From contig JACPYM010000085.1 in NCBI GenBank assembly GCA_016196035.1, positions 1 to 64,000 on the forward strand: a stretch of DNA of 64,000 nucleotides, given 5' to 3'. This document shows, piece by piece, positions 1 through 64,000 of the stretch. Every line of letters starts with the position of its first letter. The first letter of the stretch is position 1. This DNA comes from Acidobacteriota bacterium (lineage in GTDB: Bacteria; Acidobacteriota; Blastocatellia; RBC074). Made by a program: the position numbers and the translations under genes. Under the pieces are notes generated by a model. That model searched no databases. It was not told the DNA's origin and saw only the letters and a list, made by a program, of their open reading frames with translations.

Positions 1-93
1 CGGACAGCACAAGCCGTGCGGATGAAGCTGCTGCGCCAACCACAACGTGCAGGCTTCGGCATCTAGGAGATCGTTAAGGGGAAAGTCAATCAT
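1..93 (-). CDS. IS1595-like transposase, N-terminal fragment (runs off window)
   Basis: An open frame starts with ATG at 93 and runs to the window edge, giving 31 residues. It begins [15 protein letters not shown] and continues to LHPHGLCCP. An acidic start, a Cys-containing helix and an LHP-x-GL-x-CP segment are what I know from the zinc-ribbon N-terminus of IS1595/ISXO2-type transposases, where the CP is the first half of the metal knuckle. The rest, including the catalytic DDE domain, lies outside the window. The frame starts inside the truncated amidohydrolase frame on the same strand, which fits an insertion. The family call rests on a short stretch, so IS1 or another zinc-ribbon transposase remains possible. 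Confidence 0.6.
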
Positions 94-137
94 TCCCTAA
101 GCTTACCCCTGGCGATGCAAACTGACTACACATGAGC
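1..137 (-). mobile_element. End of an insertion sequence inside an amidohydrolase gene
   Basis: Amidohydrolase homology stops at about position 137, and about 45 bases later a transposase-like start codon appears on the same strand. The element end probably starts with GGCTCATGTGTAGTCAG read on the minus strand (about 137 down to 121). IS1595-type elements typically begin with GGC, but the other end and the target duplication are outside the window, so the exact boundary is inferred. Confidence 0.5.
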
Positions 138-409
138 CAAAAATGTACGTGCGCGTCGTTGAAGCCGGGCACAACGCGCTTGCCTTTCAAATCAATGACG
201 CGCGTGTTCGCCCCAGCCAGCTTGCGGATTTGCGCGGTCGTGCCGACGGCGACGATGTGATTGCCGAGACAGGCGATGGCTTCGGCTTCGGGCTGCTGCG
301 CGTTACCCGTCCAGATTTTGCCGTTAAGCAAAATCAGATCGGCGCTCAGCGGCGCGAAAAACGGCAGGAAACTAACGAGCAAAAGACACGCGGTTAGATT
401 GCGTCTCAT
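138..409 (-). pseudogene. Amidohydrolase (YtcJ-like), 5' fragment cut by IS
   Basis: The frame begins with a signal peptide ([18 protein letters not shown]), then shows the typical start of an exported YtcJ-type amidohydrolase: [12 protein letters not shown], an AIA...GNHIVAVGT stretch and [13 protein letters not shown], the first metal-binding HxH motif. After this tryptophan the homology ends, and the frame runs 16 unrelated codons into IS sequence to a stop at 86. Family members are usually 500-600 residues, so only about the first sixth is here. The remainder may lie beyond the insertion, left of the window. The product would lack the rest of the barrel and is almost surely inactive. Confidence 0.75.
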
Positions 410-732
410 CGGGTTCTCCGGTTTGTGAGTTGCGTGAATTGAACCTCAAGCGGCGCCGAGGGTAACACAGCTCGCGAGGTTGAACCGTTGTGGCCCCACA
501 CTTCAACGTGCGACAGGCCAACAGACAACTCATTTTGCCAATTGCGAGTGTTTTGTCTGCACGGTTTCCCAGGCAAAACGGCGGCAATTTGTCAGATGAA
601 TGACCGGCTGTATTCCTAAAGCCGCAGCAAAATACACTTGCCGCTAGAACAGTGTAGCAACTCAACGCCGCTTTCAATTCGATGAAATGCGGCTAAACCC
701 ATACTTGACAGTAAACAGAAAGAGGAGGAGCA
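410..732. other. Intergenic stretch, nothing recognised
   Basis: About 320 bases between the start of the truncated amidohydrolase gene and the small membrane protein gene. I see no convincing frame, RNA gene or repeat. Promoters for the two divergent genes should lie here, but I cannot pick a clear pair of boxes. A TTGACA at 705-710 is too close to the next start codon to be its -35 box. Confidence 0.5.
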
Positions 733-975
733 ATGGCACAAAGAAAAATCAAGACCGTTGATGGGCAACGCTTCGAAGATCATTGCGATCGCTTTCAGGA
801 ACGTAATGACTGCATCTTGTACAAGCAAGGGCTCTTTAACACGGTGAAAATCAACAAGCGAAACATTTCTACGGATAACATCCACGGTGCTGCCGGAGAA
901 ATGATGATTCTTGTATTGATGGTGTTGGGTGTATTGATGGCAGGGTTTGTAATTCTGAGTAACTCTGCCAGGTAA
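733..975 (+). CDS. Small protein with a C-terminal membrane anchor
   Basis: The 80-residue frame has a very strong ribosome binding site (AGAGGAGGAG just before ATG), the main reason to call it real. The first 55 residues are charged and soluble (MAQRKIKTVDGQRFEDHCDR). The last 25 form one hydrophobic helix (MMILVLMVLGVLMAGFVIL) ending SNSAR, so it should be a tail-anchored inner-membrane protein with its N-terminus in the cytoplasm. I do not recognise the family. It stands alone between a broken amidohydrolase gene and the oppositely oriented signalling operon. No function can be inferred. Confidence 0.55.
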   Translation: MAQRKIKTVDGQRFEDHCDRFQERNDCILYKQGLFNTVKINKRNISTDNIHGAAGEMMILVLMVLGVLMAGFVILSNSAR

Positions 976-1078
976 CTCCCCGCTAACAACAAACTGGGTA
1001 GTGGCTAAATCGAGTGGGACGGCTTAGCGGTGTAACCATAGCCACTACCCGCGTTTACTCTGGGGAAAGCGCGGGCTT

Positions 1079-2479
1079 TCACCCGATCTCTAACCGGTAC
1101 CCTTTCCCCCGCAAAGTGGTGATGCAGTTGCTGGGCAATCCGCTTTGCTCTAACCGTATTCGCAAACGTTTGATCATAGCGTGCAGCGCGTCATCGGTGG
1201 GACTGTTGCCGCGTTGATATTCGTCAGGGTAGACCACGGCAACAATTTCATCCTTGGTACGTAGGCGGCCAGGCTCTAAACAAAGATACTCCAACAGCAG
1301 CAACTCTTTCCTCGTCAGAGGCGGAACCATTTGTTGCCCGCCCACCCAAACTTCGCCCGCCGTATCAATCCGAATTGGGCCGGCTTGAGTTTTGGTCGAG
1401 TGAGCGGCGCTGGCTTTCTGCGCTGCAATATATTCGGTGAACAGGACGCCGAACGGGCGGGTTATTTGATTTTCCTCTTTAACCAAATGTTTGAGCCGCA
1501 ACCGCCTGCCCGCTTCGGCGTTGCCGGGGGCAGCCTTCCGCTTAATAACGAGGTCACGCAAGACAGTACGCTCATCCTCGCCCAGGCCATCCCAGAGCTT
1601 GCCGCATTCCGTGCGCACATCGTCTACTTGAAGCAGTCCGGCAAGCGCCTGTTCATCGCTTTCCGGCAAGCTCACTTGGCCTTTCACCAGAGCCAAACAA
1701 GCCGCCTTCAACAAACCCGGATGCCCGCCAGTCAAGCCAATCAAACGCTCGCTTGTTTCCACCGGCAAGCCTACGCCATAACGTCCCGCGACACGCTGAA
1801 GTAAGCCGAGCGCATCCTCTCTCTCATAAGGGCCAAGCCCCATAACATTCGCCGAGAACAGTTCATAAAATTCCTCGTGTTCCGCCCCTAAACGCAACTG
1901 CGGCAACTCTTCACGCGTGAACACCAGATACGAGACACGATATTTGTGCTCATCGCGCAGCGCACGCAGATGAACGAAGAAGTGCGGATTGAACGTCTGA
2001 TAGGCTTCATCGAATTGATCGAAGAGGCAAACCAAATGCAGGTCGGGATCGGAGCCAAGCACCGCGCTTACCGCGTGCCCAAAAACACGCCGGCAGGCTG
2101 CCGCGTCAGCGGATTGCTGAATGAACTGCGTAATACCAGCCACGTAATCAATAACATCCTGCTCAATCACCTGCTGCTCACACTCAACCAAGAGCCGTTC
2201 GGAGAGCAATTCATACGCGGCGCGCTCGGACAACTCAGACAACGCGTGCGAATCTGCGGCAAGGAAAAGGTAGCGCTGCAAGGCATCGCTCAAATAGTGT
2301 TGCCGCACAGCCGGCGTCAGCAAATGGCGAAACAAATTGCTCTTGGCCATACCGCTAACACCAATCAGCGAACAGGAATCACCCGCACGCACACACCGGA
2401 CGACCTGTTCGACCAGCGGTTGGCGGTAAGTTAGCGGATGCGTTTTCAGATTGGCGGCTTGTGTGTTTACGTTGAACAT
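1079..2479 (-). CDS. STAND-like AAA ATPase with C-terminal OmpR-type winged helix
   Basis: The 466-residue protein has a P-loop at residues 40-47 (GVSGMAKS) and a Walker B-like block near 148-158 (LVCLFDQFDEA). A leucine-rich helical arm with GLTGGHPGLLKAAC follows, as in STAND/AAA_16 ATPases. Residues about 371-466 form a winged-helix domain of the OmpR/PhoB C-terminal type, from the hairpin VWVGGQQMVPPLTRKE through the recognition helix to RGKGYRLEIG. It is the last gene of a four-gene minus-strand operon, 11 bases after the TIR gene. By analogy with STAND regulators it may be an ATP-gated switch that binds DNA when activated. There is no receiver domain, so the link to its kinase neighbours is by context only. 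Confidence 0.85.
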   Translation of the reverse strand: MFNVNTQAANLKTHPLTYRQPLVEQVVRCVRAGDSCSLIGVSGMAKSNLFRHLLTPAVRQHYLSDALQRYLFLAADSHALSELSERAAYELLSERLLVECEQQVIEQDVIDYVAGITQFIQQSADAAACRRVFGHAVSAVLGSDPDLHLVCLFDQFDEAYQTFNPHFFVHLRALRDEHKYRVSYLVFTREELPQLRLGAEHEEFYELFSANVMGLGPYEREDALGLLQRVAGRYGVGLPVETSERLIGLTGGHPGLLKAACLALVKGQVSLPESDEQALAGLLQVDDVRTECGKLWDGLGEDERTVLRDLVIKRKAAPGNAEAGRRLRLKHLVKEENQITRPFGVLFTEYIAAQKASAAHSTKTQAGPIRIDTAGEVWVGGQQMVPPLTRKELLLLEYLCLEPGRLRTKDEIVAVVYPDEYQRGNSPTDDALHAMIKRLRIRLEQSGLPSNCITTLRGKGYRLEIG

Positions 2480-2490
2480 ACCTGACCTTG

Positions 2491-4632
2491 TTATTGTTGT
2501 TGCCGACGTCTTTTCGACTCCGCAATGGCCTTCAAAAGTTGCGGCCAGCCATCCTCCTGATAGAGCTGGATGGCATGATACTTCGCTAAACGCTCTGGCA
2601 AATCACATTCTTCCAACATAACAGGAATGATGAAGATGTCGCGCGGCAACATCTCTTGAACTTTGTCGACCGCTTGATTGGCCTCTCGTTGAAAAAAGCC
2701 GCGTTTTCCAACCGAGTTTTTTGAAAGACATGAAATGAAAATCGCAGAGTTTTCAATCGCCAGTTTAATACTGCCATTCCAATCCTCTCCCCCAACAAGC
2801 TCCTTATGATCTATCCAAGGCTCATGCCCTGCATCTGATAGTTGTTGATACAACCTATCAACTTTATCCCTGTCTTCACTGGCGTAGCTAAGAAAGATTT
2901 TCTTTTTCGCTTCAGAAGGTGAATTCGCCTTACGCGCGGCGGTCTGTAGCCGTTCGCAGATCATCGCTGCTGAAAGGAGCGCGTGGTATTGCGCAATACT
3001 TTCAGAGGGTTTCGCGCTATCGGCTGAAGTGAAACCTATCATCCGTTTGAGTGCTAAGAAGAGCAGGGCGATGTGATATTCATGCACTTTCTCGACATCG
3101 GTGAGTTGGCAGGCCAGTGAGCGCAAATGCTGAATGGTCTCGAGTGCGCGGGTTTGCACTGGTGTGGGATGTTTGAGCAACCCTACAATCGGCTCCCGCA
3201 ATGATTTCGGCGTGAGCAACGCTTCCTCAAGATCGTAACGCTCTCGTAGGCTGTTAGATTGCAGTAAAGTAAATTTGATGTCGCTCTCCAGTTCAGCGAA
3301 ATCACGCAGAATATGCCCCCAGCCTGTCTTATAAAAATCTATCAACCAGATACGTTCTGCATCGCCAACCACGATGTTGCCACTGTGTAAATCGCCGTGC
3401 GTAATAGCAACCTGAGCAGGCGGAGGGAAGAAATCGCGCCTAGCCTTGCTACTATGCTCTTCCAGAGCAAACAAAACAGGGTTGGGAAGTATAATTTGTT
3501 GCCTGTCGGCGATTTGAACCTGTAAGTGGCCATCCTTTAGTAAAAACATCGATGAATTGCCTAGTGTTTGCTGCTGCGCTAGCTGGCCGAATTGATTTTT
3601 TAATTCGGCCACATGCGGCTCATCTAAAAGGTTGAGATAGCCACGATACAAACGATCTAATGGCTCTCGCTCATTTTTTGCGAGCCTCCGCTTGCCGCCA
3701 TACCAGTTTTTGCAACTCACTTGAAAAAGATAGCTAACCACCTTCTTGATTTGCTCAACGCTCACTATCTCATCATTGTAGTAATCGAGAAAAGCCCTTA
3801 CCGAAGGAGCCTCCTTGCCAACAAATGAATAAGCAATGGCCCCCATCTCACGTGACCAAACCGGACCAAGTTCCAGTCTTGCGCGGCGCTCTACGTGTGG
3901 TTCTACAAATTCCTGATAGTTCAATTGTTCTAGGCTGATACTCTCTCGCGGGCCGAACTTGACTGCAAAGCTTGTGCCTGGAACGTTGTTTCGATCCTGC
4001 TGAGCTAAAGCGACTGTACAATGCCCATGCCCAGGAATTGCACGCAAGAAATTGACTTTGCTGGCCTTAGAAAAGAGGCGACAAGTCAAATCTCTCAGGA
4101 CACGCTCTGCTTTCTGCTTGGCTTCACCTTCGCGGTTCCGAAACATCTTTAACTGATCAACCAAAGTTGACCAGGAGAATCCCTTTTCGCGAGTTATCTC
4201 AGGATGGGAACCAAAACCAAGGCGCGTTTGAAAAGCCTGTTGAATCGCATCCAGAACTTTCTCCGGGCCATCGCCCTTACGGACAAAACGCACCGCTAGC
4301 GAGTCACCCCGTTCGTTTGGCTCAAGCATCTCGCAAATAGCCTTCTCTGCTGCTTCTGGATTGGGGAATGGTTGCCCTGTGAGAATAATCTTGATAATTG
4401 AATGATCGAGCCTTTTGGCAAGCCGCAAGCCGCTGTCATCACTCTCGTCGCTGTCATCTCGGAGTCGAATATCAATTACAGCCACATGAATAACCTCTTC
4501 CTCACAATACCTCTCAGCCTGTTCTTCGTTTTCAGCAGTTAGTACCATATAACCTTGGGCTTCCAGGTAATCTCTGTTAGAGGCAAGAACATTGGGCTTA
4601 TTATCAATAATTAAAACTACTGGTTCACACAT
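2491..4632 (-). CDS. Receiver domain - APH-like kinase fold - TIR domain fusion
   Basis: The 713-residue protein starts with a receiver domain (residues 1-130; phospho-acceptor D54 in AVIDIRL; TG at 85-86 in ILTGQPF). Residues about 190-450 form an aminoglycoside-phosphotransferase/kinase-like fold with a possible ATP-binding Lys (FAVKF, K225), a catalytic loop HGDLHSGN (412-419) and a metal-binding D432 in LIDFYKTG. This resembles the APH-like ternary-complex-associated domain (TCAD9) described in bacterial conflict systems. Residues about 576-713 are a TIR domain (KIFLSYASED; KRGFFQRE with the likely catalytic Glu at about 650). The gene has a GGGGAG ribosome site and follows the GAF kinase by 12 bases. 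GC is visibly lower than in flanking genes. TIR domains often hydrolyse or cyclise NAD+, but activity here is inferred. Confidence 0.85.
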   Translation of the reverse strand: MCEPVVLIIDNKPNVLASNRDYLEAQGYMVLTAENEEQAERYCEEEVIHVAVIDIRLRDDSDESDDSGLRLAKRLDHSIIKIILTGQPFPNPEAAEKAICEMLEPNERGDSLAVRFVRKGDGPEKVLDAIQQAFQTRLGFGSHPEITREKGFSWSTLVDQLKMFRNREGEAKQKAERVLRDLTCRLFSKASKVNFLRAIPGHGHCTVALAQQDRNNVPGTSFAVKFGPRESISLEQLNYQEFVEPHVERRARLELGPVWSREMGAIAYSFVGKEAPSVRAFLDYYNDEIVSVEQIKKVVSYLFQVSCKNWYGGKRRLAKNEREPLDRLYRGYLNLLDEPHVAELKNQFGQLAQQQTLGNSSMFLLKDGHLQVQIADRQQIILPNPVLFALEEHSSKARRDFFPPPAQVAITHGDLHSGNIVVGDAERIWLIDFYKTGWGHILRDFAELESDIKFTLLQSNSLRERYDLEEALLTPKSLREPIVGLLKHPTPVQTRALETIQHLRSLACQLTDVEKVHEYHIALLFLALKRMIGFTSADSAKPSESIAQYHALLSAAMICERLQTAARKANSPSEAKKKIFLSYASEDRDKVDRLYQQLSDAGHEPWIDHKELVGGEDWNGSIKLAIENSAIFISCLSKNSVGKRGFFQREANQAVDKVQEMLPRDIFIIPVMLEECDLPERLAKYHAIQLYQEDGWPQLLKAIAESKRRRQQQ

Positions 4633-4644
4633 ATCAGTCTCCCC

Positions 4645-7600
4645 TCAGTTGGCGATATCGGCTAGCGGCAAATGAAAGATGAAAGTAGTACCGCTAGCAT
4701 CTGAGTGATGCAACCTAATGTCACCGCCGCAAGCGAACAGGTAGATACGAGTGAGCAATAGGCCCATCCCGCTGCCAGCCTGATGAGCGCTGGGCACACG
4801 GCGAATGAAGAGTTGCTCTTGAATCTCAACAGGAATTCCACTCCCGGTATCTGCGACCTTGATGTAGGCACGCGCTGCAGCGACATAGCCCGAAAATGAA
4901 AGTTGCCCACCTTTCGGCATAGCCTTGATCGCATTTTGAATCAAATGATCGGCGACCTTCTGCAAAAGCTCTTCGTTGGCGAACACAGGCGGCATGCTAT
5001 CCAGTTGAATAGCGATCTCTATGTGTTTCTGTTGCAGATCACTTTCACGGCGTTTCCTTGCATCCCGCAAAATGTGCGCCAGCACAATCGGTTGTTTTTC
5101 GGTAGAGTCAGTAGGCATGCCTGGAATCAAGGTAGCAACCTTTTCAGCCGTCTGCTTGATGCGTTCGACAATTTCCGTAACTTTTGGGCTGAGATTGGAG
5201 GCGCAAGCAAGAAGTTTCAAGCTTTGGGCGTCTGCTCGAAGACTATAAGTCTCGTTTGCCGCATCGTGTGCCCAAGCTGACATCGCAGCAAGAGAAACGG
5301 CGGCATCGCTGGCCGATTCAAACCGCTCAAACTGGCGAGCGGTTTGAATGGCAATCCCCGCTTGTTGAGCGAAGATATTCATCCAAGTCAATTCTGACTG
5401 AGTAAACACATGGCGCGATAAAAAATTGACGAACATTACTCCAACTGGCTCGTCGCCAACTAGCAAAGGGACGCCGGCCGCCGAGGCAATGCCTTCACGC
5501 CGCACAAAACCATGATCAAGTACATCATCCCCTAACACATCATCCGCTGAGTGAAGTCGTCGCAAGTTAAGAACCCTGTAGATAGCAGATGCCGAGAGAT
5601 TTGGGCTAATCCAAATTTTCTCAGGCTCCCGAAGAAATCCTGCGTAGACAGGCTGTTCATCAATAACTCCAGTGTTTGGGTTATAGGGGTAAATGATTGC
5701 AATATCTGATCCAATGCCCCCATTCTTATCTACTGCTCCATCAACAACCCTCTTCAGCGTAGCTTCCAAATCGAAGCGTTGCTTGATGTCTTGAACATTG
5801 CCTAACAGATTCAAGCTTTGGGCATTTTTGTACGCCATGGCATTGGCTATAGCAGAGACAACTTCGTTAGCGAAAGCTATGCACAGGTTTTGTTGCTCCT
5901 TGTTATAAGCATCTAGCTGTTTACTATCAACCGCAAGCAAACCAATCAGCACTTTGCCGTACAGAAGCGGAACACCAAGCCAAGTACGTATGTGTTCAGT
6001 ATGATATTCTTCCGCCTGCTGCCAAAAATGAGAATAACTCGACCGTAAAACATCAGGAATAAACAAGGGCATTTGTGTATTTACGATATCAAAATCTGGG
6101 AATTGCGGATTGATGGGGAAAGATAACTGCATCACTTCACGCTTGGCCTCGCCTTCGAATCCATCACACGCAACAACCTTAAACACATCGCCAACTTTGA
6201 GTTGAATCGAAGCCGAATCATAAGGTAATAGCTTCTGCAATTGAACCAACACTTTTTCGAGGACATCATCAAGCACCAAAGTCGAATTGACGACCCTCGA
6301 AACCTCTTGCAAACGGCGTAAAGCTCTAGTTTTCCGGCGTAGAGCTGTAGTTTTCTTGGTGACCTGATCGTAAAGCTGAGCGTTTTTAATCGCAATCGCA
6401 ATTGCCGCAGCCGTCTGAGTAAGAATGCGGAGATCGCGATCATCGAAAGCATCCAAATTTGCGCTTTCAATGTTTAGCACGCCGAATGTTTTGTCACGGT
6501 AAATAAGCGGGGCCGCAATCTCGGAGCGGCTTCCTTCGGCGCTCTTGATATAGAGAGGCTCTTTACTAACATCTGGAACGATTTTTGGTTGGCCGGTTCT
6601 GGCAACTAATGCAGTCACTCCAGCCGTTTCATCGTTGATTTTAATCCTACGAGTACGGATGACATCCTCTGGATATTGGTTAGCGCGCTCAATATACAAC
6701 TCGTTCGTGCGTTGATTTTCTAAGAGCACAGCGCAAGTCGTATACCCGAACCGCTGGCGGAGGTTTTCTAGGATGGTATCAAGCAACTGATCATACTTCA
6801 GCACTGAGACGAGCGTCTGCGCCATCTCGCCCGTAGCGTCGCGCTCTTGTAAAAGCTGCTCGTTCTTTTTCAAAATCCGGGCCTTTTCAATCTCAGCACC
6901 TGCCAGCCTGCCTATGCGAGCAAGCAGTTCTGAATCCGACGTCGTAAATGTTCGACCATCGCTGGCGTCATGTATGACTAAAACCCCCAGCACATTAGAA
7001 CCAGAAACAATTGGCACACCAACAACAGCCTGAAGTTGATAATCCTCGAAATCTGGCAGCCGATTTTGCCATTCACTGTAATTGGAAACGGTAAATGGTT
7101 CCAAGCTGGTTAAAACCTCTCCAACCAAGCCCTCATAACGGCTCAATCGTTTGCCCTCCATTGCTCTCGAACTTACATCAGTAGCAGCTACTTCCAATTG
7201 CGTTTCATCCTCATCAACCAACAAATAAACAGCTCCGCTAGTTGCGCGAAGAAACCCAGCAGCACGATCGGCCACAGCATGCAAAAATTCTTTGAAATCT
7301 GAGATTTCAGCCAAGCTAGATATCCCATGCGAAATTCGTGTCTTCTCTATTTCTGCCCCAGCTAACTTACCAACGCGCACAAGAAGTCCTTGCTCTACCC
7401 CATTGAATTCACGTCCTTCTTGCCGATCATGCACAACTAAGACACCTAATAACCGAGAGCCGGAAATGATAGGCACACCTACAACTGCCGTAAGATGGAG
7501 GTCGTCCAAAACTGTCAATCGTTGCTCCCATTCCCAATAATTGGGAACAGCCACTCGGCGTTCTAAACGTAACACTTCCCCCAATAAACCTTTGTGGCTC

Positions 7601-9231
7601 TGAAGTAACTTACCTTCCTCAAACGCCAGGATACCCGTCACACCAGCCACTTCGACTTGTTCGCCATCTTTGGTTAACAGGTAAACGGCCCCGCCAACTG
7701 CGTGGAGAAACTTGGCCGCACGCTCAGCCACAAAACGGCATAAATTTTTGTAGTCGTTGAACTCAGCCATTTCAGCAGCCATTTGATTGAGTTCATATAA
7801 CTGCAACACTAAGGCCTTCTCTTCTTGTTGCAGCCTCTCTTTCTCAACTGCAATGGCTACCTGATCCGCCAGCACTTGCAGTAACCTCCATTGCTCTTTA
7901 GCGAGCACGACTTGATTCTTACTGCCAAGAGTGACAATCCCGTGTAACTTCCTATTACTTCGCAATGGGAGAATTGCAAAGAACTTGAGATCCTTTCGCA
8001 CCAAGGCTCGACTCAACCCTGAGTGTTGCGCCAGGTCATCAAAGATGATTGGTTCATTGGCATTGAAAACCCCATCACGTATTGCTTTCGGTAAATCTGC
8101 CAATGACTTCTCTACTCTCTTCCCCAAGCCACGTTCTATATCAAAGCTCAGGGTTTGCAAACGATCATCAAAAAAACCAATCGTACATGTGTCCAGTTCA
8201 AGTAACTTGTAAAGATCGTCCACAACTATGTTAAGCACCCGATCAAGGTTGTCTTCTTGGCGAGTAGCGGTAAGCGTTTCATAGAGATGGGAGAGAATTC
8301 TCAAACTCTGCTCTTGTTGTTCATGGAAGAGGGCATTCTCAACAGCCAGGGCAATATGACTAGCGACAGTTTGTAGCAATTCATAGTGATCTTGGGTAAA
8401 GGCATCTTGCTGGTCGCTCTGCGCGCAAATTGCACCAATAACCCGGCCACCGCTGATAAGCTGGATTCCAATCAATGCCCGACTTGGCGGATATATCAAA
8501 TTGATTCGCTGAATCAGCGACTGTCTTTCGGCTGCATCTAAATCATTGTGAAACTGCGATCCGTTTTTGATGATGTGCCCCGTTAATCCCCATTGTTGTT
8601 TATCGCTCAAAGGGCGCGGCTCCAATTTAATTCCTTCTTTCCGGCTACCAAACACCCAGAGGAAACGAAACTCGTCACGGGGCTCGTCATAGATAGAGAT
8701 ATGCAAAAGATCAAGATTCGGAATTAGTTTGGCCGTGCGCTCACAAATCTGCCGGGCAATTTCCTCAGGGTTGAGACTCCGCGTAGCGGCCTGGCTCACA
8801 TCCAGAATCTTTTCCAGCAAGTCGCGCTCTCGCTCAACGGCCTTCAACCTCCGCCGCTCTGCCGCAGCGCGGATGTATACAATCAGTTCTTCATCACGCA
8901 ATGGTTTGAGGACGTAATTGCAAGCCCCCTCCCGCATCGCCCGCAAACCATCATCCACATCTCCAAAGCCAGTAATAATAATTACCTCGACACCGGGGTG
9001 AGATGATTGAATACTCTTCATCACCTCAATTCCATCCCGCCCCGGCCCAAGCCGCATATCTATCAGCGCGACGTCATAATCACCCTGTGCAGCCGCCACG
9101 CAGGCCAACGCTTCGTCACCATCGCCCGCGCAATCAACTGCAAATTGGTAAGTGCGGCGAAGTTTTTCGGCCAGCCACTCGCGCGCATCAACTTGATTGT
9201 CAACAAACAGGATGCGGATCGGATTAGTCAT
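4645..9231 (-). CDS. Hybrid sensor histidine kinase, REC plus seven GAF domains
   Basis: The 1528-residue cytoplasmic protein has an N-terminal receiver domain (D58 in ALIDMRL). Seven GAF-like domains follow at roughly 140-300, 310-470, 480-640, 650-815, 830-980, 1000-1150 and 1155-1320, each preceded by a helical linker. The third and fourth are close internal duplicates (both contain GLLGEVL or GLVGEVL and VVGVPI.SG..LGVLV). A short histidine-bearing dimerisation region (AWAHDAANETYSL) and an HATPase domain (N box DHLIQNAIKAM, DTGSGIP, GSGMGLLLTRIY) end the protein. No membrane segment is seen. Its ATG overlaps the stop codon of the restored upstream kinase frame (ATGA), indicating coupling. 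GC is lower than in the flanking genes, a sign of possible transfer. Confidence 0.9.
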   Translation of the reverse strand: MTNPIRILFVDNQVDAREWLAEKLRRTYQFAVDCAGDGDEALACVAAAQGDYDVALIDMRLGPGRDGIEVMKSIQSSHPGVEVIIITGFGDVDDGLRAMREGACNYVLKPLRDEELIVYIRAAAERRRLKAVERERDLLEKILDVSQAATRSLNPEEIARQICERTAKLIPNLDLLHISIYDEPRDEFRFLWVFGSRKEGIKLEPRPLSDKQQWGLTGHIIKNGSQFHNDLDAAERQSLIQRINLIYPPSRALIGIQLISGGRVIGAICAQSDQQDAFTQDHYELLQTVASHIALAVENALFHEQQEQSLRILSHLYETLTATRQEDNLDRVLNIVVDDLYKLLELDTCTIGFFDDRLQTLSFDIERGLGKRVEKSLADLPKAIRDGVFNANEPIIFDDLAQHSGLSRALVRKDLKFFAILPLRSNRKLHGIVTLGSKNQVVLAKEQWRLLQVLADQVAIAVEKERLQQEEKALVLQLYELNQMAAEMAEFNDYKNLCRFVAERAAKFLHAVGGAVYLLTKDGEQVEVAGVTGILAFEEGKLLQSHKGLLGEVLRLERRVAVPNYWEWEQRLTVLDDLHLTAVVGVPIISGSRLLGVLVVHDRQEGREFNGVEQGLLVRVGKLAGAEIEKTRISHGISSLAEISDFKEFLHAVADRAAGFLRATSGAVYLLVDEDETQLEVAATDVSSRAMEGKRLSRYEGLVGEVLTSLEPFTVSNYSEWQNRLPDFEDYQLQAVVGVPIVSGSNVLGVLVIHDASDGRTFTTSDSELLARIGRLAGAEIEKARILKKNEQLLQERDATGEMAQTLVSVLKYDQLLDTILENLRQRFGYTTCAVLLENQRTNELYIERANQYPEDVIRTRRIKINDETAGVTALVARTGQPKIVPDVSKEPLYIKSAEGSRSEIAAPLIYRDKTFGVLNIESANLDAFDDRDLRILTQTAAAIAIAIKNAQLYDQVTKKTTALRRKTRALRRLQEVSRVVNSTLVLDDVLEKVLVQLQKLLPYDSASIQLKVGDVFKVVACDGFEGEAKREVMQLSFPINPQFPDFDIVNTQMPLFIPDVLRSSYSHFWQQAEEYHTEHIRTWLGVPLLYGKVLIGLLAVDSKQLDAYNKEQQNLCIAFANEVVSAIANAMAYKNAQSLNLLGNVQDIKQRFDLEATLKRVVDGAVDKNGGIGSDIAIIYPYNPNTGVIDEQPVYAGFLREPEKIWISPNLSASAIYRVLNLRRLHSADDVLGDDVLDHGFVRREGIASAAGVPLLVGDEPVGVMFVNFLSRHVFTQSELTWMNIFAQQAGIAIQTARQFERFESASDAAVSLAAMSAWAHDAANETYSLRADAQSLKLLACASNLSPKVTEIVERIKQTAEKVATLIPGMPTDSTEKQPIVLAHILRDARKRRESDLQQKHIEIAIQLDSMPPVFANEELLQKVADHLIQNAIKAMPKGGQLSFSGYVAAARAYIKVADTGSGIPVEIQEQLFIRRVPSAHQAGSGMGLLLTRIYLFACGGDIRLHHSDASGTTFIFHLPLADIAN

Positions 9232-9422
9232 ACTGTGGCTCCTTCCATACTGGGTAAGACGAGCGGTAACTCGATGAGAAAGATTGTGCCAACCGTCATC
9301 ACGCTTTCTTCCACGCTGATTCTGCCACCCATGGATTCGACCAGCCCGCGCGTGATGAAAAGACCGAAGCCATTCCCTTCACTCCGGGTCGAGAAACCCA
9401 GCTCGAAGATGCATTCCAGATG
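9228..9422 (-). pseudogene. Cut-off C-terminal part of the HATPase domain of the S1 kinase
   Basis: Reading on in frame past TAG gives HLECIFELGFSTRSEGNG, then FGLFITRGLVESMGGRIS and further, to a TGA at 9228-9230. This is the expected rest of an HATPase domain (F box, G2 box GNGFGLF, final strand TIFLIELPL). The TGA overlaps the ATG of the next gene, so the ancestral frame ended exactly here. The usual residue after GI-x-Q is Glu, so one change GAG to TAG explains the interruption. Full length would be about 783 residues. A sequencing error, a recent nonsense mutation or readthrough can each explain it. Confidence 0.85.
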
Positions 9423-11579
9423 CTACTGATGAATGCCGGGGCCGGTGTCGGTCACGCGCAGTTGTAAGGGCAGGCGGCTGTCTTGGCTGGCGAAGCGGCT
9501 CTGGATGAGCACCTCCCCGCTACCTCTGGCAAGTTGAGTATGCTGAATGGCGTTGAGCGCGACATTGACAAGCACCTGCTCCACACGCACGCCTACGGCA
9601 TAGGTAGTGGGGAGATTGTTGTCGGTATCAGTGACGACACGCACGCTGTAACCTTCCGCAATCGGCGTCAGGATGCTGACGGCCCGGTGGATCACTTCGT
9701 TGAGGTTGACCGCTTCACGGCTTTCGGGGCTGACCATGCCGAGGTAAAGCCGCATGATCTTGTGCATGGCACGTCCGTTTTCTTGCAGGCTGCGGATGCA
9801 GGTTTGCATTTCGCTTAATCGGCCTTGCGCGTCGCTCTGTGGCAGTGCGGCGGCGCCTGAAGAACGCTGTTCGATGGCGTTGTAATCAAAGGCGAGTGTT
9901 TGCGTGTCATTGAGAATACTGCTCAACCGGTTATTCAGTTCGTGCACCAGATGCGAGCCGAGTTGGCCGGCAAAGACGGACGGCTGCATCTGTTGGATCA
10001 CCCGCTCGGCCTCTTTGCGGGCCATGAGTGCGGCCATTAGTTCGGCGGCGGTTTCAGCTTTTCTGAGGCATTCAGTAGTGAAATGCCCTTTGCGCGAATG
10101 GAACAGAAAGAGGCCGTATTCGCGTTGCCCGAAGCCTTTGACCGGCAGGCCGATGCAGGAGGCGAAATTGACAATGTCCAGATGCTTAAACTTTTGCGGG
10201 TTGCGGGTGGTGTCAGATTCGTAAACGGTCTGGCCTTCGTGAATCACCTGTTCGATGGGGGTCGCTTGCAGGGTGTATTTCGATCCGTCGTAGTTGGACA
10301 GCCGCGCGCCGGTGTGCGCGAAGACGCTTACCTGGCGTGTGGACAGGTTCATATGGAAGAGCACACAGGATTCCGCTTTTGTGATGCGCTGCAATTCGCT
10401 GAGTTTTTCGTTGAGCGAGCGGAGCAAATCTTCGCTCGCCAAGGTCATTTCGCCAAGCCGCCCCGCCTCGATTCCCGGCAAATCGGGCATCGGGGTCTCA
10501 TCCCAATCTTCCCGGCCTGCGGCCAGTTCGGTCAACGTATGATGGAGCCGCGCGAATTCTACGGGCTTGATGAGCGCGCCGCGTGCGCCCGCCGCGCGCG
10601 CTTCGGTTTTGACGTTGTAATGCTGGGCCAGCCAGTTGATCCCGGTGACGATCACGACCGGCAGCTTGGGATGTGCGCGGGTCAAACGTTGCGCAGCCTC
10701 TGTCCCGTTGAGTTTGCCCGTGCCGAGTTCGTGATCCAGCAAGAGCAGGTCGAAAGCTCGCTCGGCGCAGAGGGCGATGGCCCGTTCAGCATTATCGCAA
10801 GTTTCAACTTGATGCCCCAGCCGATTCAGCAGCCGTTGCAGTGAATGCCGAATGCTGGGGTCGTCATCCACCAATAAAATCCGTGGGAATCTGGCGGCCA
10901 ACTCCGCCCAGGCGTCTATTTCGACCGCTTCGCTTTGTGCACCCGCGCGCCGCTCTTGAAACCAGTTTAAGAGGAGTTGTCGCTGCTCCTGGTTCAACAA
11001 ATCACCGAGCGGGAAGCCGGAGGGCTTGCGCTCAAGCTCGGCCAAATGCTGCCTGAGGCTCAAGCGCAATTGACGCGCGGCGGGATCAATGTGAGTGACC
11101 ACAGCTTGGACGGTGTCGCCAACCCACAAGACATCTTCAATTCGTTCGGGCGGGGCTTGGCTTACTTCCTGCAACGGGACAAGGCCGGTTATGGCCGGCT
11201 CCAACTCCACAAAGGCCCCGGCCCGCGCAAGGCTAACGATTTTGCGACGCAGAACTTGCCCGACTTGATAACGCCGGTAAATGTCAGCCCAAGGATCGCG
11301 CTCAGCTTGCCGCAGGCTGAGTTCCAGGCGCGGATGAGGCCGCACACGATCTACACCCAGGACTAACACTTTGACTTCCTGGCCCACTGACAACAGGGCG
11401 GCAGGCTCGGGTTGGTCTTGCGCCCAGGAAAGCTCGCGGCTGCGAATGATGCCCGCCATATCATTGGGTAATCTTACGATGGCCCCAAAATCGGTGAGTA
11501 CCTGAACCTGCGCTGTCAATTGTGCGCCTTTCGGATAGCGCCGGTTGAGATCGGTGATGATAGCTGTCTCTGCGTCCAA
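9423..11579 (-). CDS. S1-S1-REC-GAF-histidine kinase, frame ended by an early TAG
   Basis: The 718-residue frame starts at TTG (11579) behind AAGGAG. Two S1 RNA-binding repeats (about 17-91 and 103-177; each ends LxLSLRQ) are followed by a receiver domain (233-350, phospho-acceptor D282), a GAF domain (about 385-520), a dimerisation helix with H546 in HLVHELNN, and the first part of an HATPase domain (N box NVALNAIQH, then TDTGPGIHQ). The frame stops with TAG at 9423-9425 right after the G1 box, so the G2 box and the end of the ATPase fold are missing from this product. The lost part lies directly downstream in the same frame. An S1-histidine kinase fusion is unusual and may link sensing to RNA or ribosomes; that is inference. 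Confidence 0.85.
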   Translation of the reverse strand: MDAETAIITDLNRRYPKGAQLTAQVQVLTDFGAIVRLPNDMAGIIRSRELSWAQDQPEPAALLSVGQEVKVLVLGVDRVRPHPRLELSLRQAERDPWADIYRRYQVGQVLRRKIVSLARAGAFVELEPAITGLVPLQEVSQAPPERIEDVLWVGDTVQAVVTHIDPAARQLRLSLRQHLAELERKPSGFPLGDLLNQEQRQLLLNWFQERRAGAQSEAVEIDAWAELAARFPRILLVDDDPSIRHSLQRLLNRLGHQVETCDNAERAIALCAERAFDLLLLDHELGTGKLNGTEAAQRLTRAHPKLPVVIVTGINWLAQHYNVKTEARAAGARGALIKPVEFARLHHTLTELAAGREDWDETPMPDLPGIEAGRLGEMTLASEDLLRSLNEKLSELQRITKAESCVLFHMNLSTRQVSVFAHTGARLSNYDGSKYTLQATPIEQVIHEGQTVYESDTTRNPQKFKHLDIVNFASCIGLPVKGFGQREYGLFLFHSRKGHFTTECLRKAETAAELMAALMARKEAERVIQQMQPSVFAGQLGSHLVHELNNRLSSILNDTQTLAFDYNAIEQRSSGAAALPQSDAQGRLSEMQTCIRSLQENGRAMHKIMRLYLGMVSPESREAVNLNEVIHRAVSILTPIAEGYSVRVVTDTDNNLPTTYAVGVRVEQVLVNVALNAIQHTQLARGSGEVLIQSRFASQDSRLPLQLRVTDTGPGIHQ

Positions 11580-11651
11580 ACATGCTCCTTAGCCAACAGT
11601 CCGCGCGTAATGATTCATATTGCATGGAATCACGTGGGAAGCCGTATCCTA

Positions 11652-11672
11652 GTACGCGCTATTAGCGCCTAC
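11652..11672. promoter_or_regulatory. 21-bp palindrome upstream of the signalling operon
   Basis: The sequence GTA-C-GCGCT-ATT-AGCGC-C-TAC is a near-perfect inverted repeat (8 of 9 positions per arm pair). It lies about 75 bases upstream of the TTG start of the S1 kinase gene and about 190 bases from the far side of the metal exporter gene. It could be an operator for the signalling operon. No clear -35/-10 pair was found with it. Confidence 0.35.
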
Positions 11673-11767
11673 CTGTCAGGAAGCCGACATTCCAGCAACG
11701 AAACCGTCAATGCGCGAGATTGGAGAATGTGGTCTGGCTAAAGCTCTGTTTTGTGCCGGGCAACCAG

Positions 11768-12715
11768 CTATGACGATTGATTGCCCCTCGGTTCGATGCG
11801 CACGAGTTGCGCGGGTTCTTCCAGTTGCAATGTGGCGTGGTCGAGCGCGAATTCTTGCGCCAGCAACTTGCGCAATTCGCCCAGGATGCGCGTGCTCTGG
11901 CGGCAATCGCCGACGACGACGTGGGCGGTGATGATGTGGCGGCTGGAGGTGAGCGTCCAGATGTGCAAATCGTGGACGGCTTGCACGCCGGGGACAGCCA
12001 GCATGGCCTGTTCAATCGTTTTGGGATTGAGGTGCGAGGGCGCGCCTTCGAGCAAAACGTTGACCGATTCGCGCACCAGACGGATGGCGCTGAAAATGAT
12101 GAGCAAACTGATGATGACGCTAAAGACCGGATCGGCCCAGTACCAGCCGCGCCAGACGATCATGACACCAGCTAGCACGGCGGCGACCGAACCCAGTAAG
12201 TCGCCAAGGACGTGCAGGAACGCGCCGCGCACATTCAAGTTGTCGTCGTGGTTGTGCGAGAGCAGCTTGGCCGAAATCAGATTGACCAGCAATCCGCCCA
12301 ATGAAACGCCAATCAGCGCCCAGGCATTGACGGCTTCGGGCTTTTGCAATCGTTCGTAGGCCTCGACGCAAATCAGCAGCGAGAGCACGATCAAAGCGAC
12401 ACCATTCGCCAGCGCGGCCAAGATTTCCAGGCGGTAAAAGCCGTAGGTTTTATTCGGCGTGGCGGGGCGCGAGGCAAAGCGCACAGCCAGGAATGAGAGG
12501 GCCAGTGCGGCGACGTCGGTGAACATATGCCCGGCGTCAGAAAGTAGCGCGAGGCTGTTGGCCCAATATCCGCCCGCCACTTCGGCCAGCATATAGACGA
12601 AAGTCAGCGCCAATACGATCAGCAGCGTGCGTTGCGGCGCGCCGTGGCCGTGGGCGTGACCGTGGGCGTGATCGTGAGGGTGGGCGTGCTCGTGTTGGTG
12701 CGCGGGTGCAATCAT
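11768..12715 (-). CDS. Cation diffusion facilitator (CzcD/ZitB-type metal exporter)
   Basis: The 315-residue inner-membrane protein starts with a His-rich tail ([19 protein letters not shown]) that probably binds zinc, followed by six predicted membrane segments. The metal-site motifs are visible: HMFTD in helix 2 ([18 protein letters not shown]) and [10 protein letters not shown] in helix 5. The C-terminal cytoplasmic domain ([15 protein letters not shown]) is typical of the family. It should export Zn2+ (perhaps Co2+ or Cd2+) in exchange for protons. A longer frame to 12868 overlaps the next gene, so I chose the ATG at 12715 before the His tail. It follows the FmdE-like gene by 41 bases and may be co-transcribed. 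Confidence 0.92.
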
Positions 12716-12756
12716 TGGACGGATGTTAGCGCAAGACGCGGGTGGTGGATAGCGGC

Positions 12757-13338
12757 TTAGTCCGGCAAAACTTCGTAATAGCGTTCGCCCGCACAAGCGC
12801 GGCAGAGCGTTTGGCCAGCGCGCAAGATTTCGCGCTGATCGTTGACGCCTTCGCCACATTGCGCGCACAACACGCGGCTGGTCGGATGGCCGGGGCGGTC
12901 GGCTTCAGGCAAGGTGACGCGGACGTGTTCGACTTTGAAAAGCCGTTCATCGGGCAGCGTTTGATAGGCTTCGAGTTGTTGGGCTTTTTTTGTCGGCAAA
13001 TGGGCGAAACATTCTTTGGCAAGTTCGCGCGAGGATTCCAGTGCAATGACGCGAATGGCCTCGCCTGTTTCGGTATTGAGAAAGGTCGCGGCCAGTTTGC
13101 CGAAGTCGCGATACTTGAGTGTACGTTTGCCCAGGCGGCAGCCGGTGACGGTGTTGATCGCATCGGCGGCGCAGCGGTCAATCTCTACGAAAACGATCAG
13201 GCGTTTGCCAACTTTGGGTTCTTCGATGCCGATCTGGCGGCAGCCCAATATCGCCATCCGCACGCCGAGCACCTGTCCCGGACACATGTGACCGTGATTG
13301 TGCTCGGCTTCGCTCAGGTATTCCGCCAGGGTTTTCAT
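12757..13338 (-). CDS. FmdE-family protein with C-terminal zinc ribbon
   Basis: The 193-residue protein matches the FmdE family, named after subunit E of formylmethanofuran dehydrogenase but widespread outside methanogens. Seen here: [17 protein letters not shown], with the conserved Cys/His, then [23 protein letters not shown]. The C-terminus holds a CxxC...CxxC zinc site (CAQCGEG and [12 protein letters not shown]). In other bacteria such proteins are linked to molybdenum or metal-cofactor metabolism, but the true substrate is unknown. The frame is open to 13536, but homology begins at the ATG at 13338. It sits 10 bases after the NamZ-like gene and before the metal exporter. Confidence 0.8.
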
Positions 13339-13348
13339 CGCGACTCTC

Positions 13349-14527
13349 TCAATACAGCAAATAGGGCGCACGTTGTTCAGCAAAAGCCTGTTCATCGGCA
13401 CGCCAGGAAGCGGCAATCGCCTCGACCGAATCGCCGCGTTCGATCTGTTCGCGCAACTCGAACGTGCCCGCGATAACATCGAAGGGAGCGCGGTCAAAGA
13501 CGTATTCATACGGCGGCGGCTGCCATTCAAACCCATTCGGATAAAGGTCGTGCACCAGTTTGATCAGCGCTATGCCGCTGATGACCGGCTTGAAGGCCGC
13601 GCGATTCAGCACGTGCGGTTGCACGCCGTGACAGAGGCGGCCCGCGTGTTTTTGAAACGTCGGCTGGAAGCAGTGCGGGCGAAAGTAAACGCCGGGTAAT
13701 TCAAGCTGGTTGAGCGCCGTCGCCAATTCGTGCGCATTGGCGTAGGGGACGCCAAGCAATTCAAATGGGCGGGTCGTGCCGCGGCCTTCGCTGATCTTGG
13801 CGCCTTCGACATAAACCATGCCTGGGTAAACGACGGCGGTGTCTACGGTCGGCATATTAGGCGAGGGGATGACCCAGGGCGCGTCGGTTTCATCCAGGTA
13901 AAAGTCGCGCTGCCAGCCCTGCATGGAGACAACTTCGAGTTCGCAACCAATGCCAAAAGCCTCATTGAAAAGCTTGGCTAATTCGGCCACCGTCATCCCG
14001 TGGCGCATCGGCAGCGGATACATGCCGACAAAGGATTCGTGGCCGGGTTCGAGCAAACCGCCTTCGATGCCTACACCGCCGATTGGATTAGGGCGGTCAA
14101 GCACGATGAAGCGTTTGCCGAATTGGCGCGCCGCCTGCATCGCCAGCGCCATTGTATAAATGAAGGTGTAAACGCGCGTGCCGACATCCTGCACGTCAAA
14201 GACCAAGACATCCACGTCCTGCAACATCTGCTCGGAGGGCTGGCGCGTTTCGCCGTAAAGCGAATAGGCCATCACGCCGGTGCGCGGATCGCGGAAGCTT
14301 TGCCATTCGATCATGTTGTCCTGCGTCTCGCCGCGAATGCCGTGTTGCGGGCCGAACAAGGCCGTCAGGTTGATGTCGGGATGGGCGTGAAAGAGGTCTG
14401 CCGCGTGTTTGAAGTGGTGATCCACTGTCGCCGGGTTGCAGATCAGGCCGACCCGGGCGTCCTTTACAAGCGCGGCTTTTTCCGTCAACAAGCGTTCCAA
14501 TCCGAGTTCAATTTGGTGTTTAGACAT
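13349..14527 (-). CDS. DUF1343 protein, NamZ-like exo-beta-N-acetylmuramidase
   Basis: The 392-residue protein covers the DUF1343 family: [52 protein letters not shown] and [12 protein letters not shown]. The family includes NamZ of Bacillus subtilis, which releases N-acetylmuramic acid from the non-reducing end of peptidoglycan fragments. No clear signal peptide follows the chosen ATG (14527, MSKHQIELG), so location is uncertain; many relatives are exported. A nine-residue extension to 14554 has no support. It heads a likely operon with the FmdE-like and metal exporter genes. The role in wall recycling is inferred from the family. Confidence 0.85.
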
Positions 14528-14743
14528 GGCGCTTGAGTATCGGCAATGCGCCAAAGGCTGTCAATTCTTTCGCTGTTGCGACGAGGACAGCTATTCCTGC
14601 CAAAATTTTCTGCCACGGCCTGGAACTTTTTCTTGGGAGCGGCGTGTATGGATGCAATTCCGGTGGTCATCATCGAAAGCAGAGTGAGGCTGCTGACGGT
14701 ACCTAAAGATCACCAAATTCCTTCCAAAAGAAGTTCGCAATAT

Positions 14744-14778
14744 GAGCCTGGTAACTGAGTGAGGCGGTTACCAGGCTC
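14744..14778. repeat. Hairpin, 12-bp stem with 11-base loop (copy 1)
   Basis: Arms GAGCCTGGTAAC (14744-14755) and GTTACCAGGCTC (14767-14778) are perfectly complementary around the loop TGAGTGAGGCG. A short T-run (GAGTTTTTA) follows on the plus strand, so it could act as a terminator. The loop matches that of the hairpin at 15026 in 10 of 11 bases while the stems differ. Confidence 0.7.
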
Positions 14779-15025
14779 TTCGAGTTTTTAGCGCACGATT
14801 TCCTGCTTCAAGGTTGATCATTTCAACGCTTGCTCAAAGGCACTGTCAGTTTGTTTTTACCGCACCCCAAAAATTGCGGCAAAAATTTCCAGAACTTCTT
14901 GGAACATTCCTTAGGACGCGGCGTTTACAGTGCACAAGCGAACGGTGCTCGTTGAATATAGTGAGGATATTTGATTGAGATCGCCGCCAGCTTAAGTTTC
15001 TATTGTGTGTGAGGATCGCATCTAT

Positions 15026-15060
15026 ATGGCTCGACAGTGTGTGAGGCGCTGTCGAGCCAT
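15026..15060. repeat. Hairpin, 12-bp stem with 11-base loop (copy 2)
   Basis: Arms ATGGCTCGACAG (15026-15037) and CTGTCGAGCCAT (15049-15060) pair perfectly around the loop TGTGTGAGGCG. The loop is nearly that of the hairpin at 14744. The decamer GTGTGTGAGG from the loop also occurs just upstream, at about 15005-15014. TCTCCTTTTG follows, a weak T-run. Confidence 0.7.
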
Positions 15061-15122
15061 TCTCCTTTTGCGCCCTTCTTTCAGCCAACTATTAAGATAT
15101 TTCAGCCAACCATCAAATTCTC

Positions 15123-15152
15123 CTAACAGGTTTCAAGCGACTTGCATATAAT
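15123..15152 (+). promoter_or_regulatory. Putative promoter of the secreted protease gene
   Basis: A perfect TATAAT lies at 15147-15152 with a CTAACA (4 of 6 to consensus) 18 bases upstream. Transcription would start about 100 bases before the protease ATG. Confidence 0.4.
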
Positions 15153-15259
15153 CCGCCTGTCTCGAATGAATGATTGATTGCGTCCGAAGTCAGCCGAGGC
15201 GCAGAGTTGATGCAGTGCCCCTCTTTCCATAAATAAAGAGCATCCCAATAGGAGGCCGT

Positions 15260-16054
15260 ATGCGGTGTCGCAAGTTGCTGGGAATTGCACCGCTGGTTCT
15301 GGTCGGGTGTTTGTGCGCCAACGCAATTGCGCAGGAATCAGTTTCAGCTCCCATTCAAAATTCATGTATCTCAACGAATGCCGCACTGGTGAAATCACCT
15401 ACTGGCATTATTACCGAGCGTCTTTCGCCCAAAGACCTGCAACGCTGGAATGCCATCGAACGCTTGGTCTTTGCCGAACAGGAGGGTCGTCCGCTTCATC
15501 CAACGTTGCGCGGATTGTGGGAGTGGATCGAGGCCAGTGGTCACGCCGTTTACATCGTTTTCGTCAAGTCAAACATCGGCGTGACTTCCACGGCTGGGCA
15601 TTTCAGCATTGAGAAATTTGACGCCCGGGGCGAACGCCACGTCGGCGTCATCGAACTCAACCTGACCAACATTGATTTGGCCTACATCGAGACTAAATCA
15701 TGGCGCTCAACGGGGTTTATCCCTTTCGACCAATTAAGCCGGGAGGAACGCTATGCCGAAGTGTTGGGCCACGAGATGGCGCACGCTGCCGACATCCTGA
15801 CTTCGTTGGAGAAGACAGGCCGCGTTGAAGAGATGGTTGAAAAGACCAATGAATTGTTGCTGCATCATCGCTCGCTGAAACCCACTGAGCAGCTTACCGT
15901 TGAACTCAAACACCGGCTCAACCATCGCGATGCCATGTTGAAAGTGCTGGAAGCGGCAGCCGAAAGACTGGAATCCGTGGTCTGGCGCGAATTGGTTGCC
16001 AGCAAGCAAATACGGGAAAAGACCGGCAACCTGGCGCGCCTCAAACAACCCTGA
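15260..16054 (+). CDS. Secreted HExxH putative zinc metalloprotease
   Basis: The 264-residue protein has a signal peptide with a possible lipobox-like VGCLC near residue 15-19, ending at AIAQE. The key motif is HEMAHAAD in VLGHEMAHAADIL, an HExxH zinc site at about residue 172. The third ligand is not obvious. A long, charged, helical C-terminal part follows. The start is supported by TAGGAGG before ATG. I do not recognise a named family. It is monocistronic, bounded by a promoter candidate and a strong terminator. A peptidase role in the periplasm or outside the cell is inferred from the motif and signal only. Confidence 0.7.
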   Translation: MRCRKLLGIAPLVLVGCLCANAIAQESVSAPIQNSCISTNAALVKSPTGIITERLSPKDLQRWNAIERLVFAEQEGRPLHPTLRGLWEWIEASGHAVYIVFVKSNIGVTSTAGHFSIEKFDARGERHVGVIELNLTNIDLAYIETKSWRSTGFIPFDQLSREERYAEVLGHEMAHAADILTSLEKTGRVEEMVEKTNELLLHHRSLKPTEQLTVELKHRLNHRDAMLKVLEAAAERLESVVWRELVASKQIREKTGNLARLKQP

Positions 16055-16061
16055 GTATGCA

Positions 16062-16098
16062 AAAAGGCGGCAACTCTGATGCAGAGTTGCCGCCTTTT
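16062..16098. terminator. Bidirectional terminator between convergent genes
   Basis: A 17-bp perfect stem (AAAAGGCGGCAACTCTG at 16062-16078 with its complement at 16082-16098) and a 3-base loop is flanked by an A-run and a T-run. It should stop transcription of the protease gene from the left and the exchanger gene from the right. Confidence 0.9.
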
Positions 16099-16123
16099 GC
16101 CGCGTCTCATTCGCCCAAAATCG

Positions 16124-17269
16124 TCAATGACTGGGAACAGGGGCTGCGGTAGAGGCACCTACGCTTAATGCCCCCGCCCCGGCGGCAGGCAAAAAGTAAA
16201 AGGTCAGTCCCAGGATGATATACACGGCCAACAGTAAAACACCTTCCATCCAGTTTGATTCGCCATCCTGCACGATCAACGCCAACACCGCCACCGAGGC
16301 GGCAATCGCCACGACTTCCAGCGCGGTAAAATGCAAATTCATCGGTCGGCCAAAGGCGTAGCTAGCAAAGATCAGCACCGGCGCAACAAACAACGCCACT
16401 TGCATGCTGGAACCGATGGCGATGTTGAGCGCCAAATCCATCTTGTTTTTCAGCGCCATCAAAACCGCCGTCGAATGTTCAGCCGCATTGCCGATAATAG
16501 CGACCAAAATCACACCGACGAAAATTTCTGTCAGGCCCAGCGATTTTGAGGCGGCTTCGACCGCGCCCACCAGAAATTCGCTCATCACGGCCACCAACAC
16601 CGTGGCGAGCAGCAAGGTCACCACTGACCGCCTTTGGCTCCAGCCGTGCGTGCCGATGGCTTGCTCCTCTTCGTCCTGCAATTCGCCCACATAAAGGTGC
16701 GAATGTGTTTTAAGTGAAAAAACCAGGCTCAGCACATAGGTGATAAACAGCACGATGGCGATTTCCAAACTGAGATTTTGCTCTTTGGCCAAGACATTAT
16801 TGCGCACGATCAAATGAAACACCGCCGGTAACATCAAGCCGATGGCGGATAAGGCCATCATCGTCGAACCCAGTTGGGCCGCTGTCGTATTGAATTTCTG
16901 CTGCGGGAATCTCAGACCTCCTGCCAGAATACTCAGCCCCAATACCAACAATAAATTGCCGATGATCGAGCCCGTGACCGAGGCTTTCACGACATCGAAC
17001 AGGCCAGCGCGCAAAGCCATCAGCGCGATTATCAACTCCGCCGCATTCCCAAACGTGGCGTTGAGCAAACCGCCCACACCTTCGCCCAGCTTTTCAGCCA
17101 GATGCTCAGTGGCGCGGCCCATCAATCCGGCCAGCGGGATAATCGCCAGCGCGGCTGTCGCAAAGATGGCAATCGGATTGGCATGCGTCAGTTCCAGCAC
17201 GGCGGCGATTGGCACAAAGACCAAGAGCAGGTTCAACAGGTTTTCCACGGCCAGGAGATTTTTCAGCAT
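16124..17269 (-). CDS. Calcium/proton exchanger (Cax family)
   Basis: The 381-residue inner-membrane protein has about eleven hydrophobic segments and the two alpha repeats of the CaCA superfamily: [19 protein letters not shown] in the first half and [18 protein letters not shown] in the second. Acidic residues in a loop between the halves ([11 protein letters not shown]) are typical. It should exchange cytoplasmic Ca2+ for protons. It ends just before the shared terminator and has no co-oriented neighbour. Confidence 0.92.
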
Positions 17270-17509
17270 AGCTCGATGTTTCGGTTTCCGGCTGAGTCAC
17301 GTCTTGCCAGTTGGGGCAAGCGCGTCTCAACTCCAACAATCTTCCTTTCATTGCGAATCAGTTGTTGCGAGAACGCTGCCGATTATAGAGAGCGCGCGCA
17401 ACTTGGCAAATCCGCCAGTTTGCTTTCAAAGACAGGTTTGTTAAGCTTCCGATGCGTTCCCATAGCATTCTTCCCCATCAACTCATTCCATCACCACGGA
17501 GGAGAAATC

Positions 17510-18169
17510 ATGCGTACACAAAATTCACGTCTGACATTGCTGGCCTTGTTGCTCGGCATGTTGACCACACTTGCCCCTGCCGCGTCGGCGCAACGCCGCA
17601 CCACCAAAGCGCGGCCCAAAGTTACCAAAGCCGCGCCCGCCAAAGTCTCGGCGCCTGTCATTCCGGTTGGCACAGAGATGAAGATTCGCCTCAACAGCGA
17701 AATTGACACCAAGAATTCCAGGGATGGCGACAAGTTTAACGCAGTAGTGCTGACACCCAGCAAATACGCCGACGCCACCGTCGCCGGGCACATCGCCAAA
17801 ATTGACCAGTCCGGCAAGATGAAAGGCCGCACTTCGCTCGTGCTGGCGTTTGACACAATCAGTTTCAGCAACGGCACCAGCCGCACCATCGCGGCCCAGA
17901 TCGTCAAAGTTTACGGCGAAGATTCCGCCAAGAAGGTTGACGAAGAAGGCAACGTGCAAAGCGGCAGCAAGACCTCGACCACCGTCAAACGCACCGGCGG
18001 CGGCGCGGCAGCGGGCGCAGTCATCGGTGCCATCGCGGGTGGCGGCAAAGGCGCGGCCATCGGCGCGGCTATTGGCGCGGGCGTCGGCGCAGGCTCGACC
18101 TACATCCAAGGCAGCAACAAGGTCAAACTCGAACCCGGCACCGAAATTCTGATCAAAACCACCAAGTAA
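17510..18169 (+). CDS. Exported glycine-zipper protein
   Basis: The 219-residue protein begins with a signal peptide cleaved after AASAQ, then a basic Lys/Ala/Pro linker, then a beta-rich domain ([19 protein letters not shown]). It ends with a glycine zipper ([32 protein letters not shown]) and a tail [11 protein letters not shown]. Such zippers insert into or span membranes, so an outer-membrane or periplasmic envelope role is likely. The much longer open frame from 17102 overlaps the exchanger's 5' region and is unsupported. GGAGG stands before the ATG at 17510. Similar exported proteins are common in acidobacteria but have no assigned function. Confidence 0.8.
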
Positions 18170-18172
18170 CGT

Positions 18173-18250
18173 GATTGCAGATTGCGGATTGCGGATTGCG
18201 GATTGAAAGGCAATCGCAAATCCGCAATCCGCAATCTGCAATCCGCAATG
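18173..18250. repeat. Heptamer repeat (GCGGATT)n arranged as an inverted repeat
   Basis: Four tandem units of GATTGC(G/A) at 18173-18205 face their reverse complements at 18217-18250, around a short centre. The unit is ATTGCGG. The right arm ends in the ATG of the next gene (18248-18250). A plus-strand frame runs through the right arm into that gene. The same heptamer array occurs inside leuS at 41821-41852. Confidence 0.85.
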
Positions 18251-19264
18251 AGTAGATATTCCCGCCAAATCCTCTTCCCTGGCATCGGCAAGGCAGGACA
18301 GGAAAAGCTGAGCAACGCCTGCGTCGTCTTGATTGGTTGCGGCGCGCTCGGCGCAATGCACGCCGAGATGCTGGCGCGCGCGGGCGTAGGCCATTTGCGC
18401 CTGATTGACCGCGATTTCATCGAAGCCTCGAACCTGCATCGCCAGGTTTTGTATGATGAGAGCGACGCCGCCAACGCGCTGCCCAAAGCCGTCGCCGCCG
18501 CCAATCGCCTCGCCCAGATCAATTCCGCCATCACAGTCGAACCGGTCGTCAAAGATGTCAATTACGCCAACGTCGAAGCGTTGATCGGCGATGCCGATGT
18601 CGTGCTCGACGGCTCGGACAATTTTGAAGTGCGCTATTTGCTCAACGACGCGGCGGTCAAGCTGAACAAGCCCTGGGTCTATGGTGCGGCCGTCAGCGCG
18701 CACGGCTTGCAGATGACGATTCGGCCCGGCCTGACGCCCTGTCTGCGCTGCGTCTTTGCCGAAATGCCGCCGCCAGGCACATCGCCGACTTGCGACACGG
18801 CGGGCGTCATCCTGCCCATCATCGCCGTCGTCGCGTCGTACCAAGTCACCGAAACGCTCAAGCTGCTGACCGGCCAATTCGACAAACTGCACGGCGCGTT
18901 GATTCAATTCGACCTCTGGCAAAACTCGTTCACCAAACTGAGGCTGCGCGAACGAACGCCCGATTGCCCGACCTGTGCGCAAGGGCGCTACGAATTTCTC
19001 ACGGCGCACGGCGGCCAATTGGCTACGACATTGTGCGGACGCAATGCCGTGCAGATCACCCCCGCCGCGCCGCATCAGCTTGATCTCGCCGAACTCGCCA
19101 GCCAACTGCGCGACGCGGGCGAAGTGCAACTCAACCGCTACCTGCTGAAATTCAAAGCGGGCACGCACGAAATCACGGTCTTCCCCGACGCGCGCAGCGT
19201 CATCAAAGGGACGGATGATGTGAATGTGGCGCGCTCGTTGTATGCGCGTTATATCGGTGCTTGA
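18248..19264 (+). CDS. ThiF/MoeB-family adenylyltransferase
   Basis: The 338-residue E1-like enzyme should adenylate the C-terminus of a small sulfur-carrier protein such as ThiS or MoaD. Visible motifs are the start [14 protein letters not shown], the nucleotide loop [22 protein letters not shown] with the catalytic Arg, [14 protein letters not shown] and two CxxC zinc motifs (CLRC and CPTC). The C-terminal 70 residues ([11 protein letters not shown]...) look like a small extra domain of the rhodanese or ubiquitin-like type. The frame is open upstream to 18182, but those 22 codons are repeat DNA, so I chose the ATG at 18248. No thiamine or molybdopterin genes are adjacent, so the pathway is undecided. 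Confidence 0.88.
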
Positions 19265-19297
19265 TTCTTCGCGGCGTCGAGCACAACATAATGACCA

Positions 19298-19534
19298 ATG
19301 GACTTTGAAATCATCAGCGGGATTACTGATGTGTAAGTCATCGCCACCGGCACGGGCGTCCGTGGGCGTGCGCGTTTGCGCAAAATGTATGGCCGAGGCC
19401 GCTGGCGTAAACTCAAAGGCGTCGCGACTGTGCGGTTGGCCGATGGCGCGCTTCGTTTAGCCGAGATTCATTGGTACGAAGCGCACGGTATCGGCAAGCG
19501 CGATTTCAAAATAAAGCTGCCGTTTCTGGATTGA
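19298..19534 (+). pseudogene. Small conserved protein interrupted by in-frame TAA
   Basis: From ATG at 19298 the frame gives MDFEIISGITDV, then TAA at 19334-19336, then continues VIATGTGVRGRARLRKMYG, GRGRWRKLKGVATVRLADG and EIHWYEAHGIGKRDFKIK to TGA at 19532-19534. The total of 78 codons matches small basic proteins I recall from cyanobacteria and acidobacteria, where a Glu usually follows DV or DI; GAA to TAA would explain the stop. Downstream restart (for example at KMYGRG) would give a short product. The next gene starts 2 bases after the stop, so the two form a cassette. Function unknown. Confidence 0.65.
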
Positions 19535-19536
19535 AC

Positions 19537-19779
19537 ATGAACAAGCTGCAAGACCAAACCATTCAATTCGCTCTGTGCCTGAACAACGCTGATTACAAAG
19601 CGTCGCTGGAGGTCGGCAAACTCTATCAGGTCATTCCCGACCCCAGCGCAGAGAAGCACGGCTACCTGCGCATCGTGGATGAGAGCGGCGAAGATTACGC
19701 TTTCACGGCGAATCGTTTTCACCTTCTCACCTTACCGCACCCCATCGAACAAACCCTGCTTGCGGCGGTACGGCTTTAG
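19537..19779 (+). CDS. Small conserved hypothetical protein, second gene of a pair
   Basis: The 80-residue protein begins MNKLQDQTIQFALCLNN and has a small beta-rich fold (KLYQVIPDPSAEKHGYLRIVDESGEDYAF). I recall near-identical small proteins next to toxin-antitoxin-like genes in cyanobacteria and acidobacteria, but no function. It starts 2 bases after the interrupted upstream gene. The longer open frame upstream (19471) overlaps that gene and is rejected. Together the two genes form a cassette placed after the ThiF gene. Confidence 0.65.
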   Translation: MNKLQDQTIQFALCLNNADYKASLEVGKLYQVIPDPSAEKHGYLRIVDESGEDYAFTANRFHLLTLPHPIEQTLLAAVRL

Positions 19780-19804
19780 ATGTGTAACGTAAGGCCGAAA
19801 TAGT

Positions 19805-19858
19805 ACGGAAGAGGCAAACGTTATGCGTTCGTTGTATATGCATTACGGTGGCTTATAG
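19805..19858 (+). repeat. Possible second copy of the ThiF gene's 3' end
   Basis: Eighteen codons here read TEEANVMRSLYMHYGGL-stop, aligned without gaps to the ThiF C-terminus [17 protein letters not shown]-stop (19211-19264). Nine of 17 residues are identical and D/E swaps are conservative; about 32 of 54 bases match. It lies just after the small two-gene cassette, in the same frame sense and ending in a stop. A chance match cannot be excluded. Confidence 0.4.
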
Positions 19859-19869
19859 AGGTATTTGTT

Positions 19870-20943
19870 ATGCAATGTTTCTTGGCCTTCCTTTTTGTCT
19901 TTCTGATAGTCGTTCAACCCAAGCCTGTTGACACACAGTCGCTCCGCCCCGTCAGGCGTAATGGCTTGGTGGGCTACATAGATCAAACAGGTAATTTTGT
20001 TATCCCACCGCAATTTCAGGAAGCGGGGAAATTTAGTGAGGGGCTGGCTCCTTTTCGAATCAAGAACAAATGGGGCTATATCAATGCAAGAGGGCAAGTG
20101 GTCATTCCTGCCAAATTTTTCCAAGCAATGCCTTTCAAAGAAGGATTGGCCTCTGTTGGCATTTTCTTTGAAGAGGGCAAAGTAATTGAAAGCAAAGTTG
20201 GCAGATATGGCTACATTGATAAGACCGGACGTCTAGCCATAAACCAACAATTTGACCTTGCTATTGGCTTCTCAGATGGACTCGCGAGTGTCATAACTCT
20301 TGAAGGGAAACACTGCTTCATCAATCAGGCCGGTGACATAGTTTTCCAACGCGGCGAACCCTCCGTTGAAGATTTTGCCGAAGGTCGGGCGCTGTTCAAG
20401 ACCAAGGGCAATATGCCCGACAGCAAAGTTGGCTACTTGAACAAAAAAGGCGTGGTAACAATTCCGCCAAGATTCCAATGGGGCAATAACTTCAAAGAAG
20501 GTTGTGCATGTGTATATGAAAATGGGAAAGCCGGTTTCATTGATGCCGATGGCAAGTCATTCATCGAATTCAAATTTGAAGGCTGTGACAACTTCTCGGA
20601 AGGGCTGGCAGCAGCCAAGCTTAGCAACCGGTGGGGCTACATCAATAATGCTGGTAACTTTGTAATCGAGCCGCAGTTCGCGGAAGCCAAAGAATTTTCA
20701 GATGGCACTGCGGTCGTTAGCTTGGTTGAAAACGGCAAGTTTGGTGCGATTGATAAATCAGGCCAGTTGTTTATTCAGCCGCGTTTCACCGAACTTTCCA
20801 ATTTCTCTGGCGGACTTGCCTGGGCTAATCTCACAAATAGCATTGTAGTAGACGGTGAGCCTGACGATTGGGCCTATATCAACAAGCAAGGCAATTACAT
20901 CTGGCGCACCTCTCGGCTTAAACTACAACCCGCTCATCGTTAA
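19870..20943 (+). CDS. Exported WG-repeat protein
   Basis: The 357-residue protein has a hydrophobic N-terminal signal ([17 protein letters not shown]) and then WG beta-propeller-like repeats, each about 35-50 residues, with the pattern (K/R)WGYIN..G..VIPP.F....F.EGLA. About seven units are seen, for example [17 protein letters not shown] and [17 protein letters not shown]. Such proteins are usually secreted or surface-exposed, with no known enzyme activity. The base composition is more AT-rich than that of the flanking ThiF and homoserine kinase genes, suggesting separate acquisition. It ends 28 bases before thrB. Confidence 0.85.
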
Positions 20944-20971
20944 TCTCACATTCAATTTACAACTCCATTCA

Positions 20972-21910
20972 ATGTCCAAATCCGAAATCATCGTACCCGC
21001 TTCCACCTCCAACCTCGGCGCCAGCTTCGACACCTGCGGCCTCGCGCTCGCGCTGTACCTGCGGCTCGAAGTCGAACCGCAATCCGGCGGCTTTGAAATC
21101 ATCCCGACTGGCGAAGGCGCGGCCAGCGTCCCGCGTGACGAATCGAACCTGATGATTCGCGCCGCCCGCTTTGCCGCCGAAGCGCGCCGCCAAACGCTGC
21201 CCGGCGCGCGCATTCGCGTGGACAGCCAGATTCCGCTCGCGCGTGGCTTGGGCAGCAGCAGCAGCGCCATCATCGCGGGGCTTTCGATTTATGAAGCCCT
21301 GAGCGGTGACCGCTTGAGCCAGGCGGACTTTTTCGATTTCGCGCTGCACTTCGAGGGGCACGGCGACAACCTCGCGCCCAGCACCCTGGGCGGCCTAGTC
21401 GTCGCCGTCGTCAAGGAGCGCACCGATTATGCGGGCAACGAACGCCGTTCGCTGCTGGCGGTCAAACGCCACTGGCCCGAAGCGGTCAAGCTGGTGCTGT
21501 GCATTCCCAACTTCGAGATGGAAACGGCCCGGATGCGCGCCGTGTTGCCGCAGATGGTCACGCGCCACGACGCGATCTACAATTTGCAACGCGCTGCGCT
21601 GTTGCAGGCCGCACTGAGCGAAGGCCGCTTCGACCTGCTCAACGAAGCCCTGCGCGACCGCTTGCATCAACCCTATCGTGCCCCGCTCGCGCGTGGTTTG
21701 AGCGAAGTCTTGAAGCTGAATGACGAAACGGAAAAGCATCCGGGCCTGCTCGGCGTCGCGATCAGCGGCGCGGGTTCGACGATGATCGCCTTTGCGACGG
21801 ACAATTGCTCGGCGATTGCCGCGACCATGCAAGCGCGGCTGGCAGCCAGTGGCGTCGAAACGCGCGCGTTGGAAGTGAGTGTGGATAATCGCGGGCGGAT
21901 GGTAGAGTGA
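20972..21910 (+). CDS. thrB: Homoserine kinase
   Basis: The 312-residue GHMP-family kinase phosphorylates L-homoserine to O-phosphohomoserine in threonine synthesis. It begins [20 protein letters not shown], the usual ThrB start. The ATP loop is [16 protein letters not shown], the third GHMP motif is [15 protein letters not shown], and [16 protein letters not shown] is the substrate region. The frame is open to 20855, but that part overlaps the WG gene, so the ATG at 20972 is chosen. No other threonine genes are near. Confidence 0.93.
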
Positions 21911-21957
21911 GCTTCACTGCATTCCCCAAGATAAATAACCAGCGTTTCACTGGTGTT

Positions 21958-22067
21958 TCGACAGGATTGACCAGATTCCTTGCAGGATGAACAGGATCGC
22001 CCAATAGCAGTCATTCGTTTGCTGATACCCATCTTGTAAATTCTGAATCAATCCCGTTCATCCTGTC
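21958..22067. repeat. Inverted-repeat element (CAGGATGAACAGGAT type)
   Basis: The left arm (21960-21997) carries ACAGGATTGACCAGATTCC and GCAGGATGAACAGGATC. The right arm (22031-22067) carries TTGTAAATTCTGAATCAATC and CCGTTCATCCTGTC, a degenerate reverse complement. This AGGATGAACAGGATT motif is a known kind of intergenic repeat in many bacterial genomes. It lies between thrB and the methyltransferase gene and could form a long imperfect hairpin. Confidence 0.7.
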
Positions 22068-22091
22068 TCAATGCTCTGAGGAGATTTTCTT

Positions 22092-22991
22092 TTGTCCAAG
22101 CGTCTGCCCGCGCGCGGTAAAGCCGCCAGCAAACCCAAAAAACCTTCGCCGCTCAACGACCTCGATCTAACGCAGTGGCGCGAATACGACGACATCTGGA
22201 CGGATTCACTCTGGCAAATCCCTGAACGCGACCGCACCGGGGCGCATCTGGCCGATTATCACGGCAATTTCGTGCCGCAGATTCCCTACCAAGCCATGCG
22301 CCGCTATACCAAGCAGGGCGATGTCGTACTCGATACCTTTCTCGGCTCCGGCACGACGCTGATCGAATGCCGCCGCCTGGGCCGCCACGGCATCGGCATC
22401 GAACTCAAACCGGCGCTGCGGCGCGCCGCCGAAAAGCGCATCGCCCAGCAAGACAACCCGCACGACATCATCACACAGGCCCTGACCGGCGACAGCGCCA
22501 ACCTTAACGCCACGCCGCCGCTCATTGCCAAAGCCTTGCAGGCAATTGGCAAACAAGGCGTCCAACTAGCGCTGTTGCATCCGCCCTACCATTCGATCAT
22601 CCAGTTTTCTGACCGCGCGAACGACCTTTCCAACTGCCCGACCGTCGAAGCCTTCACCGAACGCTTCGGCCAGGTTGTAGACGTCACTAACCAATTCCTG
22701 GAACCGGGCCGCTTCCTGGTGCTGGTGATCGGCGACATGTACGAAGCAGGCGAATGGGTTCCGCTGGGCTTTCAATGTATGCAGGAAGTGCTGGCGCGCG
22801 GCTACACGCTGAAAAGCCTGGTCGTCAAAGACATGCAAGGCAACCGCGCCAAACGCAATCTGGAAAACATCTGGCGCTATCGGGCGCTGGCGGGCGGGTT
22901 TTATATTTTCAAGCATGAGTACGTGATGTTTTTTCAGAAGGGTGGGAAGAAAAATGGATCAAACAGTAAAGTCGTTGAAAAGCGCGGCTGA
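22092..22991 (+). CDS. DNA methyltransferase (N4/N6 class), stand-alone
   Basis: The 299-residue protein starts at TTG (22092) behind GAGGAG and has a basic tail. The cofactor motif I is VVLDTFLGSGTTLIECRRLG, followed by GIGIELKP. The catalytic motif IV reads LALLHPPYHSI, with HPPY in place of the usual DPPY or NPPY; I recall this variant from related enzymes. Its order (motif I before or after IV) is that of beta- or permuted-type amino methyltransferases, not settled here. No restriction enzyme is adjacent; an HNH nuclease gene lies 500 bases downstream but belongs to a common separate pair. It may be an orphan methyltransferase. Confidence 0.8.
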   Translation: MSKRLPARGKAASKPKKPSPLNDLDLTQWREYDDIWTDSLWQIPERDRTGAHLADYHGNFVPQIPYQAMRRYTKQGDVVLDTFLGSGTTLIECRRLGRHGIGIELKPALRRAAEKRIAQQDNPHDIITQALTGDSANLNATPPLIAKALQAIGKQGVQLALLHPPYHSIIQFSDRANDLSNCPTVEAFTERFGQVVDVTNQFLEPGRFLVLVIGDMYEAGEWVPLGFQCMQEVLARGYTLKSLVVKDMQGNRAKRNLENIWRYRALAGGFYIFKHEYVMFFQKGGKKNGSNSKVVEKRG

Positions 22992-23124
22992 ATTTCATTG
23001 CCTCAGTTGAGCAACCGCGAAGCAAGTAATGCTACGAGCGGGCCTTACCTGTTGTAGAATCTGAGGCGAGCCAGACTCGAAAATGCCACGTTGGCAAATC
23101 AAGCTGACGGCGGAGATGACAGCA

Positions 23125-23499
23125 ATGAATGAACAAGTCACCTTACAGGTACCTGATTACATTTTGCAGCAAGCGGCACAACTCGCCGCGCAAACCAACC
23201 TGAAAGTCGAAAGTTTTTTGGCTGATGTATTGGTGTCGGCGTTAGGTGAGCGTCCAGTGACGGCATTGGCTGACGCTGAAGTCTTGGCCTTGACCGAATC
23301 GCGCTTGCCCCAAACACAGGAAGAACGCCTCAAAGATTTGCTGGCCGACCATTGCGAAGGCTTGCTCGATCAAAACCAGCAAAAGGAACTCGACCAGTTA
23401 ATGAATATCTATGAACGCGCCCTGCTGCGCCAATCCCAGGCTTTGCGTGAAGCAGTTGCGCGCGGATTGATGAAGCCACTCAGCCATGAGCAGAACTAA
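23125..23499 (+). CDS. Conserved hypothetical protein paired with HNH nuclease
   Basis: The 124-residue protein starts MNEQVTLQVPDYILQQAAQL and is wholly helical, with a ribbon-helix-helix-like opening (VTLQVPDYILQQAAQLA) that suggests DNA binding. Its later part is a charged coiled helix ending MKPLSHEQN. GGAG lies 9 bases before the ATG at 23125; starts at 23083 or 23116 are possible. It overlaps the HNH gene by 14 bases. I recall this pair as recurrent in cyanobacteria and acidobacteria, resembling an antitoxin-toxin layout, but this is not proven. Confidence 0.7.
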   Translation: MNEQVTLQVPDYILQQAAQLAAQTNLKVESFLADVLVSALGERPVTALADAEVLALTESRLPQTQEERLKDLLADHCEGLLDQNQQKELDQLMNIYERALLRQSQALREAVARGLMKPLSHEQN

Positions 23500-23914
23500 G
23501 GTTGCGGAGCCAATCAAACAGCGTGTGCGCCAAGCCGCAGGCAATCGCTGTGGCTTTTGTTTGGGTGAACAGCGCCGCATCCTGGGCATCCTTGAAATCG
23601 AACATATCATTCCTTTGGCGCGCGGCGGCACAGATGAAGAATCGAACCTCTGGCTTTCATGCAGCCTTTGTAATTGCTACAAATGGACACAAACTACTGC
23701 GCTTGATCCTGAAACTTTTGCAGTTGCTCCAATATTCAACCCACGAGAACAGGCTTGGGCTGAGCATTTTTGCTGGGATGAATCCGGTGCCAACATACTT
23801 GGGCTTACGCCGATTGGGCGCGCCACGGTCAATACCTTACGACTCAATAACCCGATTGCAGTGGAAGTAAGAAAAGGTTGGGTAGAAGCGGGATGGCATC
23901 CGCCAAAGCTTTGA
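23486..23914 (+). CDS. HNH endonuclease
   Basis: The 142-residue protein has an HNH domain in its first half: CGFCLGEQRR (zinc CxxC), LEIEHIIPLARGG with the catalytic His, and SNLWLSCSLCNCYK with the second CxxC and Asn. The second half (FNPREQAWAEHFCWDESG, GRATVNTLRLNN) is conserved in this subfamily. It should be a nicking or double-strand DNase. It overlaps the upstream small helical protein gene by 14 bases, and its position after an orphan methyltransferase may be chance. Confidence 0.88.
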   Translation: MSRTKVAEPIKQRVRQAAGNRCGFCLGEQRRILGILEIEHIIPLARGGTDEESNLWLSCSLCNCYKWTQTTALDPETFAVAPIFNPREQAWAEHFCWDESGANILGLTPIGRATVNTLRLNNPIAVEVRKGWVEAGWHPPKL

Positions 23915-23939
23915 TCCCCCTGCAAGACAAGCATTGTTT

Positions 23940-25058
23940 ATGTCGTCACTCACCAAAATCCCGGCAGGCGTCCAATACTTCTTTGACGAAGAGGTGAAGC
24001 TGCGCCGCCATGTCGAACGCCAGGCGATGGCCGTGTTCGCGGGCTGGTCGTATGACGAGATCATCCTGCCGATGTTCGATTATCACGATCTGTTTGCGCG
24101 CGGGATGGGCGCCGAAATCGCCGAGCGCACGTACCGCTTCACCGACCGCGATGGCGCGTTGCTGGCGCTCAGGCCCGAACTGACGTCGCTGGTCGCGCGC
24201 ACAGTGGCGACGCGGTTCAAAGCCAAGCCGCGCCCGTTGCGCCTGTGCTATTCGGGCGAAGTGTTCCGCTACGACGAACCGAGCGAGCGGGCGGCGCGTG
24301 AGTTCCATCAAGTCGGCGTCGAACATATCGGCGAACCGAACATCGTGGCAGACGTAGAAGTCCTGCTCGTTGCGGCAGAGTTGCTGAGCACGCTGGGGCT
24401 GAACGGCTTCCGCATTGCGCTCTCGCACGCGGATTTTTTCAACGGCGTGAGCGGCTATCTGGAGCTCGAAGCCGCGCAGCGCGCCGAGTTGCGCCGCCTG
24501 ATTGATCGCCGCAATAGCCAAGCTCTCGACACCTTTTTGCAACAGCACGCGCCCAGTGTTGAAGCCACGCGCCGCGCCGGATTCTGCCGCCTGACGCAAC
24601 TCGCGGGTGGCGAAGAAGTCTTGGCGCAAGCCGAACAGGTCTTGCGCAACAAACGTTCGCTGGCGGCGATTGCGCATCTGAGAGCGGTTTACACCACGCT
24701 CGCGGCGCTGGGTTTGGCCGAACATTTTGACGTAGATTTCGGCGACACAGGCGGGCAGGAGTATTACACCGGGCTGCTGTTCAAGGCTTACGTGCCTGAA
24801 TGGAATGTGGCCGTCGGTACGGGCGGGCGCTACGATAAATTGATTGAAAACTTCGGCGCGGCGGAACCGGCGGTCGGCTTTTCCTTCGCACTCGATGCAC
24901 TGGCTGGAGCGTTGTCAAAACACGCGCCGAACGGCCAGATGGATACGACGGCGCTGGTGCAAAGCATCAATTTCAACGGCGATTTGGCCGCGACGTTCAC
25001 GCGCGCGCGCACCTGCCGCCAAGCTCATCAACAGGTAAAGATCAGTGCCCAGCAATAA
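23940..25058 (+). CDS. hisZ: ATP phosphoribosyltransferase regulatory subunit
   Basis: The 372-residue protein is a class II aminoacyl-tRNA-synthetase-like paralogue of HisRS lacking the tRNA-binding part. Seen: IPAGVQYFFDEEVKLRR, TYRFTDRDGALLALRPELT (motif 2-like), YSGEVFRYDEPS and VAVGTGGRYDKLIENFG. HisZ is needed for activity of the short HisG form, which is indeed encoded next, overlapping by 14 bases. The ATG at 23940 (MSSLT) is preferred over a TTG 6 bases upstream. It opens the histidine cluster. Confidence 0.93.
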   Translation: MSSLTKIPAGVQYFFDEEVKLRRHVERQAMAVFAGWSYDEIILPMFDYHDLFARGMGAEIAERTYRFTDRDGALLALRPELTSLVARTVATRFKAKPRPLRLCYSGEVFRYDEPSERAAREFHQVGVEHIGEPNIVADVEVLLVAAELLSTLGLNGFRIALSHADFFNGVSGYLELEAAQRAELRRLIDRRNSQALDTFLQQHAPSVEATRRAGFCRLTQLAGGEEVLAQAEQVLRNKRSLAAIAHLRAVYTTLAALGLAEHFDVDFGDTGGQEYYTGLLFKAYVPEWNVAVGTGGRYDKLIENFGAAEPAVGFSFALDALAGALSKHAPNGQMDTTALVQSINFNGDLAATFTRARTCRQAHQQVKISAQQ

Positions 25059-25689
25059 AGCCCAACTCACTATCGCGCTGGCCAAAGGCCGCATGCAGGA
25101 AGACGCGCTCGCCCTGTTTGCCCGTGCGGGCATCATCGTGGACGAGAGCGAACTCAAATCGCGCCGCCTCGTCATTCATTCGACCGACCGGCGTTTCAGC
25201 TTCGTGCTGGTCAAGCCGAGCGACGTGCCGACGTATGTGGAATACGGCGTCGCCGACGCGGGCGTCTGCGGGCGCGACGTGCTGATCGAAGCGCGCTCTG
25301 ACGTACACGAACCGCTGGATTTGAAATTCGGGTACTGCCGCATCGCCGTCGCGGGCAAACGCGAAGCCGTCAACGAAGATTACAACCTGCTCGCCACCGT
25401 GCGCGTCGCGACCAAATACCCGCGCATCACGACCGCCTACTTCCAAGCCAAAGGCGTGCCCATCGAAATCATCCCGCTGCAAGGCTCGGTCGAACTCGCC
25501 CCGCTGCTCGGCCTTTCCGACCGCATCGTAGACTTGGTCGAAACCGGGCGCACGCTGAAAGAAAATGGCTTGGAAGTGATCGAAACCATCACCGACACCA
25601 CGGCGCGGCTGATCGTGAATCGGGCGAGCTTTCATTTGAAGCGGGCAGCGGTGAGTGCGTTGATTGAGGATTTGGCGAAGGTTCTTTGA
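25045..25689 (+). CDS. hisG: ATP phosphoribosyltransferase, short form
   Basis: The 214-residue protein catalyses the first step of histidine synthesis, joining ATP and PRPP. It starts at GTG (25045), inside the end of hisZ. Family marks are LTIALAKGRMQEDAL, YVEYGVADAGVCGRDVL and DRIVDLVETGRTLKENGL (PRPP loop region). It lacks the C-terminal allosteric domain of long HisG, as expected with HisZ present. Its last 69 bases have a second copy at 26588-26655, beyond the inserted protease/DUF5678 pair. Confidence 0.95.
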   Translation: MPSNKAQLTIALAKGRMQEDALALFARAGIIVDESELKSRRLVIHSTDRRFSFVLVKPSDVPTYVEYGVADAGVCGRDVLIEARSDVHEPLDLKFGYCRIAVAGKREAVNEDYNLLATVRVATKYPRITTAYFQAKGVPIEIIPLQGSVELAPLLGLSDRIVDLVETGRTLKENGLEVIETITDTTARLIVNRASFHLKRAAVSALIEDLAKVL

Positions 25690-25692
25690 ATT

Positions 25693-26136
25693 TTAGAACG
25701 GCAACTGTGTAACGTAAGTATGTGGTGCAGCCAGGAGCAAGACTTCCCGTTTGGGGTAACTGTAGATTACGTCGAAATTGTTGGTCACTTCCCGGCCAAG
25801 AATGGAAATGTCGCTACTTTCTGCTTCCGTGAAAACAGCGAATGGGCCATTCACAGTTACGCGTCCGCCATCATCACGGGTAAAGCCCAAGCGCGTATCC
25901 GCCAGTGTTATTCCCACCAATCCGCCTACACCGCCTACGCGGGGCATCTCTGATTCGGGAACAACCAGCGGTGTCAGCAATGGCAACAACCGCGCTTCAA
26001 GCACTGTGCGATCCGCTCCTCCGTCAAGCTGAAAGGTAACGGCTTTCCACTCGCCAGTCGCAGTCAACACATGCGCTTCGATAATGGGGCGCATGATTTC
26101 ATCCGGGAATTCACGCCAGCGGCCTTTAACAAGCAT
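25693..26136 (-). CDS. Retropepsin-like aspartic protease
   Basis: The 147-residue protein resembles the clan AA single-domain aspartic proteases of bacteria. The flap-side motif is seen as TFQLDGGADRTVLEARLLP (the usual D-S/T-G-A is here DGGA) and the end block as ISILGREVTNNFDVIYSYPK followed by EVLLLA. A dimer would form the active site. The open frame reaches 26310, but the upstream part covers the partner gene, so ATG 26136 is chosen. It overlaps the DUF5678-like gene by 11 bases and lies opposite to the his genes. Function in the cell unknown; DGG instead of DSG or DTG may weaken activity. Confidence 0.7.
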   Translation of the reverse strand: MLVKGRWREFPDEIMRPIIEAHVLTATGEWKAVTFQLDGGADRTVLEARLLPLLTPLVVPESEMPRVGGVGGLVGITLADTRLGFTRDDGGRVTVNGPFAVFTEAESSDISILGREVTNNFDVIYSYPKREVLLLAAPHTYVTQLPF

Positions 26137-26413
26137 AAATGCGCTCGCACTTGATTTTCGGAATGTAGATGACGAACGGCGTATCGCTTGGGTGTTTTTC
26201 TCGCGCGAGACGTTCTGCTTCTTGCGCATCAGGTGAAACAAAAGTTTCGCCTTCCGAAACCGCCACGAATTGACCGAGATACTGATCGTAAAACGGCTTG
26301 CCGTGTTCACTCATCCATTCGCTGTTGCGGCGATATAAGTCGAGGGTGCGGCGGAGTTCCGGGTCTTCAGGCTCAAGGATAAGGGGAAGTTTATAGTCCA
26401 ACACGACAGTCAT
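26126..26413 (-). CDS. DUF5678-like small protein
   Basis: The 95-residue protein has a helical N-terminus (PEDPELRRTLDLYRRNSEWM) and a core YLGQFVAVSEGETFVSPDA followed by EAERLAREKHPSDTPFVIYI. The core resembles DUF5678, a short beta-alpha domain often found as the first gene before a retropepsin-like protease. The pair is translated on the minus strand, overlapping by 11 bases. Together they behave like a two-gene accessory cassette inserted between hisG and the next his genes. Confidence 0.7.
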   Translation of the reverse strand: MTVVLDYKLPLILEPEDPELRRTLDLYRRNSEWMSEHGKPFYDQYLGQFVAVSEGETFVSPDAQEAERLAREKHPSDTPFVIYIPKIKCERIYAC

Positions 26414-26587
26414 AAATTTGTCACCTCGCTTTGCAAATCAGAATGGGCAGCTTATGCCGCCGACAAGGGTTCGTTTTGCTTGGCACCACCTACGACGCAT
26501 TCGCGCTTTCAGTAGTTCGTGGGCAATATAGGAACAGATAGTTTTTTTGGCAACAGTCTTTTTGAGTCTCAAAGCCGCCTTGTCTAT

Positions 26588-26674
26588 GATCGTGAATTGA
26601 GCGAGCTTTATTTGAAACGAGTGGCGGTAAGTGCGTTGATTGAGGATTTGGCGAACTCGCTAACGGAAGTATAA
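26588..26674 (+). pseudogene. Displaced second copy of the hisG 3' end
   Basis: Positions 26588-26655 match hisG 25611-25679 at about 61 of 69 positions with one deleted base; most differences are C-T or G-A. In frame it reads LKRVAVSALIEDLANSLTEV and a stop, against LKRAAVSALIEDLAKVL and a stop in HisG. Changes are mostly silent or conservative, so the copy has been under coding constraint at some time. No start or upstream part of hisG remains. Confidence 0.85.
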
Positions 26675-26680
26675 ATCGAG

Positions 26681-27154
26681 ATGACTCTTTCCGAATTACA
26701 AAGCGATTTAAATCAGTTGCTGCATCAACCAGTTTCTTTCAAACGAATTGCTGGCAATAGCATCATCATTTACTTTTTTGACGAACCAGGCGATAGCAAC
26801 GTGGTCAGCATCTTCACCCATACCAGTTGGCGCTATCAAAAAGATGGCAAGGTGGTAATCGGTAGCTATGATCTTCTGATTGACGAGGATGATTTCAATT
26901 CTGTAGAAGAGTACGAACAAAGGTTCGACTACTTGTGCTCCCTCACAGACGAGCTTTCTAACGCCGACCTTTTGGCCTGTTTCATTGACCCTGAATCATC
27001 CGACCTCACTCTAAAATTTAGTAACGAACAGGTTATACACATCTTCGCCAACAGCGCGTTCGATAATATAGCGTGGACATATCGGAACATCCCACAGCAA
27101 ATCTGCGCAAACGTCTCACCATCTGGCGTAGAGATTAAAACAATAGATAAATAG
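26681..27154 (+). CDS. Hypothetical protein inside the his cluster
   Basis: The 157-residue acidic protein starts MTLSELQSDLNQLLHQP and shows alternating beta strands (SIIIYFFDEPGDSNVVSIFT, WRYQKDGKVVIGSYDLLIDE) and a repeat-like second half (DLTLKFSNEQVIHIFANSA). The two halves look like a duplicated beta domain, similar to small immunity-type proteins, but I do not recognise it. It is more AT-rich than hisD, whose start lies 2 bases after its stop, so the two are probably co-translated. Confidence 0.6.
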   Translation: MTLSELQSDLNQLLHQPVSFKRIAGNSIIIYFFDEPGDSNVVSIFTHTSWRYQKDGKVVIGSYDLLIDEDDFNSVEEYEQRFDYLCSLTDELSNADLLACFIDPESSDLTLKFSNEQVIHIFANSAFDNIAWTYRNIPQQICANVSPSGVEIKTIDK

Positions 27155-27156
27155 CA

Positions 27157-28452
27157 ATGATCGAACTCATCAAACTCAATTCATCTGATACCGACAACGC
27201 CAAGCTCCAACGCATTCTCAACCGCACCAACGGCCTCAACGCCGAAATTCTGGCGCGGGCGGAAAGCATCCTGCACGAAATCCAAACGCGCGGTGATGCG
27301 GCGTTGCTTGAATTCACCGAACGTTTCGACGGCGTTAAACTCACGCCCGCAACCTTGCGCGTGCCCCGTGAAGTCATCGAAGAACTCGCCGCCCAAGTAG
27401 ACGACGAACTCATCGCCGCCATGCGCGCTGCGATTCACAACATCCGCACCTATCACCAACACCAACTCACCCGTGATTGGGAAATCGAAGGCGAGAACGG
27501 CGTGCGACTGGGCCAGCGCGTCAGCCCGCTGCAAATTGTCGGCTTGTACGTGCCCGGCGGCACGGCGGCTTATCCTTCGACCGTAATGATGAACGCGATT
27601 CCGGCGCAGGTCGCGGGCGTGCCGCGCATCGTCATCGTCACGCCGCCGGGCCAGTTCAAACAAAACCCGCTCATCGCGGCCACGCTGAAAGAGTTGGGAC
27701 TGTTTGAGGTATACACCATCGGCGGCGCACAGGCCGTCGCCGCGCTCGCCTTTGGCACCGCAACGATTCCGCGCGTAGACAAGATCGTCGGCCCCGGCAA
27801 CCAGTACGTCGCGGCGGCCAAGAAGCTGGTTTACGGCGCGGTGGACATTGATTCCATCGCCGGGCCTTCGGAAATCATCGTGGTCGCCGACGACACCGCA
27901 CGCCCCGATTTCGTCGCGGCTGATTTGCTCTCGCAGGCCGAACATTCCGAAGACGCGGCTGCCATTCTGATCACGCCGAGCGAGACGCTGGCTTTGACAG
28001 TGAAAGAAGAACTCGCCCGGCAAACGGCTACGTTGTCGCGCAAAGCGATCATTGAACGCTCGTTGGCCGATTTCGGCGCGCTGATCGTCGTCGAAAACAT
28101 TGACGCCGCTTGCGCCCTGTGCAGCCGCCTCGCCCCCGAACACGCCGAAGTTATCACGGCGGATTGCGAAGCCGACGCGCTCAAGATTCACAACGCGGGT
28201 GCGATTTTTATCGGCGCTTACTCACCCGAACCCGTCGGCGATTATTTCGCCGGAACGAATCACGTGCTGCCGACGGGCGGGACGGCGCGTTTCTCTTCGG
28301 CGTTGGGCGTGTATGACTTTTTGAAAAAGACGAGCATCGTGCGCTATACGCGGGAAGAGTTGATGCAGACGGCAGGGATGATCGAACGGTTGGCGTTGGC
28401 GGAAGGATTTGACGCGCACGCGCGCTCCGCTACGCTGCGAATTGATAGTTGA
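27157..28452 (+). CDS. hisD: Histidinol dehydrogenase
   Basis: The 431-residue enzyme performs the last two oxidations of histidine synthesis (histidinol to histidine, NAD+, zinc). Seen: GLYVPGGTAAYPSTVMMNA, GGAQAVAALAFGT, DSIAGPSEIIVVADD, LLSQAEHSEDAAAILIT and GTNHVLPTGGTARFSSALGV. The C-terminal LRIDS and the stop are written by the start of the TTGATAGTTG repeat that introduces the next cassette, so the native end may have been replaced. Confidence 0.95.
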   Translation: MIELIKLNSSDTDNAKLQRILNRTNGLNAEILARAESILHEIQTRGDAALLEFTERFDGVKLTPATLRVPREVIEELAAQVDDELIAAMRAAIHNIRTYHQHQLTRDWEIEGENGVRLGQRVSPLQIVGLYVPGGTAAYPSTVMMNAIPAQVAGVPRIVIVTPPGQFKQNPLIAATLKELGLFEVYTIGGAQAVAALAFGTATIPRVDKIVGPGNQYVAAAKKLVYGAVDIDSIAGPSEIIVVADDTARPDFVAADLLSQAEHSEDAAAILITPSETLALTVKEELARQTATLSRKAIIERSLADFGALIVVENIDAACALCSRLAPEHAEVITADCEADALKIHNAGAIFIGAYSPEPVGDYFAGTNHVLPTGGTARFSSALGVYDFLKKTSIVRYTREELMQTAGMIERLALAEGFDAHARSATLRIDS

Positions 28453-28474
28453 CAGTTGGTAATTGATAGTTGGG
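28440..28474. repeat. TTGATAGTTG repeat, left flank of the four-helix gene
   Basis: AATTGATAGTTGACAGTTGG and TAATTGATAGTTGG form two close tandem units. They overlap the last codons of hisD. The inverse (CAACTATCAA) lies on the other side of the four-helix-bundle gene at 28842-28875. Confidence 0.7.
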
Positions 28475-28480
28475 GTTCGT

Positions 28481-28834
28481 ATGGCAGAAAGTCTAGTAAA
28501 AGATACGTCGTATAAATTTGCGGTCAGGGTAGTACGGCTGTACAAGTATCTGACCGAAGAGAAGCGGGAGTTTATCCTCAGCAAGCAGTTACTTCGCTCG
28601 GGCACTTCGATTGGGGCGAATGTCAAAGAGGCCACGCAAGCTGAGTCGCGGGCTGACTTCATTCACAAAATGGCGATTGCGTTGAAAGAAGCTTCCGAGA
28701 CTGAGTATTGGCTGGAACTGCTGAAAGAAACCGAATATCTCGACGAGGCCGGGTTTAATTCGATTTATGCTGATTGCCAGGAACTGCTCAAGCTACTCAC
28801 CGCAATCATCAAATCCTCCAAGCAAAATTCATGA
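28481..28834 (+). CDS. Four-helix-bundle protein (S23 / IVP type)
   Basis: The 117-residue protein matches the family first found in 23S rRNA intervening sequences: DTSYKFAVRVVRLYKYL, LSKQLLRSGTSIGANVKEA and FIHKMAIALKEASETEYWLE. It forms pentameric or similar helical barrels with positively charged surfaces; a nucleic-acid role is suspected. ATG at 28481 is preferred over 28463, which lies in repeat DNA. It is flanked by inverted repeats and its stop overlaps the hisC ATG (ATGA), so the cassette seems fitted into the his operon. Confidence 0.88.
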   Translation: MAESLVKDTSYKFAVRVVRLYKYLTEEKREFILSKQLLRSGTSIGANVKEATQAESRADFIHKMAIALKEASETEYWLELLKETEYLDEAGFNSIYADCQELLKLLTAIIKSSKQNS

Positions 28835-29925
28835 CCGAAAAAACGATCAACGATCAACTATCAACGATCAACTGCATTAAGCCGCACGTTCGCGCGATCA
28901 AAGCCTACACGCTCGCGTCCCTCGAAGCGCCGATCAAGATCAACCAAAACGAAAATCCATTCGGGATGCCCGCTGCCATCAAAGACGAAGTCTTGCGCCG
29001 TGCCGCCGCCCACGATTGGGCGCGCTATCCTGAATTTGTCCCGACGGCGTTGCTGGAAAAGCTGGCGGCTTACACTGGCTGGCGCGCGGACGGCATTATG
29101 GCGGGCAACGGCTCGAATGAGATGATTCAATCGGTCGTCAATGCGGTCGTCGAAAAAGGCGTGCTCACCGTGCTGCCCGAACCGACGTTTTCGGTTTATC
29201 GCCAAGTCATAACTGTTGCGGGCGGCGAAATCGCTTCGGTCTTGTTGAAGGAAGACCTAACTTTTGACGTGCCGCGCTTGAAAGCCGAAATCCTTGAACG
29301 CAAGGCTGCGCTGGCGATCATCTGTTCGCCCAACAATCCGACGGGTTGCACGATCAGCCGCGCCGAGTTGGTGGATTTGCTGACCAGCACCGACGCCTTG
29401 ATTGTCGTAGACCAAGCCTATCTGGAAATCGGCGGCGAGAATTTCGTGCCGCTGCTCAACGAACATCCCAATCTCGTCATCCTGCGCACGTTTTCCAAAG
29501 CGATGGCGATGGGCGGCTTGCGCGTGGGCTATTGTCTGGCCGCGCCCGAACTCATCACCGAATTCAACAAGGCCAAGATGCCATATAGTTTGAATTATTT
29601 TTCGATGACAGCGGCGGAAGTGGCGCTGGACAAGCAAAAGTTGTTGCAACCGCTGGTCGCCGCCATACAAAGCGAGCGCGAGCGGCTGTTTGCTGAGTTG
29701 GGCAAGATTGAGGGGCTGGAACCTGTGCCTTCGGCGGCGAATTTTTTTGCGGTCAAAACCCGCGTCACGCCAAAAGAATTGTTCACGCAATTGCACGCAA
29801 GTGGCATTTTGATTCGCGATGTAAGCAGTGCGCCAATGCTGAAAGATTACGTGCGCATTAGTGTGGGGACACCGGAAGAAAACGATGCCTTGCTCAAAGC
29901 GTTGAAAGAGCTTTTTGTGGAATGA
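28831..29925 (+). CDS. hisC: Histidinol-phosphate aminotransferase
   Basis: The 364-residue PLP enzyme of fold type I has IKINQNENPFGMP, GNGSNEMIQSVVNAV, CSPNNPTGCTISR, VVDQAYLEIGG and LRTFSKAMAMGGLRVGY with the Schiff-base Lys. The first dozen residues (TEKTINDQLSTINCIKPH) are partly encoded by the CAACTATCAA repeat, so the N-terminus was added or altered by the repeat. The start at 28831 shares bases with the stop of the four-helix gene. Confidence 0.94.
   Translation: MTEKTINDQLSTINCIKPHVRAIKAYTLASLEAPIKINQNENPFGMPAAIKDEVLRRAAAHDWARYPEFVPTALLEKLAAYTGWRADGIMAGNGSNEMIQSVVNAVVEKGVLTVLPEPTFSVYRQVITVAGGEIASVLLKEDLTFDVPRLKAEILERKAALAIICSPNNPTGCTISRAELVDLLTSTDALIVVDQAYLEIGGENFVPLLNEHPNLVILRTFSKAMAMGGLRVGYCLAAPELITEFNKAKMPYSLNYFSMTAAEVALDKQKLLQPLVAAIQSERERLFAELGKIEGLEPVPSAANFFAVKTRVTPKELFTQLHASGILIRDVSSAPMLKDYVRISVGTPEENDALLKALKELFVE
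28842..28875. repeat. CAACTATCAA repeat, right flank of the four-helix gene
   Basis: AACGATCAACGATCAACTA and TCAACGATCAACTGC form tandem CGATCAA units and the inverse of the left-flank TTGATAGTTG. The repeat lies inside the 5' end of hisC and encodes NDQLSTINC. Confidence 0.7.
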
Positions 29926-29929
29926 GTAT

Positions 29930-30211
29930 ATGTTCGAGGACATCCTCAAGCTGATGTGCGAATATATCCGCGATGATTGCGCGGAATTAACACGCCACGC
30001 TTACGACGAAATGAACGATGATGACTTGTTTGTCTTCGACTTGGAGCAATGCATCCTGACTGGTAGCATTGTTAAGCGCCAGTGGGACGATGATTTTCAG
30101 GATTGGAAATACGTGATTCATGGCCTGAGCGCCGATGGCGAACAGATCGCTACGATCGCCAAGCTGGCAGAGCAACAAAAGGTCGTTTTCATTACCACCT
30201 TTCGTCTATGA
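29930..30211 (+). CDS. DUF4258 protein, likely toxin of a toxin-antitoxin pair
   Basis: The 93-residue protein starts MFEDILKLMCEYIRDD and has the DUF4258 pattern LTRHAYDEMNDDDL, DLEQCILTGSIVKR, KYVIHGLSADGEQIATIAKL and VVFITTF. The domain is related to RelE/MqsR-type RNases. Its start (29930) is 4 bases after the hisC stop, and its stop overlaps the start of the YgiT-type gene (ATGA). The toxin role is inferred from this pairing. Confidence 0.8.
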   Translation: MFEDILKLMCEYIRDDCAELTRHAYDEMNDDDLFVFDLEQCILTGSIVKRQWDDDFQDWKYVIHGLSADGEQIATIAKLAEQQKVVFITTFRL

Positions 30212-30459
30212 AGCAAGAACAAGAATCAGCAATCGTGTGCAGCCTCTGCGGGCAGCAAAAAGCCCATCAGGTCACCAGACCGCAGTTCGTCGGCAAAGGC
30301 AAAGACTTGGTGATCGTCGAGAATGTTCCCATGATTTCCTGCCGCAATTGCGGGCACGATTATTTTTCCCTTGAAGTTGCCCGCAAACTCGACCGCATCC
30401 GCACCAAACCACGTGAACAGACAGCTCAAAAGAGCTTCGCGGTAGCCGAACTTGTTTAA
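30208..30459 (+). CDS. YgiT-type zinc-finger antitoxin (MqsA-like)
   Basis: The 83-residue protein has two CxxC pairs, CSLCGQQ and CRNCGHDYFS, as in the N-terminal zinc domain of MqsA/YgiT, and a helical C-terminus (VARKLDRIRTKPREQ). It lacks the full helix-turn-helix of Escherichia coli MqsA, as usual for short partners of DUF4258. Its start shares bases with the toxin stop. The open frame upstream to 30103 is a shadow of the toxin gene. Confidence 0.85.
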   Translation: MKQEQESAIVCSLCGQQKAHQVTRPQFVGKGKDLVIVENVPMISCRNCGHDYFSLEVARKLDRIRTKPREQTAQKSFAVAELV

Positions 30460-30464
30460 CCCCT

Positions 30465-31052
30465 ATGCCTCGTACTGCGACCATCACACGCAAAACCAAA
30501 GAAACCGACATCTCCGTCACACTCAACCTCGACGGCGGCGGGCAAAGCACGATTACCACCGGCATCGGCTTTCTCGATCACATGCTTGACCTGTTCGCGC
30601 GCCACGGTCTGTTTAATCTGACGGTCGAATGCCAAGGCGACTTGCACATTGACGACCATCACACGGTCGAAGACATCGCCATCACGCTAGGCCAGACCTT
30701 TGCCCAGGCACTGGGAGACAAGCGCGGCATTGTGCGTTATGGCGCGGCCTACGTGCCGATGGATGAGACGTTGGCGCGCGCGGTCTGTGACCTGTCAGGC
30801 CGCGCTTACCTCGTTCACCGTGTGACAAACACACGCGAAAAGATCGGCGACTTATCGGTCGAATTGGTCGAACATTTTTGGCATTCGTTCGCCGAGCATT
30901 GCCAATGCAATCTGCATATCGAAGTGTTTTACGGCAGCAACCAGCACCATATCATCGAAGCCCAATTCAAAGCCGTCACACGCGCGCTGGCGCAAGCCGT
31001 CCGCGTGGATGAACGCATTGAAGGCGTGCTGTCTACGAAAGGAACAATCTAA
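30465..31052 (+). CDS. hisB: Imidazoleglycerol-phosphate dehydratase
   Basis: The 195-residue monofunctional enzyme removes water from imidazole glycerol phosphate. Its metal-binding repeats are visible: GFLDHMLDLFARHG, DLHIDDHHTVEDIAI, VEHFWHSFAEHCQCNLHI and GSNQHHIIEAQFKAV. Length is normal. It starts 5 bases after the antitoxin stop, in the same operon. Confidence 0.95.
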   Translation: MPRTATITRKTKETDISVTLNLDGGGQSTITTGIGFLDHMLDLFARHGLFNLTVECQGDLHIDDHHTVEDIAITLGQTFAQALGDKRGIVRYGAAYVPMDETLARAVCDLSGRAYLVHRVTNTREKIGDLSVELVEHFWHSFAEHCQCNLHIEVFYGSNQHHIIEAQFKAVTRALAQAVRVDERIEGVLSTKGTI

Positions 31053-31054
31053 TT

Positions 31055-31142
31055 TTAGCCACAGAGGCACAGAGACACAGAGTCGAACCGAAGAAATGAA
31101 ACCTCTCCTTTTTCCTCCGTGTCTCTGTGCCTCTGTGGCTAA
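31055..31142. repeat. Long hairpin repeat, GCCACAGAGGCACAGAG type
   Basis: Perfect 24-bp arms lie at 31055-31078 and 31119-31142 (unit TTAGCCACAGAGGCACAGAG and on), separated by 40 bases. This is a common intergenic repeat in several bacterial phyla. It sits between hisB and hisH and would form a strong RNA hairpin in the operon transcript. Confidence 0.9.
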
Positions 31143-31155
31143 TTCATCTGCAAAA

Positions 31156-31779
31156 ATGAAAATCGCCATCATTGATTACGACATCGGCAATTTGCGCAGC
31201 GTCGAAAAAGCTTTCACTTCACAAGGCATTCCCGCCGCCATTACCAAAGACGAACAAGTCATTCGCGCCGCCGACAAACTCGTGCTGCTGGGCGTCGGCG
31301 CGTTTGGCTACGCGATGGACAGCTTGCGCAAGTACGGCTTCGATAAACTGATTCTTGAAGCCGCCGGTGCGGGCAAACCGATCATCGGCTTGTGTGTGGG
31401 GCTGCAAATGCTCTTTGACGAAGGGTATGAATTCGGCGTGCATAAAGGCCTGGGGCTGTTGCCGGGCAAGGTCATTAAGTTCCCTGACGGTGTGCGCGTG
31501 CCGCACGTCGGCTGGAATCAGGTCGAATACCGCAACAGCGCAGCGCAGCGGCCTTTTCAAGCGGCACTCTTGCGCGGCTTGCCGGATCAATCGTTCTATT
31601 ATTTTGTGCATTCCTATTATGTCGAACCGGTGGATGAGACCTGTGTGCTGGGCCTAACCGATTACGGCTTGCGCTATGCCTCGATCTGCGGACGCGACAG
31701 CGTCGTCGGCGTGCAGTTTCATCCGGAAAAGAGCCAGGCGGCCGGCTTACAGCTTCTGCGAAACTTTGCTGAGTTCTGA
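31156..31779 (+). CDS. hisH: Imidazole glycerol phosphate synthase, glutaminase subunit
   Basis: The 207-residue class I glutamine amidotransferase supplies ammonia to HisF. The catalytic Cys is in IIGLCVGLQMLF, and the His-Glu pair in GVQFHPEKSQ. It starts MKIAIIDYDIGNLRSVEKAF. The upstream open frame (from 31009) runs through the hairpin repeat and is rejected. HisF, HisA and HisIE are not found downstream within the window. Confidence 0.95.
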   Translation: MKIAIIDYDIGNLRSVEKAFTSQGIPAAITKDEQVIRAADKLVLLGVGAFGYAMDSLRKYGFDKLILEAAGAGKPIIGLCVGLQMLFDEGYEFGVHKGLGLLPGKVIKFPDGVRVPHVGWNQVEYRNSAAQRPFQAALLRGLPDQSFYYFVHSYYVEPVDETCVLGLTDYGLRYASICGRDSVVGVQFHPEKSQAAGLQLLRNFAEF

Positions 31780-32144
31780 TTTTCCGCAACCGTCAATCTC
31801 AACTGCGGCAACGTTCCATCAAATTTACCAGCCAAGCCACCTCCCCGCCTGATAATTGCTTGACAGTCCTGGAACCATTTGGATAATGCCACCAACCGAT
31901 TGCACTGAAATTCTGACACTAACCACACATAGCAATCGGTACCGCTTCTCGCATCAATCAATCCTGAGTTGATGCCGCACGCTGGGACGAATCGCATACC
32001 CTTCAGTTTTCTTTCAACGCATCTTCACGTTTGTGGACTATAGCCACTCTAGCCGGGGCTTTTCTGCCTACGGCCACGGGGCTTCTATCACTACAGGCGC
32101 GTGGCGATCATGGTTGCGCGTCGCACTTCACGATGGAGGAATCA
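31780..32144. other. Intergenic region between hisH and the TonB receptor gene
   Basis: About 365 bases without a supported gene. It carries a good sigma-70-like promoter (31860-31887), giving a long leader of about 250 bases to the receptor start. No recognised riboswitch. Confidence 0.5.
31860..31887 (+). promoter_or_regulatory. Putative promoter of the TonB receptor gene
   Basis: A perfect TTGACA (31860-31865) and GATAAT (31882-31887) are spaced by 16 bases. The next gene on this strand is the receptor, which starts at 32145. Confidence 0.5.
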
Positions 32145-35100
32145 ATGCATAAAGAAACGTGCTTTAGGAAGTTCGGCACGGCCTTGCTCCTGGCGCTGGC
32201 GTTAACAGTCACCGCCTTTGCGCAGACCAGCGCCAGCTTGAGTGGCACCGTGCATGACGCGCAGGGGAATGCGGTCAGAGCTGCGAAAGTCATGCTCACG
32301 AACACAGCGGGTACCACCCAACTCGACACCACCACCAACCACGAAGGGTTTTATACCTTCCCGGTCATTCAACCAGGCAATTACACGGTGACGATTGAGG
32401 CCTCTGGCTTCAAGAAGTCCGTTAAATCGGGCCTCGTCGTCAATGCCTCGGACAAACAATCCGCCGGTATCACCGCGCTGGAAGTCGGCGACATTTCCAA
32501 CACTGTCGAAGTCACCGCTGACGCCGCCCAACTTCTGATCAAAACAGAATCGGGCGAACAAAGCACGGCGATCAACAATCAACAGTTGCAGAACCTCGCG
32601 ATCAACGGGCGCAATTACCTCGACCTGCTCAAACTCACACCGGGCGTAGTTGTCACCACCAGTTTCGCCACTTCTAGCCCAGGCGGGTTGGGCAACATTG
32701 ACATCAACGGCACGCGCACGGGCAAAAACAACCTGACGATTGACGGCACCACCAACGTGGACACCGGCTCGAACGGCACCCAGCACATCGCGCTCTCGCT
32801 CGACAACATCGCCGAGTTCAAGCTGCTGACCTCGAACTTCCAGGCCGAATACGGGCGTTCGGGCGGCGGCGCGATACAGATCGTGACCAAGAGCGGCACC
32901 AGCCAATTCCACGGCACGGGCTACTACTTCCACCGGCACGAACAATTTAATGCCAACAGCTTTTTCAACAATGCCAACGGGCGCATCGGCGATCCGAACA
33001 CGGGCATTGAGCGTAACCCGCGCAATTTCTATCGCTACAATCAGCAGGGCTACAACATCGGCGGCCCGGTTTGGGCGCCGAAGATTGGCAGCAAGTACCT
33101 GAAAGAGCGCCTCTTCTTTTTCTTCTCGCAGGAATATCAACAACAACTCGTACCGCAGGCTGCCCGGCAGTCGCGCGTACCGACGGCGCTGGAAGCCGCA
33201 GGCGATTTCAGCCAAACCAAAGATGGCAACGGCGTCGCGATCGTCATCAGAGACCCGGTGACGGGCCTGCCTTTCGATGGCAATAAAATCCCAGCCGCAC
33301 GCATCAACGCGAATGGCACCAAGATTCTCAATCTCTTCCGCCGCTTCGAGAACACGCCGCTGGGCGGCGCGGATAATGGCTTCCGTTACAACCACAATTC
33401 GCAATTGAGCGTCAGCTATCCGCGGCACGAAAACAGCATCCGGCTCGATTACAATGTCACGGACAACACCAAAGCTTATGTCCGCTACACGCGCGATGCC
33501 GACCAACAGATCATGCCTTATGGCTTGGGCTGGACGGGCGGCAGCAACAACATTCCGTTCGACAACCTGGTCTTCAAACAGGCGCCCGCCTGGAACAGCA
33601 CGCTCAACGTCACGTCGGCGCTCTCACCGACCTTGACCAATGAGTTCATCTTCGGCGCGAGCCAAAATAACCTGACGCTTGATCCGACGGTGGCAAATGC
33701 CGCGAGCTATTCAGGCATCGGCTTCAATTTTGCGCTGCCATTCGCGGGCTACCCGGCGAATCAGTGGTTCAACATCGGCTTCGGCGGGATTACTAACAAC
33801 ACCTTCGCCGGCGTCGCGGGGTACAGCCAGTATCCTTACAAAAACTCCAACACGACCTTCGACATTTATGACAATGTCAGCAAGGTGGTTGGCACGCATA
33901 CGATGAAGGCCGGTTTCTATTACCAGCGCAGCCGCAAGGATCAGGCGGCGGGCGATTCCGCCAACATCCAGTTCAGTCACAATACGAACAACCCGAACAA
34001 CACCGGGCATCCTTATGCCAACGCGCTGCTCGGCGAGTTCAACACCTTCAATCAGCCGAACATCGGCGTCTTCCAGGGACAGTATCGTTCGACCAATATC
34101 GAGTGGTATGCGCAAGACAACTGGAAGGTCAACAGCCGGCTGACGTTGGATTACGGGATGCGCTTCTCGTTGATCTACCCGCAATACGACAAACGCGCGC
34201 AGGAATACTACTTCGTGCAAAGCAAGTACGACCCGGCCAAAGCCGTGCGGCTCTACCGGCAGACTTGCGTCAACGTCAACGCCTTCGCTTTGGGCGGCTG
34301 TTCAGGCACCAACCTGAAAGCCTACGATCCCGGCCCGACCAACAACGTCTCTCCGTTGCAGGCGGCCCAGAATACGGCGCTGCAATTGCCAAGTTACTTG
34401 ATCAATCGCATCGTGCCCGGCTCGGGCGACCCCTTCAACGGGATGCAAGGCCAGCAACAAGGCAACTTCCCTGGCGGCATCAAGAGCCGTGGCGTGCAAT
34501 ACGGTCCGGTCTTGGGCTTTGCCTACGACGTTTTCGGCACCAAGAAGACGGTCGTGCGCGGCGGGTACCGTTGGGGCTATGACCGCGTGCAGGGCAACGA
34601 ACTGTCCTTCGCCGCCGTCGGCCAACCGCCGAAATTCTTCAACCCGACGTTCAATTTCGGCAATCTTTCCACTGTGGGTCAGAACACCGGCGCCATCGCG
34701 CTCGGCACGACCGGCGTGATTTCCGCCGATCAGGAAGGCTTTGTTCCCAGCGTGCAGAGCTTCAGTCTCGGTGTACAGCAGGACATTGGCTGGAACACCG
34801 TGTTGAGCGTTACCTATGTTGGCACTCTCTCGCGCCATCAGCAGGAATTGCTCAACCTCAATTACAGCCCCTACGGCGAACTCTTCACCAAAGCGGCACA
34901 AGACCCGTCGAAATTCGCGGGCGGCGTGGTGCCGGATGAAGAACCCGGGCTGGCGCAGGTTTACAAAGATGCCGGTTTGAAGTTCTCTGGCACCTATGCG
35001 CTGGCGGCGGACTTCCTGAAGAAGTACCCGGGCTATACCACCGTCGGTCTGCGCACCTTCGGTGGTTCGTCAAACTACCACTCAATGCAAACGACGTTGA

Positions 35101-35906
35101 GCAAGCGGCTCGGCAATTCGGTGAATTTGGGCATGGCTTATACCTGGTCGAGGGCTATGGGCACAGCCAATACTTACTCCGACTTCATCAACCCGGTTTG
35201 CTCGCGCTGCGTGAACTATCAGCCGCTGAGCTTTGACCGCAAGCACCTGATGGTCATCAACTATGACTGGCGGGTGCCCGGCTTGAAGAGCGCGAACTGG
35301 GCCGTCAAGGGTGTAACCAATGGCTGGCAGATCACCGGCATCACGCAATTCATTTCCGGCTCGCCGACGCGGCCCGGCATCGGCATTCCGAACGTCAACC
35401 TCAATCAACGCATTAATGGCTCCTGGACGGAAGGCATTGGCCCGCTCTTTAGCGGCGATGTCAAACGTTCCTCGGACATCAATAATGCCTTCAATTGGCA
35501 AAACGTCCGGCTGCCGAGCGTGGCCGAGGCCTTGCAACTCAAAGGCGCTTATCCGGTCGGTTACTTGAGGAATCCCGGTATCAACGTGACGGATCTCTCC
35601 GTCTTCAAGAACTTCGGGCTGGGCAAGGACAGCGAGCGCCGCATCCAACTCCGGCTGGAAGCGTTCAACGTCTTCAACCACGCGCAGTTCAGCGGCTTCA
35701 ACAGCGGTGTGAACTTCAATATCGCCACGAATTTCTCGGACTTCCTGCAAAAGCAAAAAGCGGATGCAGCATACGTCCAGAACGTGCGCGGCGGCACGCT
35801 CAGTGGCAATCCACGCCTGGGTAACGGCCTGGGCGAATACAATGGCCTGAGCGGAACCGTGTCGGGCAATCGCATCGTTCAGCTTGCGGTGAAGATTTAC
35901 TTCTAA
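32145..35906 (+). CDS. Oar-like TonB-dependent outer-membrane receptor
   Basis: The 1253-residue protein has a signal peptide ending at TAFAQTSA, then a carboxypeptidase-regulatory-like beta domain (SLSGTVHDAQGNAVRAAKV, FPVIQPGNYTVTIEASGFKK). A plug domain follows (LQNLAINGRNYLDLLKLTPG, IDGTTNVDTGSNG, EFKLLTSNFQAEYGRSGGG) and a barrel of about 1000 residues ending in LAVKIYF with the C-terminal aromatic residue. This form is expanded in acidobacteria; substrates may be carbohydrates or peptides but are not known. GGAGGA precedes the ATG at 32145; the longer frame to 32031 lacks support. It is followed by a terminator. Confidence 0.93.
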   Translation: MHKETCFRKFGTALLLALALTVTAFAQTSASLSGTVHDAQGNAVRAAKVMLTNTAGTTQLDTTTNHEGFYTFPVIQPGNYTVTIEASGFKKSVKSGLVVNASDKQSAGITALEVGDISNTVEVTADAAQLLIKTESGEQSTAINNQQLQNLAINGRNYLDLLKLTPGVVVTTSFATSSPGGLGNIDINGTRTGKNNLTIDGTTNVDTGSNGTQHIALSLDNIAEFKLLTSNFQAEYGRSGGGAIQIVTKSGTSQFHGTGYYFHRHEQFNANSFFNNANGRIGDPNTGIERNPRNFYRYNQQGYNIGGPVWAPKIGSKYLKERLFFFFSQEYQQQLVPQAARQSRVPTALEAAGDFSQTKDGNGVAIVIRDPVTGLPFDGNKIPAARINANGTKILNLFRRFENTPLGGADNGFRYNHNSQLSVSYPRHENSIRLDYNVTDNTKAYVRYTRDADQQIMPYGLGWTGGSNNIPFDNLVFKQAPAWNSTLNVTSALSPTLTNEFIFGASQNNLTLDPTVANAASYSGIGFNFALPFAGYPANQWFNIGFGGITNNTFAGVAGYSQYPYKNSNTTFDIYDNVSKVVGTHTMKAGFYYQRSRKDQAAGDSANIQFSHNTNNPNNTGHPYANALLGEFNTFNQPNIGVFQGQYRSTNIEWYAQDNWKVNSRLTLDYGMRFSLIYPQYDKRAQEYYFVQSKYDPAKAVRLYRQTCVNVNAFALGGCSGTNLKAYDPGPTNNVSPLQAAQNTALQLPSYLINRIVPGSGDPFNGMQGQQQGNFPGGIKSRGVQYGPVLGFAYDVFGTKKTVVRGGYRWGYDRVQGNELSFAAVGQPPKFFNPTFNFGNLSTVGQNTGAIALGTTGVISADQEGFVPSVQSFSLGVQQDIGWNTVLSVTYVGTLSRHQQELLNLNYSPYGELFTKAAQDPSKFAGGVVPDEEPGLAQVYKDAGLKFSGTYALAADFLKKYPGYTTVGLRTFGGSSNYHSMQTTLSKRLGNSVNLGMAYTWSRAMGTANTYSDFINPVCSRCVNYQPLSFDRKHLMVINYDWRVPGLKSANWAVKGVTNGWQITGITQFISGSPTRPGIGIPNVNLNQRINGSWTEGIGPLFSGDVKRSSDINNAFNWQNVRLPSVAEALQLKGAYPVGYLRNPGINVTDLSVFKNFGLGKDSERRIQLRLEAFNVFNHAQFSGFNSGVNFNIATNFSDFLQKQKADAAYVQNVRGGTLSGNPRLGNGLGEYNGLSGTVSGNRIVQLAVKIYF

Positions 35907-35936
35907 CCGCAAACTGACTGGCCGTACCTCAACAGT

Positions 35937-35967
35937 GGGGGTTGCAACTCGCTTGCAGCCCCCGTTT
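35937..35967 (+). terminator. Terminator after the TonB receptor gene
   Basis: The stem GGGGGTTGCAA pairs with TTGCAGCCCCC (one G-T pair) over a short loop and is followed by GTTTTCTTT. Confidence 0.8.
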
Positions 35968-36017
35968 TCTTTCCAGGCCTGGCCTGGGTACGCAGGATTT
36001 TCCCTTGGAGGTCTGCG

Positions 36018-37040
36018 ATGGCAAACGGACGATTCTGGCTGGTGCTATTGCGCTGTCTCGCGTTGCTGTGTCTGGCGGCGAGCAGCGTGCAGGCACAATT
36101 GGGAACCGTGGGCGGGCCGGGCTTCATCGTGTTTGGCCGCGTCTATCTGCCCGATGGCAAACCGGCCTCGCGCGTGAAGGTTTATCTGGAAATGTCCAAT
36201 GGGCTGAACCGGTATATTCCCAGTGATGACGGCGGCAACTATGAATTTCGCGGCGTCGCGGCCGGGCGTTACAAGGTGAAAGCCGTCAACCCTGACGCGG
36301 CCGAGCAATACAGCGACGTGGCCGAATCCGATTCGACGCGCGCCTATTCCAATCGCGTGCAGATTGATGTTTACCTGCGGCTGCCACTGCACAAAGGCGC
36401 GCCTGATGCCAAACCCGGCACCATCAGCGTCGCCGAAGCCGCGCAAAACATCCCCAAAGCGGCACGCCAGGCCTTTGAGCAGGGCCTCAAGCTGCAAAAG
36501 GAAAACAAGCCGGACAAGGCGCTCATCCAATTCAACCAAGCCATTCAAGAATACCCCGAATACTTTCAGGCGCTGACCGAACGCGGCAACCTGCGCATGG
36601 CGCGCAACCAATTGGCCGAAGCCGCCGCTGATTTTGCGCGTGCGCTGGAACTCAACCCCAAATACGCGGCGGCGTTGCGCGGCTTGGGCTATTGCCAGCT
36701 TCAGCAAAAACAGTTTGAAGCGGCGGTCGCCAATCTCGAAAACGCCTACGCGCTGGCCCCCGACGTGGCGCTGACCCTGATGCTGCTGGGTTATGCCAAC
36801 CTCTCGCTCAACCGTTACGAACCGGCCCAGCAATGTTTGCAAGAGGCGTTGCGCCTGGACGCGGCGAGCGCCGCCCGCGCCTATGTGTACCTCGGCGAAA
36901 TCTACGCGCACGAACAGAAATTCAAGGAAGCCGCCGACGCCATCAATGCCTATTTGAAATTGAAACCGGACGCCGCCGATGCCGCGCGGTTAAAAGAGCG
37001 GGAAGCGCAGTGGCGCGCACGGGGCAAGAGCCAAGACTGA
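36018..37040 (+). CDS. Exported protein, regulatory-like beta domain plus TPR repeats
   Basis: The 340-residue protein has a signal peptide ending SVQAQ. An N-terminal carboxypeptidase-regulatory-like domain (IVFGRVYLPDGKPASRVKVY, GNYEFRGVAAGRYKVKAVN) is followed by five or so TPR units, for example ALIQFNQAIQEYPEYFQAL and AAADFARALELNPKYAAAL. GGAGG precedes the ATG. It directly follows the receptor's terminator. A scaffold role in the periplasm or outer membrane is likely; its partner may be the receptor, by position only. Confidence 0.85.
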   Translation: MANGRFWLVLLRCLALLCLAASSVQAQLGTVGGPGFIVFGRVYLPDGKPASRVKVYLEMSNGLNRYIPSDDGGNYEFRGVAAGRYKVKAVNPDAAEQYSDVAESDSTRAYSNRVQIDVYLRLPLHKGAPDAKPGTISVAEAAQNIPKAARQAFEQGLKLQKENKPDKALIQFNQAIQEYPEYFQALTERGNLRMARNQLAEAAADFARALELNPKYAAALRGLGYCQLQQKQFEAAVANLENAYALAPDVALTLMLLGYANLSLNRYEPAQQCLQEALRLDAASAARAYVYLGEIYAHEQKFKEAADAINAYLKLKPDAADAARLKEREAQWRARGKSQD

Positions 37041-37100
37041 TGCGAGTTGTATTGCTGGCGTGGGTGCGTAGAATGAAGCACCGAAAGGAGAACCATTTCG

Positions 37101-37400
37101 ATGACAGCAACCCAGGATAACGTCCTTTCAATCGCCACGCTGAGCGACACCGGACAATTGACGCTTCCCTCTCAATACCTGAGCGCCTGGCCGCATGGCG
37201 AAACCTTCAACGTAATGCAGGCTGGCGCGGCCTTGCTGCTAGTGCCGCGTGACGAAGCCTTGGCGACAGTGCTGGCAAGAATGGAGACGGCGCTCAGCCA
37301 CAGCGGTCTCAAAGTGAATGACTTGATCGCCGCCGCTGACGAAGCACGCGCCGAGATTGTGCGCGAACAATTCGGCAACCTGGATGAGGCAGAAAAGTGA
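37101..37400 (+). CDS. AbrB-like antitoxin candidate
   Basis: The 99-residue protein opens with a swapped-hairpin-like stretch (IATLSDTGQLTLPSQYLSAW), then VMQAGAALLLVPRD, and ends with a helical part (LNDLIAAADEARAEIVREQF-like, acidic). This fits a VapB-type antitoxin: DNA-binding front, toxin-binding tail. The stop overlaps the GTG start of the PIN gene (GTGA). AAAGGAG precedes the ATG. The AbrB call is by pattern only. Confidence 0.65.
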   Translation: MTATQDNVLSIATLSDTGQLTLPSQYLSAWPHGETFNVMQAGAALLLVPRDEALATVLARMETALSHSGLKVNDLIAAADEARAEIVREQFGNLDEAEK

Positions 37401-37873
37401 ACGTCTGGCCCAGCAGCGGCGCGCGCGTCTTCCCCGATTCCAATGTGCTGATCGAAGGTTTATTTGCGCCCTGGAGCGTGTCACGCGCGCTCTTGATTCT
37501 GGCGCGAGCGCAAGCCTTCCGGCTGGTGCTGTCACCTTATGTTGAAATGGAAGTTGAGCGCGCGCTCCCCAAACGGCTGGGACACGATGCAGTAGAAGGG
37601 ACGCGCTTGATTGACGATTATGCGCTGGCGTTGCGACTGCTCGCCCCCGAACGCGCCGCGAGTGCGACACGCGAGGAAATCGAAACGCACCGCTCGTTGA
37701 TTCGGCATATGAACGATGTGCCTGTGCTGGTCACGGCCATCAAAGCGCAACCTGACTGGCTAGTCACCGCCAACGTCGAACATTTCTCGCCGGAAGTTGC
37801 CAGACGCACAGGGTTGAAGATCGTCACGCCTTATCAGTTCCTACAGATGTTCAAGCTGAATCCAGGTACATAA
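37397..37873 (+). CDS. PIN-domain protein, likely VapC-type toxin
   Basis: The 158-residue protein shows the PIN acidic residues in VFPDSNVLIEGLF, a middle Glu in VEMEVERALPKR, and HMNDVPVLVTAIKAQPDWL followed by VTANVEHF. It should be a Mg2+-dependent RNase. It starts at GTG overlapping the stop of the AbrB-like gene, the usual antitoxin-first layout. Confidence 0.85.
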   Translation: MNVWPSSGARVFPDSNVLIEGLFAPWSVSRALLILARAQAFRLVLSPYVEMEVERALPKRLGHDAVEGTRLIDDYALALRLLAPERAASATREEIETHRSLIRHMNDVPVLVTAIKAQPDWLVTANVEHFSPEVARRTGLKIVTPYQFLQMFKLNPGT

Positions 37874-37895
37874 TTCAATCAAAGGAGGAGCCAGG

Positions 37896-38141
37896 ATGAA
37901 CGCCGCACAAGCTAGCGCACTACTTGCGCAGATCAACAGCATCGAAACGCAACTCACGACATTGAAACAGCGGGTGCAAAAATTCGCCGCGCAAAATGAC
38001 GAACAGCCGCACACCTTTGCCGATCTCGAAGGCGTTTGGGCCGGGCAAAACTTTAGTGAAGAAGAGATCGAAGCAGCTTTGTACAAACTCACGCCGGAAT
38101 GGATAGACGAGATCGCCACCATTCCGAGCAAGGCCGAGTGA
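37896..38141 (+). CDS. Small coiled-coil hypothetical protein
   Basis: The 81-residue protein starts MNAAQASALLAQINSIETQL, a coiled coil through TTLKQRVQKFA, and ends with DLEGVWAGQNFSEEEIEAAL. The second block (D-L-x-G-x-W...F-S-x-E-x-I-x-x-A) recurs in small proteins beside PIN or toxin genes. A strong AAAGGAGGAG precedes the ATG. It lies 22 bases after the PIN gene and may belong to that module. Confidence 0.65.
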   Translation: MNAAQASALLAQINSIETQLTTLKQRVQKFAAQNDEQPHTFADLEGVWAGQNFSEEEIEAALYKLTPEWIDEIATIPSKAE

Positions 38142-38154
38142 TAAGGTTTCACGG

Positions 38155-39270
38155 ATGTTTCAATACCTACTACTCGCCATCGTCATTACGTTCTGCCACG
38201 CACAACAGGCATCTGACCCGGCAGCACAATTCCAAGCTGCCGTCGCCCTGCAACAACAAGGCCAGCTCGACGAAGCCGCCGCCGCCTATCGCGCGCTGCT
38301 CAAACGAAAACCTGATTACGCCGAAGCCCACGCCAACCTGGGCGTCGTGCTCGCGCGGCTGGGCCAATACCAAGAAGCTATTCACGCCTACGAAGCGGCT
38401 TACAAACTCGCGCCGCAATTGACGCCGATCCTGCTCAATCTGGGCATCGCGCATTATCGCGCGGGCCAATTCGCCGCAGCCTGCGCCGTCTTGCCGAAGT
38501 TTTTAGAGAAACAGCCGAACTCGTGGCAGGCGCGCCAGCTTTACGGGCTATCACTCGCCGCGCTGGGCCGCGAAGAAGAAGCATTGACCCAATTGGAACC
38601 GACGCTGGACGCCGCGCCGCCCGACGCCGCCGTGTTGTATACGGCCGGGCTGGCCTATTTGCGTTTGGGCCGCGCCGGGTTTCGCGCGACGCTCGAACGG
38701 CTGGCGGCTTTCCCGGCGGGCGCACCGGCCTTGCACTTGTTACAGGGCCACGCCTTTTTGCGCGATCAGGAATTTGAACAGGCGCTGGAAGAGTTGCGGG
38801 CGGCGGAAAAGCTCAATCCCGAATTGCCCCGGCTCTATTACGCGCTGGGCACGGCGCACGCGCAATTGGCGCAACACCGCGAAGCCGCCGCCGCCTTTGA
38901 AAACCAATTGCGCCGCACGCCGGAGGACGCCACGACAATGTATGCGCTGGCCGTGGCGTTAGAGGCCGTAGGCAATTTGAGCGCGGCGCAACAATACGTC
39001 ACCGCCGCGCTCAAACTCGATCCGCAAAACGCCGCAGCCAACGGCTTGCTGGGCAAGATTCTTTTCAAACAGGGGAAAGCCGCCGAGGCCGTGAAGCTGG
39101 TGGAGCTTGGTGTGAAAGGCCGTCCCACCGATCAGGAATTGCGCTATCAGTTGGCGCGCATCTATCAGCAACTTGGGCGGAAGGAAGACGCCGCGCGCGA
39201 ATTTGCCGCTGTGCAAAAGCTAAAAGCTGAACAATTGAAACAAGACCGGGCGAACACGCCAAAGCCTTAG
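38155..39270 (+). CDS. Exported TPR-repeat protein
   Basis: The 371-residue protein has a short signal (MFQYLLLAIVITFCHAQQ) and about nine TPR units, for example GQLDEAAAAYRALLKRKPDY, GQYQEAIHAYEAAYKLAPQL and GNLSAAQQYVTAALKLDPQN. It is likely a periplasmic scaffold. It begins 13 bases after the coiled-coil gene and ends 34 bases before an inverted-repeat element. Confidence 0.85.
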   Translation: MFQYLLLAIVITFCHAQQASDPAAQFQAAVALQQQGQLDEAAAAYRALLKRKPDYAEAHANLGVVLARLGQYQEAIHAYEAAYKLAPQLTPILLNLGIAHYRAGQFAAACAVLPKFLEKQPNSWQARQLYGLSLAALGREEEALTQLEPTLDAAPPDAAVLYTAGLAYLRLGRAGFRATLERLAAFPAGAPALHLLQGHAFLRDQEFEQALEELRAAEKLNPELPRLYYALGTAHAQLAQHREAAAAFENQLRRTPEDATTMYALAVALEAVGNLSAAQQYVTAALKLDPQNAAANGLLGKILFKQGKAAEAVKLVELGVKGRPTDQELRYQLARIYQQLGRKEDAAREFAAVQKLKAEQLKQDRANTPKP

Positions 39271-39304
39271 CCAGTCGAAATCAAGGGCTAATGCAACCAT
39301 TGCA

Positions 39305-39416
39305 CGCACCCTGGGTACGCACCGCTTCCAGCGTGCAGTCTCAGCAACCTATTCTTTCAGGCCGGTAGCCCTGACTTGACGCCTGCACGCTGGAAGCGGT
39401 GCGTACCCAGGGTGCG
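39305..39416. repeat. MITE-like inverted repeat, family A (copy 1)
   Basis: Perfect 34-bp arms (39305-39338 and 39383-39416; CCTGGGTACGCACCGCTTCC and on) enclose 44 bases. The right arm ends 2 bases before the stop codon of the CRTAC1-like gene. The inner 40 bases resemble those of copy 2 at 41167. Confidence 0.9.
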
Positions 39417-39417
39417 G

Positions 39418-41301
39418 CTACTTCTCAATCACCTTAACCACGCGATTCGCGGCTACCTTCGTCAGCTTCTCGACCTTACCGTTCGGCCAACGCACGACAA
39501 TCTCATCAATCACATTCGCTTTCCCCAAGCCGAAATGCAGCCGCCAATCCGAATGTGAAAGATAACTGTCGCCCGCGCGCACTTCGTCCACTTGCGTCAG
39601 GCCGCCCGCTTTGACTTCGACACGCGCGCCGACAGCATTGCGATTGGATTTCGTGCCGGTCAATTTCAGCTTCAACCAATGCCCGGTCTGTGCGCCATTC
39701 GTTTCGACAAAATCGTTGCGCAACAGCATCGGCGGGCCGTCCAGATCGTTGACCAAAATATCTATGTCGCCGTCTTCATCGTAATCGCCAAAGGCCGCGC
39801 CGCGCGACGCCCGCCGCTCTTGCAAGGCAGCGCCAACTTCATTCGAGGCATCGGCGAAGGTGCCGTTGCGCAAATTGCGATAGAACAGCTTGCGTTGGCG
39901 GTATTGTCCACCTGGATACGCGCCTTCGATCTGCGGATAAACGTGGCCGTTGACGACCAACAAATCGAGCCAGCCATCGAGGTCGGCGTCAAAAAACTTC
40001 ACGCCCCAACCGACGTAAGGCAAGCTGACTTCCGCCGTCTTGCTCACGCGCGACACATCGCTAAACGCACCATCGGCCTGTTTGTGATAGAGCGTGTTGT
40101 ACTGTTCGGCAAAGTTGGTCACGAACAAATCCAGCCGCCCGTCGCGGTCATAATCGCCAATTGAAATGCCCATACTGCCCTGCTCCACGCCGTTGTCATC
40201 CACCGCCACACCGAGGGCCAAACCCATTTCAGTGAAGGTGCCGTTGTGATTGTTGCGATAGGCATAATTAGGCGTCGCGTCATTCGCCACGTAAATATCC
40301 GGCCAGCCGTCGTCATCGAAATCCGTCCACACCACACCCAAGCCGTAATAGCCATTCGCGTCTTCAACCTTCGCGGCCTTGCTCACATCAGTGAACGTCC
40401 CATCACCATTGTTGCGATAGAGTGCATCGCCCGCGCCCGGCAAGCCGCGCGGCCCGCATTGCACGGCGATGTTGCGAAAGCGGCACAACTCGCCCTTGCC
40501 GAATTGCGGCAGGTCAGTCAGTTTGAAGTCCACATAATTCGCCACGAACAAATCAAGGTCGCCATCGCGGTCGTAATCGCCCCACGCCGCGCCGGTCGAA
40601 AAACGCGCATCGCCCACGCCCGCCTTGGCCGTCACGTCTTCAAACTTGCCGTTGCCCAAATTGCGATAGAGCTTGTTCGGCCCGAAGCAGGTGACATACA
40701 AATCGTCAAAGCCATCGTTGTCATAATCGGCCACGCTCACACCCATCGCCCAACCGGGATCAGCGACGCCCGCTTTGACGGCGACGTCTTCAAACTTGCC
40801 ATTGCCCAGATTGCGGTACAGCGCGGCAGGTGGACGCGGCTTGTTGGCTAAGGCGGCTTCGACGGAATAGGAGTTGGTCAGGTAAAGATCGAGTTTGCCG
40901 TCGCCGTCATAATCAAACATCGCCGCACCGCCGCCCATGCTTTCGACGATGTATTTCTTTTCAGACGCGGCAGCGTTGATAAACGCAATCCCGGCGGATT
41001 TGGTCACGTCAGAGAAGTGAATGGGAGCAACCGCTGGCGAATCGGCGTTTCCTTGCGCTGACCAGTTGAAAAATGCTGGGGTAAGACAGGCAAGGCTGAG
41101 CAGCAACAGCAAGCACGTTCTGAATAGCCAAACCGCGCTGGTCGGAAGTTGAGGTGCAGCGGCAGTCTGGGTACGCACCGCTTCCAGCGTGCGGACTTGG
41201 CAGACCAATCTTTTCAGCCAGTGGCTCCGACCTGACGCCTGCACGCTGGAAGCGGTGCGTACCCAGGGTTGCCCGCTTGCTTTCTTACATTCGCACTTCA
41301 T
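39418..41301 (-). CDS. CRTAC1-like FG-GAP protein with ASPIC/UnbV domain
   Basis: The 627-residue frame holds seven calcium-binding FG-GAP/VCBS motifs of the type D-x-D-x-D-G-x-x-D ([42 protein letters not shown] and so on), forming a beta-propeller. An ASPIC/UnbV C-terminal domain follows ([31 protein letters not shown]). It should be exported and bind Ca2+. Its ATG overlaps the leuS stop (ATGA). Codons about 12-46 are the read-through of a family A inverted repeat, placed before the signal-like helix [19 protein letters not shown]. So the start is uncertain: the repeat may have added an N-terminal tail that spoils export. Confidence 0.88.
41167..41266. repeat. MITE-like inverted repeat, family A (copy 2), inside a gene
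   Basis: Perfect 26-bp arms (41167-41192 and 41241-41266; CTGGGTACGCACCGCTTCCA and on). The element lies in frame within the 5' part of the CRTAC1-like gene. With copy 1 it brackets that gene. Confidence 0.9.
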
Positions 41302-43901
41302 TTAGCTACCAAATTGACCAACCGCTTCGGCACCACAATCGTTTTGACGATCTGTTTGCCAGCCAGCTTGGCCTGGACTTTGGCGTCCGCCAGCGCAGCG
41401 GCTTTCAGATCGTCGTCTGCGATTTCGGCGGGGACGATAACGCGGGCAACCAGCTTGCCGTTCAGTTGCACAGGGATTTCCAGTTCATCGGCCTTCGCCA
41501 GTTCGGCGTCGAATTGCGGCCACGTTGAGGCCACCACGATTTCGTCGTGGCCTAACGAGGCCCACAACTCTTCGGCGATGTGCGGCGTGAAAGGGGCCAG
41601 CAGTTTCGCCAGCGCCTCCAACGCTTCTTTCACCGCGAACTTGTCAGCGGCAGTTGCGCCCTCTTTGACCGCGCCGTCGAACGCATAGATTTCGTTGGTC
41701 AGTTCCATCAACGCTGCCACGCCGGTGTTGAAATTCATGCGCTCGCCGATGTCATTCGTCACACGCTTGATCGTCTGGTGCGTCTTGCGGCGCAACGCGC
41801 GCGCCGTCGTCGAAAAATCAGAATCCGCAATCCGCAATCCGCAATCCGCAATCTGGGAGTGCCAGCGATGAACGATGCGCCAGACGCGATTCAGGAAGCG
41901 CGCTGCACCTTCGGCTCCGGCCTCGCTCCATTCCAAATCCTTTTCGGGCGGCGCGGCGAACAGCATAAACAGCCGCAGCGTGTCGGTGCCGAACACACGA
42001 ATCATCTCGTCGGGATCAACCGTGTTCTTTTTGGATTTGGACATCTTCTCAATGCGCCCGACAGTGGCCGTGCGCCCGCAGAATTTGCATTTGCCGTCTT
42101 CGACCTCTGATGGATTCAGCCAGTCGTGCTCTGCGCAACGATGTGTCGCCAGGCAGACCATGCCTTGCGTCAGCAGTTTCTTGACCGGTTCGCCGAAGGT
42201 CAGCAGGCCCAGGTCGCGCATGATCTTCGTCCACAGCCGCGTGTAAATCAGGTGCAGCACGGCGTGTTCGATGCCGCCGATGTATTGATCCACCGGCGTC
42301 CAATAGGCCGCGACTTTCGGATCGAACGGCAACTCGTCATTCTTTGGATCAACGTAGCGGAAGTAGTACCACGACGAATCCACGAAGGTATCCATCGTGT
42401 CGGTATCGCGCCGCGCCGCGCCACCGCACTTCGGACAAGTCGTATTCACAAAACCTTCGTGTTCAGCCAGCGGTGCGCCCTTTGACGCAAAATCCAGATC
42501 GGACGGCAGCGTGACGGGCAATTGGTCTTCGGGCACGGGGACGATGCCGCAGCTTGGGCAGTGGATGAACGGCATCGGCGTGCCCCAGGCGCGTTGGCGC
42601 GAGATGCCCCAATCGCGGATTTTGAAATTGGTGCGCGCCGTGCCGAAGCCGTTGGCCTCTGCGTGCGCGGTCATCGCGGCGATGGCGTCGGGCACACTCT
42701 TGCCACTCCATTCGCCGGAGTTGATGACTACGCCGGATTCGTCTTTAGCGGTGAACGGCGCCGCGACCGGCGCGTCATCGGCTTTGGTCGAGTCAGCCAG
42801 CTTGATGACGCGGCGAATCGGCAGACCGTACTTGGATGAAAACTCGAAGTCGCGTTCATCGTGCGCGGGCACGGCCATAATCGCGCCCGTGCCGTAACCG
42901 GTCAGCACGAAATTCGCCGTCCAGATCGGCAGTTTCTCGCCGCTGAACGGATTGAGCGCGTAATGGCCGGTGAAGACGCCCAGTTTCTCTTTGCCCTCGG
43001 CGATACGGTCGGCGGCTTCGATGGCGGCCTGCTGTTCGACAAATGTTTTCAGTTCGTCGCTGGCCTGCCCCGCCGCAATCCATTCGGCGATGTAGGCGTG
43101 TTCGGGCGCCAGAATCACCGAGCTGGCCCCGTAAATCGTGTCAATGCGCGTGGTGAAGATGCGAATCTTTTTGTCCGGTTCGCCTTCAATACCGAAATCA
43201 ACCTCCGCGCCTTTGCTGCGGCCAATCCAATTGCGTTGCATCGTCAGCACGCGGTCGGGCCAGCCACCTTCCAAGCTGTCCAGGCTGTCCAGCAGTTCGT
43301 CGGCGTATTTGGTCACGCGCACGAACCACTGTTCCAGTTGGCGCAGTTCGACGGGCGTATCTTCGTGCCGCCAGCAGAAGCCGCCTTCGGCCTGTTCGTT
43401 GGCCAGCGAGGTGTTGCACTTATCGCACCAATTGACGGTTGCGTTCTTGCGATAGACCAACCCGCGCTCGAACATCTTGATGAAAAACCATTGGTTCCAG
43501 CGGTAATACTCCGGCGTGCACGAAGCGATTTCGCGCCGCCAGTCATAACAGAATCCCATGCGCTGTAATTGGGTGCGCATGGCGTCAATATTCTCGAACG
43601 TCCACACATCAGGCCGCGCGCCGTGTTTGATCGCGGCGTTTTCGGCGGGCATGCCAAATGCATCCCAGCCCATCGGATGCAGCACGTTGAAGCCCTGCAT
43701 GCGTTTGAAATGCGACAGCGCGTCGCCGATGGAATAGTTGCGCACGTGGCCCATGTGGATGCGGCCCGACGGATAAGGCAGCATTTCCAGGCAGTAAAAC
43801 TTGGGCTTGGATGGGTCTACTTCGACCTCGAAGGTCTTGTGGGCAGCCCAGCGCTGTTGCTGGCGCTCTTCGATTTCGGCGGGAAAGTATTTCTCTTGCA
43901 T
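41298..43901 (-). CDS. leuS: Leucyl-tRNA synthetase
   Basis: The 867-residue class I synthetase charges tRNA-Leu. The HIGH motif is in [18 protein letters not shown], the editing domain shows [18 protein letters not shown], and the KMSKS loop reads [15 protein letters not shown]. The start is ATG 43901 ([16 protein letters not shown]); the open frame to 44114 runs through an inverted repeat. In the linker before the tRNA-binding helices, [16 protein letters not shown] is encoded by a heptamer repeat array. The stop overlaps the start of the CRTAC1 gene. Confidence 0.96.
41821..41852. repeat. Heptamer array (ATCCGCA)n within leuS
   Basis: Four and a half copies of ATCCGCA lie in frame in the leuS gene. 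The same unit forms the inverted repeat at 18173-18250. The array encodes [11 protein letters not shown] in a linker where LeuRS sequences vary. Confidence 0.9.
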
Positions 43902-43936
43902 GATTCTCGTTAGTCCTTTTGCATTGCGGCGCGCGC

Positions 43937-44037
43937 TGTCCGGCAAACTGCCAGTTTGCCGAGAGACTAATTGCCAGTCCCTTCGGCCATCATCACAACT
44001 TCGCCAAGCCTGCGGCAAACTGGCAGTTTGCCGGACA
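43937..44037. repeat. MITE-like inverted repeat, family B (copy 1)
   Basis: Perfect 25-bp arms (43937-43961, 44013-44037) start TGTCCGGCAAACTGCCAGTT. Each arm is itself nearly palindromic. It lies 35 bases upstream of the leuS start. Copy 2 at 57782 shares the pattern TGTYCGRCAARCTGCCAGYT. Confidence 0.9.
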
Positions 44038-44295
44038 ATTACGGCGCGCCAAGATAACAAACTCTTGAATTCGGGGAAAACGGTTCGGCGGGAAAGCAGC
44101 GCAATCATCCACATTGCGCTGCTAGCTAAGGCGGAGGCTGGTCAACGGCGCATACACCGCCGCGCCATTGGCAGGCGCGCAATGCATCACGTAACGGCGG
44201 TTGTGTTTGCTGTTGTTGTTCATTGCTGTTTCCGTGGCGGCAGATTTTACTGATGAGGCCGGATTCGAGCAAGCAGTTATTCGGAGTTCATGTTT
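44038..44295. other. Intergenic stretch, no supported gene
   Basis: About 260 bases between the family B repeat upstream of leuS and the end of the secreted protein gene. A 33-codon minus-strand frame starting MNNNSKHNRRYVMHCAPANG (ATG at about 44222) is present, but nothing supports it. The leuS promoter may lie here. Confidence 0.4.
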
Positions 44296-44880
44296 TCAAT
44301 TTCGGTTTTTTCGCGGCAGCAACTCTCCGGCAACATAGGTAGTACCATCGCCAAAGCTCACGCGATACAAATCAACTTCCACCTTAGTGATCACTGGTGA
44401 AAAACCCTTTTGACCAGTCCAGTGCTCCAAGTAATCCCAATGATTCTTGATATGCTCTTTGTTAATTTTGAAGACATGCGACTCGCCAGGTTTCAAGGCA
44501 ACGTCCTCTGTAGTCGCGTATCTTGAGATATGACTAAATTCAGGATTGCCAAACTCCAGTCTAAATCCTGCCGTCCCGCCATAAGGCCCCGTCTCTGGCA
44601 AGATGACGTAAATGCAAATGTAATAGATGGGCTTTTCAGAGAAATTTTTGTACTCTAGTTCAAATTCATTGAGCCAATCTTCGCCCTCAATTCCCTGCAT
44701 CCGAATCATCCGCAACTCCGGAATCGCTTTGGGGCTGTGCGCCAAGATGATGTGACGCTTTTGTTCTTTTTCTTGGTTGGCTTGCTTCGCCCTTGCCAGG
44801 GCACAAGGCTGTGCAACGTGACTGCTGAAAATTATGGCTATGGCAACACGCGTAAGGCGCGGGAATGACAACGTTTTCAT
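44296..44880 (-). CDS. Exported conserved hypothetical protein
   Basis: The 194-residue protein has a signal peptide (VAIAIIFSSHVAQPCALA) and a beta-sandwich-like domain: GEDWLNEFELEYKNFSEKPI, YYICIYVILPETGPYGG, DVALKPGESHVFKINKEH and KVEVDLYRVSFGDGTTY. I recall similar secreted proteins from acidobacteria without known function. The gene is more AT-rich than its neighbours. It follows the microcompartment trio by 24 bases on the same strand, though a functional link is doubtful. Confidence 0.75.
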   Translation of the reverse strand: MKTLSFPRLTRVAIAIIFSSHVAQPCALARAKQANQEKEQKRHIILAHSPKAIPELRMIRMQGIEGEDWLNEFELEYKNFSEKPIYYICIYVILPETGPYGGTAGFRLEFGNPEFSHISRYATTEDVALKPGESHVFKINKEHIKNHWDYLEHWTGQKGFSPVITKVEVDLYRVSFGDGTTYVAGELLPRKNRN

Positions 44881-44904
44881 ACCAAGTTCCTCTCAAGCTG
44901 GTCA

Positions 44905-45159
44905 TCAATACCCCAGCGACCTGCACACCCCGCAATGATCGCACTTCCGATTCCGCTCAATCGTGCAAAGCTGCTCTTCGACAAATTCGCGCAACTCGCG
45001 CCGCAAGTCCGTCGCTTCGTTGATATCGAATTGCTGGCGGCTGGGATGCGCATCATACGTCACGCCCGTCCACGGCGCTTGATAAACAGCCGGTTGTATC
45101 GGCAAGGCTTGTTCAATCGCCGCACGCACGAGTTGTTTAACTTCTTCGCGGTTTACCAT
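44905..45159 (-). CDS. Small protein with encapsulation-peptide-like N-terminus
   Basis: The 84-residue protein begins MVNREEVKQLVRAAIEQALP, a short amphipathic helix followed by a Pro-rich linker (IQPAVYQAPWTG), the layout of a microcompartment encapsulation peptide. The rest (DINEATDLRRELREFVEEQL) is helical and ends with a Cys cluster CDHCGVC. It starts at ATG 45159, overlapping the stop of the second EutN gene by one base. The Cys cluster could hold a metal or an iron-sulfur cluster. I do not know this protein; the encapsulation role is inference. Confidence 0.7.
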   Translation of the reverse strand: MVNREEVKQLVRAAIEQALPIQPAVYQAPWTGVTYDAHPSRQQFDINEATDLRRELREFVEEQLCTIERNRKCDHCGVCRSLGY

Positions 45160-45431
45160 CAATGTACCTCAACAAAATCCACCACGCCGATGATGGCGCT
45201 GTCAATCGCCGCGCCCTGTTCGCCTGTCGCCGCCGTCGAAGCCGACCAGCCCTCTTGCACGACGACGACCAGATCGCCTTCGCCCGCATCTACGGAATCG
45301 AGCGCCAGCATCTGCGCGCCGCGTGCTGTGCCATCGGGATTGACCGGCTGGACGAGCATGATGCGCGCGCCGTCGTAGCGTTGATTTTTTTGCGTGGCAA
45401 CGACATTGCCCAGCACACGGGCTAACAGCAT
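45159..45431 (-). CDS. EutN/CcmL-type microcompartment vertex protein
   Basis: The 90-residue protein shows the BMC-P pattern: MLLARVLGNVVATQKNQRYD, ARIMLVQPVN, LALDSVDAGEGDLVVVVQEG and AIIGVVDFVEV. Such proteins form pentamers that close the vertices of a microcompartment shell. It follows its paralogue with no gap. Confidence 0.92.
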   Translation of the reverse strand: MLLARVLGNVVATQKNQRYDGARIMLVQPVNPDGTARGAQMLALDSVDAGEGDLVVVVQEGWSASTAATGEQGAAIDSAIIGVVDFVEVH

Positions 45432-45716
45432 TTACTTTATCCCAATGTTTTTCACGTGCGCGTCCGAATCCACAATGCCGACAATGGTGCAATCGGTCGG
45501 CACGTCGCTGCCCTCAAACGGGAAGCTGGCCTCTTTGCCACGACACCAGAACACCAATTCGCCCACACCCGCGCCGACTGAATCCACCGCGACCAGCGGC
45601 CTGCCTGTCGGTTTCAAATCGCCATTCAGGATTTGGATGACCATGAGTTTGCGCCCCGTCAGCGTGGGGTTTTTGATGGTCGAGACGACGTTGCCGATGA
45701 CGCGGGCGAGTTGCAT
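45432..45716 (-). CDS. EutN/CcmL-type microcompartment vertex protein
   Basis: The 94-residue protein has MQLARVIGNVVSTIKNPTLT, KLMVIQILN, LVAVDSVGAGVGELVFWCRG and CTIVGIVDSD. It is about 40% like the next gene product by eye. It is the first gene of the trio. No BMC-H or BMC-T shell gene is present in this window, so any full shell must be encoded elsewhere. Confidence 0.92.
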   Translation of the reverse strand: MQLARVIGNVVSTIKNPTLTGRKLMVIQILNGDLKPTGRPLVAVDSVGAGVGELVFWCRGKEASFPFEGSDVPTDCTIVGIVDSDAHVKNIGIK

Positions 45717-45796
45717 TGGGTTCCTCGCGCGGCATAGTACACAACCGCTGTGAGGCTGGCAAAGACGCGCCTTTCGCCTGTATGTTCAGGCAGAAT

Positions 45797-45869
45797 CAAC
45801 CACGGGGACACTGGGAACACCGGGAAAAAGAAAGCCTGTCCCTGTGTCCCCAGTGTCCCCCGTGGTTTG
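45797..45869. repeat. Inverted repeat, CCACGGGGACACTGGG type
   Basis: The left arm CAACCACGGGGACACTGGGA (from 45797) and the right arm CAGTGTCCCCCGTGGTTTG (to 45869) pair with a few mismatches. It lies between the ABC permease end and the start of the EutN genes. Confidence 0.75.
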
Positions 45870-45959
45870 TCCATAAAAAGGAAAGAGCGCTTTCCCCAGC
45901 CGCTCAGCAGGGCCAGCAAAAGCGCTCTTCAACAAGCCGTTTTCCAGGTTGCAGCAGGC

Positions 45960-46835
45960 TTATTCCGCGCCGTAGCGGATTTCCATCCGGCGGATGCGCA
46001 CCGCCGCCAACACTAAAACGACGGTGGTGAATAACAATAGACTCGGCACTGAAATCCAGGCGGGTGTCGTTTCGGCCACGGTCGCCAGCGGCCCTTCAGG
46101 CACAGGCACCGGCGCGAGCGTGTGCAGGTAATGCACGATGCTGATCTTTTTCAGCACCGGCGGCAGCAGGAAGTTGAGCCATTCCCAGCCATACACCAAC
46201 AAGCCCGGAATAATCGGATTGCGGAAAAACAGGCCGATGAACATAAAAACCGCGCCGTAACCGAAGCAGCCCAGCAACGTAATGCCCAGATAACTCAAAG
46301 CGTGTCCCAGCCGGCCATTGCTGAGCAACGCCTGGGCGTTATCCAGATAGCCGCGCGCGGCATAGAAAAACAGCAGCGAACCCAGCGCCGACATGCCGAA
46401 CAGCGCGCAGGCCGCAACCAGGCCGGAAACATATTTGCCGGCGACCAGCACTTCGCGGCGCAACGGCGCGAGGAAGTAATAGTGCAAACTCTTGTCCACG
46501 ATCTCGCCGCGAAACAAATTCATGAACACCCAGGCGCAGCCAAAGAAAACTATCGAGCGCAGGAGCAAGGCCTCGTAAATGTTGGCAAAGATGATGTCCG
46601 ATTCGGTGCCGCGCCGGATGTCCGCCGCCGTTTCGGACCACAAGGCCATCGCCGCAAAAAAGGCCACCGGCACCGCCGCCAGCAAATAGATCAACAGCGC
46701 GCGGCGGCCCCAGAAATTCTTTTTGATCTCGATGCGCAGGATCGCGCCGATTTGCCGCAGCCAGAGCGACCAATCCGAACTCGCCATTTTTGTAGCCATA
46801 GGTTTGACTGCTTGCACTTCGATTACTGAACTCAT
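45960..46835 (-). CDS. ABC transporter permease
   Basis: The 291-residue inner-membrane protein has about six membrane helices (for example [18 protein letters not shown] and [15 protein letters not shown]). It begins with an ABC2-type cytoplasmic front ([15 protein letters not shown]). It is 12 bases after the ATPase gene. Together with the other permease it could form a heterodimeric exporter; substrate unknown. Confidence 0.85.
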
Positions 46836-46847
46836 CTCATTCCCCTT

Positions 46848-47795
46848 TTACGCCTGCCCGCTCGCACCAATCAGGTAGTGATACACCGCATTCAAATCAT
46901 CATCCACCGGCGTAACGGTTTCGATGTTCATGCCGCTCTCGACCACGATGCGATTGAGCAAGGCGTAAAATGCCTCGGCGTTGCGCGTCTTGATGAAGAC
47001 GCCTTGCCGGTCTTCGGTCAGCGCCGCCTCGACAATCTGTTCGGCGTCAAACAGGCGCGCCGCCAAGGCGCTGGCCTGTTCGCAGCGAATCATGATTTGC
47101 ATGGGATGCTCTTGCATCTCTTCACGCACGCCGTGCACGCCGCCTTCAGCCACGATGTAGCCGTTGTTAATCAGCACGACGCGGTCGGACATCATATCCA
47201 CTTCGTGCAGGATGTGGCTCGACACGATCAAATGCTGCCCCTCTTGCGCCAGTTGGCGAAAGAGCCGCATCGTTTCAGCGCGCGCCATCGGATCGAGACC
47301 GTTTAGCGGTTCGTCCAGAATCATCACCGCCGGTTCGTGCGCGATGGACTGGCCCAGCCGTATTCGTTGGCGCATGCCTTTGCTGTAGCCATCCACTTTG
47401 CGCTGCGCGGCGTCGGTCAGGTCAACACGCTCCAGCGCGCGCCAGGTTTTTTCCTCGGCTTCTTGCTTGCTGAGACCATGCACGCGCAGCAATTGATTGA
47501 TGAATTCGTAACCGGTCGCGCCGCGCGGGAACGAATCGAATTGGCCGCAATAACCGACCGTGCGAAAGAGTTCCTGCGGGTTGTCGGTCGAAATGCCCAG
47601 CACGCTGAGCCGCCCGCGCGTCGGTTGAATCAGGCCGGTCATCAGATTCATCAACGTCGTCTTACCTGAACCGTTCGGCCCCACCAGCGAAGTGATGCCG
47701 GGCGTAATCGTCAGGCTGACGCGATTGACGCCGAGCACTTCGCCATAAAATTTCGAGACGTCTTCAAAGACGATCGTCTGTTCCGAATTCATCAC
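46848..47795 (-). CDS. ABC transporter ATP-binding protein
   Basis: The 315-residue ATPase has Walker [10 protein letters not shown], the signature [14 protein letters not shown], Walker [14 protein letters not shown] and the switch His in SSHILHEVD. The C-terminal 80 residues are the extra domain seen in CcmA/NatA-type exporters. Its start overlaps the stop of the upstream permease gene. Confidence 0.93.
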
Positions 47796-48670
47796 GACAC
47801 CACCTCATAAGCGCGCACTTTGCGTGAGAGCAGCAGCAAACAGAAAGCGCATAAACAACCCAGCGTCAGCCAAGCAGCCCAGAGCGGCAAGACCATCCAG
47901 GGCGGGAAATCCATGGAATTCGGCTGACGGAAAAGGCCATCGGCGACGGTTTGAATCAGGACATCGAGGTTGATCAAATGCCCCCAGCGCGTGTGAAAGA
48001 CGCCGTTGATCAACATGCCCAGCCCGAAGGGAATCGTGAACAAAACAAAGAGCGCGCCGCTCGCCGCCGTCCGCCACTTGATCCAGGCCGACAACGTCAG
48101 CGCCAGCAAAGACAGCACAATGATCCCGACCCCGCTGCTCGCCACAATCGCCCACGCCAGCCAGAGGTTCGCGCTCAACCAGCCGCCCCCCGCCAAACTC
48201 GCCTGCAATCCGAAGAGCAACAAGCCCGGTATCCAGGTGATCGCCGAGAGCAGAATCAAAAGCACGCTCATCTTGCCGAGCACGTACTCCGCCCGTGAGA
48301 AAGGCCGGCACAGATAAAGCGGCAACGCATTGTTGGCGAGGTCGCGCGACACCAGCGGCGGCCCAACCAGCACTGTGAAAAGAAAGCCCAACCCGCCTTG
48401 AAAGGTGACGAAAAAGCGGAAGAAGTTGGCGTCAATCGCAATCAGATCGGCCACATTAAAGCGCAGCGCCGCCAGCGCGCTTACGTTGTGGTGCAAATAA
48501 ATCAAGATCAGCATGATCAGCGGGCACACATAACAGAACGCGAAGAAGCCGCCCGCGAGCTTCGATTTGAAGACGCTCTCATATGCATAGCGCGGCAGCA
48601 CTAAAAACCGCGCCCAATGCGGCGTCTGCGCGCCTTCATAAGGTTTGTAGCTGTGTTCGTAAACGGCCAT
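47792..48670 (-). CDS. ABC transporter permease
   Basis: The 292-residue inner-membrane protein starts [19 protein letters not shown] and has about six membrane helices; [20 protein letters not shown] is a typical ABC2-type loop. The open frame to 48832 covers a nested repeat, so ATG 48670 is chosen. It is the first gene of the permease-ATPase-permease operon. Confidence 0.88.
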
Positions 48671-48685
48671 AAATTTTCCTAAACC

Positions 48686-48905
48686 TCTCCCACGAAGACA
48701 CGCGAAGTAACACCAAAAAGTTGTGTAACTACGCCCACCTGGGAGCGCAGTGCTTCCAGCCTGCGAGCTCGGCTGGAAGACGCTTTGGAAAACCCCAGGA
48801 GCGCATCGCCACGGCCCGCAGCCTGGAAGCACTGCGCTCCCAGGGCTGAACAGTTACGAAGTTATTTGGTCTTCTTGGTGCGGCTTCGTGTTACTTCGTG
48901 GGAGA
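48686..48905. repeat. Nested inverted repeats: outer CGAAGTAACAC arms
   Basis: The outer arms (48686-48720 and 48871-48905) carry TCTCCCACGAAGACACGCGA and its degenerate complement. They enclose a family A-like element. The right outer arm overlaps the last codons of the VWFA gene (which stops at 48891), so the repeat encodes its C-terminus. Confidence 0.8.
48738..48844. repeat. MITE-like inverted repeat, family A variant (copy 3)
   Basis: The arms CCTGGGAGCGCAGTGCTTCC (48738 on) and its complement (to 48844) show the family A layout with changed bases (GAGCGCAGTG for TACGCACCG). One mismatch between the arms is seen. It is nested inside another inverted repeat. Confidence 0.8.
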
Positions 48906-49874
48906 CTTTTTTGCAAAGTAACCTGCCTTGCCGCGTAAGACGACTTTGCCCTCACGCCGTTCAACCGCATTCGTCACCCGCACACGCAAGCGGCGAAAGC
49001 CCGCCTGCTGACTGGCGTTCGTCGAGATATAACCCAGCGTGTAGCGTGCCCGCACGCGATCAATGACTTCGGCTAGGCGCTGCTCCACATTCTCTTTTTC
49101 AACCTTGATGACCTCGCCGCCCGTGCGTTCGGCGTATTTGTTCAAGTCCCCTGCCCCGCGCATAAAAATATTGACGAAACCCAGCACTTTGCCTTCGGCG
49201 CTTTGCATCATCAGACCGAAGACCGCGATGTCGTGCTCGAACAACTGCGCAAACGCCTCGTCTTCGGTGTGCGCGCTTTTCGGCGGACGATTCGGTAGAT
49301 TGTCGGTCAGCCACAAAATCACACGGCGCGTGCGGGGCGCGACGCTGGTTTCAATCAACCCCGCCGTTTGAAAGAGCGCCTCATTGAACAGCGCCAACTG
49401 CTCGCGCGCATCCAGCTTGGCAGCTTGCTCGATTGCCGCGACAATCGGCGCGCGTTCGCGGGTGAAGGGTTGCAGCACCTGCACCTTGTTCGAGTAAACC
49501 GCCACCGCCAATTCGTCTTCCGGTTTGAAATGCTGCAAGGCGGTCAGCGCGCCTTTCGCCAACTCTTTCAGCACCGGCTGCACCGTGTCAGTCAAATCAA
49601 AGAGCAAGACCACCGAGAGCGGCAGCTTGTCTTGCGTGAAAAAACTGATCTCCTGCTTGACGCCCTCTTCTTCGACAATGAAATCATCGGCTTTCAAACC
49701 GCCGATGATTTTGCCGTGCGCCTGCCCGACGACTTGGGTGTCCACCACGACCAAATCTGTTGTCAGGCGAATTACATTATCATCAGCTTTGGCCGGCGCA
49801 GGTTTGGTTTGCGCTGAGACGCCAACGACCAAGCTCAAGAGCGCCGCGCTCAAGCACCACAACCGTATCATCAC
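48891..49874 (-). CDS. VWFA-related acidobacterial-domain protein
   Basis: The 327-residue protein has a signal peptide ending VSAQT, then VVDTQVVGQAHGKIIGGLKA followed by DDFIVEEEGVKQEISFF (the typical front of this family) and a von Willebrand A fold with the metal site LFDLTDTVQP (D-x-T-x-T variant of DxSxS). The C-terminus is YTLGYISTNASQQAGFRRLR. Such proteins are exported and abundant in acidobacteria; binding partners are unknown. It starts 2 bases after the ABC ATPase gene. Its last residues are encoded by a repeat arm. Confidence 0.88.
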   Translation of the reverse strand: MMIRLWCLSAALLSLVVGVSAQTKPAPAKADDNVIRLTTDLVVVDTQVVGQAHGKIIGGLKADDFIVEEEGVKQEISFFTQDKLPLSVVLLFDLTDTVQPVLKELAKGALTALQHFKPEDELAVAVYSNKVQVLQPFTRERAPIVAAIEQAAKLDAREQLALFNEALFQTAGLIETSVAPRTRRVILWLTDNLPNRPPKSAHTEDEAFAQLFEHDIAVFGLMMQSAEGKVLGFVNIFMRGAGDLNKYAERTGGEVIKVEKENVEQRLAEVIDRVRARYTLGYISTNASQQAGFRRLRVRVTNAVERREGKVVLRGKAGYFAKKSPTK

Positions 49875-49876
49875 CG

Positions 49877-50788
49877 TTATTCCATCGCCTTCAAAAAGAT
49901 GTCTTCCAGCGAATCGCGTTTGAAATTCAAGCGGCGAATCTGGGCCCCGCTTTGCGCCGCCAGCGCGTACAAATCGCGAATCTCCATCTGTTCGTTCAAT
50001 ACGACCTTCAACCGCTCCGGCCCATTCTGGGCGTAGTCACAACCCAGCGCCTCGACTGCGGCGGCGAAGCGGTCGGTCGCGCCGCGCGTTTCCATCTCGA
50101 TAAACTTGCGGTTGGCCTTGCGCTCCGCTTCCAGATCGCATTGCGCGGCGATGCGCCCGTCTTTAAGGATCAGAATCTCGTCGCAGCATTCCTCGACATC
50201 GCGCAGCAGATGCGACGACAGCACGATGTGCGCCCGGCCCGAATCGCGAATCTCACGGATCAGTTCGAGCATACGTTTGCGCGCGGGCGGATCAAGCCCG
50301 TTGGTCGGTTCGTCCAAAAAGATCAAGCGCGGCCCGTGCACAATGGCCTGCGCCAGCTTCGCCAGTTGCTTCATGCCGAGCGAATAACCGCCCAATTCGC
50401 GGTAACGCGCCTCGCCCAGGCCGACGTAAAACAGCGCCTCGTGCGCGCGCTCCAACGCGGCCTCGCGCGGCAGGCCCGACAGTTCCGCCATCAGCCGCAC
50501 GAAATGCACGCAATTCATGTTGGCGATGAACGAGTCGCGTTCGGGCATGTAACCGATCAGCGCGCGCACCTGTTTGGCTTGCGTGCGAATGTCGTGGCCG
50601 AACAGCCGCGCCGTACCTGAATTGGGTTGATAGAAACCGAGCAGCGTATGAATCAGCGTCGTCTTGCCCGCGCCATTCGGGCCGAGCAAACCGATGCAAC
50701 GCCCGCGCAATTCACCGCGCAGGTCATGCAGGATGCGCCGTTTGCCGAATTCAATACGTAAGCCGTCGAGTTCGATGATTGGATTCAT
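49877..50788 (-). CDS. ABC transporter ATP-binding protein
   Basis: The 303-residue ATPase has Walker [10 protein letters not shown], the signature [14 protein letters not shown], Walker [14 protein letters not shown] and [11 protein letters not shown]-terminal domain of about 80 residues follows. It starts at ATG 50788; the frame to 50905 runs through a repeat. No permease is directly coupled to it, so it may share the permeases encoded downstream. Confidence 0.92.
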
Positions 50789-50828
50789 GTGATCGCTCGT
50801 TTGCGCTTGTGCGGGTAAGACGCCGCGC

Positions 50829-50936
50829 CCTGGGTACGCATCGCTTCCAGCGTGCGGGCGTGGCGTCAGACGGCTTCCTGCCGGAAGGGAGATTGTATTT
50901 ACCAAGTCTGCACGCTGGAAGCGATGCGTACCCAGG
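50829..50936. repeat. MITE-like inverted repeat, family A (copy 4)
   Basis: Perfect 27-bp arms (50829-50855, 50910-50936; CCTGGGTACGCATCGCTTCC and on). The inner part resembles that of the copy at 61906. It lies between the lipoprotein gene's stop and the ABC ATPase start. Confidence 0.9.
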
Positions 50937-50948
50937 TAACGTGCGCAT

Positions 50949-51833
50949 TTACTTGGTTGCCGTCACGTCAGCGCCGCCCGCCGTCTTTGCGGTTTGCGCA
51001 TTCTTCGCGGGCAAAAAATTGATATTGCCGTTGACGCCGCTCACTTCAATGGTCGTACCGCCGTTGCCGAGGCGTGCTTCCAGACGACCGCGTTTTTGTT
51101 CTTTGACCGAGAGATTCGGCAGCTCAGGATTGATGCTGCCATTCACGCCATGCACTTCGATGTCGGCGTTCACTTCACCCAGGAAGCGCAGATCAACACT
51201 GCCATTGACGCCGCGCACTTCCACACCTTTGGTGAGTTGGGCGAGGGTGGCTTCGATATTGCCGTTCACACCCGAAAGCTCAAACCCGCCCGTCGCGCGC
51301 GCCACTTTGACCGGGCCATTCAAGCCGCTCAATTCCACGCGCCCGCCGATCTCGCCGATTTCAGTTTTGCCGTTGATGCCGCTGACATCCAGGTTGATTT
51401 GGCGCGGCAATTTGAGGAAGGCCTGCTGCCGTTCGGGATGACGCGAACTGAGCATCGCCCAAAAGCTGCGCTCGCGGTTATTGCGCATCCGCACGACCAG
51501 ACTGTCGCCTTTTTGCTCAATGACGAGCGTGCGCTCTTTGAAATCCTCCTCGCTGCGTGCCGAACGCACGATATGGATTTCGGCGGCATCAGTATCGGCG
51601 GTTTCAATCTGCAACAAACCATTGATGCCCGAAACATCCACTTTGGTTCCGGCAGCGAGTTTGTAACTCTGCCGCACCTCCTGCTTGGCTGAATATTCCT
51701 GATCACTGTCAGTGGCGTTGAGTTCTTTCTGCTTCGCCTCGACCCGTTCGCGACGATTGACGTGACAGCCGCCTGTCACGAACAAGCTCAAGCCCAGTGC
51801 GGCGGCGCCCAATAAATACGCGGTCTTTTTCAT
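50949..51833 (-). CDS. Lipoprotein with DUF4097-type beta-helix repeats
   Basis: The 294-residue protein has a lipoprotein signal (LFVTGGC, Cys at about 23), an N-terminal coiled part and then a ladder of repeats with the pattern (D/E)V(S/R/H)G(I/V)NG(x)(I/V), at least six, spaced about 19-22 residues. This matches the DUF4097/DUF2807 adhesin-like beta-solenoid. It should sit on the outer or inner membrane facing the periplasm. Its role is unknown. The neighbours are two related small lipoproteins. Confidence 0.82.
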
Positions 51834-51877
51834 TGTTATCCTCCCGAATCAAGTAGTGTGAATTGCAGAAACGGTTA

Positions 51878-51913
51878 CGCCAACCGAGGGTGGCGAGTTC
51901 CCCTCGATTGGCG
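51878..51913. other. Intergenic hairpin
   Basis: The arms CGCCAACCGAGGG (51878-51890) and CCCTCGATTGGCG (51901-51913) pair with one mismatch, and GTTTTGG follows on the plus strand. It lies between two minus-strand lipoprotein genes; no T-run follows on the minus strand, so it may act as an attenuator or mRNA stabiliser. Confidence 0.5.
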
Positions 51914-51956
51914 TTTTGGTTGAATAAATCCAGGGATTTCAGCGTGCGACTCGCCC

Positions 51957-52301
51957 TCAATTGCGCGCCAGCACGGTAGCCGCGCGCTCATTGATGAGCA
52001 CCTTGCCATGATCCACCGTAACGGCGTCTTTAGGTTGGAGCCTGCCGTAGTTTTTGGCGTTGACGATCAACTCTTCATTGCGAATCACGACCTCGGCATC
52101 GCGACAAGGCTTGAATTGAAATTCCGTGTCCGAAACTTTTTGCGGTTGCGGCACGCTAGTGCGATAGCAATCCGTTACGACTACGGCGTGCGTGCCGACC
52201 GTCGCTTCGACGCGCCCCAGCAAGACGTTGTTCGAACGGCTGCACGCGCCAAATAGCAGCAACAAACCCAAGCTGAAAACTGCCAAAAGTTGTTTGCGCA
52301 T
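51957..52301 (-). CDS. Small lipoprotein
   Basis: The 114-residue protein has a lipoprotein signal (LLLLFGAC, Cys at 20) and a small beta domain (VIRNEELIVNAKNYGRLQPK, DHGKVLINERAA). The domain aligns with the end of the next upstream lipoprotein, so the two are tandem paralogues. I do not recognise the family. Confidence 0.75.
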   Translation of the reverse strand: MRKQLLAVFSLGLLLLFGACSRSNNVLLGRVEATVGTHAVVVTDCYRTSVPQPQKVSDTEFQFKPCRDAEVVIRNEELIVNAKNYGRLQPKDAVTVDHGKVLINERAATVLARN

Positions 52302-52323
52302 CTTTGCTCCTTATACGGCCTTT

Positions 52324-52764
52324 TTATTTCTGCGCGATTTGCGCGGCAGGTTGCACCTTGCTGCCGTTGATAAAGACTTCGCCGTCCCCAACTTGCACGT
52401 CTACTCTGGCGGCCAGCTTGCCGTAGCTCTTTTCGTTGACACGCAATTCTTCGTTGATGATTTCGACCTTCGTCGCGCCGCATTTAATCACGTGATGCGA
52501 ATCGAGCGGCCCGTTGTCGCTGAGTGTTTGTCTTTCGGCATGGCGACAAGAAGCGACTGAAAGATGATGGCCCCAGATAACGGTTTCGGTTTGACCAAAG
52601 AAAACCTCGCGCAATTTATCGTGCACGCTGTGGTGCTCTTGGCGGGCGATTTTGTCGTGCATCATTTCAGCCTTGCGAGTATGACAACCTTGCAAGGCGG
52701 CGAGCGCCAACAAACCTACTCCGATAAACATGGCCTTCGACATTAACTTACTTTTGCGAGTCAT
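52324..52764 (-). CDS. Small lipoprotein, paralogue of the next gene
   Basis: The 146-residue protein has a lipoprotein signal (LLALAALQGC) and a His-rich middle (HDKIARQEHHSVHDKL). The end domain VEIINEELRVNEKSYGKLAA, then VGDGEVFINGSKV, is homologous to the neighbour's. ATG 52764 has AGGAGG before it. The His-rich segment might bind metal. Confidence 0.75.
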   Translation of the reverse strand: MTRKSKLMSKAMFIGVGLLALAALQGCHTRKAEMMHDKIARQEHHSVHDKLREVFFGQTETVIWGHHLSVASCRHAERQTLSDNGPLDSHHVIKCGATKVEIINEELRVNEKSYGKLAARVDVQVGDGEVFINGSKVQPAAQIAQK

Positions 52765-52857
52765 CAATAACCTCCTGCATAGCGCGAGCAAACTTAAATG
52801 AGTTTGAGCGGATGAACAACAATTTGCGCATCCGCTCCGATTTGACGGTTCTATGGT

Positions 52858-55533
52858 TTAATGACTGAGGCCCTTGAAAAGCTGCCCCAAACCAACGCCG
52901 CCATCCATTCCCAACAGGCTCGACGGTGTTAAGCCGACCGGCCCATCCTCGGTATTCAACGACAACACCATCCGATCGCCGAAGGAGTAAACATAGGCCA
53001 GGCCCGCTTTATCGGCAGCCAGTTTTTGCAACATGTTCTGATGCTCTTTCGACGCGCCCTCGATCATGCCAGCGCGCTTCGCCAATGGCGCGACGATGGA
53101 ACTGACATTGTAAAAAACCAGCGCCGAGAAGTTGGCTTGCTTGTCCGCCGGCAGCGCCGCTTTGAACTTCGCCGATTGCGGCAGCGTGTAACCAGACTCG
53201 CGGTACTTGATCGCGTTCTCGACCAGCGCGCGGCTGGGCGCGGCGATCAAGAAACCGTAGGCGTAGGCGTAATTCACTTCGCCCAAACCGCTCGCCGGTT
53301 TCAGGCGATAAAACGTGCGGCCATTGCTTTGCGCGTTCTCCCACACGAGTTGCGGTTTGTCTTTGGCGACGAGTTCTTTGTTCAACTCAACCACCGCACG
53401 TTCAAAGCTTTGCTGCAACCCGGCGGGATCATTGACTTCGCAAACCACTTTCCACGAAGGCGTTGGCAACACCGGCCCGTCCACTGCCACGGCGATTTCG
53501 CCGCCCAGCTTCGCGGCAAAATCGTCGCGCAAGCTGATGCCGTGCTGCGTTTGCAGGTTGATGAATTCCTGCCAGGCCGCGGCATCCGCCGTCTTGAGCG
53601 TATTCATCAAGTCGTCATACATCGCCGCCGGGTTCTGCACCACGAAAGCCGCGACCACGTTGGCGTCGGGCGAGATGAATTGCAGCGCGCCCATCGGCCC
53701 CGGCGCGGCCAGCCACGAAGCCAGCCCGTGTTGCGGCGCGCCGTTGGCGCTGTCAAAGGTCACGACCGCACGATTCTGCGGCTGGCCGTTCACGTCTTTG
53801 AGTTCGGCGATGAAATGCCGCATCTGATTGACGCCGAGTTGATTCAGCACCGCCGCATCCTTGCCGCCGCGTTGCGTGTCTTGCGCCAGCTCACGGCCAA
53901 TCAATTGACCGAGGTCAGCGCCGATCACCAGGCCCGCGCCTTCGCGGTAAACATCGGCTAAGCGTGCGTGGAAGGGCGTTGCATTGAAGCGATTTGCCAC
54001 CGCGCCTTTCGCGCTCGCTGCCACTGTTTGCAGCGTCGTCAATTCGGTTGAAGCCACGACCACATCGTTATTGAGCCAGATCATCAAGTGTTCGTTCTTG
54101 CTGCCGTCTTTGCTTTGCTTGGCGGGCGCGGTCGCTGCCAGGGGATCGTCAATCAGCAACACGTGCTCTTTGCCACCTTCGACATTCGCCAACTGCTGTT
54201 GCAGGAAGGCGCGGAAGCCGTTCGGGTCTTTCACTTCAGCCAGCGCCAGCACGGCATCTTTTTCTCCACCGACGGCAATCTCCTGTCCGATGAATTGACC
54301 GAACTCGGTGAGCTTGGCGACCACGTCACCCAGTTCGTGCTTCTTTTTGCCGTCTTTGCCAGTCTGTTGTTCGTCGTACCAAGCACGCAATTCGGGATTG
54401 GTCTCGATGTTCTGTTGCAAAATGTTGTTAGCCTGGGCCAGCGTCTGGCTCAGGTTCGGAATCGCCGCGTAAAAGACCGTGCCTTCCGGCATCAGGTCGA
54501 GCAGCCGCGTCGAATAGCGATTGCCCGGCATTGCCACTTTGGCGTCAATCTCGCGCTTGACCGCAGCCAAAACCTGTTTGTACTTGTCGGCATCGCGGCT
54601 CCACGCCACTTCGTCTTTGACCGGCACGGGCGCGATGCTCACGTGCGTCGCCAGTTGTTCGCCAGGATGCAGCACAGTCTTCTGACCGGCGCGATCCACC
54701 TGCACTTCGCCCTCGACGACGGAGATGCGCGAACCTTTGGTGCCGCTGTTGACCGCAAAGGTCGTCCCCGTGACCGCCGCTAAACTGTCCGGCGTGGCGA
54801 CGTAAAGCTTTTTGCCGCCTTGTTTCGCGGCTTGCACGATGATTGCGCCGCGTTCGAGATTGATCGTGATGCCGCTGGCCGTTTGATTGACCGCGAATTC
54901 GGAGCGTTCGCGCGTTTCGATCAGCGAACCGTCGCTGAGTTTGACGACCGCGCCGGCTTCCTTCGCCGTGCGCAAGCGCTCGCCGCGCGACAATTGTTCG
55001 CCCGCCTTGAGCGCCAGCGTTTGATTCTCGGCCACGCGGTAAACCGGCCCGCTCGCCGCTTCGACGGTCGCCGTCAACGCAGTGCCTGGCAGCATCTGCG
55101 AAACCAACGGCCAAGCGAACACGCCAAAACCGAGCACGACCGCAGCCGCCAACGCCCATTTCATCGCTGGCATTTGGAACCAGTTGAATTTGGGAGTGGC
55201 TTCTTTGTAGGCCGCCTGAGCCTTCGCGCCGTGACGCGCTTCTTTCAGCGCTTTGCGGCAGGGCACGCATTCACGGGTGTGATCTTCGAGCAGCATCGTG
55301 CGGGCGCTGCTCAAGAAACCGCCCAAATACGCCGGGATCAAGCCTTGGAAATCGTCGCAGCCGCGCAAATGCTCGACCGTCGCGACACCGGCTTGGGCCG
55401 CCGCCTGTTTGTGGCCGAGGCGCGTTTGCACACGCTCTGCCGCCGCCTTGACCGTGGTGTCATCCAGCTTTTCGTTGCGAATGCCCGTCGTCACATCATC
55501 AAACAATTCGTTTAGTTTTTGATTCTTCATCAT
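52858..55533 (-). CDS. FecR-domain protein with anti-sigma zinc finger
   Basis: The 891-residue protein starts with a cytoplasmic part holding a zinc-finger-like block ([28 protein letters not shown]). One membrane helix ([19 protein letters not shown]) is followed by a periplasmic FecR domain ([47 protein letters not shown]). The last 500 residues form a beta/alpha domain of unknown role ([19 protein letters not shown]). It follows the ECF sigma factor by about 58 bases and is its likely anti-sigma factor; a signal-transducing surface role is inferred. Confidence 0.85.
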
Positions 55534-55591
55534 TGCAGTCCTCCTTAGTACTTTGGCTTATCAATTTGGGGCTTATCAATTTGGCTGCCGG

Positions 55592-56215
55592 TTAAACCGT
55601 CAGTTTCGTCTCCAGATATGAACCCAACTCTTTTTTGACGCGCGCCCGTGCCCTGTGCAGGAGCACGGCCACGACCATTGGCGAAGTCCCCATCCGCGCT
55701 GCGATCTCTTGGTTATCAAAGCCCTCGAAATACCGCAGCACAAACATCTCCGCCTGATTCTCGCCTAACTTGCCGACCGCCTTGCGCACGGCCCGGCGCA
55801 ACTCGCGCTCTTCCTGCAACGCGGCGGGGCTGGCCGAACCGCTGGGCAACAACTCCGGTGCGACATCGTCGAACGCGACCACCGCAGCCCGCCCGCGTTG
55901 CCGCAACAAATCCAACGCCGCATTGATCGCCGCGCGGTGCAAATAGCTGGCCGGATTTGGTTCCAGGTTTAATTCCTCCCCCCGTTTCGCCAGCCGGTAA
56001 AAAACCGTCTGTAACACGTCCTCGGCATCCACCACACTGCCCGTCACGCGATAGGCCGCGCGGAACACGCGGTCGTAATGTTCGCTGAAGAGGCTCTCCA
56101 ACGAAGCGCGCGCGGGCGGCGTCGGCGTGCCGGGAATCGCTCGTAAATGTGTCGCCGTAGCTCTCACTGCTTCCTCCTGTTCTGGCGTCTGTCTTGTGTA
56201 TAAATCTTCTGTCAT
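55592..56215 (-). CDS. ECF-type RNA polymerase sigma factor
   Basis: The 207-residue protein has region 2 ([20 protein letters not shown] followed by [18 protein letters not shown]) and region 4 ([20 protein letters not shown] with the DNA-binding helix [20 protein letters not shown]). ATG 56215 (MTEDLYTRQ) is chosen with a GGAGG-like site; the frame to 56317 is longer but unsupported. It is the first gene of the sigma/anti-sigma pair. Confidence 0.92.
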
Positions 56216-56319
56216 CTGGCAAAACGCTTTAGGGTGGAATGAATTAACAGCGTGAGTGCAAAAAAATCTCGCTACTCGCGACCCAAAACCTGCGAGTTCG
56301 TTAAAGCCATAAAACAAAA

Positions 56320-56424
56320 GAGAATACGGAGCAAACGGAAATAACAGAACAGACGGAAAAGGCCAGACAGTTGAGCCGGCTTCCGTGTGTTCCGTTATTT
56401 CCGTTTGTTCTGTAATCTCCTTCT
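56320..56424. repeat. Inverted repeat, CGGAAATAACGGAAC type
   Basis: The left arm GAGCAAACGGAAATAACAG (56320-56358 region) and the right arm CCGTTATTTCCGTTTGTTC (56381-56424) are near-complements around about 20 bases. It lies between serS and the sigma factor gene. Confidence 0.8.
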
Positions 56425-56438
56425 CTTGACTGGGTCAG

Positions 56439-57872
<1,434 letters not shown>

Positions 57873-57991
57873 TCAAGGCGCGGCGACATTCCATACCACA
57901 CTAGCGGCCTTGCCGAAGGTACGCATCACACCCAACACTGTCAATGCTATAATCCGCGCTCGTTCAAACCACTTCATCAAGAGAAACATCC

Positions 57992-59155
57992 ATGCGCATC
58001 GCAATTGTCGGAGCTGGCCCGGCTGGCTCACACCTAGCACACCAACTCAGTCAGGCAGGCGGCCAGGTGCTGCTGTTTGACGCTCGCGAACCGTGGGAGA
58101 AACCCTGCGGCGGCGGCGTCACGTCCAAAGCCCTGCACGAATTCCCGTTCCTGCGAGCGCCCGACGCCCCAAAACAAATGGTTTCGGCCCTGCGGTTAAT
58201 CACGGCCCAACACCGCGAACTAACCGTCACGCCGAGCAAAGAGTTCGCCATTTTCTCGCGCGCCGAAATGGCCCGCCTGATGCGCCAGCGCGCGGTGGAT
58301 GCGGGCGCGCAACTGTATTGCGAGCGCATCGAGAAGACCGAATTCAGCGGCGGGCAATGGCAACTCGCCACGCCCAAGCAAAAGTTCACCGCCGATTTCC
58401 TAATCGGTGCCGATGGCGCGAGCAGCGTCATTCGCCGCCGCGTTGGTGTGCGTTTCACCGACGACGATTTCGCCTACGCGCTGGGCTGGCGCGTGCAGAT
58501 GCCCGCCGACCGGCGCATCACCCACGTAGATATTCAATACCTCGGCGATCTGGCCGGATACATCTGGCTCTTTCCGCGCACCGATCACATTTCGTATGGC
58601 ATCGCGACGGGTTACCGCGCCACTTCGCCCGCCGTGTTGAAGGCACGTCTGCTGGAATACCTCAAAACCCAACAACCAGATGTTGCCGCTGAAATCGCTG
58701 CGTCGGCTACGCCCACTTCGCCGCGCGCACAGTTTTACGGCGCGATGATCCCGGCGCTCAGCTTGCCGCGCTGGGATCATCTCAAAGCCAGCAACCCCGC
58801 CGCACGCTGGGCGCTGGTCGGCGACGCGGCAGGTTTCGTAGACCCCATCACCGGCGAAGGAATTTACTACGCGCTCAAATCGGCGGAGTTGCTGGCGCAA
58901 TCGTTGCCGACGAATGTGGCTGAGTACGAAACACGCTGGCGCGATAGCTTCGGCGGCGAATTGCGGCGCGCGGCGGAGTTGGAAGAACACTTCTATCACG
59001 GCCGCTTCGCCGGGCAACCACTGATCGAACGCATGGTGCAATTCGCCCAGCACCATCGCGGCGTGCGCGAGGTGTTGAAAGATTTGGTAGCGGGCGAGCA
59101 AGGCTATATCGGCTTGAAAACCCGTCTGCTCAAAAGCGCTTTCTCATTTCGCTGA
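57992..59155 (+). CDS. Geranylgeranyl-reductase-family FAD oxidoreductase
   Basis: The 387-residue flavoprotein has the N-terminal dinucleotide motif IAIVGAGPAGSHLA, then EPWEKPCGGGVTSKAL (family motif), IGADGASSVIRR and WALVGDAAGFVDPITGEGIY. It should reduce isoprenoid chains of lipids or quinones, or hydroxylate a related compound; the substrate is not determined. It is monocistronic or heads the following plus-strand genes. Confidence 0.88.
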   Translation: MRIAIVGAGPAGSHLAHQLSQAGGQVLLFDAREPWEKPCGGGVTSKALHEFPFLRAPDAPKQMVSALRLITAQHRELTVTPSKEFAIFSRAEMARLMRQRAVDAGAQLYCERIEKTEFSGGQWQLATPKQKFTADFLIGADGASSVIRRRVGVRFTDDDFAYALGWRVQMPADRRITHVDIQYLGDLAGYIWLFPRTDHISYGIATGYRATSPAVLKARLLEYLKTQQPDVAAEIAASATPTSPRAQFYGAMIPALSLPRWDHLKASNPAARWALVGDAAGFVDPITGEGIYYALKSAELLAQSLPTNVAEYETRWRDSFGGELRRAAELEEHFYHGRFAGQPLIERMVQFAQHHRGVREVLKDLVAGEQGYIGLKTRLLKSAFSFR

Positions 59156-59207
59156 AAACAGCCTAAGCTAACCAATCCGGGAGACAACCTAACTTGGAAA
59201 TCACTCT

Positions 59208-60866
59208 ATGCAAAACACCCTAACCGGCACCGTCAAAGGCCCCGGCGAAAACCCGCACGAGTTCACCTTCATCACTACCGACAACGCTCAGACACGTATC
59301 GGCGAGTTCGTCTATTACGAAGCTGGCGATGGCGAGCATAGTTTCAACATCGTCGGCACGATCACCGAACGCCGCCTGGTGCGCAATCTGCCCGACAGCT
59401 TTCTGGCCGACCCAACGACGCCGCCCGCACTGGTTTCGAGCCTGATTGGCCTGGCCGATGAGGGCGCGGAGCTTTATGAAATCGTCGTCGAAACCATCGG
59501 CTATTTCAGCGAAGCGTTCGGCGACTTTCTGAATCCGCGCATCCCGCCCGCGCCGGGGCAGCCGGTGTTTCTGGCCTCGAATGAAATGCTGACCAAGATG
59601 CTGTCGCCCAAACAGCAAGGCCAGACGGGCGGCGCGCATCTGGGTTCGCTGCTCACGCGGCAACGCGACGCCGTGCCAGTGGTGCTGTCGGTCAAAGACA
59701 TCGTCTCAACCCATCTGGCCGTGCTCGCCTCGACGGGCGCCGGCAAAAGCTACACGGCGGGCGTGTTGATCGAAGAGTTGTTGAAACCGTATAACCGCGC
59801 CGCCGTGTTGATCGTTGACCCGCACGGCGAGTATCACACCTTGCAGGAGTTGCATCAGCATCCGTCTTTCGCAGCCGGGGCTTATAATCCAGAAATCAGA
59901 ATCTTCACGCCCGACAAAATCAAGGTGCGCATCTCGACATTGACCGAGGCCGACATCAACTACCTGCTGCCCGAAACGACCGAGAAGATGAAAACGTTTT
60001 TGAGCCAGGCCTACAAGGCCCTCATCAACACGCGGCGCGAAGGGATGTGGGGCTTTCAGGACTTGATGAGCGAGATACTGGCGTTGCGTTACGAAGACGC
60101 CAAGGGCCAGGGCGGCGGCAACGTCAGCACGATTGACGGCCTGGAGTGGCGCCTGAATCGCCGCTTCAATCACAGCCGCATTTTTTCTGACCACGAACAC
60201 ATCCCGCTGGATGACCTCTTCAAACCCGGCCAATGCACGGTGCTGCAATTGTCGGACATCGAAGAGACCGAACAGCAAGTCATCGTCGGCACGCTCTTGC
60301 GCCGCACCAACAAAGCCCGCGTCGGCACGGTGCGCGGGACGCTCGCGGGCAACGACGAACAGCTTCCCTACCCCGTCTTTGTCTTACTGGAAGAGGCGCA
60401 TCGTTACGCGCCCGCCGGCACGCAGGTGGTCTCCACCAACATCCTCAAACAAATCCTCAGCGAAGGCCGCAAATTTGGCGTCGGCATCGGCCTCATCACG
60501 CAACGGCCCGGCAAGCTGGATCAGGACGTGCTCTCGCAATGCATGACGCAATTCATCATGCGCATCGTCAACCCGATAGATCAGCAAACCATCGCCTCTT
60601 CGGTCGAAGGCGCGGGCCGCCGCCTGCTTGACGAACTGCCTGCGCTCACCAAGGGGCAAGTGATTGTGTCGGGCGTCGCGATCAATACGCCGGTGCTCTG
60701 CCAGGTGCGCACGCGCGTCACCAAGCATGGCGGCGAAACGATTGATGCGCCGAGCGAGTGGCAAAGCTATTTCAGCGATAAGAAGGTAAAAGAGCGCGAA
60801 CGTGAAAATGCCGTGATGGTGAAACCCACGTTGAAGGGCGAGAAATACGGAGGGATTGATATATGA
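59208..60866 (+). CDS. HerA-like DNA-translocating ATPase
   Basis: The 552-residue protein has an N-terminal HAS-barrel-like domain (residues 1-100), Walker A ASTGAGKSYTAG, Walker B PVFVLLEEAHRYAP and sensor TQRPGKLDQDVLSQC. HerA partners in archaea and bacteria are usually the nuclease NurA or SIR2 proteins; neither is next to it. It ends by overlapping the DUF433 gene (ATGA). A role in DNA end processing is inferred. Confidence 0.88.
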   Translation: MQNTLTGTVKGPGENPHEFTFITTDNAQTRIGEFVYYEAGDGEHSFNIVGTITERRLVRNLPDSFLADPTTPPALVSSLIGLADEGAELYEIVVETIGYFSEAFGDFLNPRIPPAPGQPVFLASNEMLTKMLSPKQQGQTGGAHLGSLLTRQRDAVPVVLSVKDIVSTHLAVLASTGAGKSYTAGVLIEELLKPYNRAAVLIVDPHGEYHTLQELHQHPSFAAGAYNPEIRIFTPDKIKVRISTLTEADINYLLPETTEKMKTFLSQAYKALINTRREGMWGFQDLMSEILALRYEDAKGQGGGNVSTIDGLEWRLNRRFNHSRIFSDHEHIPLDDLFKPGQCTVLQLSDIEETEQQVIVGTLLRRTNKARVGTVRGTLAGNDEQLPYPVFVLLEEAHRYAPAGTQVVSTNILKQILSEGRKFGVGIGLITQRPGKLDQDVLSQCMTQFIMRIVNPIDQQTIASSVEGAGRRLLDELPALTKGQVIVSGVAINTPVLCQVRTRVTKHGGETIDAPSEWQSYFSDKKVKERERENAVMVKPTLKGEKYGGIDI

Positions 60867-61084
60867 CACCCGCAGACGTAATTGAAATTGACCCGGAGAA
60901 GATGGGCGGGATGCCGGTCTTTTTTGGCACGCGCGTTCCGATCAAGAACTTCTTTGATTATCTCGAAGACGGCGATGGCATTGAGGTCTTTCTGGATGAC
61001 TTCCCAACGGTCGAGCGTGAGCAAGTTTTTGCGCTACTCACTTTGATCAAAGATCGCCTGGGTTTGACCGGCGACGAGGACTAA
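60863..61084 (+). CDS. DUF433 protein (antitoxin-like)
   Basis: The 73-residue protein is a winged-helix DUF433 domain: IEIDPEKMGGMPVFFGTRVP, then IKNFFDYLEDGDGIEVFLDD. DUF433 proteins are often antitoxins for DUF5615 PIN-like toxins; no such partner follows. Its start overlaps the HerA stop. Confidence 0.9.
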   Translation: MTPADVIEIDPEKMGGMPVFFGTRVPIKNFFDYLEDGDGIEVFLDDFPTVEREQVFALLTLIKDRLGLTGDED

Positions 61085-61091
61085 CAAGCGA

Positions 61092-61877
61092 ATGCTTACC
61101 TGGAAACTCACGCTCGAATACGACGGCACACGCTACAGCGGCTGGCAGGAACAGGCCAACGCCAAAACCATCGCGGGCGAATTGCGCAAGGCCGCCGAAG
61201 ATTTATTCGACCGCAAGGTCGAACTCGGCGGCGCGGGCCGCACCGATGCGGGCGTGCACGCGATGGGCCAAGTCGCGCACTTGCGGCTGTCACCACGCGG
61301 TGGCAGGCCGAAGAACTTGCCGCGCCCGCACGAAATCCAATTCGGCTTCAACGACCGGCTGCCTTCGGACATCAACCTGCTGCAAGTCGAAGAGGCTTCC
61401 GACCACTTCCACGCGCGGCACGACGCCATTGCGCGCAGCTACCTTTATCAAATTTCGACGCGGCGGACAGCGTTTCAGAAGAAGTATGTTTGGTGGATCA
61501 AAGACCGGCTCGATGTCGCGGCGATGGCGCGCTGTGCCGCAATGCTGGCCGGACGCCACGATTTCGCGGCGTTTAGTGAACGTGATGTGAAGCGCGTCCA
61601 AGCGGGCGAAGACTATTCCACACTGGTCATTGTGGATGAAGCGGAAATCGGCACAGAGGATCATCTGATCCTCTTTCACATCACAGCCTCGCATTTTTTA
61701 TGGAAGATGGTGCGGCGGCTGGTTGGCTCTATCGTTGAAGTCGGACGCGGGAACGCGCGTATCGAAGAGTTTGAGACGTTGTTGAAAGCGCCCGCCAGCA
61801 AAACCAGGCTTGATCCGGCGCGGGTGACAGCACCGCCGTCTGGGCTGTTTCTGCAAAGCATCCGCTATCCGAATTAA
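61092..61877 (+). CDS. truA: tRNA pseudouridine(38-40) synthase
   Basis: The 261-residue enzyme modifies U38-U40 of the tRNA anticodon arm. The catalytic Asp lies in GAGRTDAGVHAMGQVAH. Other marks are LEYDGTRYSGWQ and ARSYLYQISTRR. It begins 7 bases after the DUF433 stop. Confidence 0.95.
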   Translation: MLTWKLTLEYDGTRYSGWQEQANAKTIAGELRKAAEDLFDRKVELGGAGRTDAGVHAMGQVAHLRLSPRGGRPKNLPRPHEIQFGFNDRLPSDINLLQVEEASDHFHARHDAIARSYLYQISTRRTAFQKKYVWWIKDRLDVAAMARCAAMLAGRHDFAAFSERDVKRVQAGEDYSTLVIVDEAEIGTEDHLILFHITASHFLWKMVRRLVGSIVEVGRGNARIEEFETLLKAPASKTRLDPARVTAPPSGLFLQSIRYPN

Positions 61878-61905
61878 CGGCAACAATGGTGCGCCGCTGA
61901 GAGCG

Positions 61906-62016
61906 AACCTGGGTACGCATCGCTTCCAGCGTGCAGTCTCGGAATAAGACGCCTCCTATCGGAAGGAAGAGGTCTCGCGCCGAGACTGCACGCTGGAAGC
62001 GATGCGTACCCAGGTT
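61906..62016. repeat. MITE-like inverted repeat, family A (copy 5)
   Basis: Perfect 37-bp arms (61906-61942, 61980-62016; AACCTGGGTACGCATCGCTT and on), the longest of the family. It lies between the truA stop and the VWFA stop, two convergent genes, and may act as a terminator for both. Confidence 0.9.
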
Positions 62017-62025
62017 GTTATCAAC

Positions 62026-64000
<1,975 letters not shown>

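Follow-up and report, generated by a model that had tools for sequence, protein, structure and literature searches.

A receiver–TCAD9 kinase–TIR protein beside histidine kinases: a putative two-component-controlled effector operon in an Acidobacteriota bacterium

TIR, caspase and CHAT domains act as effectors in conflict and cell death. In bacteria they recur in such systems (PMC7159879, PMC8195603), and among the described systems closest to the locus treated here are the MoxR-vWA ternary NTP-dependent conflict systems (VMAP, iSTAND, iSTAND2, and TERNS3; Kaur et al. 2020, 2021), from which the TCAD9 domain was named. According to the papers on the ternary systems their receivers occur independently of histidine kinases, and small-molecule substrates have been suggested there for APH-type effectors. 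Two-component systems, in which histidine kinases adjoin receiver proteins whose output is a DNA-binding or a cyclic-di-GMP domain, and TIR immune effectors are usually handled as separate worlds.

The window, that is, the whole stretch of 64,000 nt analysed (contig JACPYM010000085.1 of an Acidobacteriota bacterium, class Blastocatellia), contains four closely spaced genes on the minus strand, listed here in the direction of reading with the domains of the third protein beneath it:

9228..11579, minus strand: HK1, an S1-S1-REC-GAF-HATPase histidine kinase, H-box HELNN (Pfam, H-box inspection)
4645..9231, minus strand: HK2, a REC-GAFx7-HATPase histidine kinase, 1528 aa (Pfam, H-box AHDAAN)
2491..4632, minus strand: REC-TCAD9-TIR protein, 713 aa (ORF, Pfam, residue alignment)
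4228..4632, minus strand: its receiver domain, residues 1–135 (Pfam Response_reg, 1.9e-7); D54 codon 4473..4471
2944..4137, minus strand: its TCAD9 or APH-type kinase domain, about residues 166–563 (Pfam, alignment, PDB profile match); D414 codon 3393..3391
2494..2910, minus strand: its TIR domain, residues 575–713 (Pfam, alignment, PDB profile match to the SPARTA TIR); E650 codon 2685..2683
1079..2479, minus strand: nSTAND1 ATPase-OmpR-type wHTH protein, 466 aa (Pfam nSTAND1 9.8e-9, Trans_reg_C 2.3e-13)

HK2 lies 12 bp upstream of the REC-TCAD9-TIR gene and the nSTAND1-wHTH gene 11 bp downstream of it. HK2 is intact, with the N and G boxes of the HATPase present and AHDAAN as the probable H-box. 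In HK1 (S1 9e-25, Response_reg 1e-20, GAF_2 2e-6, and a partial HATPase_c in Pfam) an in-frame TAG (9425..9423) falls inside the HATPase, ahead of its last boxes; past it the remaining ATPase boxes can be read to a TGA at 9230..9228, which overlaps the ATG of HK2, and the TAG either truly interrupts the gene or stems from a draft-assembly error. The G+C content of HK2 and the REC-TCAD9-TIR gene (45–49%) is below that of the window (56%) and of HK1 and the nSTAND gene (55–59%), which would fit a separate acquisition of the two middle genes. Promoter and terminator scans did no better than shuffled sequence.

The initial annotation had placed a protein of three signalling modules, a receiver, a kinase-like fold and a TIR domain, at 2491–4632, and the position is right; the gene itself is a single ORF which starts with an ATG on the minus strand (4632..2491). 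Coding on the plus strand was dropped, as this strand is full of stops. All three modules are recognized by Pfam, each match exceeding its curated cut-off: Response_reg at residues 6–82; TCAD9 (PF19974) with 5.3e-28 and 98.8 bits against a gathering score of 40, in two stretches of which the best is 369–530; APH with 6e-8, so that the kinase-like fold is of the TCAD9/APH type that had been guessed; and TIR_2 at 579–696 with 3.1e-25 and 89.5 bits against a cut-off of 28, next to a match to the TIR family (5e-5). The residues that had been read as intact (D54, the HGD414 loop, D432, and the TIR glutamate) are so in alignments. Neither outcome named beforehand as refuting the annotation, a missing kinase or TIR match or an unalignable D54, was obtained. 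Over its whole length the receiver can be aligned with receivers of known structure, with the phospho-acceptor D54, T85, and K119 in register; its acidic pair is D10-N11, asparagine standing at the second acid position in about half of the family. In TCAD9 the catalytic residues K225, E235, H412-G-D414, N419, and D432 are all present, and a pseudokinase reading was dropped for this reason; the catalytic loop matches profiles of solved APH(3′) and RIO2 weakly (E 2.5e-4 to 7e-3), and the domain probably has the activity of a phosphotransferase of the APH type. E650 is invariant across nine aligned TIRs and in a profile alignment falls on the catalytic glutamate of the SPARTA TIR (E77 by our own count after a short tag; the catalytic mutant is E77A, PMC10474274); the TIR domain is a probable NAD-cleaving one.

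The operon shares an effector vocabulary with the MoxR-vWA ternary systems (APH-type kinase, TIR, CHAT or caspase, receiver, and STAND) and occurs in similar bacteria, but it contains no MoxR or vWA genes and does contain histidine kinases; membership in that group was therefore dropped. Pfam finds no vWA family match in the four proteins, and of MoxR only a sub-threshold bpMoxR match on the nSTAND protein (14.8 bits against 27). As in two-component systems, histidine kinases with H-box and HATPase adjoin a receiver protein with conserved D, T, and K, whereas the output is here a kinase-TIR (elsewhere a caspase or CHAT) module. With the TIR anti-phage effectors (SPARTA, Thoeris, RT-TIR retrons) the protein shares a TIR_2 domain with glutamate at the catalytic position, the best profile match being the TIR of SPARTA, a short Argonaute system; however, the operon has no Argonaute, ThsA, SAVED, or reverse transcriptase, and the regulator is REC-TCAD9. 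With aminoglycoside phosphotransferases (APH) TCAD9 shares the HGDxxxxN and D motifs and the lysine and glutamate of the N-lobe, but it spans more than 360 profile positions, resides within a signalling protein, and matches in sequence over the C-lobe only.

The reading we favour, at a probability of about one half, is that the operon encodes an effector system under two-component control, serving programmed cell death or defence. Upstream, HK1 with its S1 domains and HK2 with its seven GAF domains would respond to a signal inside the cell and phosphorylate D54; REC-TCAD9 would be the conserved switch, in which the TCAD9 kinase takes an active part, acting on a substrate that may be a small molecule; phosphorylation of the receiver would free or assemble the C-terminal effector, here a TIR cleaving NAD+, and the attached or adjacent effector would kill or arrest the cell. 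Expression control or the setting of a threshold is the probable task of the nSTAND-wHTH protein encoded downstream. This wiring and its direction are read from anatomy; the control of the TIR by both receiver and kinase which the initial annotation proposed is a fair inference resting on real modules and residues; it is strengthened by the retention of REC-TCAD9 in two phyla beside histidine kinases, nSTAND-wHTH, and interchangeable outputs. Against a two-component effector system speak the single occurrence of the TIR fusion, the stop in HK1, and kinases without a canonical H-box in related loci, as well as the placement of the locus in no recognized defence system by PADLOC: no defence model matched the whole protein, the matches lying on the TIR region and, weakly, on the receiver region (PD-T4-6, 1.6e-4), and the nSTAND-wHTH protein had none.

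Among 400 Chloroflexota genomes 16 carry REC-TCAD9 (E ≤ 1e-40), as do 7 of the 162 searched from the class of the window (1e-30); across its phylum, 3 genomes out of 396 have it in full length. The fusion to TIR occurred once among about 1,000 genomes, in the window protein. A pattern search for related loci returned none with the single protein as query and eight with the alignment, and this alignment-based scan alone covered phyla beyond Acidobacteriota and Chloroflexota; the phyletic range given here is that of the collections searched, which consist of draft genomes and MAGs. Searches of plasmids and of viral contigs found no relatives of the REC-TCAD9 core. TCAD9 is also met in other company: with an N-terminal STAS domain in other Acidobacteriota (L102:3492-5648, L105:5459-7747), between isochorismatase-like and dual-specificity-type phosphatase domains, that is, kinase and phosphatase in one protein (L103:5134-7464, L104:3742-6162), and in a 1192-aa Chloroflexota protein together with a STAND-type ATPase and a Ser/Thr protein kinase (L101:5193-8771).

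In both phyla the cluster built around REC-TCAD9 as its core, as surveyed with home-made profiles and Pfam, comprises an S1-REC-(GAF)-histidine kinase, a REC-GAFn-histidine kinase, REC-TCAD9 with or without effector, and nSTAND-wHTH. GAF-rich HATPase kinases adjoin REC-TCAD9 in nearly all loci. S1-REC-HATPase kinases stand ahead of the cluster in five Chloroflexota loci, L115–L119, with a similar one in L022, and such histidine kinases with a receiver and N-terminal S1 domains of the RNA-binding type (L115:250-2433, L116:194-2530, L117:78-2324, L118:137-2356, L119:4974-7247, L022:3-2183) are conserved in two phyla; the S1 domain suggests an RNA-related input, which would make them candidate RNA-sensing two-component kinases. 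In the open-access literature, a search of which is weak evidence in the negative, nothing was found on REC-TCAD9 with histidine kinases or on an S1-histidine kinase.

The two adjacent kinases, which the initial annotation had named for a phosphotransfer assay, both exist as genes, one of the two, HK1, interrupted as described; HK2, directly upstream with its H-box and ATPase boxes, and the conservation of the receiver speak for a phosphorelay. It is nevertheless conceivable, if unlikely, that the receiver is a nucleotide- or partner-responsive adaptor that works independently of histidine kinases, another sensor recruiting the TIR effector. The same role has been proposed for receivers of iSTAND2, TERNS3, and VMAP systems (PMC8195603), the pair D10-N11 is not the usual acidic one, and several kinases of the group with CHAT proteases lack a canonical H-box upon inspection. 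An adaptor, however, sits badly with the near-invariance of the phosphorylation residues, D54 and T/S85 being kept in all 28 receivers compared and K119 in 27, and with the ATPase-box histidine kinases next to REC-TCAD9 in nearly all loci, unlike the situation in ternary systems.

That the two-component-controlled system ends in an effector is argued from what occupies the place after TCAD9. This slot holds TIR in the window, a Peptidase_C14 caspase with GHG and DAC dyad motifs at the same C-terminal position in a Chloroflexota protein (L088), STAND in L016, and an OmpR-type wHTH in six loci (L017, L018, L019, L090, L091, L100); in four others (L020, L027, L029, L106) REC-TCAD9 is followed by a gene of its own for a REC-CHAT protease, whose His and Cys are invariant, and some members have no recognized effector either within the protein or in a neighbouring gene. 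In a maximum-likelihood tree the wHTH-fused proteins form a supported clade, the window protein pairs with L016, and L099 joins this pair less firmly; one group contains the CHAT members and one Chloroflexota group the caspase, so that TIR, caspase, and CHAT belong to separate lineages that share one core. All six proteins fused to wHTH have degraded kinase residues, a loss that counts as a single event because these proteins make up one clade; the residues are intact in the remaining full-length members (L016 has glutamate for aspartate at 432). Since effector-type homologues retain them and only the clade with fused wHTH has lost them, the kinase fold is more than decoration. Adjoining the genes for REC-degenerate TCAD9-wHTH in two loci is a receiver fused to the two-transmembrane domain CyanoTRADDas_TM (L017:9929-10795, L018:8320-9192).

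The presence of wHTH domains bears on another reading, which we consider improbable: that the operon serves signalling and transcription instead of killing, the TIR making a nucleotide signal or mediating assembly toward nSTAND-wHTH while TCAD9 modifies a metabolite or protein. TIR domains able to make signalling molecules are known from the literature, wHTH is fused to the core throughout one clade, and nSTAND-wHTH adjoins REC-TCAD9 in most loci without CHAT; nSTAND(-wHTH) genes were found next to it in L016, L088, L089, L092, and L095–L099, convergent yet adjacent in L092, L095, and L097, and the seven partners compared are 29–51% identical to the nSTAND of the window. Yet the caspase and CHAT outputs of the other lineages, with intact dyads, are executioner-type and not messenger-making enzymes. 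A STAND-TIR gene in the nearest relative counts, like these, for the two-component-controlled effector system.

This nearest relative, L016 (its contig, also represented as L026, belongs to a Blastocatellia MAG), is 46% identical to the window protein over the core, with a STAND ATPase after REC-TCAD9 (1113 aa); downstream of it follow the STAND-TIR gene and an nSTAND gene, which over the part present is 51% identical to that of the window. The host of the window, a draft genome of 9.6 Mb, is rich in TIR domains, with 26 TIR_2 matches. A one-off fusion of little consequence, in which TIR recently joined the core in this lineage and the operon is decaying, would account for the single find and the stop in HK1 and would suit the many TIR_2 matches. 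It is very unlikely, however, given the clean frame, the three domains with their key residues intact, the TIR gene that L016 has in its cluster, and the caspase put at the same place by an independent lineage.

Swapped effectors on a conserved core look like a wiring of ordinary sensor kinases to cell-death effectors, and we tentatively propose, at somewhat less than even odds, that these loci represent an undescribed family of operons for cell death or defence. Phosphorelays from histidine kinases, one of which bears S1 domains of the RNA-binding type, would there switch a core of receiver and kinase, and this core would fire TIR, caspase, or CHAT as interchangeable effectors. The operon gives TCAD9 a defined set of partners, and the active kinase with effectors and the dead kinase with wHTH offer a natural contrast for its role. 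If the proposal is true, two-component signalling would set off the depletion of NAD+ or suicide by proteolysis; since one conserved operon unites sensor kinases, a switch made of receiver and kinase, and exchangeable death effectors, this link is directly testable.

Follow-up and report, generated by a model that had tools for sequence, protein, structure and literature searches.

Integrase elements such as e14 at icd replace the 3' end of the gene at which they insert: the gene stays whole with its end exchanged, and the cargo and then the old 3' end follow it. For R-M genes, insertion with long target duplication has reportedly been described by Nobusato et al. in 2000 and by Furuta et al. 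in 2010. As set out in three papers, R-M genes insert in this process without a recombinase and with a direct target duplication of about 100 bp and of variable length (PMC1643837, PMC3031569, PMC3874152). Homology-facilitated illegitimate recombination joins DNA through one homologous and one illegitimate end, the latter with little or no sequence identity (PMC3240628). It has served as a model for how T6SS effector-immunity modules stack up, each new module being followed by the 3' ends that it displaced (PMC5361080). Rfam additionally holds RNA families associated with DUF3800 genes, including DUF3800-I and DUF3800-IX (PMC11701678). Little is known of the way in which small defence or toxin-antitoxin modules that have no recombinase get into chromosomes.

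The locus described here lies in the his operon within the window (the whole analysed stretch of 64,000 nucleotides), where a retropepsin/DUF5678 cassette separates intact hisG from a second, decayed copy of its 3' end (Table 1). The order of intact gene, cargo and gene-end fragment is that of e14-type elements; unlike in those, no integrase and no common target were found. The locus also resembles insertion with long target duplication: the candidate addiction-type cassette has no recombinase, the direct duplication is long and variable (70 bp at hisG, 34–269 bp at the other loci), and a mutase locus of the same genome carries a type II R-M system. Of the loci found in this genome, it is the only one with R-M cargo, and the cassettes, including the retropepsin/DUF5678 pair of the window, otherwise hold mostly toxin-antitoxin, retropepsin or DUF3800 genes. 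In contrast to that published description, the duplications were at gene ends, and the two copies looked less like duplicates of a single target than like alleles from two strains. T6SS stacking displaces a toxin gene, whereas here the housekeeping gene is whole and nothing but a fragment is left over; the synonymous bias described below indirectly supports homology-facilitated illegitimate recombination, with a putative junction at about 26586/26587 deduced from the sequence. The sequence-only reading had proposed that the mechanism may be new for such small cassettes. This was not upheld, as the arrangement recurs at R-M and toxin-antitoxin modules and matches the published insertion with long target duplication. 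What is added to the known pattern is its recurrence within one genome, cargo that goes beyond R-M genes to include toxin-antitoxin modules and unknown pairs, and the synonymous bias.

The duplicated hisG end and its surroundings

Table 1. Features of the hisG–hisD region of the window and duplicated gene ends at other loci.
Feature	Position	Strand	Details
hisG, intact	25045..25689	+	short C-terminus LIEDLAKVL; HisG Pfam E = 5e-56; family orthologues 72–79% identical
Gene-end copy 1, within intact hisG	25610..25679	+	alignment with copy 2
Retropepsin-like gene	25693..26310	-	true start probably inside ORF; RVP match below Pfam cut-off; three paralogues in genome
DUF5678 gene	26126..26413	-	Pfam DUF5678, above cut-off
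Orphan copy of conserved ~35-nt RNA	26484..26518	-	U-run lost; elsewhere convergent with DUF3800 genes
Promoter-like TTGCCA-N17-TATATT ahead of orphan RNA	26525..26553	-	10/12 consensus positions; placement as in other loci
Gene-end copy 2, decayed hisG 3' end	26587..26655	+	TGA at 26598; 1-base deletion; last frame runs to TAA at 26672-26674
157-aa gene, accessory	26681..27154	+	no Pfam match; in 2/38 genomes, own included
hisD	27157..28452	+	Histidinol_dh Pfam E = 1e-163
Methylmalonyl-CoA mutase 3' end	C15:111552-113777 (L086)		83 bp, 93%; insert: C5 methyltransferase + BsuBI/PstI-type endonuclease
S9 peptidase 3' end			131 bp, 92%; insert: Gp49-like protein + HTH protein
PSCyt/DUF1585 gene 3' end			269 bp, 89%; insert: BrnT + BrnA
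DUF1295 gene 3' end			48 bp, 85%; insert: PIN-domain protein + small partner without Pfam match
Histidine kinase 3' end	C117:65875-70850 (L182)		183 bp, 95%; insert of 4.6 kb: IS630-like remnant + two genes (216 and 695 aa, no Pfam match)
WD40 gene 3' end	outside surveyed part		52 bp, 88%; insert: broken retropepsin paralogue
uvrD start copy	G001 (same genus)		34 bp, 91%; DUF3800 gene between copy and uvrD

The sequence-only reading placed a repeat of the last 69 bases of hisG at 26588-26655, with about 61 matches. Alignment confirmed it with slightly wider limits, 62 of 70 aligned columns being identical, with seven substitutions and one 1-base deletion. The repeat was recovered in a whole-genome search with E = 4e-18, and its local score of 96 compared with a mean of 17.8 and a maximum of 28 in 300 dinucleotide shuffles, which ruled out a chance or low-complexity match. 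The sole further match in the 9.6 Mb genome comprised 29 bases on contig C15 (E = 9e-4). Copy 2 had also been described as coding-compatible and ending in a stop. Read in the hisG frame, it has TGA at 26598-26600 where hisG has CGG, and the 1-base deletion follows nine bases later; only past the deletion does it continue in the hisG frame (YLKRVAVSALIEDLANSLTEV) to its TAA, so that the description held for this last part and failed before it. The TAA is followed by a 6-base spacer, the 157-aa gene and hisD. Because the TGA and the deletion give way to a frame that ends six bases before the 157-aa gene, copy 2 is, judged by its sequence, a hisG end of ordinary appearance apart from its decay, and it has retained its operon connection. 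The C-terminus of intact hisG is shorter than those of relatives, and the one read from the remnant is of usual length.

The cassette was found as it had been read, with both genes on the minus strand; the DUF5678 match (27 bits, E = 4e-6) exceeded the Pfam cut-off and the retropepsin RVP match did not (17.3 bits vs. a cut-off of 20.7). The reported lack of an integrase was likewise borne out by a Pfam search of the cassette, and no integrase gene was found beside the presumed attachment site at hisG. The pair had no match in PADLOC or NCBIfam, and our literature search found no relevant paper on it.

The sequence-only reading had proposed a comparison with cassette-less relatives. All eight family relatives having hisG carried a single hisG end without a copy; the sole same-genus genome, G001 (73% complete), gave no hisG match. 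The hisG–hisD distance was at most about 130 bp in six of the eight. In G004, about 360 bp of non-coding DNA without a copy separated the two genes, and in G006 the junction was occupied by a DUF3800 gene together with a motif of 36 bases (L006:2127-3085), again without hisG duplication. The G006 insert was missing from the genus mates G008 and G009 and is therefore probably recent. Together with the 157-aa gene, which is rare (one other genome among 37), it indicates by sequence comparison that the hisG–hisD junction has received accessory genes more than once, at least twice. A copy without a cassette, or a cassette without duplication, had been named as contrary cases; the former occurred in 0/8 relatives. 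G006 has a different cassette without hisG duplication, which shows that insertions at this junction are not always marked by a visible duplication. The proposal of an insertion bringing a replacement 3' end was retained in part: the cassette does lie between two hisG ends and the relatives are single-ended, but the second copy is a decayed remnant.

Recurrence at other gene ends and codon differences

A survey was made of 2.76 Mb of the 9.6 Mb genome, plus one retropepsin locus outside the surveyed part, for direct repeats of 30–400 bp separated by 0.2–7 kb, where a long gene contained one copy and no matching long frame contained the other. Besides hisG, six more duplicated gene 3' ends flanking inserts were found (48–269 bp, 85–95% identical). 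Seven such scars thus occur in one genome, all clear cases at gene 3' ends and none judged genuine within a gene, as expected if survival is limited to insertions that leave the gene whole. Other repeats from the survey (WD40, Rhs-like, FG-GAP-like, and window 39311/41167) were set aside as gene-internal or dispersed. The uvrD gene of this genome has no DUF3800 insert like that of G001. Candidate duplications around DUF3800 genes in other phyla (L052, L053, L063) were discarded, since they had the look of dispersed or intergenic repeats and not of gene ends.

The cargo of the seven compact cassettes (six in this genome, one in G001) comprised one R-M system, three toxin-antitoxin-like modules, one DUF3800 gene and two retropepsin loci. 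The compact cassettes tested yielded no integrase, and the cassettes were not seen to share inverted repeats or a transposase. The BsuBI/PstI-type endonuclease had no full-length relative in nine related genomes and a partial match in G001. The sequence-only reading had proposed looking in other genomes for protease/DUF5678 cassettes beside duplicated gene ends. Within this genome the WD40 locus agrees with what that check would predict, and two of the four retropepsin loci are flanked in this way. Since the cassettes in this kind of scar are mostly R-M or toxin-antitoxin-like, guilt by association suggests that retropepsin/DUF5678 may be an addiction-type pair. No papers on such scars around toxin-antitoxin genes were found in the literature searched, which excluded most subscription journals.

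Differing codons between the copies were counted as synonymous vs. non-synonymous. The count was 3:2 at hisG, too few for a test with power alone, 6:0 at the mutase, 5:5 at the S9 peptidase, 14:12 at PSCyt, 2:0 plus a whole-codon insertion at the histidine kinase, and 3:0 at uvrD; WD40 (0:5) and DUF1295 (1:5) had no synonymous bias. The pooled ratio was 34:29, against about 27% synonymous changes expected from neutral decay (p = 5e-6). A mixed model of fragment decay and constrained gene change expects about 40% synonymous changes, and gave p = 0.017 for the pooled counts and 0.044 for this genome alone; the 40% is our own approximation, and the pooled result against it is moderate. In a dead copy of resident DNA, mainly amino-acid changes are expected. 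Because the differences were biased to synonymous changes, the copies had probably diverged as working alleles before they were joined, and at least for the mutase, uvrD and kinase the counts suggest that this divergence took place in different strains. A gene-end remnant combined with synonymous bias is a signature for which any genome can be screened.

Origin of the arrangement

We consider it likely, with a probability of roughly 60%, that the window is the product of recombination between two his-operon variants, in which the cassette and a gene end were brought jointly by a diverged donor. One variant would have consisted of hisG, the retropepsin/DUF5678 pair and the orphan RNA gene, and the other of hisG, the 157-aa gene and hisD. 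One exchange would have occurred within homologous DNA, and the other end would have been joined illegitimately, at about 26586/26587, inside the hisG 3' end of the other variant. One hisG end would have been kept intact, while the other became a remnant that subsequently decayed. Selection would retain only products with a whole host gene, and for that reason duplications would be seen at gene ends and not within genes; the cassettes would need no recombinase of their own. A circle carrying the cassette and gene end, integrated by one crossover, could have given the same product. We infer the donor, the one-sided homologous recombination and the order of events from the shuffle score, the single end in eight relatives, and the same architecture at six more genes and at uvrD of G001. 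The synonymous bias, the usual-length remnant C-terminus with its 6-base spacer and the lack of an integrase lend further support, homology-facilitated illegitimate recombination (PMC3240628) and T6SS module stacking (PMC5361080) are precedents, and the pattern suggests that such cassettes arrive attached to a stretch of host gene end, without needing an integrase. The WD40 and DUF1295 copies without synonymous bias and the G006 insert without duplication count against it. The family relatives and the one same-genus genome, itself without a hisG match, that the comparison reached revealed neither a donor nor an empty site at strain level.

The same anatomy would also result if a transposition-like or replicative process had copied 35–270 bp of resident target at insertion, both copies deriving from one chromosome and diverging later; this is the sense in which insertion with long target duplication was originally meant. 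We regard this as possible but rather doubtful. It matches the anatomy published for R-M genes (PMC1643837, PMC3031569, PMC3874152), an R-M case is present in this genome, and most differences between the WD40 copies and between the DUF1295 copies are non-synonymous. However, the purely synonymous differences at the mutase, uvrD and kinase, with the whole-codon insertion in the latter, are hard to obtain by decay of a dead copy, as the pooled test also indicates, and target copying finds no counterpart in shared inverted repeats or a transposase. An assembly artefact joining two strains' versions in one contig appears improbable: the genome is a draft of 139 contigs and the copies do differ like strain alleles, but the remnant, with its stop and frameshift, is no living allele, the pattern is found at seven loci of one assembly and with similar cargo in that of G001, and the stated contamination is 0.18%. 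Least credible is the remnant of an integrase element with a replacement end, as for e14, whose integrase was lost or acted in trans. Its replacement 3' end and displaced fragment would look alike, yet the compact cassettes tested were devoid of integrases, repeat lengths range from 48 to 269 bp, and the host genes (hisG, mutase, S9 peptidase, PSCyt, DUF1295, WD40, kinase) are unrelated, so each would require its own lost integrase. Site-specific integration was rejected on the same grounds of missing integrase and unrelated targets.

Small addiction-type modules, retropepsin/DUF5678 and DUF3800 with its convergent RNA included, might be integrase-free mobile units that spread between strains. 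A conserved gene's 3' end would serve as homology arm, entry would proceed via host recombination and leave the target gene whole, and the same direct repeats could allow re-mobilisation. This generalisation is speculative, and we hold it to be unlikely on present data.

The orphan RNA and other accessory elements of the operon

The motif in the cassette (26484-26518) is present in other phyla. Among 20 distinct other genomes, 16 have a DUF3800 gene whose end lies 5–43 bases before the motif; truncated or partial DUF3800 similarity lies near the motif in L053, L057 and L062. At most loci, a promoter of the TTGACA-N17-TATAAT type stands on the opposite strand, a few bases ahead of GAACCACUGAAAG...CGAAU...CGUAGGUGGUG, and a U-run comes after this sequence in most cases. 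The predicted fold has two stems around a 4x4 internal loop. Both sides of three base pairs have changed among variants from a phage record and from viral contigs. Pairing is kept in 97% of pair cells when the minus strand is read, vs. 83% for the plus strand; all but one variant were found by fixed patterns, which limits their diversity. With its own sigma-70-type promoter, hairpin and U-run end, and its convergence with DUF3800 in many phyla, the ~35-nt RNA is a candidate RNA gene. Like the Rfam DUF3800 RNAs it is a structured RNA adjoining DUF3800 genes; unlike those, it is matched by no Rfam 15 model, neither in the window copy nor in the DUF3800-linked loci tested. Its loci are window 26484-26553 (minus strand), L006, L046-L065, L222, L226 and L227. 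RNAs with variant stems were found on the viral contigs L221, L224, L225 and L228, on L050 and in phage record MT839113.1 (L223), where tblastn with the DUF3800 set used recognised no DUF3800 gene.

The window copy has kept its promoter and pairing and lost its U-run, and this genome has no DUF3800 gene. We take this copy, from its sequence, as a putative leftover of a DUF3800 cassette at the hisG–hisD junction, of the type still present in G006. A DUF3800 pseudogene inside the cassette was rejected, tblastn having given no convincing coding remnant (best E about 0.05). The motif (26484-26519) was also dismissed as an attachment site or dispersed repeat, being single-copy in the genome.

Small accessory genes occur at several junctions of this his operon (window 23083-30211): DUF7674-like and HNH genes precede hisZ, a four-helix-bundle (S23) gene follows hisD, a DUF4258 gene follows hisC, and the 157-aa gene is a further example. 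At the operon's remaining small inserts, no convincing duplicated ends of other his genes were found. Elsewhere in the window, a 104-bp repeat (86.5%) at 39311-39413 and 41167-41269 flanks a 627-aa gene; it has internal inverted symmetry (GGGTACGCACCGCTTCCAGCGTGC) and is probably a dispersed palindromic element.
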